A DNA stretch of 64,000 nt. Origin: Listeria grayi DSM 20601 (GTDB lineage Bacteria > Bacillota > Bacilli > Lactobacillales > Listeriaceae). The notes beneath the pieces were generated by a model. The model did no database searches. It was not told the origin of the DNA and was given only the letters and a program-made list of their open reading frames with translations. The translations under genes were made by a program, and so were the position numbers. The stretch is from contig NZ_GL538352.1 in NCBI RefSeq assembly GCF_000148995.1, positions 1 through 64,000 of the forward strand, in the 5' to 3' direction. Shown here piece after piece: positions 1 to 64,000 of the stretch. How positions within the stretch are numbered: position 1 is the first letter of the stretch; each line of letters begins with the position of its first letter.

Positions 1-524
<524 letters not shown>

Positions 525-598
525 AATAAAAATGATTGTCGGTGAAAACTTTACAACCTTTCTTCTCTAGTTTTGAGAGAATGTTTTTCTCTTATATT

Positions 599-715
599 GT
601 CTGGTAGTTATGGCGAGAAGGTCACACCCGTTCCCATCCCGAACACGGTAGTTAAGCTTCTCTGCGCCAATGGTAGTAGGGGGTTTCCCCCTGTGAGAGT
701 AGGTCGCTGCCGGGC
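599..715 (+). rRNA. 5S rRNA
   Basis: About 117 bases with the conserved 5S core GGTCACACCCGTTCCCATC, the GAACACGG loop and a closing terminal helix (GTCTGG at the start with CCGGGC at the end). It lies about 75 bases after the 23S rRNA and 13 bases before the first tRNA, as usual for a Firmicute rrn operon. Confidence 0.95.
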
Positions 716-727
716 AAGTTTTATTAT

Positions 728-803
728 TCCCCAGTAGCTCAGTTGGTTGAGCAATCGGCTGTTAACCGATCGGTCGTAGGTTCGGGTCCTACCTGTGGAG
801 CCA
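728..803 (+). tRNA. tRNA-Asn(GTT), atypical
   Basis: Cloverleaf with anticodon GTT at 761-763 and encoded CCA at 801-803. Two oddities: the acceptor stem has a C-T mismatch at the fourth pair (731 against 796), and the T-loop reads TTCGGGT, so the nearly universal A58 is G. The gene may still work but looks less constrained than its neighbours. Confidence 0.92.
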
Positions 804-807
804 TTTT

Positions 808-897
808 GGAGAGCTGTCCGAGCTGGCCGAAGGAGCACGGTTGGAAACCGTGTAGGCGGTCAACACCGTCTCAAGGGTTCGAATCCCTTGCTCTCCG
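808..897 (+). tRNA. tRNA-Ser(GGA)
   Basis: Class II tRNA with a long variable arm (GGCGGTCAACACCGTC). Anticodon GGA at 843-845 in loop TTGGAAA, acceptor stem GGAGAGC with GCTCTCC. The 3' CCA is not encoded. Confidence 0.96.
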
Positions 898-922
898 TAT
901 TTATATCTTATTCTTATTGTAT

Positions 923-994
923 GGCCCGTTGGTCAAGCGGTTAAGACACCGCCCTTTCACGGCGGTAACACGGGTTCGAATCCCGTACGGGTCA
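923..994 (+). tRNA. tRNA-Glu(TTC)
   Basis: Acceptor GGCCCGT pairs with ACGGGTC. Anticodon TTC at 956-958 in loop CTTTCAC. CCA is not encoded. Confidence 0.96.
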
Positions 995-1008
995 CTTTTA
1001 AATCATAT

Positions 1009-1084
1009 GGAGGTTTAGCTCAGCTGGGAGAGCATCTGCCTTACAAGCAGAGGGTCAGCGGTTCGATCCCGTTAACCTCCACCA
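1009..1084 (+). tRNA. tRNA-Val(TAC)
   Basis: Acceptor GGAGGTT pairs with AACCTCC. Anticodon TAC at 1042-1044. CCA is encoded at 1082-1084. Confidence 0.96.
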
Positions 1085-1093
1085 TATTATTGT

Positions 1094-1167
<74 letters not shown>

Positions 1168-1170
1168 TTC

Positions 1171-1246
1171 GGTTCCGTGGTGTAGGGGTTAACATGCCTG
1201 CCTGTCACGCAGGAGATCGCGGGTTCAAATCCCGTCGGAACCGCCA
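1171..1246 (+). tRNA. tRNA-Asp(GTC)
   Basis: Acceptor GGTTCCG pairs with CGGAACC. Anticodon GTC at 1204-1206. CCA is encoded at 1244-1246. Confidence 0.96.
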
Positions 1247-1249
1247 TTT

Positions 1250-1322
1250 GGCTTGGTAGCTCAGTTGGTAGAGCACTTGATTGAAGCTCAAGGTGTCGGC
1301 AGTTCGATTCTGTCCCAAGCCA
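1250..1322 (+). tRNA. tRNA-Phe(GAA)
   Basis: Acceptor GGCTTGG pairs with CCAAGCC. Anticodon GAA at 1283-1285. CCA is not encoded. Confidence 0.96.
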
Positions 1323-1341
1323 CTTTTTAATAGTTTCATAC

Positions 1342-1425
1342 GGGGGGATAGCGAAGTGGCTAAACGCGGCGGACTGTAAATCCGCTCCTTCGGGTTCAGT
1401 GGTTCGAATCCACTTCCCCCCACCA
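1342..1425 (+). tRNA. tRNA-Tyr(GTA)
   Basis: Class II tRNA with a variable arm. Acceptor GGGGGGA pairs with TCCCCCC, anticodon GTA at 1376-1378, CCA encoded at 1423-1425. Confidence 0.96.
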
Positions 1426-1438
1426 TTTTTATCTTTAT

Positions 1439-1512
1439 AGGGGCATAGTTTAAAGGTAGAACTGAGGTCTCCAAAACCTCCAGTGTGGGTTCGATTCCTA
1501 CTGCCCCTGCCA
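1439..1512 (+). tRNA. tRNA-Trp(CCA)
   Basis: Acceptor AGGGGCA pairs with TGCCCCT. Anticodon CCA at 1471-1473 in loop CTCCAAA. The terminal CCA is encoded at 1510-1512. Confidence 0.96.
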
Positions 1513-1525
1513 AATTTAATATAAT

Positions 1526-1599
1526 GGCGGATGTGGCGAAGTGGTTAACGCACCTGATTGTGGTTCAGGCATTCGTGGGTTCGATTCCCATCATCCGCC
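1526..1599 (+). tRNA. tRNA-His(GTG)
   Basis: The extra 5' G (position -1, base 1526) pairs with discriminator C1599, diagnostic of tRNA-His. Anticodon GTG at 1560-1562. CCA is not encoded. Confidence 0.96.
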
Positions 1600-1612
1600 C
1601 CTTTATAAACGA

Positions 1613-1684
1613 TGGGCCATAGCCAAGCGGTAAGGCAACGGATTTTGATTCCGTCACGCGTTGGTTCGAATCCAGCTGGCCCAG
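1613..1684 (+). tRNA. tRNA-Gln(TTG)
   Basis: Acceptor TGGGCCA pairs with TGGCCCA. Anticodon TTG at 1645-1647 in loop TTTTGAT. CCA is not encoded. Confidence 0.95.
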
Positions 1685-1692
1685 TTTTTTTT

Positions 1693-1764
1693 GCGGAAGT
1701 AGTTCAGTGGTAGAACATCACCTTGCCAAGGTGGGGGTCGCGGGTTCGAACCCCGTCTTCCGCT
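1693..1764 (+). tRNA. tRNA-Gly(GCC)
   Basis: Acceptor GCGGAAG pairs with CTTCCGC. Anticodon GCC at 1725-1727. CCA is not encoded. Confidence 0.95.
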
Positions 1765-1777
1765 TTTTCATTTGAAT

Positions 1778-1851
<74 letters not shown>

Positions 1852-1893
1852 TTGAAAAGCAGTTTAATTTAAGTTATACTATATTTGTAACGT

Positions 1894-1978
1894 GCCGGCG
1901 TGGCGGAATTGGCAGACGCGCTGGACTCAAAATCCAGTGCCCGTTAAGGGCGTGCCGGTTCGACCCCGGCCGCCGGTA
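1894..1978 (+). tRNA. tRNA-Leu(CAA), integration target
   Basis: Class II tRNA with variable arm TGCCCGTTAAGGGCGT. Acceptor GCCGGCG pairs with CGCCGGT, and the anticodon is CAA at 1928-1930 in loop CTCAAAA. CCA is not encoded. From the anticodon loop onward the gene is duplicated at 12205-12266, so this complete copy marks the left end of an integrated island. The tRNA stays intact because the element carries the same 3' sequence. Confidence 0.95.
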
Positions 1979-1987
1979 TCAAGTAGC
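1926..1987 (+). repeat. attL-side direct repeat in tRNA-Leu
   Basis: This 62-bp stretch, from the tRNA-Leu anticodon loop to nine bases past the tRNA end, is identical to 12205-12266. Past a small indel the similarity continues through the terminator hairpin. Such a duplication is what site-specific integration by a tyrosine recombinase into a tRNA 3' end leaves behind. Confidence 0.9.
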
Positions 1988-2018
1988 CCCAATGCTTTTA
2001 GTAGCATTGGGGTTTTTT
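1987..2018 (+). terminator. Terminator of the rrn-tRNA operon
   Basis: Perfect inverted repeat CCCCAATGCT / AGCATTGGGG followed by a run of T. A near-identical copy stands at the far end of the island (12266-12298). Confidence 0.88.
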
Positions 2019-2041
2019 AATTTTTATTAGAAAAACGCTAT

Positions 2042-2062
2042 AAGTTTCCACAAAGTTTCCAC
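2042..2062 (+). repeat. Tandem GTTTCCAC repeats, possible integrase arm sites
   Basis: Two direct copies of AGTTTCCAC spaced by two bases lie between the att repeat and the integrase fragment. Related motifs (TTTCCAAAAAGTATCCAT) occur near 12094 inside the right end and at 5759 inside the island. By analogy with tyrosine integrases of integrative elements, these may be arm-type binding sites. This is inference. Confidence 0.4.
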
Positions 2063-2083
2063 TTACTTATAATAAGTGGGGTT

Positions 2084-2490
2084 TTAAAAGAATTGGTCTA
2101 GCTTATCTGCAGTGGATTTTTGTCGATTTGGAAATAAATGACCGTATACGTCAATAGTAGTCGTGATACTCGAATGCCCTAGTCTTTCTTTTATAATTGT
2201 ATAGTCTTCACCATTATCAATAAGTAAAGCGACATGTGAATGTCTAAAATCGTGTATTCGTATTTTCTTTAGATTCTTATCTCGATTGCATATGGACGCG
2301 AACTTTCTATAAATTAAGTCTTTGTTTGTTAGATTAGACGAAAATTGAAAAATAGGTGTTTCGTCAGATTGCTTTAAAAGATAATTTTCGAGTGTGCTTT
2401 TTTGAATCATTTTCCATTCAACGAGTTGATCAAGTAAAGATTTATTAATACTAATGCGTCTGTTTGAATATTTTGTTTGATTAGATTTTG
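2084..2490 (-). pseudogene. Tyrosine integrase, C-terminal fragment
   Basis: The reading frame encodes the C-terminal ~135 residues of a phage/ICE-type tyrosine recombinase: the H-x-x-R box (IHDFRHSH), the LGHSS histidine box and the catalytic tyrosine in TTTIDVYGHLFP. The first catalytic arginine, the core-binding domain and the SAM-like N-terminal domain are missing. Upstream of about 2490 the frame enters sequence that makes sense only on the other strand as an M23 peptidase, so its first ~20 residues are not integrase. It sits directly beside attL, where the integrase of such an island normally lies. The island therefore probably cannot excise by itself. Confidence 0.85.
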
Positions 2491-2498
2491 CCAATCCA

Positions 2499-2816
2499 AT
2501 TGGCAGTCCGATAAAAGCGGCAGATGATGGGAAAGTCGTCGTTGCCAAACATAATGCGCCCTATGGAAGTGGATATGGCGGATATGGGAATGTGACGGTG
2601 ATCGAACACAAGAAGAATAAAGAATGGACACTTTACGCCCATCAATCGGAAATTGATGTGAAAGAAGGACAACAGGTCAAACAAGGCGATATAATCGGGA
2701 AAATTGGATCAACCGGGCAATCGACCGGACCCCACCTTCATTTTGAAATCCGTAAACAGCTAATGGGAGGGCAGATTGACCCAGCGCCGGTTCTTGGCGT
2801 CGTACCAAAAAAATAA
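2499..2816 (+). pseudogene. M23 peptidase, C-terminal fragment
   Basis: An open frame without a proper start encodes the second half of an M23 (LytM/lysostaphin-type) zinc metallopeptidase: GSPIKAADDGKVV, GYGGYGN, the TLYAH segment, QGDIIGKIGSTGQSTGPHLHFE with the HxH metal motif, and a short tail. The N-terminal metal ligands (HxGxD region) are absent because the gene is cut near 2490-2500 where it abuts the truncated integrase. An internal ATG at 2592 gives only 74 residues. M23 or other lytic domains are common in conjugation modules of Firmicute ICEs, which fits the following membrane proteins. Probably non-functional. Confidence 0.8.
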
Positions 2817-2832
2817 GAGAGGAAGAGAAAAG

Positions 2833-3426
2833 ATGAAGCGAATGATCGCAGGTTTTAGTATTATTGTGATTCTATGTGTTGGTGTGAGTGGTTATTATCT
2901 TGTACAAGATAGTCAGCTCAAGCAGGAAAAGGAGAAGTTAGACCAGCAATTAAAGTATAGTCAAAAGAAGAAAAATGAAATGTCCCGAGAAAATAAGCGC
3001 TTGAAGCTCGAAACTTCGGGAAAACAGGCAGATCAACAAAAAGGGAAGAATGCGCTTGAAGCGATTCTTCAGCAACAGGAAGTACTAGATTTTAATCAAA
3101 AAGCGCTGCAGGTACTTTACACGTACACGGATATTTCAGCAAGAGAAAAAGCACTTCAATCCCTTTCTTCGAAAACACTGCAAGAAAAGTTACTGGAGGC
3201 AAAAAGTGATACGCCGAATAAAGAAAACGAAGTACAATCTAAGTTACAAGATTATCAGCCTTATTTGTATCAACAAGATCCAACGCATTTTATAGTTTAC
3301 AATGAAGTGAATAGTCAACTAGAAACAGCTGGAAGAAAACAGGTGATGAAAGGGTTTGTGAAAGTATCTATTACGATAGATGGTAGAAGCAACCTTATAG
3401 ATAATCTTGAGTTTGTGGATAAATGA
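2833..3426 (+). CDS. Membrane-anchored coiled-coil protein, possible conjugation accessory
   Basis: 197 residues. The ATG at 2833 follows an AGAGGAAG ribosome binding site; an upstream in-frame ATG (2776) lies inside the M23 fragment and is less likely. One N-terminal membrane segment (IAGFSIIVILCVGVSGYYLV) is followed by a Lys/Glu/Gln-rich coiled coil (about residues 30-75) and an extracellular domain ending NLIDNLEFVDK. It starts 17 bases after the M23 fragment, so the two formed an operon. I do not recognise the family. The layout (lytic enzyme, then single-span protein with a small outer domain) resembles accessory genes of Gram-positive conjugative elements, which is inference. Confidence 0.75.
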   Translation: MKRMIAGFSIIVILCVGVSGYYLVQDSQLKQEKEKLDQQLKYSQKKKNEMSRENKRLKLETSGKQADQQKGKNALEAILQQQEVLDFNQKALQVLYTYTDISAREKALQSLSSKTLQEKLLEAKSDTPNKENEVQSKLQDYQPYLYQQDPTHFIVYNEVNSQLETAGRKQVMKGFVKVSITIDGRSNLIDNLEFVDK

Positions 3427-3496
3427 GCTTATACTAAAATGAAGGAGGTTCATCGCCTCCTTTACATATAAATTTATAGCAGAATGAGGGATGATA

Positions 3497-3868
3497 ATGA
3501 AAAAAAGATGGATATTTATTGTGATTTTCCTGTTGAGTATTTTTATTTTAGCTAGTTGCGGAAATAGTAAATACAGCGAAATGATTGAGAAAGTTTTTAA
3601 AAATAGTAATTCATTAGTATGGAGTAAAGAAGAGAAAAGACAAATGAAACGGGAGAAATCGGAAGTACGGGTCTTTGATAAGGGAAAGTATATTGAAATA
3701 GATTTTTCAGGGAAAGACTATGAGAACAAGCCGATTACTTATAAGAGATATTTTAAATCAAATTCAAAACAAGAATATGAACGTGCAGATTTTGACACTA
3801 AAAATTATATAAAAGAGGACGCAAAACTTGTTTACCATGAGAAAAATGGTGAGCAGGTTAAAGAGTGA
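3497..3868 (+). CDS. Small lipoprotein, cystatin-like fold candidate
   Basis: 123 residues. ATG at 3497 is six bases after GAGGG; an ATG two codons earlier touches the ribosome binding site. The N-terminus is a lipoprotein signal (KKRWIFIVIFLLSIFILASC) with Cys as the lipidation site. The mature part is charged and includes VRVFDKGKYIEIDF. The size, lipobox and this strand pattern recall the DUF4467/cystatin-like-fold lipoproteins carried on Firmicute mobile elements, but I cannot confirm that without a profile search. It is about 70 bases downstream of the coiled-coil membrane protein, on the same strand. Confidence 0.78.
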   Translation: MKKRWIFIVIFLLSIFILASCGNSKYSEMIEKVFKNSNSLVWSKEEKRQMKREKSEVRVFDKGKYIEIDFSGKDYENKPITYKRYFKSNSKQEYERADFDTKNYIKEDAKLVYHEKNGEQVKE

Positions 3869-3934
3869 CTATTTGCAGTTGAAATTTCATAGCTTTTTCT
3901 GTGGAATAAGTGAAAATTGTAAGGAGAGATCGCG

Positions 3935-4132
3935 ATTAAATTACATCCTATTTTTATAGTTTTGGGAGTAATACTGATTGTATCTTGCTACAACCTATTT
4001 AAAAATCTATTTCATGTAGATTGTCCAACCTGTACAGGCATGTTTAGTCCCTTTATTCTTCTTATTGGTATAGCCGGAAGCGTGCTTTTTATTATAGGTC
4101 TAATAAGGTGGATAATGAACCTGTGGTGGTAA
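3935..4132 (+). CDS. Small membrane protein with apparent ATT start
   Basis: 65 codons open from ATT (3935) to TAA (4132), preceded by a strong AAGGAGAG at 3921-3928. There is no ATG, GTG or TTG at a suitable distance. The product has two hydrophobic segments (IFIVLGVILIVSCY and FILLIGIAGSVLFIIGLI) separated by a CPTC motif, and ends in LWW. A good ribosome binding site plus membrane-protein composition suggests a real gene using a rare ATT start, or a gene whose ATG recently mutated. Function unknown. Confidence 0.5.
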   Translation: MKLHPIFIVLGVILIVSCYNLFKNLFHVDCPTCTGMFSPFILLIGIAGSVLFIIGLIRWIMNLWW

Positions 4133-4228
4133 AAAGTAAGGGAAGAGTGATTATATCCGAATTTCAAGTATTGATTCTGATCCATTATTAAGTGTTTTTT
4201 GGTATTTAAAAAGATATTTGGTTATCTC

Positions 4229-4257
4229 TTGATATTACTTGTGAATAAATGTATTAT
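4229..4257 (+). promoter_or_regulatory. Sigma-A type promoter
   Basis: TTGATA (4229-4234), 17-bp spacer and TATTAT (4252-4257), upstream of the small membrane protein and amidase genes. The TGTAAC / GTTACA inverted repeat at 4263-4289 lies just downstream of the -10. Confidence 0.5.
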
Positions 4258-4321
4258 CAATATGTAACAGACGTGATGCATTTGTTACAATAATGTCATA
4301 GTTAAAGGAGGATTGGAGCTA

Positions 4322-4519
4322 TTGAGATTCCTAAAGTGGTTCTTTTTGGTCGTATTTATTGTATTTCCAGTAGGATATATAGCAATTGCTGATATTTTCG
4401 CAAGAGCTACAGCGACGCAAGAAATATGGGAACCTACTATGAGAGCCCTCGCTACAATTTGTGTATATTATATCTTTATGTCTATTTGGTTTATGATCAT
4501 ACTATCAAGAAAGAAATAG
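4322..4519 (+). CDS. Small two-span membrane protein
   Basis: 65 residues starting at TTG 4322, ten bases after AAAGGAGG; another TTG at 4313 is too close to that site. Two membrane helices (LKWFFLVVFIVFPVGYIAI and ALATICVYYIFMSIWFMII) flank a short polar loop, ending in RKK. It is 13 bases upstream of the secreted amidase-domain gene and probably co-transcribed with it. Unknown function; it might be a partner or immunity protein for the secreted protein, but nothing shows this directly. Confidence 0.65.
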   Translation: MRFLKWFFLVVFIVFPVGYIAIADIFARATATQEIWEPTMRALATICVYYIFMSIWFMIILSRKK

Positions 4520-4532
4520 AGGAGATGCAAAA

Positions 4533-5645
4533 ATGAATAAAAACGGGATTTATGTATTATTAGTTGGATTAGTGATTATTGGCTGTGTAACTTTCAGTTT
4601 TGGAATCCAATCAAATGCAGCAACTAATGGTTACGTGAAAAAATATTTATTAGAGGAAAAGAAGAAAAAAGAAAATCCAGAACAAGATACAATTGATATG
4701 CTTAATGAATATTACTCCGCTGATGTTAAATTGCAAAAAATTGTCTTAAAATATAATAAAGATAAAAATTTAAATCAAGCTATTACATCAACTGACTTCA
4801 ATAAAAAGAGAAATGTCATGTATGCATTTATTAAACTGATTCCTAACATTAAAGATAGCCAAGATAAAAATGCTTTTCTTGAATATTTACAAAGGTATGT
4901 TAGTAATGGGGAAATCCGAGATGGAAAAGTAGAAGAATTTTTAAATAAAATTGAAGGGAAAAGTTTATTTAGCACACAAAAAGCAACGACGACAGTAGAT
5001 GAAGCATATGAAAAAAATATGAAAAATGGTAAATCTAGTGACGCGACAGGTGATGAATTTAAGAAAGAAAATCAGACTGCACATGTTGCAAAAGCATTTA
5101 ATAGAGTGAACGCGGGTAAATGGGCGTATAAAAACTATAATAAATATAGTAAAAGCTACCCTAAATTTACTGGGAAGTATAATGATTGTACCAACTTTGT
5201 TTCCCAAGCGCTTCATACTGGAGGAAAACTTGGCTTTTTTGGTAAATGGAAAATACATAGGAAAAATAAAAAATATTGGAATATTAATAGTGCGAAAAAG
5301 CTAGATTACAGCTGGTCTGTTACAGATCCTTCTCCGTGGATGTCAGCTCGTACTTTTAATTCTTACATGAGAAGTAAAGCTAAGTATACTTTTAATTATA
5401 GTAATAATTACTATCGTATTCATTATAAATCGATTTATAATCAAAAAATTTATAGAGGTAGTGCAGTTATCTTTTTAGAAGGCGTTGCAGGTATTTCTGT
5501 AAAGGCAAAGCACGTAATGATAATGAGTTCATATAATAGTAAAACTAAGGATATATTATTAGCCGGACATTCAACTGAAAGACAAAAATATTCATTAAGA
5601 AACGCAATTAAAAATTACTCAGAAGTGAATATCTATACTTTTTAA
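4533..5645 (+). CDS. Secreted amidase-domain protein (Amidase_6 type)
   Basis: 370 residues with a signal peptide (hydrophobic run at 6-24, probable cleavage after SNAA). A Lys/Glu-rich helical region follows to about residue 190. The C-terminal ~180 residues resemble the putative amidase domain PF12671: AGKWAYKNYNKYS..YPKF, then NDCTNFVSQALHTGGK with the likely catalytic Cys, W-containing segments, and a late KHVMIM / AGHST segment that could provide the His. Proteins of this family are thought to act on cell-wall peptides, unproven here. It forms an operon with the small membrane gene upstream and ends at a strong terminator. Confidence 0.8.
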   Translation: MNKNGIYVLLVGLVIIGCVTFSFGIQSNAATNGYVKKYLLEEKKKKENPEQDTIDMLNEYYSADVKLQKIVLKYNKDKNLNQAITSTDFNKKRNVMYAFIKLIPNIKDSQDKNAFLEYLQRYVSNGEIRDGKVEEFLNKIEGKSLFSTQKATTTVDEAYEKNMKNGKSSDATGDEFKKENQTAHVAKAFNRVNAGKWAYKNYNKYSKSYPKFTGKYNDCTNFVSQALHTGGKLGFFGKWKIHRKNKKYWNINSAKKLDYSWSVTDPSPWMSARTFNSYMRSKAKYTFNYSNNYYRIHYKSIYNQKIYRGSAVIFLEGVAGISVKAKHVMIMSSYNSKTKDILLAGHSTERQKYSLRNAIKNYSEVNIYTF

Positions 5646-5659
5646 ACTATAAAAATATG

Positions 5660-5702
5660 AAGCCCCCTTAACTCGGCTATGAGTATTAAGGGGGCTTTTT
5701 TC
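5660..5702 (+). terminator. Terminator after the amidase gene
   Basis: Inverted repeat AGCCCCCTTAA / TTAAGGGGGCT followed by six T. Confidence 0.9.
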
Positions 5703-5736
5703 TTGGCATTGTCGTCTGTTTGCGTCGATATATTTG

Positions 5737-5800
5737 AATTGGTATAGAAAGAAAACGATTTCCAAAAGTATCCATTTTTATTTACTTTTATTGATTTTAA
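5737..5800 (+). repeat. Internal copy of the island's right-end sequence
   Basis: AATTGGTATAG, then TTTCCAAAAGTATCCATTTTT and TTTACTTTT, closely parallel 12073-12136 near the right att site (roughly 80 percent identical by eye with short indels). This suggests a former element end inside the island, or a duplicated protein-binding region. Confidence 0.7.
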
Positions 5801-5804
5801 AATG

Positions 5805-5832
5805 AAGCCCACTCTCAGTGAAGGGTGGGCTT
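5805..5832 (-). terminator. Terminator of the DUF4411 gene
   Basis: Hairpin AGCCCAC / GTGGGCT about 15 bases past the stop codon of the minus-strand PIN-domain gene, followed on that strand by a T-rich stretch. Confidence 0.7.
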
Positions 5833-5844
5833 GGTTATTTCTGT

Positions 5845-6351
5845 TTATATTGATAATGCAATTTCTTCGAAAAATTCGTTCATACTTATGCAACGAATTT
5901 TAAAGTCGTCACAGATATCGGGGATTTTAGCAGAAGCATGGGGTTTACTTGGAATAATATTTGGATTTTTTCGTTCATCTGTAACAATGGTAAAGTTTTC
6001 TTTTATAGCTATGGCAATTAGCCAAGGATCTGCAATAGTTTCTGTTGCCCAACCTTTTGGAGAAGTTAAAGCTGCATCTTTATATAGATCACTGTTAGTT
6101 ATATGATTTAATATTAATCCCCACTCTGGCGAATAACTTTTGTGATTTATTATTTCATTTTCATAATTGAGTTTTAGCCATTTTAAAAACCATTCACTTT
6201 GGAAAGTCTCTGAAATGACTACCTTAGGGATAGCGACAGAATCGTTTAATATAAATTTTAATTGATTCCAAAAGCTAGGGAAATAGTTGAATCTATAATA
6301 ACGGTCATAGAAGCTTATATAAATACTTGAGTCTAATAAATATTTTGTCAT
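5845..6351 (-). CDS. DUF4411 family PIN-domain protein
   Basis: 168 residues from the ATG at 6351, which follows GGGGGAAAG; a longer frame to 6399 lacks a ribosome binding site. It begins YLLDSSIYISFYDRYYRF with the first PIN-domain aspartate, has PSFW and later ATETIADPWLIAIA and TIVTDER, placing further acidic residues as in PIN ribonucleases. DUF4411 proteins are putative toxins of type II toxin-antitoxin systems, usually encoded after an XRE/ImmA-type antitoxin. No such partner is seen: immediately upstream is a truncated SUKH gene on the other strand. It is thus an orphan toxin-like gene, or its antitoxin was lost. Confidence 0.82.
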   Translation of the reverse strand: MTKYLLDSSIYISFYDRYYRFNYFPSFWNQLKFILNDSVAIPKVVISETFQSEWFLKWLKLNYENEIINHKSYSPEWGLILNHITNSDLYKDAALTSPKGWATETIADPWLIAIAIKENFTIVTDERKNPNIIPSKPHASAKIPDICDDFKIRCISMNEFFEEIALSI

Positions 6352-6411
6352 TTTATCTTTCCCCCACCAATGTTTTATAGCCTTTGTAACCAATGCCAAC
6401 TAGCAGTTCTT

Positions 6412-6561
6412 TTCGCAGGAGATTTTCTTTGTTTAGACTTTCGAGAAAGTGAAGAAAAACCAAAGACTGTTGTGTGGAATCATGAGGAGTCGAATGAGTT
6501 AGAGCCAGTATTTTACCATGTAGCGAACAGTTTTGATGAATTTATGAATGTTGTGAAATAA
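6412..6561 (+). pseudogene. SUKH (SMI1/KNR4) immunity-protein remnant
   Basis: The frame encodes the last ~50 residues of a SUKH-superfamily protein: AGDFLCLDFRESEEKP, then VVWNHE and a closing VANSFDEFMNVV, which is the typical C-terminal half of SMI1/KNR4 domains. The N-terminal half is absent and no ribosome binding site precedes the frame. SUKH proteins often act as immunity proteins to contact-dependent toxins. Here it is a leftover of a toxin-immunity locus. The junction lies near 6350-6410, close to the start of the DUF4411 gene. Confidence 0.7.
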
Positions 6562-6836
6562 ACCGGATTTTTAATAAAATTTACTGACCAAAAACAGACC
6601 AATTTTAGCTATTTTAAATATAGGAATATAGTGTTTAGTAACGGTTCTGATACTTTTATATATCTGAATAGCGTCTGTTTTCGGTTTTTACAGTCCCAAA
6701 AGTCAGATAATAAAATACTTTGACATTTTTCTTGTTTTATATTGTAAAAGAGAAGAGGTACAAATTGTATCAGTAACATCTTAAGATATATACTATACTT
6801 GAAGTGCCAAATAACTCTCTGTAGGGAAGTGTTGAA
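6562..6836 (+). other. AT-rich intergenic region with -35-like element
   Basis: 275 bases without a gene. TTGACA at 6720-6725 is a good -35; candidate -10s (TATTGT or TGTAAA) lie 14-17 bases on. It probably holds the promoter of the DUF2971 gene. No other structure was recognised. Confidence 0.45.
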
Positions 6837-7820
6837 TTGAAAAAGAGGCTTAAAGACGTAATTGATTATTCTAAATTAGATGGAGAAATGAGGAGCATGA
6901 TTGAGAAGTTACCAGAATCTGCGGAGCAGGCTCTAATAGAAATATATGATGAGGACTCTGACTTTATAAGGTATGCTAGACTGGACAATATCTATGGAGA
7001 TTTTTCAATCAGCGACACTACTGAACTATACCATTATACAAGTTATGAAAACTTAGTATCTATTATAGAGGGAAAGAAGTTCTGGATTAAGAATAAGTCT
7101 TTTATGAACGATCCTAAAGAATTTAACTACACCTATGAATTATGTGAAATACTACTTAGTCAAATTGATGCAAGCGGAGATGAGATAAATGAATTTAAAA
7201 GTATAGTTAATACTACAAAATTTGATATATATTTGTGGTGTTTTTCTGAAAATAAGGCTTCTCAAGCTCTATGGGGAAATTATGGAAATAAAAATGGTGT
7301 AGCTTTAAGAATGAACATGAAGGTACTAATGGAAAGTTTAGCAGTGCACTTTTCAAACGGAAAAGATAACTTAAATGATTATACTGTAGGTAGTGCCTAT
7401 GTCATTCCTTTAAAAATTTTATATAATCAGGAAGAACAAATGAAAAGATTAAAAATTGTTTTATTACAGTGGTTAAGAGCAAGAAGGAATAACCAATTTG
7501 ATCCAGTTGATATGAGCGAAATCAAGGATTATTGTTTGCAAGCGCTGTTTACTTATGCATTAATGATGAAAAACCCTTTACTCTACCAAGAGGAAGAGGC
7601 AAGGTTCATTATTTTAAATTTTACGGAGGGAAATGAAGTCAATCCAGAATTTTATGATAGCAGTAATGTTCCTTATGTTTCTTGTCCATTGACTGATAGT
7701 ATGCTTTCTGAGGTTGTTATTCAAACAGGAAGTAGTATTAAACATTCAGATGTCAAATCAATTCTTTCTATTCACGGATATTTAAAAACTAAAATTTCTG
7801 ATTCCATTTTACCTTATTGA
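6837..7820 (+). CDS. DUF2971 family protein
   Basis: 327 residues from TTG 6837 after TAGGGAAG. The central region has the DUF2971 signature: ELYHYTSYENLVSIIEGKKFWIKN (residues ~63-85), SFMNDPKEF, then LWCFSENKASQALWGNYGNKNGVALRM (~134-160). DUF2971 proteins are found in many genomes and often in defence or mobile islands; the conserved H, ND and CFS residues suggest an enzyme, and a relation to ADP-ribosyl transferases has been suggested, but the activity is not established. It sits between the SUKH remnant and an unknown HEPN-like gene, well separated from both, so it is probably its own transcription unit. Confidence 0.8.
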   Translation: MKKRLKDVIDYSKLDGEMRSMIEKLPESAEQALIEIYDEDSDFIRYARLDNIYGDFSISDTTELYHYTSYENLVSIIEGKKFWIKNKSFMNDPKEFNYTYELCEILLSQIDASGDEINEFKSIVNTTKFDIYLWCFSENKASQALWGNYGNKNGVALRMNMKVLMESLAVHFSNGKDNLNDYTVGSAYVIPLKILYNQEEQMKRLKIVLLQWLRARRNNQFDPVDMSEIKDYCLQALFTYALMMKNPLLYQEEEARFIILNFTEGNEVNPEFYDSSNVPYVSCPLTDSMLSEVVIQTGSSIKHSDVKSILSIHGYLKTKISDSILPY

Positions 7821-7942
7821 ATCTCCATAATTATCATTTTTTAATATTTATTCTACAAGTTCTTAATAAAATTAATTTAATTAAGTATGGATGAGTTTCA
7901 TTTATTTATGTCTAAAATAATTTAAAAATATCAGGAGAAATT

Positions 7943-9055
7943 ATGGAACTTTTACAAAAAATCTCATTTAGCATTCTCTTACAAGAGTCTTCAGAAGCGA
8001 GAAAAATTATTCATCAAATATTTAATTCGAAAGCAAAAAGTCAGAGAGATCTAAGTATCTGTATGATCCCATTCTTATCATCTATTTGCGAGGGTATAAT
8101 AACATCATTCCAATTACAAAATGTTGAGCTTAGTCTTCCTGATATTGAAGATATTTCGTTTGAAAAATTGGTCAAATCAACACGTGCTAGCTATAAATTA
8201 TATTCTGATAAAAAAACCAATAAATTACAAAACCAAGGTGAAGTGTGGAAAAATTATTTAGAAAGTAATTATAATTATTTTCAAAAGAAATTTATTCAAT
8301 TATTTGGACAAGAAGATTTAGGTGTATTTACATTTATTGATATTCCTTATGGAAATACCAGCCAGTATAATATATATTTGGAGAAGTTACTGGATTTGAA
8401 AACTGTAGTAACAATAGGTGCGAGAAACGAAAAAAGGACGAAATTATTAGAGTACTCTGGAATGTTAGCTTCACTAATAAATCAGATAGTTATGGATCTT
8501 TCTGAATATAATGGTGATAGAGAGGAGTCGGTATTGCTACAGCAGGATGAATTTAAATACAAAGATTATTACTTTTATGATAAAAAAAGAAAAAACGTAT
8601 TAGGCGGCAGTTTACCAATAAATACGCAGCTGTTTTTATTTAACATACTCTGTCAAAATAACTTTATAAATATCATAATGCCAGATATCTTTGATGTTTC
8701 AGGATCCTTTTATTATAGAACGAAGTTGCAAGCATATCTCATTAGTGTTAATAGTCTTTCACAAACGTTAAGAAATCATGCGTCACTTATTAATGAAAAA
8801 CAGGTTGAAATAGTTGAACAGCTAGTTGAGGAAAAAGGTAAGTATTTCACTTTTGAAAATAAATTGCGTAATAATATTTTTCATTATGAAATTAAAGGAG
8901 TTCCAGCCTCTATATTTAAAGATAAAAATCGGTACTTTGAAGAAATGGTTGAGTACTCCGTAGGTATAAATTATAAAAAAATTATAGATGAAATAGATAA
9001 TTCTTTAATAACAATCAACGAATTAATTAGGGATTTGATTAATTATGATATGTAA
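7943..9055 (+). CDS. Unknown protein with C-terminal HEPN-like motif
   Basis: 370 residues, ATG at 7943 after AGGAGA. I do not recognise the whole protein. The C-terminal third is helical and contains KLRNNIFHYEIKG, in which R309-N-x3-H314 fits the R-x4-6-H motif of HEPN ribonuclease or nucleotidyl-transfer domains. No membrane segment or signal peptide. The middle has a conserved-looking GVFTFIDIPYGNTS and a hydrophobic NTQLFLFNILCQNNF stretch. It lies 120 bases after DUF2971 and 300 bases before the Lamassu-like pair. HEPN proteins are frequent abortive-infection effectors, which with the context makes a defence role plausible but unproven. Confidence 0.6.
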   Translation: MELLQKISFSILLQESSEARKIIHQIFNSKAKSQRDLSICMIPFLSSICEGIITSFQLQNVELSLPDIEDISFEKLVKSTRASYKLYSDKKTNKLQNQGEVWKNYLESNYNYFQKKFIQLFGQEDLGVFTFIDIPYGNTSQYNIYLEKLLDLKTVVTIGARNEKRTKLLEYSGMLASLINQIVMDLSEYNGDREESVLLQQDEFKYKDYYFYDKKRKNVLGGSLPINTQLFLFNILCQNNFINIIMPDIFDVSGSFYYRTKLQAYLISVNSLSQTLRNHASLINEKQVEIVEQLVEEKGKYFTFENKLRNNIFHYEIKGVPASIFKDKNRYFEEMVEYSVGINYKKIIDEIDNSLITINELIRDLINYDM

Positions 9056-9357
9056 AATTAATGGAATGGAAGAGACATAGATGTTTATATTCATTGAGCT
9101 ATACTAACAAAGTAAGTATCTTCAGTATTAAAAACTAAATGATTTATATATTTTTATTTAAAAAAATTAATGCCTGAAAAAATCCTACATCCATAAAAAT
9201 AATTACACAATCACCCCCTACTAGCCAAGCCATTTACACACAAAAAAATTAATCCCACTAATTATATGGTCTTTTTTAAGAAATGATCGGATGTACATTA
9301 ATTTTATATATTCATGATATAATTAGATAAATAGTTTTCGCGAGGGAGGGATTAAAT
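9056..9357 (+). promoter_or_regulatory. Intergenic region with promoter for the defence pair
   Basis: 302 bases, very AT-rich. A TATAAT at 9318-9323 lies about 35 bases before the GGGAGGG ribosome binding site of the nuclease gene, with only a weak -35. No ORF or RNA was recognised in the rest. Confidence 0.5.
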
Positions 9358-10296
9358 ATGAGATTTGATAATGGAGGAGCAATTGCTCAAAAAGGATTTA
9401 ATTATCAAAATGCAGTAATATCTTTAGTTGCTATAAGAAATTATAAAAAACCAAATTTCGAAATTTATGTAGAAGCATCTGAAGATTTTGAAGTTCAATA
9501 TGATGGAAATTATCATGCTTATATTCAAGTAAAAGGCACGAAGTCGATGTCGTTAAAAAAACTTTTAAGCAAATCCAAGTTGAAATCTGGAGGAGAAAAA
9601 CCATCGATTATTGAGAAAAATTTAAATAGTGGTGGTTCGGAAGATAAATATAAAATTGTTGTCTATCATTTTACTGAGAATGATTTAAAAAGAATGCAAG
9701 AACAACAGAATGAAGAGGAGCTTTTTGAAAAATCTTATTTATTTTCTGATGGACAAAAAAAACAAATCAATCATCCCAATGCAGACAATTTATCACTTAT
9801 ATGCACTAATTTTAAGAATGATAAGATAAATGCAAGAACATACTTAAAAGGGGAAATGGCAGATCAAAATATTTCAATTGATGGTAAATCCGATATCTTA
9901 CTGGATCATCTAGATAGGATTATTTCAGAAAAAGCAGAATTCATTTTAAAAAAAGAGGATGACAGGAATTTTAAACGTATTTCTGCAGAAGAACTTAATC
10001 CAATATTACAAAAAACTATCGCTTTAGAGAAATTTGGTGTAATTTTATCAAAATTTGACTTTAATGAATATAAAAAAGCAAAAATAAATTTAGAAAAAAA
10101 TAAGATTGTCCTTGAATATGTCTATCTCAGAAATAAAGTTGTTGAAAAATTAAAGTTACTAGATTTGGATAACCTCCCCGAAGTTGAGGCGATTTCTGAA
10201 GTAATGAAATTAGCGGAAAGTCAAAAATTAGATGAAATTACGAGTTATGCTGTTTGTATCTCAGCATATTGTGATGTCATAGAAGGGGTGAGCTAA
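9358..10296 (+). CDS. lmuA: Cap4/DUF4297-type nuclease, Lamassu LmuA-like
   Basis: 312 residues, ATG 9358 after GGGAGGG. The N-terminus has the family pattern GG-A-x-KGFNYQ (residues 6-17), an acidic VEASEDFEV (38-46) and YIQVKG (55-60). Glu39, Asp43 and the Q57-x-K59 pair match the PD-(D/E)xK core of Cap4/DUF4297 effectors, which cut double-stranded DNA. The C-terminal ~130 residues are helical and probably contact the partner. The next gene starts two bases after the stop and encodes a zinc-hook SMC ATPase, the composition of a two-gene Lamassu antiphage system. Codon use is AT-rich like the rest of the island. The assignment rests on motifs and gene pairing, not a profile search. Confidence 0.78.
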   Translation: MRFDNGGAIAQKGFNYQNAVISLVAIRNYKKPNFEIYVEASEDFEVQYDGNYHAYIQVKGTKSMSLKKLLSKSKLKSGGEKPSIIEKNLNSGGSEDKYKIVVYHFTENDLKRMQEQQNEEELFEKSYLFSDGQKKQINHPNADNLSLICTNFKNDKINARTYLKGEMADQNISIDGKSDILLDHLDRIISEKAEFILKKEDDRNFKRISAEELNPILQKTIALEKFGVILSKFDFNEYKKAKINLEKNKIVLEYVYLRNKVVEKLKLLDLDNLPEVEAISEVMKLAESQKLDEITSYAVCISAYCDVIEGVS

Positions 10297-10298
10297 TA

Positions 10299-11957
10299 TT
10301 GAAATTAGTAATTAAAGAAATCATTATTTTTGATTACAATAATCAAAAAGCAAATCGATTTAGTTTTCAACCAGGTTCTAATCTGATTACTAGTAACTCA
10401 AATGAGGCAGGAAAGTCTAGTTTGATTAAATCAATTTATTATACCTTGGGAGCTAGAGTCTCTACATTTCCAACAGGTTGGGAATACAAAAAATATATTT
10501 TTCAAATAAAAATTTTTATAAATGATAAAGAGGTTATTATTAAGAGGCAAGATGAAATTTTTACAGTTCAACATGATGGAAAAAAAGAAATCTTTTCAAA
10601 TGAAAAAGACTTTGCAACTTGGTTTCAAAATCAAGTAGGTATGCAAATGAAGTTACAAGAACAAAAATCTTCTAAAGTATCTATAGCCTATATGAATGCA
10701 ATTTTGACTCCTTATTTTATTGATCAAGATAAATCATGGAGCTCATTTTATAAAAATGCAATTGATAAGGTAGGCATGTATAAAAATCAACCAAAAGTAA
10801 TATTTGAAAATATTTTAGGTGTATCTGATGTGGAATTACAAAATTTAGAGTTTGAAAGAGCTCAAGCAATAAAACTAAAGGAGGATTTAGTTTCAAAAAT
10901 ATCACAAGTAGATTCTGTTTATAAAAACTATCAAATACAAAAACAAGTAACTAAAGCAGCTCCAGAAAATATTGATAGTTTAAAAGAAGAAATATCAGAT
11001 TATTTAAAAATAACCGATGAGCTTAGTAATGAAATAGAGAAGTATACTGAAAAGCTATCGAAAAATAAAATTTCTGTGGATATTAATTGTCAAGATTTAG
11101 ATGAACTAAAAAAATTACTTTCTAAAACTGATAAAAGATACAAGGAAGTCGCATTTGAGTGTACATACTGTCATTCTCTCTTGACAAAGGAGCAATCTCT
11201 TACAAGGTTAACACTTTCAGATAATGACTTTGAAATTAGAGGTAGAGTTCATGAGTTGAATCACAAAATTGAATTAGGTAAGAGCGAATTAAATTCAATT
11301 GAATTGGAAATAGAAAAATTAAAAACATCATATTCGGAATACAACTTAAAAATAAAGGATTTAAAATCGGCAGTGAAAATTGAAGACTTTGTCAGTCAAA
11401 AGGTATTATCTGAACTAAATGGCTTGAAGATTCAACAGAATAAAGAAAAATCAGTAGTCGAGAGTTCTATATTAGAATATACTAAAGAAATTAATCCTTT
11501 AAGAAAAGAACTAAAGAAAAAGAAAACGATTCTTAATGAAAACTTTGAGATATTAAAAAATAGTGTTTCAACAGAGGTCGGAACATCTAACTTGCATAAT
11601 AGGAAATTTTTAGATTTTTCTGCTATCGAAGGAGGAGGTACAGCAATGAATAAGGATTTTCTAGTTTTATATTTAACTTACTCAAAAATGATAGATAAAT
11701 ATAGTGAATTTAAATTTCCTTTGGCAATGGATTCTTTTATAAAAAATGAAATCACGGATTTAAATGAATCTAAAATGTTTGAGGCAGTGCAGAAACATTT
11801 TATTGATTTAGATATTCAAACTTTCTTCTCAGTTATCAATAAAAATTTGAGTCATTTAGATACATCTCACTCGTATGCAGTGAAAATTAGTAAGCCTATT
11901 TTAAATGATGAGAATTATATTTATTTACAGAGTCAAATTATTGAAATCGATGATTAA
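10299..11957 (+). CDS. lmuB: SMC/Rad50-like ATPase with zinc hook, Lamassu LmuB-like
   Basis: 552 residues from TTG 10299, nine bases after AAGGGGTG. The N-terminal ATPase half contains SNEAGKSSLIKSIYYTLGA (Walker A, GKS at 38-40; the usual first Gly is Asn). A coiled coil runs from ~180 to ~420, broken at its apex by CTYC (288-291), a Rad50-type CxxC zinc hook. The C-terminal half has SAIEGGGTAMNKDFLVLYLTY (signature, ~441-461) and FPLAMDSF (Walker B region, ~473-480). The short coiled coil and FPLAMDS pattern fit LmuB/ABC-3C-type SMC proteins rather than housekeeping SbcC or RecN. It would sense unusual DNA ends or structures and license the upstream nuclease (known for Lamassu; inferred here). 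No third subunit lies between the two genes. Confidence 0.82.
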   Translation: MKLVIKEIIIFDYNNQKANRFSFQPGSNLITSNSNEAGKSSLIKSIYYTLGARVSTFPTGWEYKKYIFQIKIFINDKEVIIKRQDEIFTVQHDGKKEIFSNEKDFATWFQNQVGMQMKLQEQKSSKVSIAYMNAILTPYFIDQDKSWSSFYKNAIDKVGMYKNQPKVIFENILGVSDVELQNLEFERAQAIKLKEDLVSKISQVDSVYKNYQIQKQVTKAAPENIDSLKEEISDYLKITDELSNEIEKYTEKLSKNKISVDINCQDLDELKKLLSKTDKRYKEVAFECTYCHSLLTKEQSLTRLTLSDNDFEIRGRVHELNHKIELGKSELNSIELEIEKLKTSYSEYNLKIKDLKSAVKIEDFVSQKVLSELNGLKIQQNKEKSVVESSILEYTKEINPLRKELKKKKTILNENFEILKNSVSTEVGTSNLHNRKFLDFSAIEGGGTAMNKDFLVLYLTYSKMIDKYSEFKFPLAMDSFIKNEITDLNESKMFEAVQKHFIDLDIQTFFSVINKNLSHLDTSHSYAVKISKPILNDENYIYLQSQIIEIDD

Positions 11958-12204
11958 AGTATTAAACTTAGGTTGTTTTTCTATTATTGGAAAAATGTCT
12001 CAAAATTTTTTCTACTTATAGACTAAAAAAATACTATGTAATGAAAATTAAGGATTACTAAAATGACTTCATAATTGGTATAGGAAAATAAAGGTTTCCA
12101 AAAAGTATCCATTTTTCTTTACTTTTGATAGCTTTGAATCCTATTTTATGGTCTTACTGCACTTAAAACCATAAAAACAGCTCAAACAACCCCTATCCAC
12201 ACCC
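11958..12204 (+). other. Right end of the island, non-coding
   Basis: About 250 bases without a supported gene. It contains the right-end repeat at 12073-12136, including TTTCCAAAAAGTATCCAT, and runs into the att repeat at 12205. Confidence 0.6.
12073..12136 (+). repeat. Right-end repeat, paired with 5737-5800
   Basis: Shares AATTGGTATAG, TTTCCA, AAAGTATCCATTTTT and TTTACTTTT with the internal copy. It lies about 70 bases inside the right att repeat, where integrase arm sites would be expected. Confidence 0.7.
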
Positions 12205-12266
12205 CTCAAAATCCAGTGCCCGTTAAGGGCGTGCCGGTTCGACCCCGGCCGCCGGTATCAAGTAGC
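12205..12266 (+). repeat. attR-side direct repeat (partial tRNA-Leu)
   Basis: Exact 62-bp copy of 1926-1987: the tRNA-Leu(CAA) 3' portion from the anticodon loop onward. It lacks the 5' acceptor strand, D arm and anticodon stem 5' side, so it is not a tRNA gene. It marks the right boundary of the inserted island of about 10.3 kb. Confidence 0.92.
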
Positions 12267-12298
12267 TCAATGCTTTTAGTAGCATTGGGGTTTTATTC
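12266..12298 (+). terminator. Duplicated tRNA-operon terminator
   Basis: CTCAATGCT / AGCATTGGGG hairpin with a T run, a slightly diverged copy of the terminator at 1987-2018. Confidence 0.75.
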
Positions 12299-12573
12299 TC
12301 CCCTCCCTATTACGAAATTTGCTATAATACATCACATATAAAAGAACATAAATCACGCCATATTCCAAAACAAAGATCACATCGCTACTCTCTTAGTCGC
12401 AACGAGAATGAAACGCGCATTACAGCGAATAGGAACGGCTCAAGATTCGGGGACTGATATAGGAACCCCAATAGAAATAAGTAAAAGTTTACATATTTAT
12501 CAAAAAGGTTGGTTTTCCAAAAATAACTATTATAATTTCGTAAACTAAAGGATTTTGAAGGAGGATTGGGAAG
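12299..12573 (+). other. Non-coding region right of the island, possible gene remnant
   Basis: No convincing gene. A 45-codon frame from ATG 12409 (MKRALQRIGTAQDSG...) extends upstream without stop for about 20 codons but has no ribosome binding site, so it may be a decayed gene tail. TATAAT-like hexamers occur near 12321 and 12530; the latter could serve the Nudix gene. Confidence 0.4.
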
Positions 12574-13029
12574 ATGAATACTAAAAAAACAAAGGATGAT
12601 CTTGCCGTCTCGCTGACGGGAGGACGGTTGAATATTCGTGTTGCAGCAATAATTCGTCGGGGAGATGCGGTGCTTGTTTCCAAGTGGGGAGAAGATATTT
12701 CCTTGATTGGCGGGCGAGTCGTTTTTGGTGAGGATACAGAGGCGGCTGTGATCCGAGAGGTGTTTGAAGAAACTGGGCTACGGGCACATACAGCTCATTT
12801 TAGAGCAGTTGTTGAAAATTTTTATACCTATGAAGCTAAACGGTGTCATGAATATTTGTTTATATATGAAATGGCAGTAGATGATGATAATATCGAAAGT
12901 ACGGCGATAGATTTTGACAAGCAAGAGTTGTTTTGGTTAGAGAAAGAAAAATGGGAGTTGCTCCAACCAAGTGTGATACGTGTAATTCTTCAAACGAAAC
13001 ACAAGGGGATCATGCATTTTATCAATTGA
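12574..13029 (+). CDS. Nudix hydrolase
   Basis: 151 residues, ATG 12574 after GGAGGATTGGGA. The Nudix box GGRVVFGEDTEAAVIREVFEETGL fits G-x5-E-x7-R-E-x-x-E-E-x-G and supplies the metal-binding glutamates, so it should hydrolyse a nucleoside diphosphate linked to another moiety. The substrate cannot be read from sequence. The N-terminus RLNIRVAAIIRRGDAVLVSKW is the usual first strand pair. The gene stands alone just outside the island with its own terminator. Confidence 0.92.
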   Translation: MNTKKTKDDLAVSLTGGRLNIRVAAIIRRGDAVLVSKWGEDISLIGGRVVFGEDTEAAVIREVFEETGLRAHTAHFRAVVENFYTYEAKRCHEYLFIYEMAVDDDNIESTAIDFDKQELFWLEKEKWELLQPSVIRVILQTKHKGIMHFIN

Positions 13030-13055
13030 AAAAGGACCGGTGCGGGTCCTTTTTA
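13029..13055 (+). terminator. Terminator of the Nudix gene
   Basis: AAAAGGACC / GGTCCTTTT hairpin with T run. It overlaps the end of the convergent RpiR pseudogene and probably works for both strands. Confidence 0.85.
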
Positions 13056-13804
13056 TTTTCCTTTCAAACGGTATCGATTGACCTGTTTAGCAAGTTTTTC
13101 TATGGTAAAAATGGCTGGGACTTGGGAAGTGATATCGGCACTTTTGATTTTTTCGGTATTGATGTAATAGGGGATATTGATATCTGACATTTCGGCGATC
13201 GTGCATTTGGAACTGTTTGTGATCGAGACGATGGTAGCTTCGGATTTTACAAAATGAGTGAGGTAATTGATAATGATTTCTGTTTCGCCGGAAACGGATA
13301 GGCAATGATGCAGATTTTATTGGCAAGATCACGAGTGATATAACTGACTGGATTTAGTAAAGGGTTTTGGATGCTTACGGACATGTTGAAAATACTTGAA
13401 AAATATAAGGCACCGTATTCTGCGGTTACTTTTGAGGAGCCGATGCCAATCAAAAAAATCAGTTCCTTAGAGGCTAAGAGTTTGGCAACTTCAGCAATTT
13501 TCTGCTGATAGATTTTTTCGGTGGTGCGCTGCATAAAATTGATGATCAGTGATTCATCTAAATCAGCTGTTTCGTTGAGGCTTTCGGCTTTATCGATATA
13601 GAGACGTAGTTTGGCTTTGAAATCAGAGAAACCGGCGCATTGAAACTTTTTGCAGAAACGAATGATGCTTGCCGTACTTGTATGCGTTCGCTCTGCTAAT
13701 TCACGAACATTCATGAAGGATGTGATCTCTAGATTGTTGAGGATAAAGCGGTAAATGGCAATATCTGTCTCATTGAGCTTAGGGGATTCATCAAGAAATA
13801 ACAT
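13053..13804 (-). pseudogene. RpiR-family regulator, frameshifted
   Basis: The frame starts at ATG 13804 (after GGAGG) with an HTH_6 domain (ELAERTHTSTASIIRFCKKFQCAGFSDFKAKL), then a SIS sugar-phosphate domain (ELIFLIGIGSSKVTAEYGALYFSS). Near 13297-13302 the frame breaks: the original frame stops at 13247, while another frame continues as SVSGETEIIINYL, VSITNSSKCTIAEMSD, ending KQVNRYRLKGK at 13053. The intact paralog at 18585-19337 has the matching uninterrupted sequence (VSVEGENEDIIRYI, SITNSSKSTIARLSD). One base is missing. It is divergent from the EIIC gene, which is also frameshifted, and would have regulated it. Confidence 0.85.
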
Positions 13805-13834
13805 TTATGGCCTCCAAATTGATTTTATAGGTGC

Positions 13835-13862
13835 TGTAACGGAGCGTTTCACTGCTGTTACA
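13835..13862. promoter_or_regulatory. Candidate RpiR operator TGTAAC-N16-GTTACA
   Basis: Inverted repeat between the divergent RpiR pseudogene and EIIC. The same half-sites with a 5-bp spacer lie upstream of the paralogous RpiR gene (18539-18555); the spacers differ by 11 bp, one helical turn. Inference from arrangement. Confidence 0.45.
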
Positions 13863-13882
13863 AAAAACAGTATACTTCATTT

Positions 13883-13896
13883 TGAAACCGTTTACA
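13883..13896 (+). promoter_or_regulatory. cre site (CcpA)
   Basis: TGAAACCGTTTACA is a full match to the catabolite-responsive element consensus TGWAANCGNTNWCA. It lies upstream of the EIIC gene and predicts glucose repression of the chb-like operon. Confidence 0.75.
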
Positions 13897-13972
13897 ATAA
13901 TGACATATATTTCTACTGGTTTTCGTGCTATTCTTACGTTGTCAAAAGGAATAATCTTAAAAAGGGGGAAGA

Positions 13973-15309
13973 ATGATGTTTCATGATATTTTTACGAAAA
14001 TGGAGAAATACTTACTGCCGATTTCTGCTCGAATCGGAGCGCAGCGACATATGTTAGCAATTCGAGATGCGTTTTCCAGTATCATGGCTGATTTGATCGT
14101 AGGATCGGTTGCTTCACTAATCAATAATTTTCCTTATCAGCCATTTCAAGATTTTATGACAGCGGTATTTACGGAAACATGGAAAGAACCAGGAAATATC
14201 ATCTACAACATGACGATGGGGATCTTGGGATTGTTGGTTGCGATCAGTATCGGCTATTATTTGGCTCAGCCTTATAAATTGGATGGGATCAGTTCCGCCC
14301 TGATGTCAGGGATATCATTTTTGATTTTGACGCCTTTCTTGAAGGATGGGAGTCCAACGTTGGATTGGCTGGGGCAAAGGGATTATTCGTGGCCATGATC
14401 GTCGGGATCTTCACAACAGAAATTTATCATTTTATTGTGAAACAGGGTTGGACGATCAAAATGCCGGAGGGTGTTCCACCTGCTGTTACAAGTGGCTTTG
14501 TTGCTTTGATTCCTTCATTTGTTATTTTTATACTGGTTGGATTGATTGCGAGTGTATTAAAGGCAACGACAGGATTATCGCTAACAGAAATTATTTATCA
14601 ATTATTACAAGCGCCGTTTCAGCAAATCGGAGATACGATACCGGCAATGTGTCTACTAATGTTTGCCCGAGGTTTCTTATGGTTTTTCGGTATCCATGGA
14701 ACGAATGTGTTAGGTCCGATCTCAGACAGCATTTTATTACCGAATATTGAGGAGAATGCCCGATATTTCGCGCAAGGTGTTTCTGCTTACGATGTACCGA
14801 AAATAGCGACAAGTTCTTTTATTTCGCAGTTTGTCAGTATTGGAGGAACGGGTGTCGGACTTGCGTTTGTTATTGCGGTGATTATTATCTCACGGAGTAA
14901 AGCAACCCGGAAATTAAGCATTGGGGCTACACCAGGTGTTTTATTCAACATCAATGAACCAATTCTATACGGTGTGCCGATCGTTTTGAATGCTTCGCTG
15001 ATCATTCCGTTTTTGCTGACACCGATTGTATTGATCATTGTCGGTTATATTGCAATGGGAACGGTGTTGGTTCCGAAAACGGTGGCGCTCGTGCCTTGGA
15101 ATATGCCAGTGTTGATTGGTGGTTATTTATCAACGGGCGGTTCCTTCAGGGGTGTTATTTTACAGATCGTGGATGTCGTCATTGCTACGTTGATTTATCT
15201 GCCATTCATTAAACTGAATGACCGTGTGGAAGCGAAGATCAATGTAGCGGAGAAGCAGAAATCGCAGAGAATAGATAAAGGAGCAAAAATGAGATGGGAA
15301 ATAAATTAA
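13973..15309 (+). pseudogene. PTS lactose/cellobiose EIIC, frameshifted
   Basis: Membrane permease of the lactose/cellobiose PTS family in two frames. The first (13973-14398) begins IFTKMEKYLLPISARIGAQRH and runs through the first membrane segments to SPTLDWL. The second resumes at about 14373 with GAKGLFVAMIVGIFTTEIYHFI and continues through GFLWFFGIHGTNVLGP and FNINEPILYGVPIVLN to 15309. One base is missing around CTGGGGC (14372-14377); restoring it gives the family's LGAKGLF motif. Start ATG 13973 (or 13976) follows AAAGGGGGAAG. Its end overlaps the ChbG-type gene. A cre site precedes it. Either a recent mutation or a sequencing error in the G run. Confidence 0.88.
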
Positions 15310-16073
15310 TTGTTAATGCGGATGATTTCGGCTATACGCCTGGAATAACGCAAGGGATACTGGCAGCACATCAGCGTGGGATCGTGTCTTCTACAACTGC
15401 ACTGGTCGTGAGTGAATATTTTGAGGAGGCTATGGAAATTGCGCGAAAGACGCCAAGCCTAAATGTGGGGCTTCATTTGACATTGACTTTAAAGGCTACA
15501 AAGCCGCTGCTGGGAAGTGAAGTATCCTCGCTTATCAATGAAAAAGGTGAGTTTTGGTCGCAGTCAGAATTTCAAGAGCATATAAAAAGTGAGGAAGTTT
15601 ATGCGGAATGGGATGCACAGATCGCTAAATTTCTGAGTAGCGGGCATCAACCGTCACATCTTGATTCGCATCATAACGTCCATGGGAAGGACGACCGTGT
15701 CTTAGCAGTAGCTTTGGAGCTTGCTAAGAAATATAAATTGCCGCTTCGAAAAGCAAGTAGAGCACCGGAAACGAAACATTTCGATGATTTATATGGCGAG
15801 GTGGCTGCAACGGATAAATTGATTGCGACCTTTTATGATGAAAATGCGACGAAAGAACATTTATTATTGATCCTGAAAGAAATTGGAGCAGCGGACTCTG
15901 ATCATACGTATGAGATCAATTGTCATCCGGCATACATCGATCCGATTTTGACGCATTCTACCAGCTATTTGACTCAGCGGCTTCGGGAATGGGAAATATT
16001 GACAGATCCGGAGATCATCCAAGCTGTGCAGAAAAATCATATTCAGCTCATCAATTATAGTTATATTAGGTAA
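15294..16073 (+). CDS. chbG: ChbG/YdjC-type carbohydrate deacetylase
   Basis: 259 residues. It starts with KLIVNADDFGYTPG, the YdjC/ChbG metal-binding aspartates, followed by NVGLHLTLT and PSHLDSHHNVHGK carrying the metal histidines, and a late INCHPAY. ChbG removes one acetyl group from phosphorylated chitobiose so that a GH4 6-phospho-beta-glucosidase can split it. The ATG at 15294 lies inside the 3' end of the EIIC gene (16-base overlap), so they form one operon, and GH4 genes are nearby (17070-18389 and 22218-23558). This supports chitobiose or related oligosaccharide use. The name follows family and context. Confidence 0.87.
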   Translation: MGNKLIVNADDFGYTPGITQGILAAHQRGIVSSTTALVVSEYFEEAMEIARKTPSLNVGLHLTLTLKATKPLLGSEVSSLINEKGEFWSQSEFQEHIKSEEVYAEWDAQIAKFLSSGHQPSHLDSHHNVHGKDDRVLAVALELAKKYKLPLRKASRAPETKHFDDLYGEVAATDKLIATFYDENATKEHLLLILKEIGAADSDHTYEINCHPAYIDPILTHSTSYLTQRLREWEILTDPEIIQAVQKNHIQLINYSYIR

Positions 16074-16078
16074 TAAGT

Positions 16079-16109
16079 AAAAAACAGCTCATAAAGGGCT
16101 GTTTTTTTA
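16079..16109 (+). terminator. Terminator of the EIIC-chbG operon
   Basis: AAACAGC / GCTGTTT hairpin followed by seven T. Confidence 0.8.
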
Positions 16110-16187
16110 TAGGGGAGCGAATACATTGACAGGAAGAAGATAGGTTTTGTATATTTTAGGGAATAGAAAGAAGATGGAGGGATCATT

Positions 16188-17033
16188 ATGAAAACAGCAC
16201 TGATCACAGGGGCGAACACGGGAATGGGATATGCAACGACGGTCGCTTTGGCAAAGCAAAATATGCGTGTCGTTATGTTATGTCGTTCGAGGGAACGCGG
16301 AGAAGAAGCACGCAAAAAGGCTGTGAGTGAGAGTGGCTCACAAACGATTGCACTGCACATTGTGGATTTAAGTTCTTTTAAAAGCATTCGAGAAGCAGCA
16401 GAACAATTAAAAGTCCTTTATCCGGTGATTGACATTATGATCAATAATGCAGGTGTGGTGACGACGAAAAAAGAATATACCAAGGATGGCTTCGAAAAAA
16501 TGATGGGTGTCAACTACTTGGGGCATTTTTTGTTGACCAATTTACTTCTTCCGAATATGGAAGCAGCAGATGCAGGCCGGATCGTCGTGGTGTCATCGGG
16601 AGCTTATAAATTTAGTCCGCTCTATTTGGATGACTTTAATTCTGATCAGCGTTTCAGCATTTGGAAAAATTATGGACGCTCGAAATTGGCGAATCTGCTG
16701 TTTGCTAGGGAACTGGCGCGACGGCTTTCGAGAACAAATGTCACGGTCAACGCGCTGCATCCAGGAGCAGTTGCGACAAGTCTTGGAGTAAATCGCGACA
16801 CGGGATTTGGAAAAAGTATCACGGCGCTACTAAAGCCGTTTTTCCGTTCAGCGGAAAAGGGAGCCGAAACAGCGGTGTACTTAGCGACATCAGAGGAAGT
16901 AAAAGATATTACTGGGGAATATTTCTATAATAAGAAAATCAAGGCGACAAAAGGGGAAGCGAATAATTTAGAGCTTGCTGAGCAGTTGTGGCAAAAGAGT
17001 GAAGTCTACACGGAACTAGCGACGAAAGCATAA
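16188..17033 (+). CDS. Short-chain dehydrogenase/reductase
   Basis: 281 residues, ATG 16188 after ATGGAGGGA. Classical SDR features: TGANTGMG cofactor motif (8-15), NNAG (~87-90), catalytic Ser in VVSSGAY and the YGRSK box (Tyr/Lys). CRSRERG after strand two suggests NADP(H) preference through Arg. The length and LHPGAVAT segment resemble retinol-dehydrogenase-like SDRs. The substrate is unknown. It is a single gene with its own terminator between the sugar genes. Confidence 0.9.
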   Translation: MKTALITGANTGMGYATTVALAKQNMRVVMLCRSRERGEEARKKAVSESGSQTIALHIVDLSSFKSIREAAEQLKVLYPVIDIMINNAGVVTTKKEYTKDGFEKMMGVNYLGHFLLTNLLLPNMEAADAGRIVVVSSGAYKFSPLYLDDFNSDQRFSIWKNYGRSKLANLLFARELARRLSRTNVTVNALHPGAVATSLGVNRDTGFGKSITALLKPFFRSAEKGAETAVYLATSEEVKDITGEYFYNKKIKATKGEANNLELAEQLWQKSEVYTELATKA

Positions 17034-17068
17034 AAAAGGATTTAGCCATTGTGCTAAATCCTTTTTTT
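17033..17068. terminator. Bidirectional terminator
   Basis: AAAGGATTTAGC / GCTAAATCCTTT hairpin with A and T runs on either side, between the convergent SDR and GH4 genes. Confidence 0.88.
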
Positions 17069-17069
17069 C

Positions 17070-18389
17070 TTATTTTTGGAAGAAATTTGGTAAATATTCT
17101 TTGTGCGCTTCTAATAACTCATCCAGTAATTCACGAGCTACCGCATCGCTTGGTGTAAGCGGGTTGATCGTCATTGCGAGTAATGCTTTATCATAATCGC
17201 CAGTAACCGCAGCTTCAGCAGTCAAGCGTTCAAACGTTTTGATTTCTTGAACGATACCGTTGATCGCAATTGGAAGATGGCCGCTTGCTAGCGGGATCGG
17301 ACCTTGACGAGTAATCACGCAGTTTGTTTCTACAGCGGAATCAGGATCGATATCAAGGATCGCGCCGTTATTACGGGTGTTGACGATTTGGATATCACGT
17401 TTATCATTATAGATCGAGTTGATCAAGTTACAAGCTGCTTCGCTGTAATAAGCTCCGCCGCGTTGTTCTAATTGTTTTGGTTTTTCAGCTAATTCTTCTT
17501 GTTTATAAAGTTCGAAAAGTTCTTTTTCTACGCCTTTTACAACTTCAGCACGAGTACCATGTTTCGCATAAGCTGCTTCTTGGTCCTCAAGTTGTTGTTT
17601 TGTTTGCCAGTAGTAGCGCAAGTAATCGATCGGGATCATGTTTAGTGTGCGTAAGAATGTTTTATCCCAGCCAGTAGCATTGATGTTTTTCAAATTAGAA
17701 CCTTGTTCGTCTTCTGTCATTTTGTAAACGACATCGCTGGTTACGTCTTTACCATTATGATAAACAGCTTTTGCGAATACCATGTGGTTCAAGCCGACAA
17801 ATTCGACATAGATCTCGCTAACGTCGACACCTAGTGTTTTTGCGATGTTGCGTTCAATACCGATCGGTCCGTTACAAAGACCAACGACTTTCTTTTGGTT
17901 ACTATAGCGAAGGACTGCTTCTGTTACCATTCCAGCTGGGTTGGCAAAGTTGATCAGCCAAGCATCTGGACAAAGGCGTTCCATATCTTTACAGATGTCT
18001 AAAATAACGGGTATCGTACGAAGCCCTTTGAACATACCGCCTGGTCCGTTTGTTTCTTGACCAACCACGCCGTGACTGTTTGGAATACGTTCATCTTTCA
18101 CACGAGCATCTAATAAACCGACACGTAATTGTGTTGTAACGAAATCGGCACCTTTCAAAGCTTCTTCGCGGTCTAGTGTTAAATGGATCTCAATATCGGC
18201 ACCAGCTTTTTCTACCATGCGTTTTGCTAGGCTACCAACGATTTCTAGTTTTTCTTTACCAGCTTCTACGTCTACCAGCCAAATTTCGCGAACCGGAAGT
18301 TCAGCTTGACGTTTGATGAAACCTTCGATCAATTCTGGTGTATAGCTGGATCCACCACCAATTGTAGCGATTTTAATACCATTAGTCAT
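17070..18389 (-). CDS. GH4 6-phospho-beta-glucosidase (first copy)
   Basis: 439 residues. GH4 hydrolases use NAD+ and a divalent metal: the dinucleotide motif IATIGGGSSYTPEL is at 7-20, VGQETNGPGGMFKGLRTIP at ~105-125, INFANPAGMVTEA at ~147, the metal-binding GLCNGPIG Cys at ~170 and FVGLNHM with the metal His at ~198. It should split 6-phospho-beta-glucosides delivered by a PTS, such as cellobiose or deacetylated chitobiose phosphate (a ChbF-like role given the ChbG gene nearby). ATG 18389 follows GTGGAGGAA. Divergent from the intact RpiR gene. A second GH4 copy lies at 22218. Confidence 0.93.
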   Translation of the reverse strand: MTNGIKIATIGGGSSYTPELIEGFIKRQAELPVREIWLVDVEAGKEKLEIVGSLAKRMVEKAGADIEIHLTLDREEALKGADFVTTQLRVGLLDARVKDERIPNSHGVVGQETNGPGGMFKGLRTIPVILDICKDMERLCPDAWLINFANPAGMVTEAVLRYSNQKKVVGLCNGPIGIERNIAKTLGVDVSEIYVEFVGLNHMVFAKAVYHNGKDVTSDVVYKMTEDEQGSNLKNINATGWDKTFLRTLNMIPIDYLRYYWQTKQQLEDQEAAYAKHGTRAEVVKGVEKELFELYKQEELAEKPKQLEQRGGAYYSEAACNLINSIYNDKRDIQIVNTRNNGAILDIDPDSAVETNCVITRQGPIPLASGHLPIAINGIVQEIKTFERLTAEAAVTGDYDKALLAMTINPLTPSDAVARELLDELLEAHKEYLPNFFQK

Positions 18390-18538
18390 GTGTATTCCTC
18401 CACTCTATCATTTTCAGCAAAAGCGAAAATGTAAGCCCTTGCTTTCTGTATATCTCTAGTATAGAACTTCCGCAAAAAAATACTAGGCTTTTGGATGAGT
18501 TCGGGAAGGATTTTAAAAAAAGGAAATTGTCACATTTG

Positions 18539-18555
18539 TGTAACGACTTGTTACA
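18539..18555. promoter_or_regulatory. Candidate RpiR operator TGTAAC-N5-GTTACA
   Basis: Perfect inverted repeat in the GH4/RpiR divergent region, 30 bases upstream of the RpiR start, where autoregulation would act. It shares half-sites with the region of the paralogous RpiR gene at 13835-13862. Confidence 0.5.
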
Positions 18556-18584
18556 TGATAAAATGGCAGAGAGGAGGGGTCGAC

Positions 18585-19337
18585 GTGCTTTTTTTAAATC
18601 ATAATGTAGAATTGAATGACACAGAACTGTCGATTTATAATTATATAGTTGGGAATTTGGATAAAGTCGTATATATGCGGATCCGGGATTTAGCTGATGA
18701 GATCCATGTCAGTACCACAACGATCTTGCGCTTTTGCCGCAAGTTCGAGTGTAATGGTTTTTCGGAGTTTCGTGTAAAACTGCAGATCTATGCAGAAAAA
18801 CAGAAAAAGACAAAGGTGGATATGTCAGATGAAACCACGTATATTGATTTTTTGAAGCGCACGGCTGAACCCCAGTTTAAAATGAAAGTAAAAGAAGCAG
18901 TCAAGATCCTGCTCGAAACGGAGTTGGTTTTATTCGTCGGGATCGGAGCTTCCGGCGTGATCGCGGAGTATGGTGCATTATACTTTTCGTCATTATTTAC
19001 ACTTGCTTTGAATATTGAAGATCCGCTGAATCATCCATTTGACCATTTATCTGATAAGTTGTCCGACCGGATCTGTTTGATCGCTGTTTCAGTAGAAGGA
19101 GAGAATGAGGATATCATTCGTTACATCCACCAATTGAAGCAACAGCGCTGCAAGATCATATCCATTACCAACAGTTCCAAATCGACCATCGCCAGATTGT
19201 CAGATGCCAATATCGCTTATTATATCAATAAAGAGAAATACATCGAAGCTAACATTACTTCCCAGCTTCCGGCGCTTTATACGATCGAGAGTATCGCGCG
19301 GGAGATCAGGGCGGAGTTGGATCAAGAAGAAATTTGA
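18585..19337 (+). CDS. RpiR-family transcriptional regulator
   Basis: 250 residues from GTG 18585, six bases after GAGGAGGGG; an upstream in-frame ATG lacks a ribosome binding site. Starting here the protein aligns with the RpiR pseudogene (MLFLN against MLFLD). N-terminal HTH_6 (RDLADEIHVSTTTILRFCRKFECNGFSEFR) and C-terminal SIS domain (LVLFVGIGASGVIAEYGALYFSS), which binds a phosphosugar. It is divergent from the first GH4 gene and probably controls it and itself through the TGTAAC-N5-GTTACA palindrome. Confidence 0.9.
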   Translation: MLFLNHNVELNDTELSIYNYIVGNLDKVVYMRIRDLADEIHVSTTTILRFCRKFECNGFSEFRVKLQIYAEKQKKTKVDMSDETTYIDFLKRTAEPQFKMKVKEAVKILLETELVLFVGIGASGVIAEYGALYFSSLFTLALNIEDPLNHPFDHLSDKLSDRICLIAVSVEGENEDIIRYIHQLKQQRCKIISITNSSKSTIARLSDANIAYYINKEKYIEANITSQLPALYTIESIAREIRAELDQEEI

Positions 19338-19437
19338 GAATAGACATAAACACGTGGATAAATATATGATAGAAGTTATATTATTTTTCATGCTATACTA
19401 AAAAGAAAATAAATGAAAATCGAAGGAGTGAAGGATA

Positions 19438-19707
19438 GTGCGTGCAATTCTTACGGTAATTGGGAAAGATAGTGTGGGGATCATTGCCGGTGTCAGTCAA
19501 AAGTTAGCGGAGCTGGACATCAATATTTTAGATGTCAGCCAGACGATCATGGATGGCTATTTTACTATGATGATGATGCTTGATCTGCAGGAAGAACATG
19601 TGGATTTCAGTCATATCAAAGAGGAATTGAATGAGAAGGGACAGGCACTCCAGGTCACGATCAACATTCAGCGAGAAGAGATTTTCAATAATATGCATAA
19701 ATTATAA
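19438..19707 (+). CDS. ACT-domain protein (UPF0237 type)
   Basis: 89 residues from GTG 19438 with GAAGGAG upstream. The whole protein is one ACT domain: [36 protein letters not shown] is the typical first half with the ligand-binding DSVGI loop. Proteins of this type are paired with the UPF0210 gene, which follows after 20 bases, in many Firmicutes. A regulatory, small-molecule-binding role is likely; the ligand is unknown. Confidence 0.92.
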
Positions 19708-19727
19708 AGGAATGGGGGAGTGTACCG

Positions 19728-21083
19728 ATGGAAACAGCGCAAATTCTGGAAACGATCCGGATGATCGAAGAAGAAAAATTAGATATCCGCACGATCACGA
19801 TGGGAATATCACTTTTGGATTGTATCGATAGCGATGGCGAAAAGTCGCGGCAAAAAATCTACAATAAAATCGTTGGTTTGGCTAAGAACTTGGTTCAGGT
19901 CGGAGATGAGATCGAAATGGAATATGGCATCCCCATCATTAATAAACGGATCTCAGTGACGCCAATCGCCATTATTGCTGGGGCAAGTGACGACAAAGAT
20001 TACGTTGCTTATGCGCACACGCTTGATGCGGCGGCAAAAGCGGTCGGGGTAAACTTTATTGGTGGCTTTTCAGCGTTGGTACAAAAAGGGTACCACAAGG
20101 GTGATGAGATCCTGATTCGGTCGATTCCACAGGCATTAGCAGAAACGGAGCGGGTGTGCAGTTCTGTCAATATCGGTTCAACACGCGCGGGGATCAACAT
20201 GGATGCTGTTCGGCAAATGGGAGAGGTCATTAAGGAAACAGCTGAGCTTACAGCTGACTCGCAAGGTCTAGGTTGCGCGAAGTTGGTCGTTTTTGCGAAC
20301 AGTGTAGAAGATAATCCTTTCATGGCGGGCGCTTTCCATGGTGTTGGCGAGGCAGATTGTGTGATCAACGTCGGTGTCAGTGGTCCTGGTGTTGTGAAAC
20401 GCGCTTTGGAGAAAGTGAAAGGGGAAAGTTTTGATATCGTAGCAGAAACGGTAAAACAAACTGCTTTCAAAATCACGCGAATGGGTGAATTAGTTGGTCG
20501 AGTAGCATCGGAAAAGCTAGGCGTACCGTTTGGCATTGTCGATCTATCGCTTGCGCCAACTCCGGCGATCGGTGATTCCGTGGCACATATTTTAGAAGAA
20601 ATGGGCTTGGAAATGGTCGGCACCCATGGAACGACAGCGGCACTGGCCTTACTGAACGATGCGGTCAAAAAGGGCGGCGTTATGGCATGCGGACACGTCG
20701 GCGGACTTTCCGGCGCATTTATTCCTGTTTCGGAAGATGCCGGAATGATCGCAGCAGTGGAGCAGGGCGTGATGAATTTGGAAAAACTGGAAGCAATGAC
20801 GGCTATCTGTTCAGTAGGATTGGATATGATCGCTGTACCGGGAGAAACTTCTGCAGCAACACTTGCAGCGATGATCGCAGACGAAGCAGCCATCGGAGTC
20901 ATCAATAATAAGACTACGGCAGTTCGCATTATTCCAGCAGTCGGCACAAAAGTCGGCGATACCGTTGAATTTGGTGGATTACTAGGACATGCGCCTGTTA
21001 TGGCAGTGAACGAAAAATCTTCTGCAGATTTTATTGCCCGAGGCGGCCGAATCCCTGCACCGATCCATTCTTTCAAAAATTAA
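19728..21083 (+). CDS. UPF0210 (DUF711/PFL-like) protein
   Basis: 451 residues, ATG 19728 after GAATGGGGGAG. Conserved features include [36 protein letters not shown] and [22 protein letters not shown], characteristic of UPF0210/COG2848. The fold is related to glycyl-radical-like barrels but the reaction is unknown. It forms a two-gene operon with the ACT protein and ends at a strong hairpin. Length fits the family (about 450). Confidence 0.93.
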
Positions 21084-21086
21084 AAA

Positions 21087-21122
21087 AAGCGGCTTGCTCT
21101 GATTTAGAGCAAGCCTTTTTTA
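21087..21122. terminator. Bidirectional terminator
   Basis: GGCTTGCTCT / AGAGCAAGCC with A and T runs on either side, between convergent UPF0210 and LacI genes. Confidence 0.9.
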
Positions 21123-22091
21123 TGTCGTTTTTCGCACCACCAAATGAAAATCAAGCTCTAACAGCGGTGTGCTTTCATTATTTAAATAATTATTAATGAT
21201 CGTAAACGCATTTTCGCCTTGTTTATCGACTGGGTAATGGATCGTAGTGATATCCAGCAAATGCGCAACGTCCATATCGTCAAAGCCACATACGGCAAAG
21301 TCATCCGGCACCGTGATTCCTAAGCGACGTGCTTCTGTTACCAATCCAGCAGCGAAAAAATCTGCTGAGGTAATGAACGCATCCGGTTTCACGCCGGCCT
21401 GTGCTTTCCACCAATGCGCGAGCTTTTCACCATCCTTGCGATGCGCCTGGCTGTGGATATGCGGAAACAGCCGACTATCCAAATCATATTTCACGCAAAA
21501 ATCTTCATACGCATCCATGCGACTTTTTGTATTCAATCCATTGATATTGCCATACACATTCATGATCCGGCGGTATCCTTGTGCATAAAGGTGCTCCAGT
21601 CCAAGCATGTAGCCGTCATACTGATTCATAAATACGGAAGCAACGCTGCTATTTTCGATCCGCTGCCAAGTCACGATCGGACCGTATTTCGTATAATGCT
21701 CGATCACATCCCAGTCATTCAAACGAATCGCCAGAACTAGGCCGTCCAGCTGCTTTCGACGCAACATCTCAAGTGCTTCCATTTCTTTCGATTTATCCAA
21801 GCCAGTCACAAACAGCGTTACATTATAATTTTTTGCTTGGGCAGCGATGGTAAAGCTTTTCAAAAAAACATTCAGCGAGTCGGAAAAAAGCGGTGCAACA
21901 ATGCCGATCAGTTTCGTCGCCCCTTTTTTCAGCGAAACTGCATTTCGATTGGGAACGTAGTCCAGCTCTTTTACGATTTGCGCGACTTTTGCTTTTGTTT
22001 CCTTGCTGACATAGCCATTATTATTGATGACGCGGGATACAGTAGCAGAGGAAACCCCTGCTCGTTTAGCGATTTCTTTAATGTTTGCCAC
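21120..22091 (-). CDS. LacI-family transcriptional regulator
   Basis: 323 residues. N-terminal HTH NIKEIAKRAGVSSATVSRVINNNGYVSKETKAKV (residues 3-36), hinge, then a periplasmic-binding-like sugar domain (LIGIVAPLFSDSLN, VCGFDDMDVAHLLDITT). Divergent from the second GH4 gene, with the palindrome TGTAATGCATTACA and a cre/LacI-type site between them, so it most likely controls that gene in response to a phosphosugar or sugar. I recall the same LacI-GH4 pair in L. monocytogenes. Confidence 0.92.
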   Translation of the reverse strand: MANIKEIAKRAGVSSATVSRVINNNGYVSKETKAKVAQIVKELDYVPNRNAVSLKKGATKLIGIVAPLFSDSLNVFLKSFTIAAQAKNYNVTLFVTGLDKSKEMEALEMLRRKQLDGLVLAIRLNDWDVIEHYTKYGPIVTWQRIENSSVASVFMNQYDGYMLGLEHLYAQGYRRIMNVYGNINGLNTKSRMDAYEDFCVKYDLDSRLFPHIHSQAHRKDGEKLAHWWKAQAGVKPDAFITSADFFAAGLVTEARRLGITVPDDFAVCGFDDMDVAHLLDITTIHYPVDKQGENAFTIINNYLNNESTPLLELDFHLVVRKTT

Positions 22092-22143
22092 TCATGCACA
22101 CCTCGATTTAGAATCCTTCTTTTTTATTATAGCAAAAAAGTGC

Positions 22144-22174
22144 TTGACCTGTAATGCATTACATAGATTACGAT
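22144..22174 (+). promoter_or_regulatory. GH4 promoter with embedded palindrome
   Basis: TTGACC (22144-22149) and a weak -10 TACGAT (22169-22174) flank TGTAATGCATTACA (22150-22163), a perfect 14-bp palindrome occupying the spacer. This is a natural repressor operator for the divergent LacI gene. Confidence 0.55.
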
Positions 22175-22184
22175 AAAGAAGTAA

Positions 22185-22198
22185 TGAAAACGCTTTTA
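22185..22198 (+). promoter_or_regulatory. cre / LacI-type operator
   Basis: TGAAAACGCTTTTA matches the cre consensus at 13 of 14 positions, just upstream of the AGGAGGT ribosome binding site of the second GH4 gene. It could bind CcpA or the local LacI protein. Confidence 0.55.
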
Positions 22199-22217
22199 AA
22201 AATAGGAGGTAAACAGG

Positions 22218-23558
22218 ATGACAAAAGGTATCAAAATCGTTACGATCGGTGGGGGCTCAAGCTATACACCTGAATTAGTAGAGGGATTTATCAAACGGTA
22301 TCATGAACTGCCTATTAAAGAGTTATGGTTAGTCGACATTGAAGCTGGAAGAGAAAAATTAGAGATCGTCGGCAATATGGCGAAACGAATGGTCAAAGCA
22401 GCTGGAATCGATTGCACCGTTCATTTAACATTAGACCGCAGAGAAGCATTGAAAGATGCGGATTTTGTAACCACCCAATTTCGAGTAGGATTATTGGATG
22501 CGCGGATCAAAGACGAACGCATTCCGCTTAGCCACGGAATTATCGGTCAGGAAACAAATGGCGCCGGCGGTATGTTCAAAGCATTTCGGACGATCCCGGT
22601 TATTCTAGGAATCGTCGAAGATATGCGAGAGCTATGCCCAAATGCGTGGCTGATCAACTTTACCAATCCAGCTGGAATGGTGACAGAAGCAGTGCTTCGT
22701 TATGGCAAATGGGAGAAAGTGATTGGGTTATGTAACGTGCCGATCGGAGCAGTGAAGAGCGCTTCCGAAGTCTTAGGAAAAACGGAAGAAGAATTGTTCT
22801 TCAAATTCGCTGGCATCAATCACTTACATTGGCACCGCGTATTCGATAAAGATGGTACGGAATTGACAGAGCAAGTGATCGACGGTCTTTATGCGCCGGA
22901 TGCTAATCCAGGTAAAGTAGTAGAAAATATTAAAAACATGCGCTTCTTATATGAACAAGTAAAACATTTGAAGATGCTTCCTTGTCCATATCACCGCTAT
23001 TATTATATGACGGATGCGATGTTGAAAGAAGAATTAGCATCTTTCCACGAAGAAGGTACACGTGGCGAAGTCGTGAAAAAATTAGAAGAAAGTCTATTTG
23101 AATTATACAAAGATCCGAATTTAGATCATAAACCGGAAGAACTTTCCAAGCGCGGGGGCGCACATTATAGCGATGCCGCATGCGAGATCATTAATTCGAT
23201 CTACAACAACAAAGGTACGGTCATGGTCGTTTCGACGCGCAATAATGGGGCGATCGATGACGTTCCTTATGACAGCGCAGTAGAGATCACGAGTGTTATT
23301 CGCGGGCATGGTGCAGAACCAATCAACTTCGGGAAATTCCCTTCAGCGCAAAGAGGTCTGCTCCAAGTAATGAAAGCGATGGAAGAATTGACGATCGAAG
23401 CAGCAGTCACAGGAGATTATGCGACAGCACTGCAAGCATTCACATTGAATCCATTAGTTCCAAGCGGCGATTTAGCAAAAGAAGTATTGGATGAAATGTT
23501 GGAAGCACACAAAGCTTATTTACCACAGTTCCACCAAAAGAGTGCAGTAACGAATTGA
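22218..23558 (+). CDS. GH4 6-phospho-beta-glucosidase (second copy)
   Basis: 446 residues, ATG 22218 after AGGAGGT. Same motifs as the first copy: IVTIGGGSSYTPEL (NAD), IGQETNGAGGMFKAFRTIP, INFTNPAGMVTEA, GLCNVPIG with the metal Cys, and FAGINHLHW with the metal His. It differs from the first copy in the region after the His (HLHWHRVF against HMVFAKAV), so substrate range may differ. Preceded by a palindromic operator and cre-like site, divergent from LacI. Confidence 0.93.
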   Translation: MTKGIKIVTIGGGSSYTPELVEGFIKRYHELPIKELWLVDIEAGREKLEIVGNMAKRMVKAAGIDCTVHLTLDRREALKDADFVTTQFRVGLLDARIKDERIPLSHGIIGQETNGAGGMFKAFRTIPVILGIVEDMRELCPNAWLINFTNPAGMVTEAVLRYGKWEKVIGLCNVPIGAVKSASEVLGKTEEELFFKFAGINHLHWHRVFDKDGTELTEQVIDGLYAPDANPGKVVENIKNMRFLYEQVKHLKMLPCPYHRYYYMTDAMLKEELASFHEEGTRGEVVKKLEESLFELYKDPNLDHKPEELSKRGGAHYSDAACEIINSIYNNKGTVMVVSTRNNGAIDDVPYDSAVEITSVIRGHGAEPINFGKFPSAQRGLLQVMKAMEELTIEAAVTGDYATALQAFTLNPLVPSGDLAKEVLDEMLEAHKAYLPQFHQKSAVTN

Positions 23559-23568
23559 TGTTGACAGA

Positions 23569-23604
23569 AAAAAGCGCCGACCCGCGAGGGCCAGCGCTTT
23601 TTTT
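23569..23604. terminator. Bidirectional terminator
   Basis: AAAAAAGCGC ... GCGCTTTTTT with an imperfect CCGACCC / GGGCC inner stem, between the GH4 and DUF1304 genes. Confidence 0.82.
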
Positions 23605-23606
23605 TA

Positions 23607-23975
23607 TTAAGCTAATAAAACGAAGATCAATGCAAGGATCGCCGGGATCCCTTGTTTGATCAAGATCCCTTTGTTGGCTGTAAAAGTGCCAAATAGAGCA
23701 GCAATGATCACACAACTTAAAAAGAATAAGATGACCGAAGTCGCAAACGCTGCGGGTGCAAAAAACAATCCCCAGAACAGCCCTGCTGCCAAGAAGCCAT
23801 TGTATAATCCTTGATTGGCAAATAGACTTTGCACTTCCTTCATTTGTAAAACAGATCTTGGAACGCCAAAAGATTTTTCTGCTGCCTTGCTTGTAGAAAA
23901 GAACATTTCTAAAGCCAAGATGTATAAATGTTCTAAAGCTACAATTAAAACTAAAATAAAACTAATGATTTGCAT
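23607..23975 (-). CDS. DUF1304 membrane protein
   Basis: 122 residues with four predicted membrane helices. MQIISFILVLIVALEHLYILALEMF and the NQGLYNGFLAAGLFWG segment are hallmarks of DUF1304 (COG3759), small integral membrane proteins of unknown function. Length fits the family. Single gene with terminator shared with GH4. Confidence 0.9.
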   Translation of the reverse strand: MQIISFILVLIVALEHLYILALEMFFSTSKAAEKSFGVPRSVLQMKEVQSLFANQGLYNGFLAAGLFWGLFFAPAAFATSVILFFLSCVIIAALFGTFTANKGILIKQGIPAILALIFVLLA

Positions 23976-24063
23976 ATACAGTGCCCCTTTTCATTACATT
24001 CTAATAAGTGCTCTTTAGTATACCATGATAGGGAAAGGAGGCTCAAATGAATTGCAAATAAAT

Positions 24064-24954
24064 TTACATTACTTTTTCAACAAATTGCAATACTTTACGA
24101 GTTAATTCATTGGACGATGCTTCCAGTTGTTGAGAATTGGTCAAGCTGATTTGGACTTCCTGTTGACTGGTCAAAATACTTTCTTTCACACTTTCAAATC
24201 CTTTTTCCACCTCACCCGTGTAGCGAGTGATTCCTTTGATGCTATCTTCGACCTTCTTGATAGCTTCTTCCACTTGACCGGAAAGTTTTCGTACCTCATC
24301 AGCAACTACTGCAAAACCTCTGCCAGCCTCACCAGCTCGGGCAGCTTCGATCGCGGCATTTAGAGCTAATAAGTTAGTCTGCGTGGCGATTCCATTGATG
24401 ATCCGGACGACATCATGGATTTGCCGGGATTCCGTTGATAAATGCAGCAATTTTTCCTGACTAGATTGGTAGCTAGCTTCAATAGCGGCAAAGGTCGTTT
24501 CTAGTTCATGACCAATTCGCTGTCCGGAATTCGCTTGCTCCATTAATGCGGGAGCGACGGAAGCAAAATCATCACTAAAATTTTGGATCGTTTGGATACG
24601 CGGACTGATATCAAAAGCGATTTTTCCGATCGAAACGACTTCTCCATTTTCTAAAATCGGTAAATATGTCGCTTGCAGCCAGACTTCGTTCCCCAGTTTA
24701 TCTTTCCGCTTGAAATTATTACTAAAGTTTTTTCCCGCTAACAAGTCTTTCCAAAAAGCTTCATAAGCCGGTGAACGGTGAAAATCTGGAAAACAAAAAT
24801 CCCGATGTTCTCTCCCAATCAGTTCTTCTGGTTCATATTTTAGCGTTTTCGCAAATAGGTCATTTGCAAAGCTAACCGTTCTATCTGTATTAAATTTTAC
24901 GACCGGAACTTTCTCTATAATGGTTTCTAAAAACAATTCATCTCTATTTTTCAA
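24064..24954 (-). CDS. Soluble PAS / MCP-signal domain protein (copy 1)
   Basis: 296 residues without membrane segments. An N-terminal PAS domain (~10-120: [25 protein letters not shown], then [10 protein letters not shown]) precedes the cytoplasmic MCP signalling tip, with [33 protein letters not shown] (~193-225) as the CheA/CheW-binding hairpin. It would be a cytoplasmic chemoreceptor-like sensor of an intracellular ligand or redox state. A paralog with the same layout is at 59508-60395. ATG 24954 is preceded by AGAGGAGAG. No other chemotaxis genes are visible in the window. Confidence 0.9.
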
Positions 24955-25105
24955 AAAAATCTCTCCTCTTCATTTTATTATAAAATAATAATTACTGAAA
25001 AGAAAATAAAAAAATGAGCTTTTGGATAGAAATTAGAAATAGGAATGATATAATGTTTTTTTGTAAGCGTATACAAAAAGGAAATAAATGCAAGGGGATG
25101 AATGT

Positions 25106-27223
25106 ATGAAAAAAATAATCATGATGATCGGGGTATTGATTTTGTTAGTTGGTAGCTTCTCCATTCAAGTACCAAATGTGAAAGCCGTAGATAAAAACAA
25201 AGGTTTAGCGAAATTGACGAATGGAAAAATCACGACAGGGAAAAAGACACTGAAAATTACTTGGAAGAAAGATAAACAAATTTCCAAGTATGCGATTTAT
25301 AAAGCGGGGAGCAAATATGCTACAAAGAAAAAGATAGCAACGACTAAAAAAGCCAGTTTTACGGATAAACATCCAGGAAAAAATCATTATGCGAACTATT
25401 ATAAAGTAGTAGGTCTGGATAAACGGGGCAAGAAAAAGAAACAGTTAGAAGTATCACTCAATGAACAACTATTTGGTGAAAGCATGGTTATTTTCTCACC
25501 ACAAGATGATCAAGCTCGCATCAATAAAAAAATGGATGCTATTTATAAAAAGCAAAAAGATGCACAATTTGGACCTGACCGCTTTGGCGTATATTTCTTG
25601 CCAGGCGACTATACGAAAGGGCAGCCGAATCATGTCTATAATATCGGCTATTATACGTCGATCAATGGACTTGGGGCGGTCCCAACACAGACAAAATTAG
25701 CTAATGTAGCTTCACCAGCAGCGCTTCCAGATAATAACGGTACATGTAATTTCTGGATATCTATGGAAAACTTCCAGATCACGAATAAAAAGCCAACAAC
25801 TGCTTTTGAAGATCAGTTCAATTACGGCGCTTCGCAAGCTGCTCCGCTTAGAAGGATGCAAGTTGATCGCCCTGCAGAGCTTGACTGGCACAAAGGCTGG
25901 GTGAGTGGAGGTTTCATTTCAGATTCTGTATATAAACAAAAAGTCGGTTCAGAAACGCAGCAACAATATTATGTACGAAACAGTCAGTTAGATAAAAGCT
26001 GGTATGGAACAACGATCAATGGTGTCCTTCAAGGAACAAAAGGTGCACCGGCAAGCAACTGGGAACAATCACCTGAGGAAACAGTCGTAACGAATATCAA
26101 GAAAACACCTGTTGTTCGTGAAAAACCATTTTTATACCTTAATAATCAGCATCAATACAAGGTTTTTGTTCCCGGACTGCAAAAAAACACAGCAGGCGTA
26201 ACGTGGAAGAAAAACAGTATCGGCAAAGGAAAATCACTTGATCTGAAAAAAGATTTTTACGTAGCAAAAGCATCGAAAGATAATGCTACTACCTTGAATA
26301 AAGCACTGAAACAAGGGAAAAATCTTTTCTTCACACCAGGCGTTTACAAAATCGACCAAACATTGAAAGTAACCAAACCAAATACCGTTATACTTGGAAC
26401 AGGGCTTGCTACGCTGGAAAACAAGAGCAAGGGCGGCGCTATAAAAGTAGCAGATGTTGACGGCGTTACATTGGCGGGACTATTGATCGACCAAGAAACT
26501 TCTTCCAAAACATTTGTACAAATTGGGGACAAAAATGCCCATAAGAACCATAAAAATAATCCGACGCTATTAACAGATGTTTTCTTGCGTGTCGGTGGGA
26601 CCAAAGATATTAAAACAAGTGCAAACACAGTTGTAGAAGTCAACAGCAATGACGTGATCGGCGACGACCTATGGATCTGGCGTGCGGACCACAGTCAAGG
26701 TGTGGGTTGGACAAAAAATGAGACTGATTATGGCATGATCGTAAACGGCGATCGTGTGACGATGTACGGCTTGTTCAATGAACATCATCAAAAGTACCAA
26801 TTGTTATGGAACGGCGAATATGGCAGCACCTATTTCTATCAAAGCGAAAGCCCGTATGATCCGCAAAAACAATCGGATTGGATGAGTCATAATGGGAAAG
26901 TAAAAGGCTATGCTTCCTATAAAGTTTCCAATCAAGTCAAACATCATCTTGCGCAAGGAATCGGGGTTTACGGCGTTTTTGTAGCAACGAATGGTGCACC
27001 AATGGAAATGGAAAATGGTGTGGAGGTTCCTAATCGACCAGATGTAAAAGTGATCAACGCATGTACGATCGAACTTGGTGGCAGCGATGACCCTGATCGT
27101 GCTGTCAATCATGTTATTAATGGAACGGGGATAAGTACTAAAGAGATCAGACGACCGTTTATTTTGAAATATGTCAATGGAAAATCGACATTACCTGATG
27201 GTAGTGTTGTAGACGGTAAGTAA
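25106..27223 (+). CDS. Secreted beta-helix protein, putative polysaccharide-active
   Basis: 705 residues from ATG 25106 (AAGGGGA upstream; an ATG at 25088 has no such site). Signal peptide KKIIMMIGVLILLVGSFSIQ with likely cleavage after VKA. A lysine-rich fibronectin-like module (~35-105) leads to a large domain with FGPDRFGVYFLPGDY, GYYTSINGLGAVP, GTCNFWISMENF, VREKPFLYL, KNLFFTPGVYKI and DDLWIWRADHSQGVGW. The repeated strand pattern indicates a right-handed beta-helix. The same motif set occurs in large secreted proteins of actinomycetes and fungi, annotated vaguely as factor 5/8-type, adenylyl cyclase or GH55-like. A polysaccharide lyase or hydrolase role is inferred from fold only. Flanked by terminators; monocistronic. 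Confidence 0.82.
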   Translation: MKKIIMMIGVLILLVGSFSIQVPNVKAVDKNKGLAKLTNGKITTGKKTLKITWKKDKQISKYAIYKAGSKYATKKKIATTKKASFTDKHPGKNHYANYYKVVGLDKRGKKKKQLEVSLNEQLFGESMVIFSPQDDQARINKKMDAIYKKQKDAQFGPDRFGVYFLPGDYTKGQPNHVYNIGYYTSINGLGAVPTQTKLANVASPAALPDNNGTCNFWISMENFQITNKKPTTAFEDQFNYGASQAAPLRRMQVDRPAELDWHKGWVSGGFISDSVYKQKVGSETQQQYYVRNSQLDKSWYGTTINGVLQGTKGAPASNWEQSPEETVVTNIKKTPVVREKPFLYLNNQHQYKVFVPGLQKNTAGVTWKKNSIGKGKSLDLKKDFYVAKASKDNATTLNKALKQGKNLFFTPGVYKIDQTLKVTKPNTVILGTGLATLENKSKGGAIKVADVDGVTLAGLLIDQETSSKTFVQIGDKNAHKNHKNNPTLLTDVFLRVGGTKDIKTSANTVVEVNSNDVIGDDLWIWRADHSQGVGWTKNETDYGMIVNGDRVTMYGLFNEHHQKYQLLWNGEYGSTYFYQSESPYDPQKQSDWMSHNGKVKGYASYKVSNQVKHHLAQGIGVYGVFVATNGAPMEMENGVEVPNRPDVKVINACTIELGGSDDPDRAVNHVINGTGISTKEIRRPFILKYVNGKSTLPDGSVVDGK

Positions 27224-27227
27224 ACAT

Positions 27228-27267
27228 AAAAACAGCTTGTTCCTCAAGGAACAAGCTGTTTTTTTAT
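27228..27267. terminator. Bidirectional terminator
   Basis: AAAACAGCTTGTTCC / GGAACAAGCTGTTTT between the beta-helix gene and lacD, with A and T runs on both sides. Confidence 0.92.
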
Positions 27268-27273
27268 TGTTAT

Positions 27274-28296
27274 TTATTTTTCTACTACGTGAACATCTTC
27301 AAAAGAACCATACTTCGTCCACCAAGGAACAGCACCTTCATTTAATAATTTGTCTAAAGAGGTGATGTTTTCTTTACCTTGTGTACGAAGCCATTCGCGA
27401 AGGGCTTCTTCACCTTGTTTGCCGTAAACTTCGATGCCGTCTTTCCAAGTCGCACGGCCACATAGAACACCACTGTATTCAACATTGTGTTCATTAACAA
27501 ATTGGATTGTTTTGTGGAACAATTCAGCTGTAACGCCAGCACTTAGATAAATGAATGGCAGTGGGCTGAGGTCGGAACATTCTTTGAAATAGTTTGCTGC
27601 TTCTTCTTGCGTGTAAACAGCTTCGCCTTCAGCAAAACCTTCCACAAATTTAAAGTTTACTGGAACTTCTAGTTTTAACACGTCTACACCATAGCGCGGT
27701 TTAGAAAATTCCTTGATAGCTGCTTTTACTTTTTCTGGTTTTAATTTCGCGTACTCTACAGAAAGGGAATCCGAAATATTAGCATCATAAGTGATTGGTT
27801 CAAGGAAGAAAGGAATGTCGACAGATTTACATTCAGCACCGATTCTTTCAAGGAAAGCATATTTCACTTCATTGATCTCAGCTGGCTCGTCTGGATCATA
27901 ATAAACTAAGATCTTAACAGAATCGCCGCCTTTTTCTTTGATTCGCAATGCAGAGAGATCTGCAATCAAATCAGGTAATTTACCTGGTGTTGTTGTATCG
28001 TAACCGGTTTTTTCGTAAGAAGTCAATAATCCGGAGTCTTTATGTCTAGCTTTGATCGCATCTTCGCCATATTCCAAGTCAAGCAGGATCGCTGATGCGT
28101 AAGGAGTCAGTTCTTCGGAAACAAGGCGTTTAAAATCTTCTACGTCTTTTTTATCTTCCGTTCCTTTTGCTGTTTGGATCATTTTTTTCAGCGAACCACG
28201 TTGGTCGATCGCCAGAGCTGCAATGATTCCTTTTTCGTTTGACAAACGTTGTAAGCCGTCGAATTTTCCTTTTGTTATTTCTACCATGTTTACCAA
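27274..28296 (-). CDS. lacD: Tagatose 1,6-bisphosphate aldolase
   Basis: 340 residues, class I LacD family: GIIAALAIDQRGSLKKMI (16-33), ILLDLEYGEDA, a Schiff-base lysine expected in VDVLKLEVPV, FIYLSAGV and GVLCGRATW. It splits tagatose 1,6-bisphosphate to DHAP and glyceraldehyde 3-phosphate. No other tagatose-pathway genes (lacABC) are adjacent; I recall an isolated lacD-like gene next to an iron-type binding protein in L. monocytogenes too. Annotated start ATG 28296; an internal ATG at 28287 (MVEITKG) follows AAAGGAGATTGG at a better spacing and is equally possible. Confidence 0.9.
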   Translation of the reverse strand: MVNMVEITKGKFDGLQRLSNEKGIIAALAIDQRGSLKKMIQTAKGTEDKKDVEDFKRLVSEELTPYASAILLDLEYGEDAIKARHKDSGLLTSYEKTGYDTTTPGKLPDLIADLSALRIKEKGGDSVKILVYYDPDEPAEINEVKYAFLERIGAECKSVDIPFFLEPITYDANISDSLSVEYAKLKPEKVKAAIKEFSKPRYGVDVLKLEVPVNFKFVEGFAEGEAVYTQEEAANYFKECSDLSPLPFIYLSAGVTAELFHKTIQFVNEHNVEYSGVLCGRATWKDGIEVYGKQGEEALREWLRTQGKENITSLDKLLNEGAVPWWTKYGSFEDVHVVEK

Positions 28297-28370
28297 TCTC
28301 CTTTACCACTCGTTTTGATAAGTATTACACAAATATCCTTTTATTTATTTACCCTGTCATTTGCCGAAAT

Positions 28371-28408
28371 AAACAAAAAAGAAGCGATTTTTGGTCGCTT
28401 CTTTTTTG
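28371..28408 (-). terminator. Terminator of the Fur-regulated lipoprotein gene
   Basis: AAAGAAGCGA / TCGCTTCTTT hairpin with T run immediately after the stop codon. Confidence 0.85.
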
Positions 28409-28410
28409 GA

Positions 28411-29325
28411 TTATTTACCAGTTACCTTTGCCACGCTGTCCTTTAATTGGTAAAGGCGAGTAGCGATGGTATAATCACTCCATTTTTTATTCTCTACTAA
28501 GTAAACGTGTTTCGCTTTTACTGCTGGAATATCTTTCCAAACGCCGTTCAGCAAGTCTTTTACAGAAGCATCACTACCACCAATTGGAGCTAAGATGAAG
28601 ATGTAGTCTGCATCTTTTGCATAGTTTGGTATCGCTTCTTGAGAAATCGCTTTTGTTTCTTTGTTTTTTGCAGCGGCTGCAGTTGGTTTGAAGCCTGCAC
28701 CTTTGTCGTATAAGCCGGAGAATATATTTTGGTCATGAATATAAATATCTTTTCCGTAAAATTGGAAAACGGCTGCTTTTTTATTCGTGATGCCAGCAGC
28801 TTTTAATTTCGCACGCTCTTTTTTTAAGGTTGCATTATACTTTTTGTACCATGCATCTTTTTCTTTTTCGCGATTTAGTAATTTAGCTAGTTTCTCCAAA
28901 TGTTGATCAGGAGTATCTCCGAAGTGAGTGGCATACACAGGAGCTATTTTTTCTAGGTTTTCGATCATATCTTTTTGATAATCGCTGATGATGATCAAAT
29001 CTGGAGCGAGTTTTGTTATTTTTTCGATATTTGGTTTATCTCCGCCAATGCTTTCCGCATTTTTTGTTTCAGCCGGATATGTAGTTTTATATTCGTCAGT
29101 GGTTCCAATTGCGGGAGTACCTAAAATCGATATTTCAGCCACATTTTGCAAAGCAACGATTTTTTTCGGATCTTTTGGGATCGTTACTTTCCGTTTCAGG
29201 GCATCAGTTACGGTTTGTGTTTTTGGTTTTTCTGAACTTGCTTTGTCGTTGTTTCCGCAGGCAGCTAAAACAGCGATCAATGCGATTAGAGTGATAAGAA
29301 TTTGCCAACTATGTTTTTTCTTCAT
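28411..29325 (-). CDS. Iron-type ABC transporter substrate-binding lipoprotein
   Basis: 304 residues from ATG 29325, preceded by AAGGAGG; the frame extends further upstream without a ribosome binding site. Lipoprotein signal QILITLIALIAVLAAC with lipidated Cys. The mature part is a class III (FhuD/BtuF-type) binding protein: RKVTIPKDPKKIVALQ, IEKITKLAPDLIIISD, ADYIFILAPIGG and KHVYLVENKKW. Likely ferric-siderophore or haem ligand; permease and ATPase genes are not adjacent. A Fur box overlaps its promoter. Confidence 0.9.
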   Translation of the reverse strand: MKKKHSWQILITLIALIAVLAACGNNDKASSEKPKTQTVTDALKRKVTIPKDPKKIVALQNVAEISILGTPAIGTTDEYKTTYPAETKNAESIGGDKPNIEKITKLAPDLIIISDYQKDMIENLEKIAPVYATHFGDTPDQHLEKLAKLLNREKEKDAWYKKYNATLKKERAKLKAAGITNKKAAVFQFYGKDIYIHDQNIFSGLYDKGAGFKPTAAAAKNKETKAISQEAIPNYAKDADYIFILAPIGGSDASVKDLLNGVWKDIPAVKAKHVYLVENKKWSDYTIATRLYQLKDSVAKVTGK

Positions 29326-29340
29326 TATATCCTCCTTGGA

Positions 29341-29366
29341 ATGAAAATGATTTTCATTATCATTAT
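29341..29366 (-). promoter_or_regulatory. Fur box
   Basis: Read on the minus strand, AATGATAATGAAAATCATT matches the overlapping 7-1-7 Fur pattern, 15 bases upstream of the lipoprotein ATG. It predicts repression under iron sufficiency. Confidence 0.8.
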
Positions 29367-29394
29367 AACGGAATAAAATGAAAGAAACAAGACG

Positions 29395-29433
29395 CAAAAA
29401 AGCAGCTATGCCAGTATTCGGCAATAGCTGCTT
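29395..29433 (-). terminator. Terminator of the CBS-domain gene
   Basis: AGCAGCTATTGCCGAA / TTCGGCATAGCTGCT-like hairpin followed by T run on the minus strand, just after the stop codon. Confidence 0.82.
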
Positions 29434-29439
29434 AGGATC

Positions 29440-30075
29440 TTAATGTTTTAAACGTTCCACTTCAACCACTCGTAAACCTTTACGATTCAAGTGTTCGACA
29501 ATTTCGTTTTTCAATGATTCAGTAACGCCGTTTGGTAAAGAGACCATGACGCGGCGAATGAAGTCATCACTTTGATTGTCTAATGTGATCAAGCTGGCGA
29601 TCGATGTATAGCGGTCGACGATCTTTGTCAGTTTTGTCAGCGCGCCTTTTACTTCGCCGGAAGCAACCGTAAGGACGTAGCTGGTTGTTTCAATATTCCA
29701 AGCATCTTGGAGCAGACCAAGCATTTTCCCGTGAGTAAGGATTCCATAAAAGTCGCCGCTGTCATTTAAAACAGCGATGTAGGGAAGTTCCTTGATTGTA
29801 AAAAACACTTCAAAGAAAGAAGCATTTACGGAAATGTATTTTGTCGCGTTCTTTAATAAAGAAGTGACTGGTTCGTTCAAACTACCACCTTCTGCGGCAT
29901 GTCTGTAAATATGCATTTTGTATATATTTCCCAAAAATTTCTTACCATCTTTATCTAAAATTGGAACACAACGATAGCCAGACTCTTCTAATAGATCAAT
30001 TGCTTCTTTTAGCGTAGCAGTTTCTGGTACGGTCGTTAAATTGATTTTAGGGATACATAAATTTTTGATAAGCAT
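29440..30075 (-). CDS. cbpA: CBS-domain protein, c-di-AMP-binding CbpA-like
   Basis: 211 residues. Two CBS motifs (TTVPETATLKEAIDLLEESGYRCVPILD at ~15-42 and ISVNASFFEVFFTIKELPYIAVLND at ~80-105) form a Bateman module. An ACT-like C-terminal region (SYVLTVASGEVKGALTKLTKIVDRYTS) follows from ~133. In L. monocytogenes a CBS/ACT protein next to the same alcohol dehydrogenase and peptide transporter genes is CbpA, shown to bind cyclic di-AMP. The symbol rests on that remembered gene order. Its downstream function is not known. Confidence 0.78.
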   Translation of the reverse strand: MLIKNLCIPKINLTTVPETATLKEAIDLLEESGYRCVPILDKDGKKFLGNIYKMHIYRHAAEGGSLNEPVTSLLKNATKYISVNASFFEVFFTIKELPYIAVLNDSGDFYGILTHGKMLGLLQDAWNIETTSYVLTVASGEVKGALTKLTKIVDRYTSIASLITLDNQSDDFIRRVMVSLPNGVTESLKNEIVEHLNRKGLRVVEVERLKH

Positions 30076-30225
30076 AAAAAGTCACTCCATTCGTTTATTT
30101 CATCATCTGTTTTCATTTTAACTTAAAGAGGGAGCTTTGTATAGAAAATTCACAAGCAAATTAATTTATTGTAAGGATTATGATGTGTATGATGAACATA
30201 TCATAATAGAAAGAAGGCATTAGAC

Positions 30226-31410
30226 ATGAGTGAAGAAATTAGAAATTTTGATGCGTACAATCCAACGCATATCGTATTTGGGAAAAACCGTTTGGCGGAA
30301 TTGGAAAACTTGATCCCCCAAGATAAAAAAGTATTGCTTTTATATGGCGGTGGCAGCGTGAAGAAATTCGGTACTTTGGATAAAGTGAAAAAAGCGCTGG
30401 CAAATCATCAAGGCGAGGTTGGCGAATTTGGTGGTATCGAAGCAAATCCGACATATGAAACGTTGATTCAGGCAGTCGATTTGGTTAAAAAGGAAAATTA
30501 TGACTTTTTACTAGCAGTCGGCGGAGGTTCTGTTATTGATGGAACGAAATTTGTCGCAGCAGCAGCTGTTTTCGACGGCGACCCAATCCATATCTTCGGA
30601 AATGGTATCGGTGAGAAGAAGCCGATCACCAAAGCATTGCCATTTGGTACGGTATTGACTTTACCGGCTACTGGTTCGGAAATGAACAGTGGCGGCGTGG
30701 TTACATTTGTAGAGAAAAAAGCAAAACTTTCTTTCGGAAGCGCATATACGTTCCCAGTATTTTCGATCTTAGAACCGGAAATCACTTATACGTTACCAAA
30801 AAGACAAGTTGCAAATGGCGTGGCAGACGCGTTTGTCCACATTATGGAACAATACATGACTTATCCAGTAGGCGCTATGATCCAAGATCGTTTTGCAGAA
30901 GGCTTGCTGATGACATTGATCGAGATCGGTCCGAAATTGATGGCAGAAGAAACACCTGATTATAACCTTCGTGCCAACTTTATGTGGGCGGCGACTAATG
31001 CCTTGAATGGTACATTGTCAAAAGGTGTGCCGCAAGATTGGGCTTCGCATGGTTTGGGACATGAGATCACAGCGCTGTATGGTATCGATCATGCACGGAC
31101 ATTAGCAATCGTTCTGCCGTCGTTATTAGAAGTACGAAAAGCAGAAAAACATGATAAATTAGTACAATATGCTGAACGTGTATGGGGATTAACTGGCAGC
31201 GATGACGAAAAAATCCAACAAGCGATCGAAAAAACACGTGCTTTCTTTGAATCCTTAGAAATCGGCACTTCTTTCCAAGCTTATGATCTAGGCGAAGAAG
31301 TCGTAGAGGAATTAGTTGCCCAATTAGAAAAACACGGATTGACAAGCATTTCCGAACGCGGCGACCAAACTTTGGAAATTTCCAGAGAAATTTATACACG
31401 AGCGCTGTAA
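30226..31410 (+). CDS. Iron-containing alcohol dehydrogenase (butanol dehydrogenase type)
   Basis: 394 residues, ATG 30226 after AGAAAGAAGG. Family III alcohol dehydrogenase: KVLLLYGGGSVKKFG, the cofactor motif AVGGGSVIDGTKF (~98-110), VANGVADAFVHIMEQYMT, and metal-binding histidines in HGLGHEITALYGIDHARTLAIV (~267-288). It resembles YqhD/BdhA, NAD(P)H-dependent aldehyde reductases. Followed by a structured intergenic region and a strong terminator. Confidence 0.93.
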   Translation: MSEEIRNFDAYNPTHIVFGKNRLAELENLIPQDKKVLLLYGGGSVKKFGTLDKVKKALANHQGEVGEFGGIEANPTYETLIQAVDLVKKENYDFLLAVGGGSVIDGTKFVAAAAVFDGDPIHIFGNGIGEKKPITKALPFGTVLTLPATGSEMNSGGVVTFVEKKAKLSFGSAYTFPVFSILEPEITYTLPKRQVANGVADAFVHIMEQYMTYPVGAMIQDRFAEGLLMTLIEIGPKLMAEETPDYNLRANFMWAATNALNGTLSKGVPQDWASHGLGHEITALYGIDHARTLAIVLPSLLEVRKAEKHDKLVQYAERVWGLTGSDDEKIQQAIEKTRAFFESLEIGTSFQAYDLGEEVVEELVAQLEKHGLTSISERGDQTLEISREIYTRAL

Positions 31411-31429
31411 AATATTTTTAATATCTGTC

Positions 31430-31526
31430 ATTAGATGGACAAATGGTGGCAGAGGCTGATTTAGGAAGGAAATATAAAAGCGTGTTTTCAAGCTATTCCG
31501 CTTCTGTCTGCCATTTATGGGAATAT
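31430..31526 (+). other. Structured RNA candidate after the alcohol dehydrogenase
   Basis: AAATGGTGGCAGA (31441-31453) pairs with TCTGCCATTT (31507-31516) through a three-base bulge; an alternative pairing CAGAGGC / GCTTCTG and inner GGAA / TTCC stems exist. It lies in the 3' UTR, before the terminator. It could be a stable 3' UTR or a 3'-derived small RNA. No match to a riboswitch class that I know. Confidence 0.4.
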
Positions 31527-31528
31527 GT

Positions 31529-31572
31529 AGAATATTACTATTGTATCAAAAATAGTAATATTCTTTTTTTTA
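31529..31572 (+). terminator. Strong terminator
   Basis: Perfect 14-bp stem AGAATATTACTATT / AATAGTAATATTCT followed by nine T. Confidence 0.92.
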
Positions 31573-31594
31573 CGTATTAATTTCACGAGAAATA

Positions 31595-31624
31595 TTGACA
31601 AATACTGACAATCAGTGGGATTAT
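31595..31624 (+). promoter_or_regulatory. Promoter of the peptide transporter gene
   Basis: TTGACA, 18-bp spacer, GATTAT; the perfect -35 compensates a weak -10. Confidence 0.55.
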
Positions 31625-31670
31625 AGTAATTGCGCAACTACTATAAACTATGGAAAGCAGGTCGATTTTT

Positions 31671-33149
31671 TTGGCTACAAAAGAAGGTAAAACTTTCTTC
31701 GGACACCCTAGAGGACTGGCGACCCTATTCTTTACGGAATTTTGGGAACGATTTTCTTATTACGGGATGCGTGCAATTTTAATTTATTATATGTATACGA
31801 AAGTAGTAAATGGCGGTTTAGGCTTTGATACAGCGACTGCTACGGCGATTATGTCGATTTATGGTTCGCTTGTTTATATGTCGGGAGTGATCGGGGGCTG
31901 GTTTGCTGACCGGGTACTCGGATCTCGCAGTACGATATTTTGGGGCGGAGTGGCGATCATGGTCGGCCATATTATTCTTTCCCTACCGCTTGGAGCGGCG
32001 GCATTGTTTATCTCGATGTTCTTTATCATTATCGGTACAGGATTCCTAAAACCAAATGTGTCGAACGTTGTCGGTGATCTATATGCTCCAGAAGATGTAA
32101 GACGCGATAGTGGTTTCAGTATCTTTTACATGGGTATCAACTTAGGTGGCTTTTTAGCACCGATCGTTGTTTCTTTTGTAAAAGACAGTGCAGCTAATTT
32201 CCATGCTGGCTTTAGTGTAGCAGCAATCGGTATGGCAGTTGGTTTAGTGGTGTATTTATTGACCAGCAAACGTTATCTTGGTGATGCTGGTAAAATACCG
32301 CCAAACCCGCTAACTACTCCCGAACGGAGAAAATTCGGACTATTTGCACTTGGATTAGTAGTCGCATTAGCTGTCATCATGGCGATTTTCGCTCTATTCC
32401 AAGGCGGCTTCGATTTACGCGTTGTGATCAATACGGTAACAACATTAGGTATTCTGATTCCGATCGCCTACTTCGTTGTTATGCTCCGAAGCCCAAAAAC
32501 AAACAAAATGGAACGTTCTCGTTTGCTTGCTTATATACCGTTGTTCTTGACTTCTGTGATATTCTGGATGATCCAAGAGCAGCAATCAAGCGTATTCGCT
32601 GTTTTTGCGGCAGACCGGACAAACTTGGATTTCCTCGGAATGTCTTTGGAACCATCATTATTCCAATCACTTAACCCGATTTTTATCATTGCATTATCGC
32701 CAGTATTTGCCTGGCTATGGACGAAACTTGGAGAACGGCAGCCGTCAACTCCGGTGAAATTTGCTCTAGGCGTTTTCTTCGCAGGAGCTTCTTTTATCCT
32801 GATGATGTTCCCAAGCCTTCTACACGGCGGAGATGCCAAAGCACTTGTTAGTCCACTGTGGATCACATTCAGTTTCTTGATCTGTGTTATCGGCGAAATG
32901 TGCTTGTCACCAGTTGGATTGTCTGTTACGACTAAACTTGCTCCAGCAGCATTCTCTTCCCAAACAATGAGCTTGTGGTTCTTGACAAACGCAATGGGAC
33001 AAGGTGTGAATGCGCAGATCACTCAATTATATAATGCGAAAACAGAAGTCTTGTATTTCGGGATCATCGGCGTGGTAGCAATTTTGATTGGTGTTATCAT
33101 ATTGTTCTTAACACCACTTTTAAAACGTTATATGCAAGGTGTACGTTAA
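31671..33149 (+). CDS. dtpT: POT-family di-/tripeptide transporter
   Basis: 492 residues from TTG 31671 (MATKEGKTFFGHPRG), after AAAGCAGG; an in-frame ATG at 31650 has no ribosome binding site. Twelve or more membrane helices, with the proton-dependent oligopeptide transporter signatures: EFWERFSYYGMRAILIYYMY (ExxERFxYY), GGWFADRVLGSRSTI and DSGFSIFYMGINLGGFLAP (PTR2 motif). It imports di- and tripeptides with protons. Monocistronic, with its own promoter and terminator. Confidence 0.92.
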   Translation: MATKEGKTFFGHPRGLATLFFTEFWERFSYYGMRAILIYYMYTKVVNGGLGFDTATATAIMSIYGSLVYMSGVIGGWFADRVLGSRSTIFWGGVAIMVGHIILSLPLGAAALFISMFFIIIGTGFLKPNVSNVVGDLYAPEDVRRDSGFSIFYMGINLGGFLAPIVVSFVKDSAANFHAGFSVAAIGMAVGLVVYLLTSKRYLGDAGKIPPNPLTTPERRKFGLFALGLVVALAVIMAIFALFQGGFDLRVVINTVTTLGILIPIAYFVVMLRSPKTNKMERSRLLAYIPLFLTSVIFWMIQEQQSSVFAVFAADRTNLDFLGMSLEPSLFQSLNPIFIIALSPVFAWLWTKLGERQPSTPVKFALGVFFAGASFILMMFPSLLHGGDAKALVSPLWITFSFLICVIGEMCLSPVGLSVTTKLAPAAFSSQTMSLWFLTNAMGQGVNAQITQLYNAKTEVLYFGIIGVVAILIGVIILFLTPLLKRYMQGVR

Positions 33150-33157
33150 CATAGCTT

Positions 33158-33196
33158 TCTAAAAAACCAGTTTGGGCAGCCAAGCTGGTTTTTTAC
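33158..33196 (+). terminator. Terminator of dtpT
   Basis: AAAACCAGTTTGG / CCAAGCTGGTTTT hairpin with T run. Confidence 0.9.
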
Positions 33197-33256
33197 ATGG
33201 AATAATGGCATCGTTATCGTTATAATAAGAGTAAGTAGTTTTTTAGGAGGGTTAAT

Positions 33257-33949
33257 GTGTCAGAAGTACTCATTTATTTAACAAGACATGGCAAAACCAT
33301 GCTGAATCATTTGGAACGCATCCAAGGGTGGTCTGATTCGCCATTAACAGCAGAAGGAGCCGAAGTAGCAAGACAGCTAGGGAGGGGGCTGCGTGATACG
33401 TCGTTTGCAGCTGTCTACACGAGTGATCGCGGCCGCACAGTTGAAACTGCTAATTTAGTATTAGAAGAAAGCGGTCAGACAGCACTTCCGATCACGCAAC
33501 TATATGATCTGCGCGAATATGGTTTTGGAAAATACGAATCAGATTTCAATCTGAATGTTTTAGAATTAGTTGCGAAAGAAAATGGCTTTGCAACGCTGGA
33601 AGAACTGCATGCAGCAGAAAATACAGTGGATCGCCATTATATCATTGATACGGTAGCGAGACTCGATGAAACTGGAATGGCAGAAGATCGCCTGACTTTC
33701 CAAACGCGAATAAAACGAGGCCTTGTAACGATCTGCGAGGAAGTGCTGGCTCAAGGCGGCGGGAATGTTTTGGCTATTGCCCACGGAATGGTGATCCATA
33801 ACTTATTGCTTTTACTAGACAGCACGAAAGCAACTCATGGTATCGACAATGCCAGTGTAAGCAAGATCGTTTATCGCGATGGAACTTTCTTTGTGGAGAG
33901 CGTCAATGATACAAGCTACATCGAAGCAGGAAGCAAAATCACTGTATAA
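33257..33949 (+). CDS. Histidine phosphatase / phosphoglycerate mutase family
   Basis: 230 residues from GTG 33257, five bases after GGAGGG. The catalytic RHG (LTRHGKT, ~9-15), the second Arg (TSDRGRTVETA), and the late His in AIAHGMVIHNLLL give the full phosphohistidine site. It is longer than and different from glycolytic GpmA, so a phosphatase acting on a small phosphorylated compound is more likely. It is followed after 15 bases by the pseudouridine synthase gene, with which it is probably co-transcribed. Confidence 0.9.
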   Translation: MSEVLIYLTRHGKTMLNHLERIQGWSDSPLTAEGAEVARQLGRGLRDTSFAAVYTSDRGRTVETANLVLEESGQTALPITQLYDLREYGFGKYESDFNLNVLELVAKENGFATLEELHAAENTVDRHYIIDTVARLDETGMAEDRLTFQTRIKRGLVTICEEVLAQGGGNVLAIAHGMVIHNLLLLLDSTKATHGIDNASVSKIVYRDGTFFVESVNDTSYIEAGSKITV

Positions 33950-33964
33950 AAGGAGCTATCAGTT

Positions 33965-34693
33965 GTGAGATTAGACAAATTTCTCGCCCATCATGGCTAT
34001 GGCAGTAGAAAAGAAGTAAAACAATTTCTGAAAAAAACGGAAGTTACCGTTAATGGCAAACGTGTCCAAGATGGGAAACAGGCTATAGTTCCGACCAGCG
34101 ATATCGTCAGGGTGCAGGACGAAGTAATTCTGTACCAAGAATACGTCTACTGGATGCTCCATAAACCAAGCGGTTATATCAGTGCTACCGAAGATCAAGC
34201 AAAGACGGTGCTAGATCTTTTGAAACCAAAAGACGCTGGGCGGGCTGTTTTTCCGGTCGGAAGATTAGATAAAGATACAGAAGGACTGCTGCTTTTGACC
34301 GATGATGGTCAGCTTGCGCACGAATTGCTTTCACCTAAAAAGCATGTCAATAAGGTATACGAAGCGACGATTGAAGGCGTTGTAACCGGGGATGATGTCC
34401 ACGCATTTAAAAAAGGAATCGTTTTAGAAGACGATTACCAATGCAAACCTGCCAAGCTGGAGATCTTGCAAGTGAATGGTGTGAAAACAGATATTCGGAT
34501 CACGATTCAGGAAGGGAAATACCACCAGATCAAGCGAATGTTTCTGGCTGTCGATAAGAAAGTAATATATCTTAAACGTATCCAAATGGGCTCGTTGCAG
34601 TTGGACGAAAATTTAGCACGCGGTGAGTATCGGCCTTTGACAGTCGAAGAACTAGAGCAATTATCAAAAAAACGCCTTGAGATTCAAGAGTAA
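33965..34693 (+). CDS. 16S rRNA pseudouridine synthase (RsuA type)
   Basis: 242 residues, GTG 33965 after AAAGGAGC. N-terminal S4 RNA-binding domain (MRLDKFLAHHGYGSRKEVKQFLKK) and a RluB/E/F/RsuA catalytic domain with VGRLDKDTEGLLLLTDDG (catalytic Asp) and EGKYHQIKRMF. It isomerises uridine in 16S rRNA, probably the equivalent of U516. Its 3' end forms one arm of its terminator hairpin. Confidence 0.92.
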   Translation: MRLDKFLAHHGYGSRKEVKQFLKKTEVTVNGKRVQDGKQAIVPTSDIVRVQDEVILYQEYVYWMLHKPSGYISATEDQAKTVLDLLKPKDAGRAVFPVGRLDKDTEGLLLLTDDGQLAHELLSPKKHVNKVYEATIEGVVTGDDVHAFKKGIVLEDDYQCKPAKLEILQVNGVKTDIRITIQEGKYHQIKRMFLAVDKKVIYLKRIQMGSLQLDENLARGEYRPLTVEELEQLSKKRLEIQE

Positions 34694-34715
34694 TTGAACC
34701 TCAAGGCGTTTTTTT
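34671..34715. terminator. Terminator overlapping the rsuA-like 3' end
   Basis: AACGCCTTGAG (inside the coding end) pairs with CTCAAGGCGTT, followed by seven T. On the other strand it lies at the end of pepC. Confidence 0.82.
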
Positions 34716-36057
34716 AGCCTCGCATCAAAGCCAGCGATCCCATTGGATCCCATGGTTTCAATACTGTAGGATCTTGCTCGAAAGCGGTTTGCAGGTCTTC
34801 CGGTAAATGTTTTTTGTGCACTACTACTTGGAAGGTGTAAGCATCCATCCACGCATCACTCATCACAAAATAGCCTTTTTTACCGACTTTTTCGCCCCAA
34901 CTGTTTTCTACTTTCCAGCGATCGATAGTATCATTCTTACGGTTGAAACCTGTAAGTACCATCGCGTGTGTCAACAAACTATCTTTATAATCTAAGCGCT
35001 CTGTTTTGGTAAGCTCTGGCTGCAAATCGAACAATGCTTGATAATCATAAATAGCAGTATCCATTACACCTTGCGAACGTTCGGAGAATTTCCCAACATC
35101 ACAGCCGAACCAAACAGATTCCCCAGCTTCGATCTGCTTCGCTGCTGCAGCTTTAAGCGTTTCGATTTCTACATTCAGGTACTTGATCGCCTGACCTTCG
35201 ATGACATTGCCCAAAAAGTCGACCGTATACGTTTTACCGAATGGTTTATCGGCGGTAGGTGCATTGATAAGAGGGACATAATCGCTTAAATCGATACCGA
35301 TATATGTATCGTAGAAAGATTGCGGTGTCAGCCCAAGTTCCTGATGGAAATTCCCATCTTTATCCCGATATTCAAAATCAAATGTACGTGGCGGTTCGCC
35401 GAGTGAGTATACTAAAATGCGATAGATTTCTTCTAAGAGAGAGTTCTTCAAAACGGCAACTTCCTCGTCTGTAGCATTTTCTTGAAGTGCAGCACGCAAA
35501 GAAGCTGCACCTTTACGAAGTCTGCTGTTGAGTAGTCCATTTAGATCAGCCGATTGACTGCTTTGGAAAGTTTCAGGCATTGCTGTTTTGGGAACAACTC
35601 CGTATTTTTGGATTAATGAAACGAGCATATCCCACTGTCCACCGTCCTGCTGTGGTGTTTCCAGCAACCAAGCTACTAAACGGTCATCGATATCGCGGTC
35701 CGCAGTTCGAATGATGCTTTCAAAAAAGTAATTTGCTTTTTCAAATTTATCCCAAAAGTTCGTATGATTTTGGGAGAGTTCAAAATCAGGGGCATTCAGA
35801 TCATTACTGATCGTATGACGGAATGTATTTAACGCGGCAAACATCCAGCATCTTCCGCTGCGCTCTTGATTAGTTACCCCGCCGGTTTTGATCTCATTGG
35901 AAAACACCGGCTGCATCGCGATTTTAGCGTTTAAATTTTCGACGCTCGCTTTGATCCCGTTTTTTAAAACACTGCTTTGCAATGTATGAAAGTAGGGATG
36001 CGCCTGAACATTCTGTGCAAATGCTGTGCTTGTTTCTTTAGAAATAGATTTTCCCAT
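34714..36057 (-). CDS. pepC: Aminopeptidase C (bleomycin hydrolase family)
   Basis: 447 residues, peptidase family C1B. Active site Cys in QERSGRCWMFAALNTFR (~63-79), His in LLTHAMVLTGFN (~363) and Asn in WKVENSWGEKVGKKGYF (~384). Length is that of PepC (about 440-445). Cytoplasmic, forms hexamers and removes N-terminal residues from peptides, which fits the nearby peptide importer. ATG 36057 follows AAGGAGGAATTG. Divergent from fruR. Confidence 0.96.
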   Translation of the reverse strand: MGKSISKETSTAFAQNVQAHPYFHTLQSSVLKNGIKASVENLNAKIAMQPVFSNEIKTGGVTNQERSGRCWMFAALNTFRHTISNDLNAPDFELSQNHTNFWDKFEKANYFFESIIRTADRDIDDRLVAWLLETPQQDGGQWDMLVSLIQKYGVVPKTAMPETFQSSQSADLNGLLNSRLRKGAASLRAALQENATDEEVAVLKNSLLEEIYRILVYSLGEPPRTFDFEYRDKDGNFHQELGLTPQSFYDTYIGIDLSDYVPLINAPTADKPFGKTYTVDFLGNVIEGQAIKYLNVEIETLKAAAAKQIEAGESVWFGCDVGKFSERSQGVMDTAIYDYQALFDLQPELTKTERLDYKDSLLTHAMVLTGFNRKNDTIDRWKVENSWGEKVGKKGYFVMSDAWMDAYTFQVVVHKKHLPEDLQTAFEQDPTVLKPWDPMGSLALMRG

Positions 36058-36189
36058 TTCAATTCCTCCTTTTCGTTCTATTCTAGTATAACGCTAATAG
36101 AAAGAAAATTGGGAAATGTTGCTTTTGGCTGTTTTTGATTGATTTTGAATGAATTTGGTGGTAAAGTGAACATGATAGGAGGAAGGTAT

Positions 36190-36972
36190 ATGCTGAATGC
36201 AGAAAGGCAACAACTTATTCTAACCTTGCTAAAAGAAGCGGGAACCGTGAAAACACAAGAACTTGTCTCGCGACTGGATACTTCTGAATCAACGATCCGA
36301 AGAGATTTGGATGAATTAGAAGAAGCCAATATGCTAAAACGTGTCCATGGTGGAGCGACACTTTTGACAGATTTCCGCTTGGAACCAAGTATGACCGAAA
36401 AATCTGCCATAAACATTCAAAGTAAGAAAAAGATTGCTAGTTACTGCGCTAATCTTGTGCAGGAAAATGACTGTATCTATTTGGATGCTGGTTCTACTAC
36501 TTTTGAAATGATCGATTTATTAAAGAATAAAAATATTAGCGTTGTTACTAATGGTTTGATGCACGTGGAGAAGTTGGTCTCTAATAGCATTGAAGCTTAC
36601 TTGCTTGGTGGGAAAATGAAAGCCCGTACAAAAGCGATTATTGGAGCTACTGCGGTAGAACAGCTTGGGAACTATCATTTTGATAAAGCATTTATTGGGA
36701 CAAATGGAATTCACCCGGATTTTGGTTACACAACGCCGGATATCGAAGAGGCTCATGTGAAGCAGACGGCTCAGAAACATGCAGCAAAATCTTATGTGTT
36801 AGCAGATGCCAGTAAATTAGATGTCGTGTTGTTTGCAAAAATGTTTACTTTGGACGAAGCCACATTGGTTATTGATCGGGTTCCAAATGGCAAACTCGCG
36901 CACTATCAAGGTAAGTCAAAAATAGTTGAGGTGGAAAATGATATATACAGTGACAGTAAATCCCTCGATTGA
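36190..36972 (+). CDS. fruR: DeoR-family fructose operon regulator
   Basis: 260 residues from ATG 36190, after AGGAGGA; the frame extends 17 codons upstream without a ribosome binding site. N-terminal DeoR HTH (NAERQQLILTLLKEAGTVKTQELVSRLDTSESTIRRDLDELEE) and C-terminal phosphosugar-sensing DeoRC domain (YLDAGSTTFEMIDLL, VTNGLMHV, KAFIGTNGI). First gene of fruR-fruB-fruA and overlaps the next by 35 bases. The likely effector is fructose 1-phosphate. Confidence 0.92.
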   Translation: MLNAERQQLILTLLKEAGTVKTQELVSRLDTSESTIRRDLDELEEANMLKRVHGGATLLTDFRLEPSMTEKSAINIQSKKKIASYCANLVQENDCIYLDAGSTTFEMIDLLKNKNISVVTNGLMHVEKLVSNSIEAYLLGGKMKARTKAIIGATAVEQLGNYHFDKAFIGTNGIHPDFGYTTPDIEEAHVKQTAQKHAAKSYVLADASKLDVVLFAKMFTLDEATLVIDRVPNGKLAHYQGKSKIVEVENDIYSDSKSLD

Positions 36973-37864
36973 TTACATTGTAAAAGTAGAGGATTTGAAA
37001 CTAGGCGATTTGAATAGAATGAAAGCAGATTATAAACTTCCGGGAGGCAAAGGCATCAACGTTTCTCGTGTGCTCAAGCAACTGCAGGTCGAAAATACCG
37101 CAACTGGATTTTTAGGCGGTTTTACAGGGGATTTCATTAATAATCAATTGCTGAAGGAAGGGATCCATACTCATTTTACAGCGATTGAAGATGACACGCG
37201 GATCAACATCAAATTGAAACACGGTGAAGAAACAGAAATCAACGGATTAGGTCCGGCAATCACAGAAGCAGAAAAAGCCAAGTTTTTTGAATGGCTGCAA
37301 GTGATTCAAGCAGAGGATATCATCATTTTATCCGGCAGCGTACCGCCTGCATTGGGGAATCATTTCTATGAAGAAGTCATTACTAGATGCAATGAGAAAA
37401 ATGCAGAATTTATGATCGACACGACCGGTCAAGAACTATTAGCGGCGTTAGAACACCAACCGATTTTGGTAAAGCCGAATCATCATGAGCTGGCAGAACT
37501 ATTTGAAACTACTTTTACAAAGAAAGAAGAAATCATTCCTTATGGTCAAAAACTGCTGGCGCTTGGTGCAAAACACGTGATCGTTTCAATGGCTGGCGAC
37601 GGAGCCCTTTTGTTCGTCGATGATCAGGTCTACTTTGCGGAAGCGTTAAAAGGGAAACTAGAAAATTCTGTTGGTGCTGGTGATTCCATGGTGGCCGGGT
37701 TCTTGGGAGAATTCGACAGACATCATGATGCGGTAGAAGCTTTTAAAGTCGGAGTAGCTACTGGCGGAGCGACTGCTTTTTCGACTGACTTAGCCAAAGC
37801 ATCTCTTATTCAAAAACTATTGCCACAAGTTAAGATTAGCAAACTTACGACGGAGGGGAACTGA
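36938..37864 (+). CDS. fruB: 1-phosphofructokinase
   Basis: 308 residues from ATG 36938, preceded by GAGGTGG; a TTG four codons earlier is less likely. PfkB family: MIYTVTVNPSIDYIVKV, GGKGINVSRVLK, and the C-terminal anion-hole and catalytic motif ENSVGAGDSMVAGFL (GAGD). Phosphorylates fructose 1-phosphate to fructose 1,6-bisphosphate. Called fruK in some genera. Coupled to fruR by overlap and one base from fruA. Confidence 0.95.
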   Translation: MIYTVTVNPSIDYIVKVEDLKLGDLNRMKADYKLPGGKGINVSRVLKQLQVENTATGFLGGFTGDFINNQLLKEGIHTHFTAIEDDTRINIKLKHGEETEINGLGPAITEAEKAKFFEWLQVIQAEDIIILSGSVPPALGNHFYEEVITRCNEKNAEFMIDTTGQELLAALEHQPILVKPNHHELAELFETTFTKKEEIIPYGQKLLALGAKHVIVSMAGDGALLFVDDQVYFAEALKGKLENSVGAGDSMVAGFLGEFDRHHDAVEAFKVGVATGGATAFSTDLAKASLIQKLLPQVKISKLTTEGN

Positions 37865-37865
37865 A

Positions 37866-39731
37866 ATGAAGATCACGGAACTTTTAAGTAAAGAAACAAT
37901 GATCCTGTCACTTCAAGCTACGACAAAAGAAGCAGTTATCGATGAATTGATCAGCAGCTTAGAAAGAAACGGCAAGATCAATGATCCGAAATTGTTTAAA
38001 GAAGAGATCATGAAGCGTGAAGCCCAAAGCTCGACTGGTATTGGCGAAGGAATCGCGATGCCACATGCAAAGACCAAAGCAGTAAATGTACCTACAGTTG
38101 TTTTTGCTAAAAGTGAGCAAGGAATCGATTATGAGTCTTTGGATGGTCAGCCGGCCGAATTATTCTTTATGATCGCCGCAACGGACGGAGCAAATGAAAC
38201 ACATTTAGAAACTTTAGCGGCACTTTCACGATTATTAGTGAATCCGGATTTCGTCCAAGCTTTAAAAAACACGAAAACACCTGATGAAGTAATCGCTCTA
38301 TTTGATGAACAGCAGTCTGCGGGAGAAGAAGTAGAAACAGAAACTCCTAATGAGGAACAACCTTTCGTTGTAGCAGTTACAGCATGTCCAACTGGGATCG
38401 CTCATACCTATATGGCTGAAGATGCGCTCAAGAATAAAGCGAAAGAAATGGGCGTGGCTATCAAGGTAGAGACAAATGGTTCAGAAGGCGTCAAAAATCG
38501 ATTGACTGCTGCAGATATCGAGCGAGCAGCTGGTGTGATTATTGCTGCTGATAAAAACGTCGAAATGGCTCGTTTTGACGGAAAGCATTTGCAAGAGCGA
38601 CCTGTAAGCGATGGTATCCGTAAACCGGAACAACTCATTCAAACAGCATTGGATCAGAAAGCACCGATTTATCATAGTAATGGGGACATAGCGAAAGAAG
38701 AAAATACAGAAAAAGCATCGATCGGAAGCAAAATCTATAAAGATCTGATGAATGGTATTTCTCATATGCTGCCATTCGTAGTCGGTGGCGGGATCATGAT
38801 CGCATTATCTTTCCTTATTGAGCGATTTTGGCCGCACAGCGAACTCTTTCGATTACTGTCAACGATTGGCGGCAATGATCAAGGTGCCTTCACACTCCTT
38901 ATCCCGATTCTTGCCGGTTATATAGCAAGCAGTATCGGTGAACGTCCAGCATTGATGCCAGGTATGGTCGGTGGTCTGATGGCTGTCCATTCCAACGCTG
39001 GCTTCCTCGGAGGTCTAGTAGCAGGTTTCCTCGCTGGTTATATTGTGATTGGATTGAAAAAAGTATTTGCCAAATTGCCGAAATCACTGGAAGGTTTAAA
39101 ACCGATTTTACTTTATCCGATTTTTGGCTTATTGATTACCGGAACACTCATGTATTTTATTGTGAATCCGATCTTCAGTACGATCAATTCTGCGATGATT
39201 CAGGCACTGGAACATCTTGGAACCGCTAATGCTGTCTTGCTTGGCGTAGTACTTGGCGGAATGATGGCTATCGATATGGGTGGACCATTCAACAAAGCAG
39301 CTTATACCTTCTCGATCGGTGTATTTACCGCAACGCAAGATGGGGCACTTATGGCTGCGACAATGGCTGGTGGAATGGTCCCACCACTTGCGATCGCGTT
39401 TGCAAGCAGCTTATTTAGCAAGAAATTCACGCAGCAAGAAAAACAAGCAGGGATCACCAATTATGTGTTAGGTGCAGCCTTCATTACAGAAGGAGCGATT
39501 CCTTTTGCTGCAGCTGATCCACTGCGGGTTATTGTTTCTTCCGTGATCGGAGCGATGACAGCAGGTGGATTGACGCAATTTTGGTCCGTAAATGTACCTG
39601 CTCCACACGGCGGCGTATTCGTATCTTTACTAGCTAATAAGCCGGTATTGTTTTTAGTAGCAATCATTATCGGTGCTGTGATTTCAGGCCTTATCTATGG
39701 ATTCTGGAAAAAGCCACTGCCTGATAAATAA
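37866..39731 (+). CDS. fruA: Fructose-specific PTS EIIABC
   Basis: 621 residues: EIIA with phospho-His in GIAMPHAKT (~residues 1-145), EIIB with phospho-Cys in VTACPTGIAHTYMAEDAL (~170-270), and EIIC with about nine membrane helices (~295-615; AIDMGGPFNKAAYTFS and APHGG). Domain order A-B-C is typical of Firmicute FruA. It imports fructose as fructose 1-phosphate, the substrate of fruB. Ends at a strong terminator. Confidence 0.96.
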   Translation: MKITELLSKETMILSLQATTKEAVIDELISSLERNGKINDPKLFKEEIMKREAQSSTGIGEGIAMPHAKTKAVNVPTVVFAKSEQGIDYESLDGQPAELFFMIAATDGANETHLETLAALSRLLVNPDFVQALKNTKTPDEVIALFDEQQSAGEEVETETPNEEQPFVVAVTACPTGIAHTYMAEDALKNKAKEMGVAIKVETNGSEGVKNRLTAADIERAAGVIIAADKNVEMARFDGKHLQERPVSDGIRKPEQLIQTALDQKAPIYHSNGDIAKEENTEKASIGSKIYKDLMNGISHMLPFVVGGGIMIALSFLIERFWPHSELFRLLSTIGGNDQGAFTLLIPILAGYIASSIGERPALMPGMVGGLMAVHSNAGFLGGLVAGFLAGYIVIGLKKVFAKLPKSLEGLKPILLYPIFGLLITGTLMYFIVNPIFSTINSAMIQALEHLGTANAVLLGVVLGGMMAIDMGGPFNKAAYTFSIGVFTATQDGALMAATMAGGMVPPLAIAFASSLFSKKFTQQEKQAGITNYVLGAAFITEGAIPFAAADPLRVIVSSVIGAMTAGGLTQFWSVNVPAPHGGVFVSLLANKPVLFLVAIIIGAVISGLIYGFWKKPLPDK

Positions 39732-39744
39732 AATAGTTGAAGGG

Positions 39745-39780
39745 AAAGAACTGTCTAAGCTGTAGACAGTTCTTTTTTTG
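39745..39780 (+). terminator. Terminator of the fru operon
   Basis: AAAGAACTGTCT / AGACAGTTCTTT hairpin with T run. Confidence 0.9.
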
Positions 39781-39831
39781 CTTAGAAAACAGAAGCTTCG
39801 TGGTATAATAAAAGAAAAAGGGGGGCTGGTT

Positions 39832-40179
39832 ATGGAATTTGGACAAAAAGTCGCGCAGCTGAGAAAAAAGAAACGGTTTACGCAAAAGCAGTTAGCAGAA
39901 AGAATTGACGTGACACCCTCGACGATCAGCAAATATGAGCATGGCACCCATCGGCCGCCGGTTTTCATTTTAGCTAAATTAGCAGAAGAATTAGGAACGA
40001 CGACTGATTTCTTGCTAGAAGACGTAGCAGGACTTCGCGAAAAAAATTCTGTCAATGCATTCCCGCTGATCGGAAATCCGGAACTAGAGAAATGGTATCT
40101 CGAACTTCCCTATACCTATTCGGAAGAACAGCTGCTGATGATGAAACGAATCATGGAAGCGATCGATCATAAAAAATAA
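39832..40179 (+). CDS. XRE-family transcriptional regulator
   Basis: 115 residues from ATG 39832 after AAAGGGGGG. N-terminal HTH_3 (KVAQLRKKKRFTQKQLAERIDVTPSTISKYEHGTHRPP, residues ~6-43) and a short helical C-terminus ending YTYSEEQLLMMKRIMEAIDHKK. Phage-repressor-like size, but its place between fruA and comK suggests a resident chromosomal regulator. Target genes unknown. Convergent with comK, stops one base apart. Confidence 0.9.
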   Translation: MEFGQKVAQLRKKKRFTQKQLAERIDVTPSTISKYEHGTHRPPVFILAKLAEELGTTTDFLLEDVAGLREKNSVNAFPLIGNPELEKWYLELPYTYSEEQLLMMKRIMEAIDHKK

Positions 40180-40180
40180 A

Positions 40181-40783
40181 TTATTGGAAAAATGGAGTAT
40201 TACCGCTGCCGTTTTCTGGCTTAGGAACGGAATATGGTGCCCTTGACTCGGCTGCGATCGTAGCTGGCGGGAAATACATGTTGCCAAGTGGAAATTCTTT
40301 CTCCATTTTTCGCATTTTTTGAGAGATTTTCATATGCAACATGGAAGTCCGTGCCATTTGGTTATTGAACGAAGCCGTAGAGATGTCGATCTCTATGCTG
40401 CGATGATTGGTAAACTGAATGACGGTTTGATTCAATTCATTAGCGCCGTATTCTTGGATATGTTGCGGGAAGATCCAAGCACAGTCATTTTTTGATGGCG
40501 ACGTCGTTGGGAACGCATAGATAAGATTCATGGCGTCGATAATGATCGGCGGCTTATGCGTGATGCCGATCAAATGCTTGGTCCCATCTTTGCGACCTTC
40601 AAAATTGCTTCCGAAAAACTTGCAGCTGGTTTTAATTATCTCAAAAGGGGTAAATTTAGATATAAAACTACTACCTATTTCGTAAATCTCGGAAAAAATC
40701 TCTTCCCCCGATTGTTTAGGCAGGATGACCATCGTATACGGATTGATTTCGTAAATACGTCGTGCTTTTGATTCATTATTCAT
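40181..40783 (-). CDS. comK: Competence transcription factor ComK
   Basis: 200 residues from ATG 40783, nine bases after GGAGA; other in-frame starts (TTG 40798, ATG 40792) are possible. Recognised by YEINPYTMVILP, TPFEIIKTSCKFFGSNFEGRKDGTKHLIGITHKPPI, and AFPTTSPSKNDCAWI, the core of the ComK family. It binds paired AT-boxes (AAAA-N5-TTTT) to switch on DNA uptake genes. The frame is uninterrupted; in many L. monocytogenes strains comK is split by a prophage. The C-terminal tail (NGSGNTPFFQ) is variable. A promoter and AT-box lie upstream. Confidence 0.95.
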   Translation of the reverse strand: MNNESKARRIYEINPYTMVILPKQSGEEIFSEIYEIGSSFISKFTPFEIIKTSCKFFGSNFEGRKDGTKHLIGITHKPPIIIDAMNLIYAFPTTSPSKNDCAWIFPQHIQEYGANELNQTVIQFTNHRSIEIDISTASFNNQMARTSMLHMKISQKMRKMEKEFPLGNMYFPPATIAAESRAPYSVPKPENGSGNTPFFQ

Positions 40784-40897
40784 TTTGTTCATCTCCAATG
40801 CTGTAATTAGTGTAAGGTGAAGGTGTACAAGAGAGATTGATTAACACTGCCAAAAAAGTTGGCTATAAATTAACTTATATTGTGTTAATGTGAGGCA

Positions 40898-40926
40898 ATT
40901 ATAGCATAAGCAATAAAGACCGTCAG
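40898..40926 (-). promoter_or_regulatory. comK promoter
   Basis: On the minus strand: CTGACG, 17-bp spacer, extended -10 TGCTATAAT. The -10 is about 115 bases upstream of the comK start, leaving a long leader. Confidence 0.55.
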
Positions 40927-40937
40927 TAAAATTTTGA

Positions 40938-40950
40938 AAAATCGGATTTT
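40938..40950 (-). promoter_or_regulatory. ComK AT-box candidate
   Basis: AAAATCGGATTTT is an exact AAAA-N5-TTTT half of a K-box, 12 bases upstream of the comK -35, fitting autoactivation. The second AT-box would have to be a degenerate site near 40966-40979. Confidence 0.45.
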
Positions 40951-41034
40951 TTAGCATTTTTTTACAAAAAGGTCTTGATTACATTATTTTTATCTATATA
41001 ATTGTAATAAATCCTATATAAAGGAGTGATTGTC

Positions 41035-41268
41035 GTGGAAATGCGAGATTTTTCTAACTCATTGATGAACCAAGTTGGGGTACTGAAGGGTGAAAAGGAA
41101 TTAACAAACGTATTTATCGAATACTACATGACTATGCTCCTAGAAGAGAGAAGGATTGAATTACTTCGTGAAAATATCGATGCAGCACTCGATAAAAGAG
41201 ACTCAGATACCTTTTTCCAACTATCCGGAGAACTCAATCAACTGCTGGATAAACAACTACACATTTAA
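41035..41268 (+). CDS. IDEAL-domain protein, YhzC-like
   Basis: 77 residues from GTG 41035, eight bases after AAGGAG; GTG 41026 overlaps that site. The C-terminus ELLRENIDAALDKRDSDTFFQLSGELNQLL fits the IDEAL domain of small Bacillales proteins. In B. subtilis the similar-sized yhzC lies next to comK, as here. Function unknown; adjacency suggests a link to ComK control, unproven. Confidence 0.85.
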   Translation: MEMRDFSNSLMNQVGVLKGEKELTNVFIEYYMTMLLEERRIELLRENIDAALDKRDSDTFFQLSGELNQLLDKQLHI

Positions 41269-41304
41269 AAAGACTGCGTATCAATAAGATACGCAGTCTT
41301 TTTT
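41269..41304. terminator. Bidirectional terminator
   Basis: AAAGACTGCGTATC / GATACGCAGTCTTT hairpin with A and T runs, between the yhzC-like and SIS genes. Confidence 0.92.
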
Positions 41305-42374
41305 TAAGCATAATCGCCAGGCTTGGTCTTGCTTTTCACTGAGACACCGAAGTCTGTATAGATTCGTTCCGTCAGTTTATTTCCTTTTGCCTCGGCGATG
41401 TGATGCGCGAGGATCTGGAAGGGGATAGCTAACAAATACGGTGCTTTCCACTCATCGACAACGTCTGGAAGTGCTAATGTCCGTGAATTGTTGCTCGTTC
41501 CGAATTTTACCGTATACGTGTAAGCTGTATGTTTTTCCTCATAAGCACGCAACAATTCCAGTCGTTCTTTGACCACACTTTCTGTTTCTAGGAAAAAAAT
41601 GCGGTGTTCTGGGTTTACTTCTAAATAGGGACCGTGCATGAAAGCTTCTAAATCCACTCCTTGAGAAGGGACCCGGATCGTCTCCTGGAATTTCGTTTCG
41701 ATTTCTTTGCAAGTTCCCACTGCCGGTCCATAACCAATCGCTGTAAAGCGCGGTGCAGCAACGAATTCACTTTCGAATTTCGTGAAAAATGCTTCTGTTT
41801 GGGAAATCACTGCCGGAATCGCGCTGGTTGCGTCGCGAAACATTTCTAATTCTGCTGCTTCTTGCTCGGCAGAAATAAATCCAGTTTGTTTTCCGTGATT
41901 CAGTGCCGTCAGCATCAGTGTCAAAACAGTTGCGGTAAAACCTTTTGTTACATAGCCGACGCGTTCCTGGCCACAGCCGATGTCGACGGTGAAATCGGCT
42001 GACTGAGCTAGTTCGCTTTCCATTTTGCTAGTGAAGCCAAGGGTTGGAACGTCATAAGTACGACGGATATGAGCGATCGCTTCGATCGTACTCGTGCTTT
42101 CACCGCTTTGAGATACACCGATCACTAGATCAATATGTGGATCGATTTTTTCATAATAACGGTAATTGAAGGGCTCTTCGATAGTGATTCGCAGATTTGC
42201 CACTCGCTCCATATAATATTTCGCGCTTTTGATGGCATTTAAGCTAGAACCGGTTGCGAGCACAAGCCATTCTTTTCCCGTTATTTCTGCAGGAAGATTG
42301 GCGGGATACTGGCTTAAAATTGTTGCTGCCATTGCTTCTTCTTCCGCGATGTAGGTCATCATTGTAGGTTTCAA
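41304..42374 (-). CDS. SIS-domain sugar isomerase/deaminase-like protein
   Basis: 356 residues from TTG 42374, nine bases after AAGGAGG; TTG 42380 overlaps the EIIC stop and is too close to that site. Two SIS domains as in the isomerase half of GlmS, AgaS or FrlB: EWLVLATGSSLNAIKSAKYYME (~35-56), LVIGVSQSGESTSTIEAI (~85-102), GYGPAVGTCKEIETKFQE (second domain). The glutaminase half of GlmS is absent. Such proteins deaminate or isomerise amino-sugar phosphates or deglycate fructosamine phosphates. The operon with a PTS EIIC and GH9 enzyme points to glucosamine-containing oligosaccharides. The exact substrate is not readable. Confidence 0.87.
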   Translation of the reverse strand: MKPTMMTYIAEEEAMAATILSQYPANLPAEITGKEWLVLATGSSLNAIKSAKYYMERVANLRITIEEPFNYRYYEKIDPHIDLVIGVSQSGESTSTIEAIAHIRRTYDVPTLGFTSKMESELAQSADFTVDIGCGQERVGYVTKGFTATVLTLMLTALNHGKQTGFISAEQEAAELEMFRDATSAIPAVISQTEAFFTKFESEFVAAPRFTAIGYGPAVGTCKEIETKFQETIRVPSQGVDLEAFMHGPYLEVNPEHRIFFLETESVVKERLELLRAYEEKHTAYTYTVKFGTSNNSRTLALPDVVDEWKAPYLLAIPFQILAHHIAEAKGNKLTERIYTDFGVSVKSKTKPGDYA

Positions 42375-42376
42375 GA

Positions 42377-43747
42377 TCAATTGCCTCCTTCCAAGTTAAG
42401 TGCTTCTGCGGGTTGTTCTGTTTTTTCTGTTTGTGTTTTTGGTTCCATTGTGTAAGTTCGGTTAGCGGCAATAACGAATGGCAAGTAGATCAATGTTCCG
42501 ACTACGATGATGATTACTTGCAAGATCGATCCGCGAATATCGCCACCTGTTGCTAAATAACCCGAGATCAGCGGCGGTGTCACCCATGGTGTCAAAATGT
42601 AAGTTGGTGCTACCCAGCCGATCGATGTCGCGATATAAGCAAGTGTAGTGGAGAATAAAGGTGCGATTACAAGCGGAATACCATAAATCGGGTTGAAAAC
42701 GACTGGCAGTCCGAACATCAACGGTTCGCTGACATTGAAAATACTTGGGATCAAACCGAATTTTGTGATCATACGGTGATCGGGACGTTTAGAAGCGATG
42801 AAAATCGCAATAACGAGGCAGATGATCGTTCCGCCGCCGCCCATATAGACATAAGCGTCCAAGAATGGCTGAGTTACAATATTTGGAAGTGTTTGTCCAG
42901 CATTGATCGCATCGATATTTTGTTGCAGGGACGTAAGTAAGACTGGTCCTGAGATCGCGCCAAGCACGAATGCACCGTGAATCCCGAAAACCCATAAGAA
43001 ACCAGCAAAGAATACGTAAAGTAAGATACCGGGAAGCGTTTGGAAACCGCCTACTAACGGTGTTTGCAGAACTTTAACGATGATATCGGGAATGCTCATA
43101 TGGAAAATCGACATGGCGCTGAATTCAACGATACCAAGAATGGTCAGTACTAGGAAAGATGGAATCAAAATATTGAAAGACTTTGCGATTGCTGGCGGAA
43201 CGCTTTCAGGCATGGAGATCTTTAAGCGTTTGCTCTGCGAAAATTTGCAAAGCAGCGTAGTGCTTATTAGTGCTACGATGATCGCTAAGAATGTTCCAGT
43301 CGGGCTTGTTAGGTCTTGAGTCAATACGCCGCTCGCTTCAAAAGCTTTTCCAGCTGTGCTAGTTACGGGCACATTGGCGGGAATCAAGACTACATAAGCT
43401 GCGACCGCAATGATTCCTTCCACACGGCCTTCCATTCCATAGGATTTTGCCAAGAAATTCCCAATAAGGAAAGCAGCCATCAATGCCATGATGCCTAGCG
43501 TACCATTATAAATCTGTGTACCGATGCCAAGCCAATGCTCGACATTCGGAATGAACTTGAATAAACCACTTTTAGGGTCTAACAAAACATTATTGACAAG
43601 TAAGAAAAAGGCGGCAATGATCGTGATCGGGATCATTGCGGCAAAAGCATCGCGGATCGCCATGATGTGTTTTTGATTAGAGACTTTTTGGGCAAAAATA
43701 GATAATGCTTCGATAAAGCGGCTAGAAAAACTTTTTTCTGAATGCAT
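42377..43747 (-). CDS. PTS lactose/cellobiose-type EIIC
   Basis: 456 residues, ATG 43747 after TTAAGGAGGAAA. Full-length permease: SRFIEALSIFAQKVSNQKHIMAIRDAF, the LWVFGIHGAFVLGAISGPV segment and IFNVSEPLMFGLPVVFNPI, with about ten membrane helices. Related to CelB/ChbC/LacE EIIC subunits. No EIIB gene is adjacent; an EIIA gene lies far away at 60491. In the operon order GH9 - EIIC - SIS on the minus strand. Confidence 0.94.
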   Translation of the reverse strand: MHSEKSFSSRFIEALSIFAQKVSNQKHIMAIRDAFAAMIPITIIAAFFLLVNNVLLDPKSGLFKFIPNVEHWLGIGTQIYNGTLGIMALMAAFLIGNFLAKSYGMEGRVEGIIAVAAYVVLIPANVPVTSTAGKAFEASGVLTQDLTSPTGTFLAIIVALISTTLLCKFSQSKRLKISMPESVPPAIAKSFNILIPSFLVLTILGIVEFSAMSIFHMSIPDIIVKVLQTPLVGGFQTLPGILLYVFFAGFLWVFGIHGAFVLGAISGPVLLTSLQQNIDAINAGQTLPNIVTQPFLDAYVYMGGGGTIICLVIAIFIASKRPDHRMITKFGLIPSIFNVSEPLMFGLPVVFNPIYGIPLVIAPLFSTTLAYIATSIGWVAPTYILTPWVTPPLISGYLATGGDIRGSILQVIIIVVGTLIYLPFVIAANRTYTMEPKTQTEKTEQPAEALNLEGGN

Positions 43748-43771
43748 ATTTTTTCCTCCTTAATAATGGGT

Positions 43772-45588
43772 TTATTTGATTAAATCGGCGACGATAGACA
43801 GCCATTTACCGGCATTGCCGACCCATACTTCTTTGTAGGTAGCGTTATTGAATTGCGGCCAGTAGGGTTGATCTTCATTTCGGAATGTTTGGATACCGAC
43901 AGGAATCTCGCCTACCATTTCGCCGTTCAATACGCTATATTTTGCGCGAAATTAGCGCCTTCTCCGTACATCATCGATTGGCCGAACGGATTTTTTCCAA
44001 CGATCCATTCTAGCTGACCTTCTGCTATTCTAAGCAGTTTTTCATCGTTTAATAATTTTCCTGCGATCGAACAAGCTTTTCCAGCTGAAAGAAGGATCGC
44101 GTTGTTACCTCGGAAAGAAAACCAGATCGGGAAACGGCGCAGGGCGATGTCTTGGTTGATCGGGATTCCTGCTTGGAATTGAAGCTGATATTCTTCGCGG
44201 GCCCGCTCGTCGACTAACAAATGTTGTAGTTCAAAGCTAGTATCGTCGAGGTATTCCTCTTTATGATAAAAACCTGCTGGAATCAATGGGTACGGCGCTG
44301 CAAACGACATGATCTGTTTGATATAAGTGCCGTAGCGTTCCACCGCGCTATACCATGTCGGATAAGCAGGATGGTCAGGTAGAGCTTTCATCGCTTGTTC
44401 TAAAGCCAATAGATAAAGATGTTCTCGCGCTTGATGATTAAAATGCTGGATGATTTTCTTTTCTTTGCTACGGTAGAAAAAGCCGGCATAAGTAGTGCCA
44501 TCTTCTCCGCGGATACCACTTTGTTCTTGGCATTCCAACATATTAGCTAAGAAAGTCGTCAGATGCTTTTCATATTTGCTGTCTTGTGTGATCTGATAAA
44601 GCATTGCTGCAGAAAACGCTGCAGTAGCGTAATAAAGGCTATCCGATGTTTGATAGGTATGTTCCCAGAAAATCGGTTTTTGATGGATACCATGTTTTTT
44701 CATTTCCATTAGGGCGAAATCAAAATCTTCCTGTGCGATCTGTTTCAATGTCCGCTTTAAGGAATCATTCGTTGTGATCTGTCCATGGATGTATGCCTCG
44801 ATACCGGCGAGGTAAAAGTTTTCATATGCTTGGTTATGTACGCGTGCTTCCGCATCGTCCATACCGCCGATCAAGCCGTCAGTCCAGCGGGAAACGCCTG
44901 CGCTCGTTGCTCGATAGCCATCTCCAAACCGGGTTTTTAAGATGAAGTCGACGCCCCATTCACCCTCTTCGATCAAGCGTCCTCTAAGTAATGGATCTTT
45001 CTGTCCGGCTATTGTCTCATAAAGAGCCATTGCGACTTCTGCTGTCTGGATCAGTTGTTGGGAAACATCGCCCGCATCATGCCAGCCACCGTTGAAAGAA
45101 AGAATCTGACCATTATGTTTGGCAATGACGTCGGCGTGGCATGAAGCGTGCTTGCCAGGTACTGGATAGCCGCAGCGTTCACAGAAAATAAAGTTGAGTG
45201 ATTTCCAGATGGAATTGGTCCATTTCTCTGAAGCATCACCGATAACAAATCCGCTAGTTTGGAGTGCGCCGATCTCAAGCCGGTAAGTACCAGTTTTTCG
45301 ATGAGCGGAAAAATCCAATACCGCAAAAATCCCCAAATCGGTCTCCAATCGGGAAGCGATCCCTGACAGCACGACATCATCGGTGGCATCATCGATCAGC
45401 TGAAATGGCTGTTCGATAAAAGTTGCTTCCGCAAAGGCCGTTTTTGGCGCTTCGGAACTGTAGCCACTTTGTGCATAACTCAATACATTTTTATTTGGTA
45501 GCCAGCCCTTCGTGTTTTCGGGCGTAGCAATGGTCTCTAAATAAATGCTGCGGTATGAAAGAAAAAATAACGATTCAAGAAATCGCAA
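43772..45588 (-). pseudogene. GH9 glycoside hydrolase, frameshifted, 5' end unclear
   Basis: The open frame (43927-45588) encodes an N-terminal Ig-like CelD_N region (VLSYAQSGYSSEAPKTAFAE) and a GH9 (alpha/alpha)6 domain with NGGWHDAGDVSQQ (catalytic Asp region), WEHTYQTSDSLYY and VGKNPFGQSMMYGEGAN. It stops at 43927, but another frame continues KYSVLNGEMVGEIPVG ... GNAGKWLSIVADLIK to 43774, the expected end with the GEIPVG box. One base is missing near 43940-43946. No signal peptide, so a cytoplasmic oligosaccharide hydrolase. The 5' end runs into the divergent lacI gene with no ribosome binding site; TTG 45588 is only the frame's limit. Confidence 0.85.
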
Positions 45589-46616
45589 GGCTCAGTGGAG
45601 TTTCTGTTTCTACGGTTTCCCGCGTGTTGAACAACAGTCCTTCTGTTTCTAAAGAAAAAAGGAAACGCATTCAGGATGTGATCGATAAGTATCAATACAC
45701 CCCTAGTGTATTTGCTCGTGGCATGGTCAACCGCCAAACAAAGAATATCGGGGTGATCTTGCCGGATATTTCCAATCCTTATTTTGTTTCGCTAGTAGCG
45801 GAGATCCAAAAATGTGCATTGGAGCAGTTTTATTCGACGATCGTTTTTAACACATTACTCGCAGGTCCTGAAAGTGCCGGAACGAAAAACCGTTTAGCAG
45901 AAGAGGAATATCTGCGGATCATATTGGAAAAGCAAGTTGACGGGGTCCTTGTGCTCGGCGGCGAGATCGATAAAGAAGATTTATCTGATCGTTATGTTCA
46001 GGCGTTAAATCAGCTCCATAAACAGATTCCAGTCCTAGTGATCGGTAGCAAACGTGAGGAATTAGATTGCCTTTTTGTCGAACGTGATCTGAAAAAGGGC
46101 GTTACCACGCTCGTTACCCATCTGACTGCCTTGGGTCACCGCCAAATCGGTTTTATCGGCGGGGAAGAAGGAGTGAAAATAACGACATCCAGAGTAGCAG
46201 CTTTTCGTAATGCAATGAATAATTTTTCGCATCCTATTCGTGAAGAATGGATCGAGTTGTCGGATTATTATGTACCAGCTGGTTATGATGCATTGACAAA
46301 ATTGGTAGAAAAGTCCCCTGGGGATATACCGACAGCTTTAGTAGCGATCAATGACAGTGTAGCGATCGGAGCGATCAGAGCTATGAAGGATCAAGGAATA
46401 CGCTGCCCAGAAGACATTGCGATCGTCAGCTGCGACCAATTTTTGAACAGTGATTTCCAGATCCCGCGGCTGACAACGATCGATCAGCATAATGAATATC
46501 TAGGGAAAATCGCTGTTTTGCAATTGATCAATGCAATGAATGGAGAATATGAGCCGACTGTCATCAAACATGAACCGGAACTTATTGTTCGTGAATCATG
46601 CGGTGCAGCTAAATAA
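45555..46616 (+). CDS. LacI-family regulator of the GH9-EIIC-SIS cluster
   Basis: 353 residues. HTH ITIQEIARLSGVSVSTVSRVLNNSPSVSKEKRKRI (~4-38), then NIGVILPDISNPYF and the sugar-binding domain ending with DIAIVSCDQFLNSDFQIPRLTTIDQH. The ATG at 45555 is fixed by homology, but no ribosome binding site precedes it and the GH9 frame runs right through the region on the other strand. It is divergent from the GH9 operon, so it should repress it. Followed after 23 bases by a HAD phosphatase gene. Confidence 0.88.
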   Translation: MKEKITIQEIARLSGVSVSTVSRVLNNSPSVSKEKRKRIQDVIDKYQYTPSVFARGMVNRQTKNIGVILPDISNPYFVSLVAEIQKCALEQFYSTIVFNTLLAGPESAGTKNRLAEEEYLRIILEKQVDGVLVLGGEIDKEDLSDRYVQALNQLHKQIPVLVIGSKREELDCLFVERDLKKGVTTLVTHLTALGHRQIGFIGGEEGVKITTSRVAAFRNAMNNFSHPIREEWIELSDYYVPAGYDALTKLVEKSPGDIPTALVAINDSVAIGAIRAMKDQGIRCPEDIAIVSCDQFLNSDFQIPRLTTIDQHNEYLGKIAVLQLINAMNGEYEPTVIKHEPELIVRESCGAAK

Positions 46617-46639
46617 AAACGAAAGAGGAGTTTAAGCCA

Positions 46640-47446
46640 TTGGAAAAATACTTGATTTGTACAGATATAGACGGAACTTTGATAACGAGCGACCAGCAAG
46701 TACCTCCCAAAACGTTAGCTTTATTACAAGAGCTTATTGCTCAAGGACATCATTTCGCCGTTTCGACCGGGCGGATGTTTCAAAGTGCAAATAAATTTGC
46801 ACGATTGGTAGATGAAAGCGGAAATGTTATATGTTCAAATGGCTCGGTGGTCAGTTCGGGTGGCGAGACTTTGTTCCGACAAGGATTAGATCCGGAAAGC
46901 ATCCAAACCGTATTTGATATTTGCACGCTTCATCAAGTGCCGCTATTCTTTTTTTCCGAGAACACCGTCTTCTATACGATGACGCCACCTTCCTATATTA
47001 CAGACGAAGCAGAGCAGGGACGTGTGGATGGAACGAAACTGGTTCATCTGGAATCACAGGAAGATGTAAAGCACCACAAAGCTGAGATCATCAATGCGAT
47101 CACAATCGAAGAAGATCTTCCTGAAAAGTTGACGGCAGTACGCGAAGCCCTCGAAAAAGTAGCGGGCATCCGAACGCTGTCCTCTCATTTCAATAATATC
47201 GAGATTTTACCCGAAGGAATCGATAAAGAGCATGCGGTAGAAAGGCTGCGGCAGCATTTAGAAGTGAAACCGGAGCATGTCATCGCATTTGGCGACGGCG
47301 AGAATGACTTGCAGATGCTACGATATGCGGGAGTTGGCGTAGCGATGGGAAATGCGGCAGATTTTGTAAAAGAACATGCTTCTTATGTCACCACTTCAAA
47401 CGAAAATGAAGGCATTTATGAGTTTTTGAAGGCACATATCTGCTAA
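46640..47446 (+). CDS. Cof-type HAD phosphatase
   Basis: 268 residues from TTG 46640, nine bases after GAAAGAGGAG. HAD motif I ICTDIDGTLITSDQQV (nucleophile Asp), motif II FAVSTGRM, the late Lys, and motif IV IAFGDGENDLQMLRYAGVGVAMGNA. Cof-type C2 cap. Likely dephosphorylates sugar phosphates, perhaps relieving phosphosugar accumulation from the neighbouring PTS cluster. It lies downstream of lacI and is probably co-transcribed. Confidence 0.92.
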   Translation: MEKYLICTDIDGTLITSDQQVPPKTLALLQELIAQGHHFAVSTGRMFQSANKFARLVDESGNVICSNGSVVSSGGETLFRQGLDPESIQTVFDICTLHQVPLFFFSENTVFYTMTPPSYITDEAEQGRVDGTKLVHLESQEDVKHHKAEIINAITIEEDLPEKLTAVREALEKVAGIRTLSSHFNNIEILPEGIDKEHAVERLRQHLEVKPEHVIAFGDGENDLQMLRYAGVGVAMGNAADFVKEHASYVTTSNENEGIYEFLKAHIC

Positions 47447-47451
47447 TAAAA

Positions 47452-47498
47452 GTAAAAACAGATTTTCCTGCTGATTTTTGGGAGAATCTGTTTTTTTC
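47452..47498 (+). terminator. Terminator after the HAD gene
   Basis: AAACAGATTTTCC ... GGAGAATCTGTTT hairpin with seven T. Confidence 0.82.
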
Positions 47499-47580
47499 TT
47501 GGCCATTAAAACCTTCGTAATAGAGCAGATAATATGGTAAAATAAAGAGGAATAAAAAACATATGTTCGGTGGTGAGTGT

Positions 47581-50500
47581 ATGAGTTTACAAATAATTAC
47601 AGGACGAGCGGGCACGGGCAAAACGACATATTTAATCGAACAAGCCGTGACTAGCGAGCACCCTGTTATCTATATAGTTCCAGAACAAATGACATTTCAA
47701 ATGGAGAATACGCTTCTTCAAACTGCCAATCTTGATGGTATGATGAATATCCAAGTTTTCAGCTTCAATCGTTTAGCCTGGAAAGTCATGCAGGAAACGG
47801 GCGGTTTAGCAAGGACTTTTCTTAGTAAGAGCGGGATCGAAATGGTGCTGCGAAAAGCGATTTTAGCAGAACAGGACAAGTTGAAGATCTTCCAGCGGGC
47901 AGCAATGAAACGCGGCTTTTACGGTGAGATCGCTTCTTTATTCAAAGAAATCAAACAATCGGAACTTCGCACAGAAGCATTTGCCGAGGTTGCTCCGGAA
48001 CTAACGACCAGTACGGCTGATAAATTGCATGATATCCAGCTGCTGTTTGATCGTTATGAAAATATGCTAGCTGGTAAGTATATGGAAAGCGAAGACTATT
48101 TACGTCTACTTACAAATTCGATTTCACGCAGCACATATATCAAACAGGCAACGGTCATTATCGACGGCTTTGATTCTTTTACGGAACAAGAACTGTCAGT
48201 GATCGGAGCGTTGATGGAGGGATCCGAAAGCGTGAGGATCGCGTTATCACTTCCAGATGAAACTGCTAGCAACCGCTTAGATGCGTATAGCTTATTTCAG
48301 CATGGCAAAGAATATTTGGATCGTATCACGGAAATGGCCAGACAGACACAAATTGAGATTTTGCCTCGGCTTCATCTGGAATCAAACAAACGAACGAATG
48401 ATCCAGAACTTCGAGAATTGGAGCTTCTTTTTTCAGAAGAAAGTGCCCCCAAGCGATATGTCGGAGAAAACACCAGTCTGCACATCCATCAAGCTAATAA
48501 TCGCCGGGCAGAAGCAGAAGGGATCGCCAGAAAAATTCGCGAGCTAGTCGCTTCCCGGCAATTTGATTATAAAGATATTGCCGTACTGGTACGCGGTGTC
48601 GATAAATATGAGACCCTCGTCAGTCGAGCTTTTCAAGGAAATGAAGTACCATACTTTTTAGATAAAAAACGCACGATGGCGGACCATCCGTTTATTGAAT
48701 TTATCCGCTCCACTTTAGAAGCGGTTCAGCAAAATTGGCGCTACGAAAATATTTTCCAAGCAATCCGTACAGAATTCTTTTTTGATTTAGAGACACCTAA
48801 TCCGCTCAATCGTAAACAAGCAGACCTACTGGAAAATTACTGCATCGAAAACGGGATCAAAGCGAAATGGCGCTGGCAGAAGAAAGGCGATTGGATCTAT
48901 CAGAAAGTAAAAGGGCTGACGATCGAGCTCGCTCCGCAAACCGATGAAGAACTAGCGATGCAAGAAACGATCAATACATTGCGCTACCGGATCCAAAAAC
49001 CGCTGGAAGCCTTAGAAACAGCATTTGAAGATGCTGTAAGCGGGATCGATTATGGGACAGCATTGTATCGATACCTAGAAAACGTCCAAGCTGCTGAGCG
49101 ACTTGAAATGTGGCGTGAGCAGGCAGAAGCAAACGACTTGTTGGAATTGGCGCGAGAACATGAACAAGCTTGGACAGCAGTCATGGGTATGCTCGATGAA
49201 TTCGTCGAGATACTGGGAGACGATCCGCTTGATTTTGATACCTTTTTGGAAGTAGTGACGACCGGTCTTGATGCATTGGAATTTTCACTGCTCCCGCCCA
49301 CGTTAGATCAAGTCATCGTTTCTGATATGGATGTGGCACGGCTGCTACGCGTGAAAGTCCTATTTATCGCTGGCGCCAATGATGGTGTGCTGCCACTTCG
49401 CAAAAAAGACGGCGGGATATTGTCTGATGATGACAGAGTTGCTATTTCAGAGCAAGGGGTGCCGATCCGGTCTGGGCTGACTAGTCATTTGATCGAAGAA
49501 GAACATCTTGCCTATCGTCTATTTACAACTGCCAGCAGCCAGCTGTACCTCAGTTATCCAGCTGCTGACGATGAAGGGAAGTTACTTACAGAATCTAATT
49601 ATCTCCGCAAAATAAAAGCCCATTTTGAAATGCTGACAGAAGAAATCTATTTAAATGATCCAAGTTTACTACCAATAAGGGAACAAAGTGATTACGTACG
49701 CGCGAAAGAAGCAACGCTCAGCCAGCTTACCGCTCAGCTGCAGTTGTATAAACGCGGCTATCCCGTGGCAAGTGTCTGGTGGGATGCTTACAATTATTTT
49801 ATCCGAAAATCGGATTGGAGCGCAGTCGTCAAGCATGTGCTTGGCAGTTTGTTTTATGGGAACCGCACACAGCCGATCCGTTCAGAAACCGCTGCGAATC
49901 TATTTGGCGAAAATATTTTTGCCAGCGTATCACGGATGGAAAAATTTTTCAGCTGCGAGTTCCAACATTTTGCACAATATGGCTTAAAATTGGAAGAACG
50001 CGCCGAGTTTAAACTGCAAGCTGTAGATATGGGAGAAGTTTTCCATGGCGCAATGGAATGGATCTCGAATGAAATCAAAAGAAGACAGCAGGAATGGGGC
50101 TCGTTGACGGACTTGGAATGTCAGGAAATCGCTAGAGATGCTATTCGTTATCTGGCACCAAAAATCCAGCATGAGATCCTGTTAAGTACGAAACGAATGG
50201 CCTATATCCAATATAAATTAGAACAGATCATCGCCAGAGCAACGCATGTCCTTAACAAGCAGGCGAAAGTCAGTGCTTTCCGGCCACTTGGATTGGAAGT
50301 GGATTTTGGCATCAAAGGCCAACTACCGCCTATGCAGATCAAATTGGATAAACAGCGGGAGCTATTGCTGCAAGGGCGAGTAGATCGGATCGATGTTGCT
50401 AAAGAAGAGGACCGTTCCTTTTTACGCATTATCGATTATAAATCCAGCAGCCATGATCTAAGGTTGACGGAAGTCTATTATGGATTGGCGCTACAGATGT

Positions 50501-51048
50501 TAACATATTTAGATATTGTCGTTCAAAATGCACAGAAATTGATCGGCAAACAAGCAGAGCCGGCTGGGGTGCTTTATTTCCATATGCATAATCAGCCCGT
50601 TCAGACAGATAAAGAACTGTCGGAAGAGGCGATCGAAGAAGAATTAGAGAAGAACTTTCGCATGAAAGGGCTTATTTTAGAAGATCCGGTAGTGGTCTCT
50701 TTAATGGATAATACATTGGAACCGGGCAAGCAATCTACTGTTATCCCAGCAGACTTGAAGCGCGACGGCACATTGAGTGCACGCTCCAGAACTGCAAGTA
50801 AAGCAGAATTTGATGCCATGCGCCGATTCGTAAGAGGGAAATATCAAGAAGCAGGAAATAAAATGATGGATGGTGCTGTTTCTATCAACCCGTATAACCT
50901 ACAGGATAAAACGCCGTGTCAGTTTTGCGCTTTTCGATCGGTTTGCCAATTTGATCCATCTTTAGAAAACAATACGTACCGTTATTTACAAAATGAATCG
51001 CCGGAACAAGTTATCCAAAGAATGAAAGCAGAAGAGGAGGGAGAATAA
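47581..51048 (+). CDS. addB: ATP-dependent helicase/nuclease subunit B
   Basis: 1155 residues from ATG 47581 after GGTGGTGAG; an ATG six codons earlier lacks a good site. N-terminal Walker A ITGRAGTGKTTYLIEQ (6-21). The C-terminal RecB-like nuclease shows LLQGRVDRIDV and LRIIDYKSSSHDL (catalytic Asp, Lys). Cysteines in FSCEFQHF and CQFCAFRSVC form the [4Fe-4S] site that stabilises the nuclease. With AddA it resects double-strand breaks and recognises Chi. Translationally coupled to addA (stop TAA directly before the addA ATG). Confidence 0.97.
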   Translation: MSLQIITGRAGTGKTTYLIEQAVTSEHPVIYIVPEQMTFQMENTLLQTANLDGMMNIQVFSFNRLAWKVMQETGGLARTFLSKSGIEMVLRKAILAEQDKLKIFQRAAMKRGFYGEIASLFKEIKQSELRTEAFAEVAPELTTSTADKLHDIQLLFDRYENMLAGKYMESEDYLRLLTNSISRSTYIKQATVIIDGFDSFTEQELSVIGALMEGSESVRIALSLPDETASNRLDAYSLFQHGKEYLDRITEMARQTQIEILPRLHLESNKRTNDPELRELELLFSEESAPKRYVGENTSLHIHQANNRRAEAEGIARKIRELVASRQFDYKDIAVLVRGVDKYETLVSRAFQGNEVPYFLDKKRTMADHPFIEFIRSTLEAVQQNWRYENIFQAIRTEFFFDLETPNPLNRKQADLLENYCIENGIKAKWRWQKKGDWIYQKVKGLTIELAPQTDEELAMQETINTLRYRIQKPLEALETAFEDAVSGIDYGTALYRYLENVQAAERLEMWREQAEANDLLELAREHEQAWTAVMGMLDEFVEILGDDPLDFDTFLEVVTTGLDALEFSLLPPTLDQVIVSDMDVARLLRVKVLFIAGANDGVLPLRKKDGGILSDDDRVAISEQGVPIRSGLTSHLIEEEHLAYRLFTTASSQLYLSYPAADDEGKLLTESNYLRKIKAHFEMLTEEIYLNDPSLLPIREQSDYVRAKEATLSQLTAQLQLYKRGYPVASVWWDAYNYFIRKSDWSAVVKHVLGSLFYGNRTQPIRSETAANLFGENIFASVSRMEKFFSCEFQHFAQYGLKLEERAEFKLQAVDMGEVFHGAMEWISNEIKRRQQEWGSLTDLECQEIARDAIRYLAPKIQHEILLSTKRMAYIQYKLEQIIARATHVLNKQAKVSAFRPLGLEVDFGIKGQLPPMQIKLDKQRELLLQGRVDRIDVAKEEDRSFLRIIDYKSSSHDLRLTEVYYGLALQMLTYLDIVVQNAQKLIGKQAEPAGVLYFHMHNQPVQTDKELSEEAIEEELEKNFRMKGLILEDPVVVSLMDNTLEPGKQSTVIPADLKRDGTLSARSRTASKAEFDAMRRFVRGKYQEAGNKMMDGAVSINPYNLQDKTPCQFCAFRSVCQFDPSLENNTYRYLQNESPEQVIQRMKAEEEGE

Positions 51049-54000
51049 ATGGCTTTTTCTATCCCGGAAAAACCAGAAAGTGCCACATGGACAGATGACC
51101 AGTGGAAAGCGATCCATGCAAGCGGTCAGAATATCCTCGTTGCAGCAGCAGCAGGATCCGGAAAAACCGCCGTGCTTGTCTCGCGGATCATTGAGAAATT
51201 AAAAGATGAAACAGCGGGACTCCAAGTGGATGAACTGCTAGTCGTGACATTTACCAACGCGTCTGCTGCCGAAATGAAGCAGCGTGTCGAAGCCGCCTTA
51301 GAAAAAGCATTGCAGGAAGATCCGGATTCCAGACATTTGAAAAAACAAATCGCCTTGCTGAATTATGCCTCGATCTCCACATTGCACTCCTTCTGCTTGG
51401 ATGTGATCAGAAAATTTTATTATGTCGCGGATATCGATCCGAATTTCCGTTTGATTGAGCCACTTGAGAGTGGCATGATCCAAGATGAAGTCATGGAAGC
51501 ACTTCTCGAAAGACATTATGGCGATGAAGAAAATGAACGTTTTTTCCATTTAGTGGACAGCTTTACCAATGACCGTTCCGATGATGTGCTTTTAGATATC
51601 TTAACTCGCCTATATGATTTTTCGCGAGCAAACCCAGATCCGGTGGCATGGCTGCGGCAGATCGCCAGCTATTATGATACAACGGAGCTTGCAGATGTAA
51701 GTGAGCTTCCGTTCTATCGTTATATCGAAGCAGATATTCGGATCCATTTGGAGCAAGCACTGGAAGAGCTGCGAACCGCGTTGAAATTTGCCGAAGAACC
51801 GGGCGGACCTGATGTATATCTTCCATTGATAGAAAATGAAAAACTGCAGTTAGAGCAGCTTTTAGATGATTATCCACTTGATTGGGAGGCAAAAAAAGAA
51901 GCGATATCCAGCGTGAAATTCGGAAGATTGCCGACAATCAAAAATAAAGAAAATTACGATGAATCGCTTATTGAGCAAACAAAACAGGCGAGAGACGGAG
52001 CCAAAAAGCAACTTAAAGCGATTACCGAGGAGTGGTTCCAACGCGATGCGGGTAATTATCTGGCGGACTTGGCAAAAATGAAACCAGATATCGAGTTGTT
52101 AACGGAACTCGTAGAAGAATTCGCAGCAGATTTTTTAGCAGAAAAACAACGCCGTGGCGTTTTGGACTTTAATGATCTGGAGCATTTGGCATTAGCGATT
52201 TTAGGCGAGAAGACGGAAACAACAAGCTATGAGCCATCCGAAATCGCTTTAGAGTATCGTCATAAATTTAAAGAGGTACTGATCGATGAATACCAAGATA
52301 CAAATATGGTCCAGGAAACGATCCTGAGCTTATTAACGACACCTTCAGAAGCAGCGGGAAATCTGTTTATGGTCGGCGATGTGAAACAATCGATCTATCG
52401 TTTCCGTTTAGCAGAACCAACGTTGTTTTTGGATAAGTATAAGCGTTATCGTGTTGATGGTGAGAATACAGGAATCCGCATCGATTTATCGAAAAATTTC
52501 CGAAGTCGCCAAAATGTACTGACAACCACTAATTTTATTTTCAAGCAGTTGATGGATACCCAAATAGCAGAAATCGACTATGATGAAGCGGCTGAATTGG
52601 TTTTGGGTGCTGCTTTTCCCGAAACGGAGGAGCGGTATCAGCCGGAAATCGCATTAGTAGATATGAAGCAGGAAGAAAGAGAATCTGAAGAGACTGACTC
52701 TCCGCAAGAATTGCAGAAAAATCAGGCGGAAGCAATGCTGATCGCCCGAAAAATAAAGAAAATGATCACAGAAAAATTCCAGATCTATGATAAAAAAATG
52801 CAGCAATACCGTCCGATCCAATATCGGGACATCGTCTTGCTTTCGCGGGCGATGACGAGCGCCACGGATATCGAAGAGGCGATGAAAGCACATGACATAC
52901 CATTTTATGCCAACAGCAACACCGGCTATTTTGAAGCGACAGAGATTCGGATAATGCTTGCTGTGCTGAAAGTCATCGACAATCCTTATCAAGATATTCC
53001 ATTAGCTGCGGTCCTTCGTTCGCCGATATTAGGTGTTTCCGAAGAGATCCTCGGTCAGATCCGTGCTGCAAAGCCAAAAGGTTATTTTTATGATGCGCTC
53101 TTGCTTTACCAACAAACGACGATCTCCCCGGAAGCAGACCGCATCGACCGCTTTTTGAAACAATTAGAATTATGGCGTGATCTCGCCAATCGGGAAAGTC
53201 TACCGAAACTGATCGCGCAGATCTATGAAGAAACGCATTATTATGATTTCGTAGGTGGCCTCCCCGGCGGGAAACAGCGGCAGGCGAACTTGCGTGCTCT
53301 GTATGACCGCAGTAGCCAATATGAAAAAACAGCTTATCGCGGTTTATTCCGCTTCATCCGCTTCATCGAACGGATGCGCGTGCGTGGCGATGACATGGGA
53401 ACGGCAAAAACGCTTGGCGAGAAAGAAGATGTCGTACGGATGATGACGATCCATGCAAGTAAAGGATTGGAATTTCCGGTCGTTATTCTTGCAGGAACAA
53501 GCCGCCGTTTCAACATGCGAGATATCTATAGCAAATACTTGCTGGATAAAGAGTTCGGTTTTTCTGCACGCTATAACGATGTCGATAAGAGAATCGTTTA
53601 CCCGACAATCATGCAGCAAGCGATCAAGCAAAAAAAATATCGGGAAACGATCGCAGAAGAAATGCGTGTACTCTACGTTGCTTTGACTAGAGCCGAACAA
53701 AAACTGATCATCACTGGAACAGTTGCTGATTGGGAAAAAACAAAAACTAAGTGGGCTACTCAATCAAGTCATACCGGCTGGATATTGCCGGCCGGAGTTC
53801 GTCTGCAAGGAAAGACCTATTTAGAATGGATCGGCAGTGCTTTTGCCCGCCATCCGGAATTTGCAAAATTATTGGATGCCGGCCAAGTAGCGGCCTTGCC
53901 GATCGATATGCCAATAGGATTAGAAATAGTGGCGAGCGAACAGCTAACAAATCCTGCAGAGGCTAAAACGAGCAAACCAGTCTATTTAGATAATATCCAA

Positions 54001-54771
54001 GCAGGGAAAACCGTGCCGATCGAAAGTCCGGAAAAAGAAAGCATCAACAGTTATCTAGAGTTTATTTATCCCAACCAAGTCGAAACACAAATCCGTGCCA
54101 AACAATCTGTTACGGAAATAAAACGCCAATTTTCTGTGCAAGACAGTTGGAGCGATACCAAAATCGTAGAAGGCATTCAAAAAGTATCATTGGATCGGCC
54201 TAAATTTCTTCAACGTAAAGGACTTTCCGCGACAGAAAAAGGTACTGCGATGCACACGGTTATGCAGTCATTGCCGCTCTCCCATGAGCCGGATGATAAG
54301 GAATTGACGGATTTCCTAGAAGAGTTAGTAGCAAAAGAGATCTTGTCGCCAGAGCAGAAAGAAAGCATCACCTACTCTGAGATCCAAGCCTTTTTCCGAA
54401 CAAAACTAGGCCGTTTGATAAACGAAAACCTGCAACAGGTAGAACGAGAGATCCCGTTCAGTTATCATTTGCCAGCAAGCGTGATTTATCCGGAAGCAGA
54501 AACTGAAGAACGCGTCTTGATCCAGGGTGTGATCGATTGTATGCTTGAAGAAGCAGATGGTGTTACACTGATTGATTACAAAACAGATCGAATCGGCAGC
54601 CACTTTCCGAATGGCTGGTTGGAAGCCGAACCTGTACTTAAAAAGCGCTATGAAGTACAGATGCACTTATATCAAAAAGCGGTCGAGGCAATCACGAAAA
54701 AACCAGTCAAGCATATTTATTTATACTTTTTTGACGGTGCTCATGTGTGTCAATTGGAAACGGAGGAATGA
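51049..54771 (+). CDS. addA: ATP-dependent helicase/nuclease subunit A
   Basis: 1240 residues, UvrD/RecB superfamily 1 helicase: LVAAAAGSGKTAVLVSRI (Walker A, ~28-45), EVLIDEYQDTNMVQ (Walker B), VGDVKQSIYRFR, DLSKNFRSR, MTIHASKGLEFPVVI and LYVALTRAEQKL (motif VI). C-terminal nuclease domain with LIQGVIDCM and GVTLIDYKTDRI. The length matches AddA (about 1230). The ribosome binding site GGAGGG lies in the addB end, and the ATG follows the addB stop without a gap. It provides the 3'-5' motor and one nuclease of the repair complex. Confidence 0.97.
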   Translation: MAFSIPEKPESATWTDDQWKAIHASGQNILVAAAAGSGKTAVLVSRIIEKLKDETAGLQVDELLVVTFTNASAAEMKQRVEAALEKALQEDPDSRHLKKQIALLNYASISTLHSFCLDVIRKFYYVADIDPNFRLIEPLESGMIQDEVMEALLERHYGDEENERFFHLVDSFTNDRSDDVLLDILTRLYDFSRANPDPVAWLRQIASYYDTTELADVSELPFYRYIEADIRIHLEQALEELRTALKFAEEPGGPDVYLPLIENEKLQLEQLLDDYPLDWEAKKEAISSVKFGRLPTIKNKENYDESLIEQTKQARDGAKKQLKAITEEWFQRDAGNYLADLAKMKPDIELLTELVEEFAADFLAEKQRRGVLDFNDLEHLALAILGEKTETTSYEPSEIALEYRHKFKEVLIDEYQDTNMVQETILSLLTTPSEAAGNLFMVGDVKQSIYRFRLAEPTLFLDKYKRYRVDGENTGIRIDLSKNFRSRQNVLTTTNFIFKQLMDTQIAEIDYDEAAELVLGAAFPETEERYQPEIALVDMKQEERESEETDSPQELQKNQAEAMLIARKIKKMITEKFQIYDKKMQQYRPIQYRDIVLLSRAMTSATDIEEAMKAHDIPFYANSNTGYFEATEIRIMLAVLKVIDNPYQDIPLAAVLRSPILGVSEEILGQIRAAKPKGYFYDALLLYQQTTISPEADRIDRFLKQLELWRDLANRESLPKLIAQIYEETHYYDFVGGLPGGKQRQANLRALYDRSSQYEKTAYRGLFRFIRFIERMRVRGDDMGTAKTLGEKEDVVRMMTIHASKGLEFPVVILAGTSRRFNMRDIYSKYLLDKEFGFSARYNDVDKRIVYPTIMQQAIKQKKYRETIAEEMRVLYVALTRAEQKLIITGTVADWEKTKTKWATQSSHTGWILPAGVRLQGKTYLEWIGSAFARHPEFAKLLDAGQVAALPIDMPIGLEIVASEQLTNPAEAKTSKPVYLDNIQAGKTVPIESPEKESINSYLEFIYPNQVETQIRAKQSVTEIKRQFSVQDSWSDTKIVEGIQKVSLDRPKFLQRKGLSATEKGTAMHTVMQSLPLSHEPDDKELTDFLEELVAKEILSPEQKESITYSEIQAFFRTKLGRLINENLQQVEREIPFSYHLPASVIYPEAETEERVLIQGVIDCMLEEADGVTLIDYKTDRIGSHFPNGWLEAEPVLKKRYEVQMHLYQKAVEAITKKPVKHIYLYFFDGAHVCQLETEE

Positions 54772-54773
54772 AA

Positions 54774-55631
54774 ATGAAGTGGCTCAGTTATTATTATCAA
54801 GGAAAACAAAATTTTGGACTTTTAAAGGAGGAACATGCAGTTATCCCGGCGGAAAAGCTATTTAGAGATCCGCCGACAGATCTGCTTGCGTACATTGAAT
54901 CTCAGCCAGAACTTCTTGCTGGCGCTTTAGCGGAAACTGGTATTCCATTGACTGAGATCGAGATCACCGTACCATATTTGCCGCCGAACAATGTGATCGG
55001 TATTGGTAAAAATTACCCGGAGCATGTTTTAGAAATGGGTTCTAAAGAAGATATCCCAAAAGAGATCCTCGTCTTTACGAAGAGTAAAAACGCATTAGTT
55101 GCTGATAAGGGTGTGATCAAAACACATCAAAATGTAACGAATGCTTTGGATTATGAAGGAGAGCTGGCAGTGATTATCGGGAAGGCAGGTAGTGATCTAT
55201 CAGAAGCAGAAGCTGTTTCGCACATTTTCGGCTATACGATCCTTAATGATGTGACTGCGCGCGATCTGCAAGTCAAACACAAACAGTTTTATATCGCCAA
55301 AAGCTTAGACAACAGCTGTCCGATCGGTCCTTACATTGCTACAAAAGAAACATTCCCTGATCCAGAAGCGCCATTTTCGATTCGTACGCTGGTCAATGGG
55401 GAAGAACGACAATCTGGGACAACAGCAGATATGATTTTCAGCATTCCGAGGATGATCGCGGACTTATCTAAGGGGCATACTTTAGTGCCAGGCGATATTA
55501 TTGCTACGGGAACCCCACCAGGCGTGGGCAAAGGATTTAATCCGCCACGCTATTTAAAAGACGGGGATGAAGTCGCGATCACGATCTCAGGGATCGGAAC
55601 ATTGACAAACTTCGTACAAGATCAACAATAG
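54774..55631 (+). CDS. Fumarylacetoacetate hydrolase family protein
   Basis: 285 residues from ATG 54774, seven bases after GGAGG and two bases past the addA stop. FAH catalytic core: NVIGIGKNYPEH (~72-83), ALDYEGELAVIIGKAG with the metal Glu, NDVTARDLQ, and ATGTPPGVGKG. Probable acylpyruvate hydrolase or oxaloacetate decarboxylase activity; the substrate is uncertain. Immediately follows addA and precedes yisL, as I recall in Listeria. Confidence 0.92.
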   Translation: MKWLSYYYQGKQNFGLLKEEHAVIPAEKLFRDPPTDLLAYIESQPELLAGALAETGIPLTEIEITVPYLPPNNVIGIGKNYPEHVLEMGSKEDIPKEILVFTKSKNALVADKGVIKTHQNVTNALDYEGELAVIIGKAGSDLSEAEAVSHIFGYTILNDVTARDLQVKHKQFYIAKSLDNSCPIGPYIATKETFPDPEAPFSIRTLVNGEERQSGTTADMIFSIPRMIADLSKGHTLVPGDIIATGTPPGVGKGFNPPRYLKDGDEVAITISGIGTLTNFVQDQQ

Positions 55632-55643
55632 GAGGAGAAAAAA

Positions 55644-56003
55644 ATGTGGGCAGTGATACATTTGATTGCTTGGGTAGCAATCGTCATTTTAACAATCAGT
55701 GCTTTTAGCATCTATCCAAAAAATAACAAGGTATTTACGATCCTGCAAATGATCAATCGGGTGTTTTACATTATCGTGATCGGCAGCGGTATTATAATGG
55801 CAAGATATGGGCTCGCGCATCATCTTTTACCAGTGATATTCAAGATATTGCTAGGTATTTTAGTGATTGGCATCATCGAAATGTTACTCAGCTATCGAAA
55901 AAAAGACAGACCGACTACGCTGTTCTTTAGTTTGTTCTTTGTTTCGGTTATTTTGACAGTCGCACTTGGCTTCTATCTGTCGGGTGGTTATCCATTGGTA
56001 TAA
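55644..56003 (+). CDS. YisL-like DUF1516 membrane protein
   Basis: 119 residues, ATG 55644 after GGAGGAG. Four membrane helices; [24 protein letters not shown] and [21 protein letters not shown] match the UPF0344/DUF1516 (YisL) family. Function unknown. Starts 12 bases after the FAH gene, hence the same operon. Confidence 0.9.
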
Positions 56004-56055
56004 AAGTAAGTGTGAAGACAATGAAAAATCCGAATAAATATTTTTCAATAATCTA

Positions 56056-56082
56056 AGCCTTTTTTCAAAAAAAAGGCTTTTC
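56056..56082 (+). terminator. Terminator after yisL-like gene
   Basis: AAGCCTTTTTT / AAAAAAGGCTT hairpin followed by TTT. Confidence 0.75.
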
Positions 56083-56141
56083 AATTCCTGAAAAACTTGG
56101 TATGTTATGAAAGGAGTTTGAAAAGGAAGCGAGCGAAGAGA

Positions 56142-57044
56142 ATGGATAGTTTAAATAGTTATCGGGAGTATGGGAAAAAAACGGCGATCGCGCTCACGGC
56201 AGCACTGCTTAATGCGATCGGTATGAACTTTTTCCTGATCCCTGCAAAAGTATATGCAAGTGGGCTGAACGGTGTTGCTCAGCTAGCCTCAGATCTGCTG
56301 CGTGATTCGGTAGGTGTTTCAGTCGCAACAGGACTACTGATCTTGCTACTCAATATCCCTGTGGCCATACTCGGCTGGATCAAAGTCGGGAAAAGTTTTA
56401 CGGTATTTAGTTTTATGGTCATCGCCTTTATGTCGCTGTTTTTGATCCTCATTCCTGAGGTGCAGATCTCAAATGATATCTTATTAAACGCGATTTTTGG
56501 CGCAATAATCTGCTCGACCGGAATTGGCTTAGCGCTTAAATTCGGGATCTCGACAGGTGGGCTGGATATCATTGCCATGTATATCACGATCAAAACAGGC
56601 CGTTCATTCGGCAAATACTTTTTGATCTTAAATAGTATTATCATTTTTGTTGCTGGATTTCGCTATGATTGGACGTATGCTTTATATACGCTGATCTCTT
56701 TATACGTTTCCAGCCGAGTGATCGATTTGATCCACACAAGGCATCAAAAACTGACGCTGATGATCATGACACAGCATGCAGATAGCGTTATTGAAGCGAT
56801 CCATGCTAATATGTTTCGGGGGATCACGGTACTGAATGCGACCGGTGCTTATTCCAAAGATGATATCAACATGCTGGTAATGGTTATTACTAGGTATGAG
56901 TTATATGATCTGACACATATTATCAATGAGATCGACCCTCGTGCGTTTATCAATATCATGGAAACATCAGGCGTGATCGGGGATTTCCGCTCCGAAGCCG
57001 ATCAGAAACTGGCAATGGAGATGTACCGCAATAATATGTTATAA
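56142..57044 (+). CDS. YitT-family membrane protein (DUF161/DUF2179)
   Basis: 300 residues from ATG 56142, chosen because homologs begin just before the first helix; the site (AAGGAAG) is weak and an upstream TTG (56118) next to AAAGGAG is an alternative. Five to six helices (KTAIALTAALLNAIGMNFFLIPAKVYASGLNGVAQL; GISTGGLDIIAMYIT) and a C-terminal DUF2179 domain (ITVLNATGAYSKDDINMLVMVITRYEL). YitT proteins are membrane proteins of uncertain transport role. Terminator follows. Confidence 0.92.
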   Translation: MDSLNSYREYGKKTAIALTAALLNAIGMNFFLIPAKVYASGLNGVAQLASDLLRDSVGVSVATGLLILLLNIPVAILGWIKVGKSFTVFSFMVIAFMSLFLILIPEVQISNDILLNAIFGAIICSTGIGLALKFGISTGGLDIIAMYITIKTGRSFGKYFLILNSIIIFVAGFRYDWTYALYTLISLYVSSRVIDLIHTRHQKLTLMIMTQHADSVIEAIHANMFRGITVLNATGAYSKDDINMLVMVITRYELYDLTHIINEIDPRAFINIMETSGVIGDFRSEADQKLAMEMYRNNML

Positions 57045-57046
57045 AA

Positions 57047-57073
57047 AAAGAGCTGATTCAGCTCTTTTTTAAA
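57047..57073. terminator. Bidirectional terminator
   Basis: AAAAGAGCTGA / TCAGCTCTTTT between the convergent YitT and HAD genes. Confidence 0.88.
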
Positions 57074-57878
57074 CACCTAAATTTTCTTGTAGATAAATAG
57101 CGATGCCATCGTCTTCGTTACTTAACGTCGTTGTATTGGCAATGTTTTTTACTTGCTCATTGCCATTTCCCATCGCTACGCCAGTTCCTGCGAATTCGAG
57201 CATTTCCAGATCGTTGAGTTCATCACCGAAAGCGATGATATCTTTGCGATCAAAGCCCAATGATTTCGCAGCAGCTTTTACACCGACAGCTTTATTGATA
57301 CCGTGCTTGATGATTTCGATCGCCGGCCAAGCAGCGCCCCAAGTCGTATAGGAAAGTTTGGAAGAAAGCTGCTTATCCAAATATTTACGGATCAGCACTA
57401 GCTGTTCATCTTGTCCGAATAATAATACGGAGGTCGGATCAATATTGACATTTTGGCGAATATCGCCGATTTTGACATTTTCCAGACCTAAGTGCATCGA
57501 GGCAGGAACAGATTCATTTTCCTCGCGGATAAAAACAAAATCTTCTACTTCAGCAGCAATATTGCGGAGCGGAAGGTGGCTTGTGAAATCCAGCAGCTCG
57601 TGAACGATATTCAGATCGATCGAATGATGATAGCGATCGGCAAAATCAGGCATTTTGGGATGATGATACACAGCGCCATTGAAATTGACGATTGGTGTCG
57701 TGAGCGTCAGTTCATCATAAAATAAATTACTTAACCGGTAAGGTCTACCAGTAGCGATCATAACTTCATGACCAGCATTGCGGGCCCTCTGCAGCGTTTG
57801 CTTCGTTGTTTGTGAAATAGTCTGGTCATCTCTTAACGTTGTGCCGTCTAAATCGAGTACAATTAACTTTTTGTCCAT
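57069..57878 (-). CDS. Cof-type HAD phosphatase
   Basis: 269 residues, ATG 57878 after AAAGGAGC. Motif I IVLDLDGTTLRDDQTIS, motif II VMIATGRPYRLS, Lys in IKHGINKAVGVK, motif IV IAFGDELNDLEMLEFAGTGVAMGNG. Length and C2 cap as in Cof/YidA proteins. Likely sugar-phosphate or flavin-phosphate phosphatase. Single gene. Confidence 0.94.
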   Translation of the reverse strand: MDKKLIVLDLDGTTLRDDQTISQTTKQTLQRARNAGHEVMIATGRPYRLSNLFYDELTLTTPIVNFNGAVYHHPKMPDFADRYHHSIDLNIVHELLDFTSHLPLRNIAAEVEDFVFIREENESVPASMHLGLENVKIGDIRQNVNIDPTSVLLFGQDEQLVLIRKYLDKQLSSKLSYTTWGAAWPAIEIIKHGINKAVGVKAAAKSLGFDRKDIIAFGDELNDLEMLEFAGTGVAMGNGNEQVKNIANTTTLSNEDDGIAIYLQENLGV

Positions 57879-58024
57879 ACAAAGCTCCTTTAATCCAAAT
57901 TCAAATCATTCGTGAATAGGTTTTAATCATGATAGAATAACCTTATATTACTATGATAGTATGTATTACGCTATTTGTAAAACTATCCAGATAAAAAGTT
58001 ATCTGTAGGAGGTAAATGCAGGAA

Positions 58025-58783
58025 ATGATAGAGATCAAACACGAGCAAGTAGGAAATGTTCCTTATTTAAATGTTTATCAGGCAGAACAGGAACAAAAGC
58101 GTTTACCGACCGTCTTTTTTTATCACGGTTTCCAAAGTCAAAAAGAATTATACCTGCATTACGGTTATTACCTTGCAGAAAAAGGATTTCGCGTTATTTT
58201 GCCGGAAGCTGCTTATCACGGCGAACGTAAGGGAGATGCTGGAACGTTAGAACAGACACATTTTTTCTGGGACGCGATTCAAGGAAATATCGATGAATTT
58301 GCTGCTCTGAAAGAATCCTTGATCCAATCAGGACAAACAGATATTGCCCGCATCGGTGTTGGCGGAGTGTCAATGGGAGCAATTACCTCTCTAGGCATCT
58401 TAAACCGCTATGAAGATATCCATGCTGTGGTCAGCTTGATGGGGAGCGCCTATTACGTAGATTACGCGAAACAGCTTTCTGAGATAGCAGCCAGCCAAGG
58501 AATTACCTTCCCGTATTCTGTAGAAGAGCGCATCGCTCAGCTAGCCCCATATGATCTGACCAAACGCTTAGACCGAATCGGAGACCGCCCCGTATTATTG
58601 TGGCATGGCAAGAAAGACGATGTAGTTCCCTACATATACAGCGAACGATTATATCAATCCTTGGTAGAACAACAACTAGCCGACAATGTAGAATTTATCA
58701 GCGACGAAAATGCCAAACATAAAGTTACGCTAGCAGGAATTGAAAAAACAGTAGCCTTTTTTACAGAACAATTGGGAAGTTAA
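58025..58783 (+). CDS. Alpha/beta hydrolase (YitV-like esterase)
   Basis: 252 residues from ATG 58025; AGGAGGT lies 11 bases upstream, and ATG 58016 only two bases after it. Alpha/beta fold: VFFYHGFQSQKELYLHYG (oxyanion region), nucleophile elbow GVGGVSMGAITS (Ser), Asp in VLLWHGKKDDVVPYIY, His in ENAKHKVTLAG. Resembles B. subtilis YitV. The substrate is unknown, perhaps an acyl ester. Confidence 0.9.
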   Translation: MIEIKHEQVGNVPYLNVYQAEQEQKRLPTVFFYHGFQSQKELYLHYGYYLAEKGFRVILPEAAYHGERKGDAGTLEQTHFFWDAIQGNIDEFAALKESLIQSGQTDIARIGVGGVSMGAITSLGILNRYEDIHAVVSLMGSAYYVDYAKQLSEIAASQGITFPYSVEERIAQLAPYDLTKRLDRIGDRPVLLWHGKKDDVVPYIYSERLYQSLVEQQLADNVEFISDENAKHKVTLAGIEKTVAFFTEQLGS

Positions 58784-58847
58784 TGAAAATGATTCTCAAA
58801 TGTGATATAATGAATTGCAAATAATTGGAAAAGGAGGCATAGGCTTC

Positions 58848-59156
58848 ATGGATGAACAGCTCAAAGAAAATATTGTAGGTGCCTTAGAACAAGTTATCGA
58901 TCCAGAGCTAGGAATCGACATTGTAAACCTTGGTTTGATTTACGATGTAGACTTAGACGAAGATGGATTATGTACGATCACAATGACGCTTACAACAATG
59001 GGATGCCCACTTGCAGGGATCTTGACAGACCAAGTCCGCATGGCTACCGCCGATATTCCTGAAATCAAAGATACAAACGTTAATGTTGTATGGAGTCCGC
59101 CATGGACAAAAGACCGCATGTCCCGCTATGCGAAAATCGCGCTGGGGATTCGTTAA
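58848..59156 (+). CDS. MIP18/SufT-like (DUF59) protein
   Basis: 102 residues from ATG 58848, ten bases after AAGGAGG. DUF59 signature EQVIDPELGIDIVNLGLIYDV, ITMTLTTMGCPL with the conserved Cys, and VVWSPPWTKDRMS. Members assist iron-sulfur cluster assembly or maturation. The frame extends upstream without a start context. Single gene. Confidence 0.93.
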   Translation: MDEQLKENIVGALEQVIDPELGIDIVNLGLIYDVDLDEDGLCTITMTLTTMGCPLAGILTDQVRMATADIPEIKDTNVNVVWSPPWTKDRMSRYAKIALGIR

Positions 59157-59287
59157 AGTTAGCGCATTATCTCGATATTCGCTTAGGAATACAAGTTTAT
59201 AAAGAAGTTACAAGGTATTTTCTATTATTTTTAAATAGTAGGAGGTACCTTTTTTGTTATTTTCAAAAGAGCGAAGCAGAAATTTAA
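59157..59287 (+). other. Short non-coding stretch before protease remnant
   Basis: Contains TAGGAGG (59240-59246) with a TTG downstream (LLFSKERSRNLNEQ...), the probable decayed 5' end of the protease remnant or an unrelated start region. No intact gene. Confidence 0.35.
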
Positions 59288-59464
59288 ATGAACAAGCCAC
59301 TCAAATCGTGTTCTATTACAAAAGGCGGACAATCTGGATCAGCTATTTTGAATGGCCAAAATGAGGTTATCGGCGTGCATACCACAGCCGCAGGAAGTTA
59401 TAATTTTGGTACTAAACTGAATGACACATTTTATGCATTTGTTAAAGAGCATATGGATGAATAA
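59288..59464 (+). pseudogene. V8-type serine protease, C-terminal remnant
   Basis: The 58-residue frame encodes the end of a glutamyl endopeptidase-like trypsin-fold protease: TKGGQSGSAILNGQNEVIGVHTTAAGSYNFGTKLND contains the catalytic Ser in GQSGS and the IGVHT strand. The signal peptide, propeptide, His and Asp of the triad are missing. Ends DTFYAFVKEHMDE. A decayed secreted protease gene. Confidence 0.75.
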
Positions 59465-59465
59465 T

Positions 59466-59495
59466 GAAAAGAGCCGCTATTTATAGCGGCTCTTG
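59466..59495. terminator. Terminator hairpin
   Basis: AAGAGCCGCTA / TAGCGGCTCTT between the protease remnant and the minus-strand MCP gene. The T run is better on the minus strand. Confidence 0.8.
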
Positions 59496-59507
59496 GCTTA
59501 TTGATCA

Positions 59508-60395
59508 TCAGACTGTCTTTTCAAATGACAATGCTTCTTCTGTCAAATGCTTGGAGGATCCTTCTAATTTAGTGGAATTATCAATACTGGTACTGATTTC
59601 CTCTTTGCTCGTGTGGATGCTTTTTTCGATTTCTTTGATCCCTGCGGACATCTTAGAAACGTTGACGGTAATGTTTTTCGTGCTTTCCTCTACTTGGCGG
59701 ATAGCTGCTTCAACTTGATTAGAAAGCTTTCTGACTTCATCTGCCACGACTGCAAACCCTCTGCCGTTTTCGCCGGCACGTGCAGCTTCAATTGCTGCAT
59801 TTAGGGCGAGCAAGTTGGTCTGGCTTGCTATTTTATTGATGATCGCTACGATTTCTTGGATTTCCTGCGTATCTTCTTTTAAAATATTGACTTGTGTCTG
59901 CGTTTCTTGATGATGATTTTGCATCAATTGCAGTTCCGTTTGGACTTTCGTTCCAATTTCTTTGCCGGCATCCGCTTGTTTTAAGAGCACTTGAGCGATC
60001 TCGCTAAATTCGCTGCTATAGCTTTGCGTCCGCAAAATCCGATCCGTGATGTCGAAGGCGATTTTTCCAATTGCAGTGACAACCCCATTCTCCTTTATAG
60101 GAATATAGGTTGCTTGTAGCCAAAGTACTTCTCCGTTTTTGCTTTTCCGTTTTAATTTGTCTTGGATAAATTCTCCTGACAGCAACGTTTTCCAAAAAGT
60201 TTCGTAGGCAGGGCTGTCAGTAAAATCAGTAAAGCAGAGATCTGCATGCGTTTTACCTAGTAATTCATCTTTCTCATATGCTAGTGTTTCTGCAAACAAT
60301 GTATTCACATAAATGATTTCTCGATTTATATTGAATTTTATAGCGGGAACATATTCTAAGATGGCATCAAAAAATAATTTTTCCTCGTTTTCCAG
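59508..60395 (-). CDS. Soluble PAS / MCP-signal domain protein (copy 2, CTG start)
   Basis: 295 residues from CTG 60395. The frame is closed by TGA nine bases upstream, AAAGGAG stands at normal distance, and from CTG the protein aligns end to end with the paralog at 24064-24954 ([22 protein letters not shown] against [22 protein letters not shown]). The nearest ordinary start, GTG 60308, would cut into the PAS domain. PAS (~10-120), then the MCP hairpin with [33 protein letters not shown]. No membrane segment; cytoplasmic sensor. CTG may limit expression. Confidence 0.85.
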
Positions 60396-60490
60396 TGTAA
60401 ATCACTCCTTTCCTTTATTATAAACAAATTTACACGAACAACTAGCTATTTTATGTAAATTTATTATCATTTATAGGGAATAGGAGTGAT

Positions 60491-60838
60491 TTATTTATCA
60501 CTTTCCAGATCTGCGATGCGGGCTGCTAGTTCTTCGTGCTTTTTATAACTAGTTACCAAACGTTTTGCCATTTCTAGTTCGGCTTTTGCTGTCATAAAAT
60601 GGTCTTGACCGTGGATCAGTAGGAAGGAGGCGTTTAAGCCGTCACGCTGCTCACTGCTGACGATCTTTGTTTGCCACTGATGTCCTTCTGCAAATTCTTG
60701 GTCTGCTTTTTGGAGGTGAGCTGCAGCTGAAGGGAAATCATTTTTTTCAGCAGCCTCGATTGCGGAATAGGCAAATTGACGCATATTTCCACCGTGAAAA
60801 ATCAGTTTGACTATCGCTTCTTCATTTTGAATACTCAT
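60491..60838 (-). CDS. PTS lactose/cellobiose-type EIIA
   Basis: 115 residues, three-helix EIIA of the LacF/CelC/ChbA type: EEAIVKLIFHGGNMRQFAYSAIEAA and the phospho-His region FLLIHGQDHFMTAKAELEMA. It transfers phosphate from HPr to an EIIB. No EIIB or EIIC lies next to it; it may serve the EIIC proteins encoded elsewhere in the window. ATG 60838 after AAAGGAATGG. Confidence 0.93.
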   Translation of the reverse strand: MSIQNEEAIVKLIFHGGNMRQFAYSAIEAAEKNDFPSAAAHLQKADQEFAEGHQWQTKIVSSEQRDGLNASFLLIHGQDHFMTAKAELEMAKRLVTSYKKHEELAARIADLESDK

Positions 60839-60947
60839 TAGGCTGATCCATTCCTTTCTTTTTCAGCATTTTCAGTCTATAGGCGGAGGTCGTTTCTTCT
60901 TATTTATTCTATAATAAAAATAAAGAAACGGCTAGGAGGAGATTGAG

Positions 60948-61127
60948 ATGGAAGAACGTATCTATGACCTGGAAGACCGTGTACAGGATCTGGAATTAGA
61001 AGTGGCGGATCTGCGCAAACGCTTGGAAGAAACCAAAAAACCCGCACCTAGAGATAATCGGACATGGTGGGTATTGGTTCCGATAGTAGCGATTATTTGC
61101 GGTACGATTATGTCGATCGTTAGCTGA
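60948..61127 (+). CDS. Small coiled-coil, tail-anchored protein
   Basis: 59 residues, ATG 60948 after AGGAGGAGA. ERIYDLEDRVQDLELEVADLRKRLEE is a heptad coiled coil, then a proline-containing linker and a C-terminal membrane segment WWVLVPIVAIICGTIMSIVS. Function unknown. A well-formed small gene divergent from the EIIA gene. Confidence 0.78.
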   Translation: MEERIYDLEDRVQDLELEVADLRKRLEETKKPAPRDNRTWWVLVPIVAIICGTIMSIVS

Positions 61128-61151
61128 TTGGAAAGTTTTGAACTTATTTGC

Positions 61152-61179
61152 TTGCAATTTTAAGAAAAAGTAGTAAAAT
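61152..61179 (+). promoter_or_regulatory. Promoter of a candidate small RNA
   Basis: TTGCAA, 16-bp spacer, TAAAAT; transcription would begin near 61186, just before a run of hairpins. Confidence 0.5.
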
Positions 61180-61185
61180 AAATTT

Positions 61186-61446
61186 TAGAGATAGGAACTT
61201 TTCCTGATGAAAGTAAAGAAGGTTCTTTATTTTCATGGGGACGAGTCCCTATCATGATTATAGTGGTGCAGACGTATCCATCTTCCAATAGAGTCTATAA
61301 TTGCTATTATAGATTTTTTAACGTCAAACCATTATTTGTTTTCATTCATCTCATTTGCCATGTATTCTTGTTTGCGCCTCATCCCGTTATGCGCAGACGT
61401 ATAGACATGATGGCGACGCTGAAATTATTTTCAGCGTATTTTTTTT
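61186..61446 (+). ncRNA. Candidate structured RNA or leader
   Basis: About 260 bases between a promoter and a terminator with no plausible protein. Structures: GATAGG (61190-61195) with CCTATC (61248-61253) enclosing a 12-bp hairpin ATGAAAGTAAAG / CTTTATTTTCAT (61207-61236), then the small hairpin GGGACGAGTCCC, and the closing terminator ACGCTGAAA / TTTCAGCGT. Could be an independent small RNA or an attenuating leader for the DJ-1/PfpI gene that follows. It matches no riboswitch class I know. Confidence 0.45.
61415..61446 (+). terminator. Terminator upstream of the PfpI gene
   Basis: ACGCTGAAA / TTTTCAGCGT hairpin with eight T, 80 bases before the PfpI-type start, suggesting the end of a small RNA or an attenuator. 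Confidence 0.82.
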
Positions 61447-61528
61447 GGATTTTTTTAAGCCACCTTATTTCCTTTCCGTTTTTGAAATTGGTATACTCAG
61501 GAGAGAAGATCAGAAGGAGGGAAAAAGA

Positions 61529-62050
61529 ATGTCATTAACAGGAAAAAGAATTCTGGCCTTGGTCAGCGATGATTTTGAAGACTTAGAATTATGGTATCCC
61601 GTTTTACGTGTAAGAGAAGAGGGGGCAACAGTCGATTTAGTTGGTGAAGAAGCCGGACATGTCTATCACGGTAAATATGGTGTTCCTGCAACCTCAGATT
61701 ATAGCTTTGATGAAATCAAGCCGGAAGATTACGACGGGATATTAGTTCCCGGCGGCTGGTCGCCTGATAAGCTGAGAAGATATGAGAAAGTTCTAGACTT
61801 CATAAAATATTTCGATCGTGAGAAGAAACCAATCGGTCAAATTTGCCACGCAGGCTGGGTATTGATCTCCGCGGGTATTTTGGATGGCGTGAATGTCACA
61901 AGTACGCCCGGTATCAAGGACGATATGACAAATGCTGGTGCAATCTGGCATAATGAAGCGGTTGTAACAGACCGTCACATTATTTCAAGTCGTCGTCCCC
62001 CGGATCTGCCGGAATATCTACCTGCCTATATCAAAGCATTTTCTAAATAA
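61529..62050 (+). CDS. DJ-1/PfpI family protein
   Basis: 173 residues from ATG 61529 after AGAAGGAGGG. DJ-1/PfpI features: RILALVSDDFEDLELWYPV, ILVPGGWSPDKLR and the nucleophile elbow QICHAGWVLISAG with Cys followed by His, and the partner Glu in DFED. Family members act as glyoxalases, deglycases or stress proteins; the precise activity is uncertain. Length typical (about 170). Confidence 0.93.
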   Translation: MSLTGKRILALVSDDFEDLELWYPVLRVREEGATVDLVGEEAGHVYHGKYGVPATSDYSFDEIKPEDYDGILVPGGWSPDKLRRYEKVLDFIKYFDREKKPIGQICHAGWVLISAGILDGVNVTSTPGIKDDMTNAGAIWHNEAVVTDRHIISSRRPPDLPEYLPAYIKAFSK

Positions 62051-62272
62051 AAAGAAGCCAATCGCTAAGATTGGCTTCAGACTGAAGAAAAATACCATTT
62101 CAATCATTATTTTACTGTTTTCAGCTTGGTGAAAAATGATTAGATTCTAGGCAAAGCCGAGTACCGAAGCGGAGCGTACTTGTGACGCGTGAATCGGAAC
62201 GCAGGCTTTAACGACGAAGATGAGCGTTTTTCGCCAAGCTGAGAAGCCAATCACTAAGATTGGCTTCTTTTT
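62051..62272 (+). repeat. Palindromic intergenic element with twin terminator-like hairpins
   Basis: Two hairpins with the same arms, GAAGCCAATC / GATTGGCTTC, stand at 62053-62080 and 62242-62267. Between them AGCTTGGTGAAAAA (62123-62136) pairs with TTTTTCGCCAAGCT (62227-62240), enclosing GC-richer structured sequence including GTACCGAAGCGGAGCGTAC. The layout suggests a mobile palindromic repeat inserted into and duplicating the terminator of the PfpI gene. No coding capacity. Confidence 0.6.
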
Positions 62273-62276
62273 TTAC
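62242..62276 (+). terminator. Distal terminator of the PfpI gene
   Basis: GAAGCCAATC / GATTGGCTTC followed by seven T; the proximal copy at 62053 lacks the T run. Confidence 0.8.
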
Positions 62277-62569
62277 CCTAAATAGAAATTGATTATAAAA
62301 CCGATGAAGCAAGGAATTGCGGCGACCACGAAAGCAATACTAAAACGCAGCTGTTTCTTGCGTCCCTCCCGATTGTTCTGATAACGAGAACCGGTGGTGA
62401 ATAATGCTGAAAAAATGATCGATCCGAAAATCAAGATCGTTGTTACTAAAGAAAATAGATTGGCGCCTATTTCTTTGGAAGTAAATAAACTGATCAAGAA
62501 AATAACAATTGCTCCGCCTAATCCGGCTAAAAATGATTTTAAATACAACGGCTCAGTCACTCTTTTCAC
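62273..62569 (-). CDS. Small membrane protein of unknown function
   Basis: 98 residues, GTG 62569 preceded by AAAGGAAG. Three membrane segments (LKSFLAGLGGAIVIFLISLF; LFSLVTTILIFGSIIFSALF; FSIAFVVAAIPCFIGFIINF) with a basic loop RYQNNREGRKKQ. It resembles small Firmicute membrane families such as DUF5316, but I am not sure. Lies 45 bases downstream of the NCS2 permease on the same strand and may be in its operon. Confidence 0.75.
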   Translation of the reverse strand: MKRVTEPLYLKSFLAGLGGAIVIFLISLFTSKEIGANLFSLVTTILIFGSIIFSALFTTGSRYQNNREGRKKQLRFSIAFVVAAIPCFIGFIINFYLG

Positions 62570-62614
62570 ATAAAGTCTTACTTCCTTTATAGCAAAACTT
62601 TCGGCGTTTGTCTA

Positions 62615-63907
62615 TTAATGCGGCAAGAAAGCCACAAGAATGAAGAAAAGAATCGCGATCACGATCAAGAAAGGATTGAGCTCACGCCATTTTCCTGTAA
62701 AGACCTTCAAGACAGGGTAAGAAATGAAACCAAATGCCAGACCGATCGCAATGCTAGAAGTAAGTGGCATCGCTAGGATAACGAGGAATGCCGGAAAGGC
62801 TTCATCTAAAGTATCCCAATCAATCTCTTTCACGGCACCGATCATCATGCTACCGACAACGATAAGCGCAGGAGCAGTGATCGCAGAGATTCCGGAGATC
62901 GCCCCAACTAAAGGTGCAAAGAAGGCAGATACGATGAAAAGCATGGCTACAGTAAATGTAGTAAGCCCTGTACGTCCGCCAGTTTCAACGCCGGCTGACG
63001 ACTCGATATACGCGCTTGTCGGCGTAGTACCCAGCATAGAACCAACACTTGTAGCTACAGCATCAGCAAGAAGCGCTTGCTTAGCATTAGGTAATTTTTC
63101 GCCGCGCATCAATCCTGCACGTTTTGCCACTCCGATCATGGTTCCAGTTGTATCAAAAATCGTGATAAGTAGGAAGGAGAGGATCACGGCATACAGGCTG
63201 TGGCTGATAACATCTCCAAAAGCATGAATCGGATTGGTAAATACGAATTCCGGCATTGTCGGCATTTTTACAAAGCCGTTCGTAAATTTCAACGTACCAG
63301 TAAAGAAAGCAATGATTGCAGTAGCGATCATGCCAATGAAAAGTGCGCCTTTTACGCGCAATGCAAGGAAAATCAAAGTAATCGCTAGACCGATGATCGC
63401 AAGCAGTGCTTCTTGGGAATGCAGGTCACCCAGTCCTACTAAGTTAGAGGGGTTAGCAACAATGATACCAGTCATTCTAAAACCTAAGAAAGCAATGAAA
63501 AGACCGATTCCGGCGGTTATCCCTGCTTTTAGATTATGCGGGATGGCTTCGATCAATTTTTCCCGGAAAGGCGTTAATGAAAGTAATAAGAAAATAAGAC
63601 CAGCCACAAAGACAGCGGCAAATGCTACGGAATAGTCTAGTTTTTGCGTCGTTACGACAGTAACAAAATACGCATTCATTCCCAAACCAGGCGCGATCGC
63701 AATTGGATAGTTAGCGAATAATGCCATCCACAGCGTCCCGATCACAGCAGAAATGATCGTTGCCATAAACACAGTTTGAAAGGGGACATGCGCTGCGGAC
63801 AAGATCGCAGGGTTCACCACGATAATATAGACCATTGTTAAAAAGGTGGTAAAACCAGAGATTACTTCCGTTTTTACATCTGTACCAGCTTCTTTTAACC
63901 GAAACAT
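62615..63907 (-). CDS. NCS2 purine permease (AzgA/PbuG type)
   Basis: 430 residues, ATG 63907 after AAAGGAGTG. Fourteen-helix NCS2 transporter of the AzgA-like branch: TEVISGFTTFLTMVYIIVVNPAIL, the ANYPIAIAPGLGMNAYF motif, IFDTTGTMIGVAKRAGLM and TSAYIESSAGVETGGRTGLT. This branch carries guanine, hypoxanthine or adenine rather than uracil or xanthine. A PurR-like inverted repeat upstream supports purine control. Close to PbuG/PbuO; I cannot decide between them. Confidence 0.93.
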   Translation of the reverse strand: MFRLKEAGTDVKTEVISGFTTFLTMVYIIVVNPAILSAAHVPFQTVFMATIISAVIGTLWMALFANYPIAIAPGLGMNAYFVTVVTTQKLDYSVAFAAVFVAGLIFLLLSLTPFREKLIEAIPHNLKAGITAGIGLFIAFLGFRMTGIIVANPSNLVGLGDLHSQEALLAIIGLAITLIFLALRVKGALFIGMIATAIIAFFTGTLKFTNGFVKMPTMPEFVFTNPIHAFGDVISHSLYAVILSFLLITIFDTTGTMIGVAKRAGLMRGEKLPNAKQALLADAVATSVGSMLGTTPTSAYIESSAGVETGGRTGLTTFTVAMLFIVSAFFAPLVGAISGISAITAPALIVVGSMMIGAVKEIDWDTLDEAFPAFLVILAMPLTSSIAIGLAFGFISYPVLKVFTGKWRELNPFLIVIAILFFILVAFLPH

Positions 63908-63930
63908 ATAGTTAACACTCCTTTATAAAT

Positions 63931-63970
63931 AACGAACAATTTAAAACCACAATATCAATAATATTCGTTT
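63931..63970 (-). promoter_or_regulatory. Candidate PurR box pair
   Basis: AACGAACAATT (63931-63941) and AATATTCGTTT (63960-63970) form inverted CGAAYA half-sites separated by 18 bases, like Bacillus PurBoxes, just upstream of the purine permease gene. Confidence 0.5.
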
Positions 63971-64000
63971 TTTAGTAAAAAAGCAAGCCTGTTTTGGTAA

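Follow-up and report, generated by a model that had tools for sequence, protein, structure and literature searches.

Two-gene Lamassu systems and their closest structures

Lamassu systems that consist of two genes and lack LmuC are known as type I (PMC8565338, PMC10586767). LmuC is recorded in about 10.2% of the Lamassu systems detected by PADLOC (PMC8565338), a figure that sits uneasily with the wording of the review that Lamassu "usually" has three components (PMC10586767), and both sources accept two-gene forms. For relatives of the pair described here, PMC10586767 and passages of PMC12904381 describe sensing by LmuB, restraint of LmuA, DNA cutting and abortive infection. Titles of the relatives' PDB entries include "nuclease sequestration state" and "LmuA nuclease tetramer bound to DNA duplex", and the type II systems (LmuACB/DdmABC; PDB 9hqu, 9hqx, 9hr5, 9uxh and 9nyg) share the effector nuclease fold and the LmuB head/coil fold.

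The closest solved structure to the Listeria grayi proteins is PDB 9ux7, a two-protein LmuAB–DNA complex (E 1.3e-85 for LmuB, chain 9ux7_A, and E 2.4e-32 for LmuA). No paper on this structure was found in the literature searched, and its mechanism is taken here from entry titles and chain counts; the entry suggests that in two-gene systems the complex needs no LmuC.

A type I Lamassu pair in Listeria grayi

The window is a stretch of 64,000 nucleotides from L. grayi DSM 20601 (contig NZ_GL538352.1, positions 1 to 64,000), and it carries two intact genes on the same strand with two bases between them:

9358..10296, + strand: lmuA, 312 aa, ATG start at 9358; Cap4-type PD-(D/E)xK nuclease effector
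10299..11957, + strand: lmuB, 552 aa, TTG start; Rad50/SMC-like ATPase sensor, structural model with pLDDT 85.7

Together these genes almost certainly form a type I Lamassu system, that is, a two-gene system with a Cap4 nuclease, for which restriction of phages or plasmids is a putative role assigned by analogy. LmuA matches the PADLOC LmuA model PDLC00241 over its full length (422 bits, E 4e-127), and LmuB matches PDLC00252 at profile positions 2–553 of 554 (702 bits, E 2e-211). In type II Lamassu (LmuACB) the LmuC gene lies between those for LmuA and LmuB; here lmuA ends at 10296 and lmuB begins at 10299, there is no open reading frame of at least 60 aa in 11958–12204, and none of the four other island genes scanned with PADLOC gave an LmuC hit. 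The arrangement, a Lamassu-type LmuB with an adjacent Cap4-nuclease LmuA and no neighbouring LmuC, is that of type I and not that of type II. An earlier, sequence-only reading of this DNA had placed the ATPase gene two bases after the nuclease gene and had proposed Lamassu without LmuC; the spacing is correct, and the assignment is here refined to type I.

Two upstream genes, encoding a 370-aa protein (7943–9055) and a DUF2971 protein (6837–7820), share both strand and island with lmuAB, and one of them might supply a third part in place of LmuC. We regard this as very unlikely: about 300 bases lie between the upstream genes and lmuA, a tblastn search at E 1e-3 recovered neither gene in 28 relative loci with Lamassu genes or remains (a set that includes short or truncated loci and some duplicate records), and genome G433 carries a relative of the 370-aa gene without any LmuA match. 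An upstream stand-in for LmuC was rejected on the spacing and on the absence of these genes from the relative loci, and we retain the two-gene reading.

Both subunits match 9ux7 and 9ux8 over nearly their full lengths, and the LmuB model matches the fold of 9ux7_A. Shared with 9ux7 are the CxYC form of the zinc hook, the Walker B sequence MDSFIKNE and the absence of the first P-loop glycine, whereas the residue in its place is lysine in 9ux7 and asparagine here, and the hook reads CQYC in 9ux7 and CTYC here. The pair is thus of a known kind, already solved structurally, and a fairly divergent addition to it; because the nearest LmuB is only 43% identical, and the 9ux7 proteins about 31–33% identical to LmuA and LmuB here, the details of 9ux7 may not all transfer. 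It extends a two-gene Lamassu branch with members in Listeria, streptococci, a lactobacillus, an Enterococcaceae MAG and an actinobacterial MAG.

The LmuA nuclease

LmuA matches the Pfam family Cap4_nuclease (PF14130) with 47.3 bits, where the cut-off is 26.2, and its predicted structure has the fold of the Cap4 and LmuA nucleases. This agrees with the sequence-only reading, which had called the product of the first gene a Cap4/DUF4297-type nuclease and had pointed to the motifs GFNYQ (residues 13–17), VEASEDFEV (38–46) and QVK (57–59), all of which are present. To judge from the sequence, the PD-(D/E)xK catalytic residues are present as well:

9472..9534, + strand: LmuA codons E39–K59, predicted active site (E39, D43, Q57, K59), the four residues unchanged in 13 of 13 aligned LmuAs; role assigned by analogy with Cap4/PD-(D/E)xK enzymes

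Fold matches of LmuA include Hachiman, HerA-DUF, Cap4 and Avs3 structures, there is a weak match to HamA models (E 2.7e-6), and the LmuA profile reaches the Hachiman chain 8zue (E 1.6e-7), all of which would be expected if the gene belonged to another system with a Cap4/DUF4297 nuclease, such as Hachiman, HerA-DUF4297, Avs or CBASS Cap4. That the locus is such a system is exceedingly improbable, as the LmuA model beats HamA by about 400 bits and the partner of the nuclease is LmuB, not a HamB helicase, a HerA ATPase or a cyclase. Nor was HamB, HerA or a cyclase seen among the neighbouring genes scanned, HamB being absent from all six proteins scanned with PADLOC. Hachiman was rejected on the grounds of LmuB as the neighbour and the absence of HamB, and the nuclease is retained as the LmuA of a Lamassu pair.

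Relatives and distribution

Scans with alignment A1 found 55 loci in a species-level genome collection and 12 in viral contigs. LmuA lies directly upstream of LmuB in 16 of the 17 loci L091–L107, the remaining one (L106) being cut by a contig end; the count excludes L117, L118 and L135, loci of the same type in which only a C-terminal piece of LmuB is left and no LmuA lies upstream. The spacing between the two genes ranges from −71 to +7 bases in the 14 of these 17 loci with a whole LmuB, and therefore leaves no room for LmuC; the value of −71 probably reflects an early start codon picked by the script. A further 36 upstream open reading frames were not reached by the branch LmuA profile, and the two that were scanned by PADLOC (at L108 and L110) are both LmuA.

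For residue counts we used 51 aligned LmuBs, leaving out the nine of the 55 loci with an LmuB frame shorter than 485 aa (L104, L105, L114, L115, L117, L118, L127, L135 and L140); L106 and L145 were also dropped from the LmuB tree. In this tree the LmuB described here groups with those of Agrilactobacillus, an Enterococcaceae MAG and an Ancillula MAG (four rows, support 100/95), and not with that of Listeria goaensis. The latter species also has Lamassu genes (L098), with an LmuB that is 34–36% identical and lies in another part of the tree, which suggests a separate gain in L. goaensis and L. grayi, as far as the sequences tell. LmuB is also present in Listeria portnoyi, at the cut locus L106. 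Streptococcus mitis and S. sp. Marseille-Q0941 (L093–L095) have the same lmuA–lmuB pair, with 38–39% identity in LmuB and 53–55% in LmuA (L093 and L095). Loci of the S. mitis type have a cytosine methyltransferase and a restriction-enzyme-like gene among their neighbours (from profiles on L053 only), which were not seen here. In the Streptococcus loci L053–L055 lmuAB sits beside the cytosine methyltransferase, a small HTH gene and a gene for a 406-aa type II restriction enzyme-like protein (again from profiles on L053 only), and by its predicted gene content this is a composite defence island.

LmuA was found in two of 25 genomes of the genus, in nine of 395 of the order (one copy truncated) and in seven of 398 of the class (two weak or short), these samples overlapping; the patchy distribution fits horizontal transfer. 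An LmuB profile run over the phylum matched 41 of 398 genomes, and only five of these, including this one, scored above 50 bits, so that 41 is no count of Lamassu. Single-protein LmuB scans of genomes and viral contigs gave no relative, a DNA search of plasmids found nothing, and a protein search of plasmids with LmuA found none. With LmuB, the protein search of plasmids gave 27 records, three of which cover at least 80% of the query at 22.3–24.5% identity, and that of phages gave 13 records, none covering 80%.

Several relatives are incomplete. LmuA is truncated in L060, the LmuB frame of L104 is short, and the C-terminal LmuB remnants L117, L118 and L135 are in streptococci; Lamassu thus seems, from these sequences, to be often lost. 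In L059, LmuA adjoins a transposase-like gene, and LmuB was not found there.

The LmuB ATPase

Three motifs of LmuB bear on its function:

10395..10421, + strand: LmuB Walker A, N33–S41 (NSNEAGKSS); K39 and S40 unchanged in all 49 rows that have letters here, the other two of the 51 being gaps
11160..11171, + strand: LmuB zinc hook, C288-T-Y-C291, at the tip of the coiled coil; of 51 aligned LmuBs, 50 have C288 and 49 have C291
11730..11735, + strand: LmuB Walker B, D478-S479, serine replacing the catalytic glutamate; D478 in 51 of 51

The SMC ATPase with a CTYC zinc hook that had been read from the sequence is borne out by the hook at C288–C291 and by a Rad50-like head. In the structural model the hook follows helix 225–282 and falls in a low-confidence stretch (pLDDT 54–56); a zinc hook is present in many LmuBs but not all, according to PMC10586767. 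The degenerate first glycine of Walker A, noticed in the same reading, is Asn33 in the P-loop N33-SNEA-G38-K39-S40. None of the 16 branch LmuBs (rows defined from the LmuB tree, strings read by eye) has this glycine, compared to 18 of 49 LmuBs overall, and its absence, as the alignment indicates, is a branch-wide trait and not a defect of this copy. Q143 is kept in all 51 rows.

The loss of the Walker B glutamate at Ser479 is a more telling change than the odd P-loop. In the model, strand 475–477 ends just ahead of D478–S479, and position 479 is serine in 39 of the 51 aligned LmuBs, alanine in nine, threonine in two and glutamate in one, counts that may be biased to serine, as most of the LmuBs were collected with two patterns, one of which contains DSF (distant rows with DSP or DAP fall outside it), and that include near-identical copies (for example L129/L130, L110/L111 and L093/L094/L054). 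LmuB generally has a glutamate-to-glutamine change at Walker B, with low hydrolysis inferred, in section 8 of PMC10586767, where this is the only substitution described, whereas it is serine, alanine or threonine here (50 of 51). Because the catalytic glutamate is replaced by serine, we predict that LmuB would bind ATP and hydrolyse it slowly or not at all, acting as a one-shot sensor. E484 is nearly invariant in the alignment and could in principle aid catalysis, so that the loss of hydrolysis stays a prediction.

LmuB has a Rad50/SMC head fold, the profile made from alignment A4 also picks up Rad50 chains (E 2e-4), and there is a weak SbcC-like match in PHROGs (E 4e-5), as might be seen with a housekeeping repair protein of the SbcC, RecN or RecF type that lies beside a nuclease gene by chance. 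However, the protein scores 702 bits with the LmuB profile, whereas Pfam returns no repair ATPase up to E=1, the five Pfam hits in that range all being sub-threshold and including no SMC, AAA or RecN family, and the six NCBIfam hits, which include Rad50 and RecF, score 12.4–30.7 bits where the cut-offs are at least 300. There is no comparable gene elsewhere in the genome, where a profile of 18 LmuBs scores 681.8 bits on this gene and 15.6 bits at the next best place, and the partner LmuA, upstream of LmuB in 16 of the 17 loci above, occurs in only two of the 25 genus genomes. A housekeeping origin is extremely unlikely, and an SbcC/RecN identity was rejected, no repair-ATPase family being above its cut-off. 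The sequence-only reading had proposed searches with Cap4 and LmuB profiles; both match, the nuclease does not fall outside the PD-(D/E)xK enzymes, and the ATPase matches LmuB over its full length and no repair-ATPase family above cut-off.

Proposed mechanism

By analogy with the relatives, we infer a complex in which two LmuB subunits, joined by the zinc hook and by ATP-bound heads, would hold one LmuA nuclease. The LmuB dimer would sense DNA ends or odd, hairpin-like structures from replicating phages or plasmids, and would keep LmuA in check until recognition, when LmuA would be released or switched on. Active LmuA would then cut double-stranded DNA, so that the phage would be stopped and the cell probably killed by abortive infection.

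A more specific proposal, in which we place somewhat less than even confidence, concerns the branch as a whole. Its LmuBs may have lost ATP hydrolysis through the change of the Walker B glutamate to serine, alanine or threonine, and probably also lack the usual switch histidine (a histidine is present in the switch region in two of 51 rows, its identity as the switch histidine not being assumed). Such an LmuB could act once only, as an ATP-locked clamp that on its own, without any LmuC, holds the nuclease back and lets it go, and LmuC would therefore be required only in systems where the contact between LmuB and LmuA is of another kind. With the catalytic glutamate so consistently lost, a simple question arises, namely whether Lamassu sensing depends on ATP hydrolysis at all.

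The tRNA-Leu island

The genes lie in an island that was described as tRNA-anchored in the sequence-only reading, a description supported by an exact repeat of the tRNA-Leu 3′ end and by an integrase remnant:

1893..1980, + strand: tRNA-Leu (CAA), integration site, found with ARAGORN
1926..1987, + strand: left end repeat (attL-like) of the island, within and just past the 3′ part of tRNA-Leu; 62-bp exact direct repeat
12205..12266, + strand: right end repeat (attR-like) of the island; 62-bp exact direct repeat, spacing 10279
2084..2548, − strand: tyrosine integrase remnant, C-terminal part only (Pfam Phage_integrase 67–170 of 172; PHROG phrog_1 333–450 of 611)

After a short break there is a further 27-bp repeat (1990–2016 and 12268–12294). 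Integrase-like sequence is present at the same tRNA in three other genomes of the genus (73% identity in L062, 30% in L063 and short pieces only in L078), and tRNA-Leu(CAA) seems, on these matches, to be a recurrent integration target. lmuAB occupies the right-hand end of a stretch rich in AT, with a GC content of about 27% at 9–12 kb compared to 38–44% in the next 5 kb. For the NUDIX gene that follows the right repeat, the 24 other genus genomes offer no close counterpart (some match in 14 of them, at best with E 7.9e-7 and 31% identity), and this flank has no match to the loci of about 2–3.3 kb fetched around tRNA-Leu in other genomes; only the repeat therefore marks the right border, and accessory DNA may continue past it.

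Because the integrase and a nearby peptidase M23 gene are both truncated, the element is probably no longer self-mobile. These truncations, together with the broken Lamassu relatives (L060, L104, L117, L118 and L135), raise the alternative that lmuAB is inactive and in decay, on an island that is itself dead, which we think unlikely; both genes are full length, LmuA keeps its conserved residues, and LmuB keeps those that bind ATP. A scan for promoters gave 13 promoter-like sites compared to 20.3 expected by shuffling, and none stands out; one weak site is upstream of lmuA (9174–9203, 9 of 12).

Other genes accompany lmuAB in the island. The 370-aa protein has no Pfam, PADLOC, NCBIfam or PHROGs match at the limits used and a 50% identical relative in one (G433) of 60 related genomes searched, with no Lamassu context in the stretch read there; it is putative island cargo. 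The DUF2971 protein (24.6 bits, cut-off 22) has a weak match to the PADLOC candidate PDC-S31 and is 53.5% identical to the product of an Enterococcus hirae plasmid gene beside recombinase genes, and may be a second defence gene. On the − strand, 5845–6399 encodes a DUF4411 protein (108.6 bits), a family that we take to be PIN-like toxins, with no partner open reading frame of at least 60 aa just upstream on the same strand. A protein with an Amidase_6 domain and a hydrophobic N-terminal stretch is encoded at 4533–5645 (+ strand), and a 43-nt direct repeat, 84% alike, lies at 5747–5789 and 12084–12126. To the right of the island a PTS EIIC domain extends over two overlapping frames (13973–14398 and 14365–15309), and the gene looks frameshifted or mis-sequenced.
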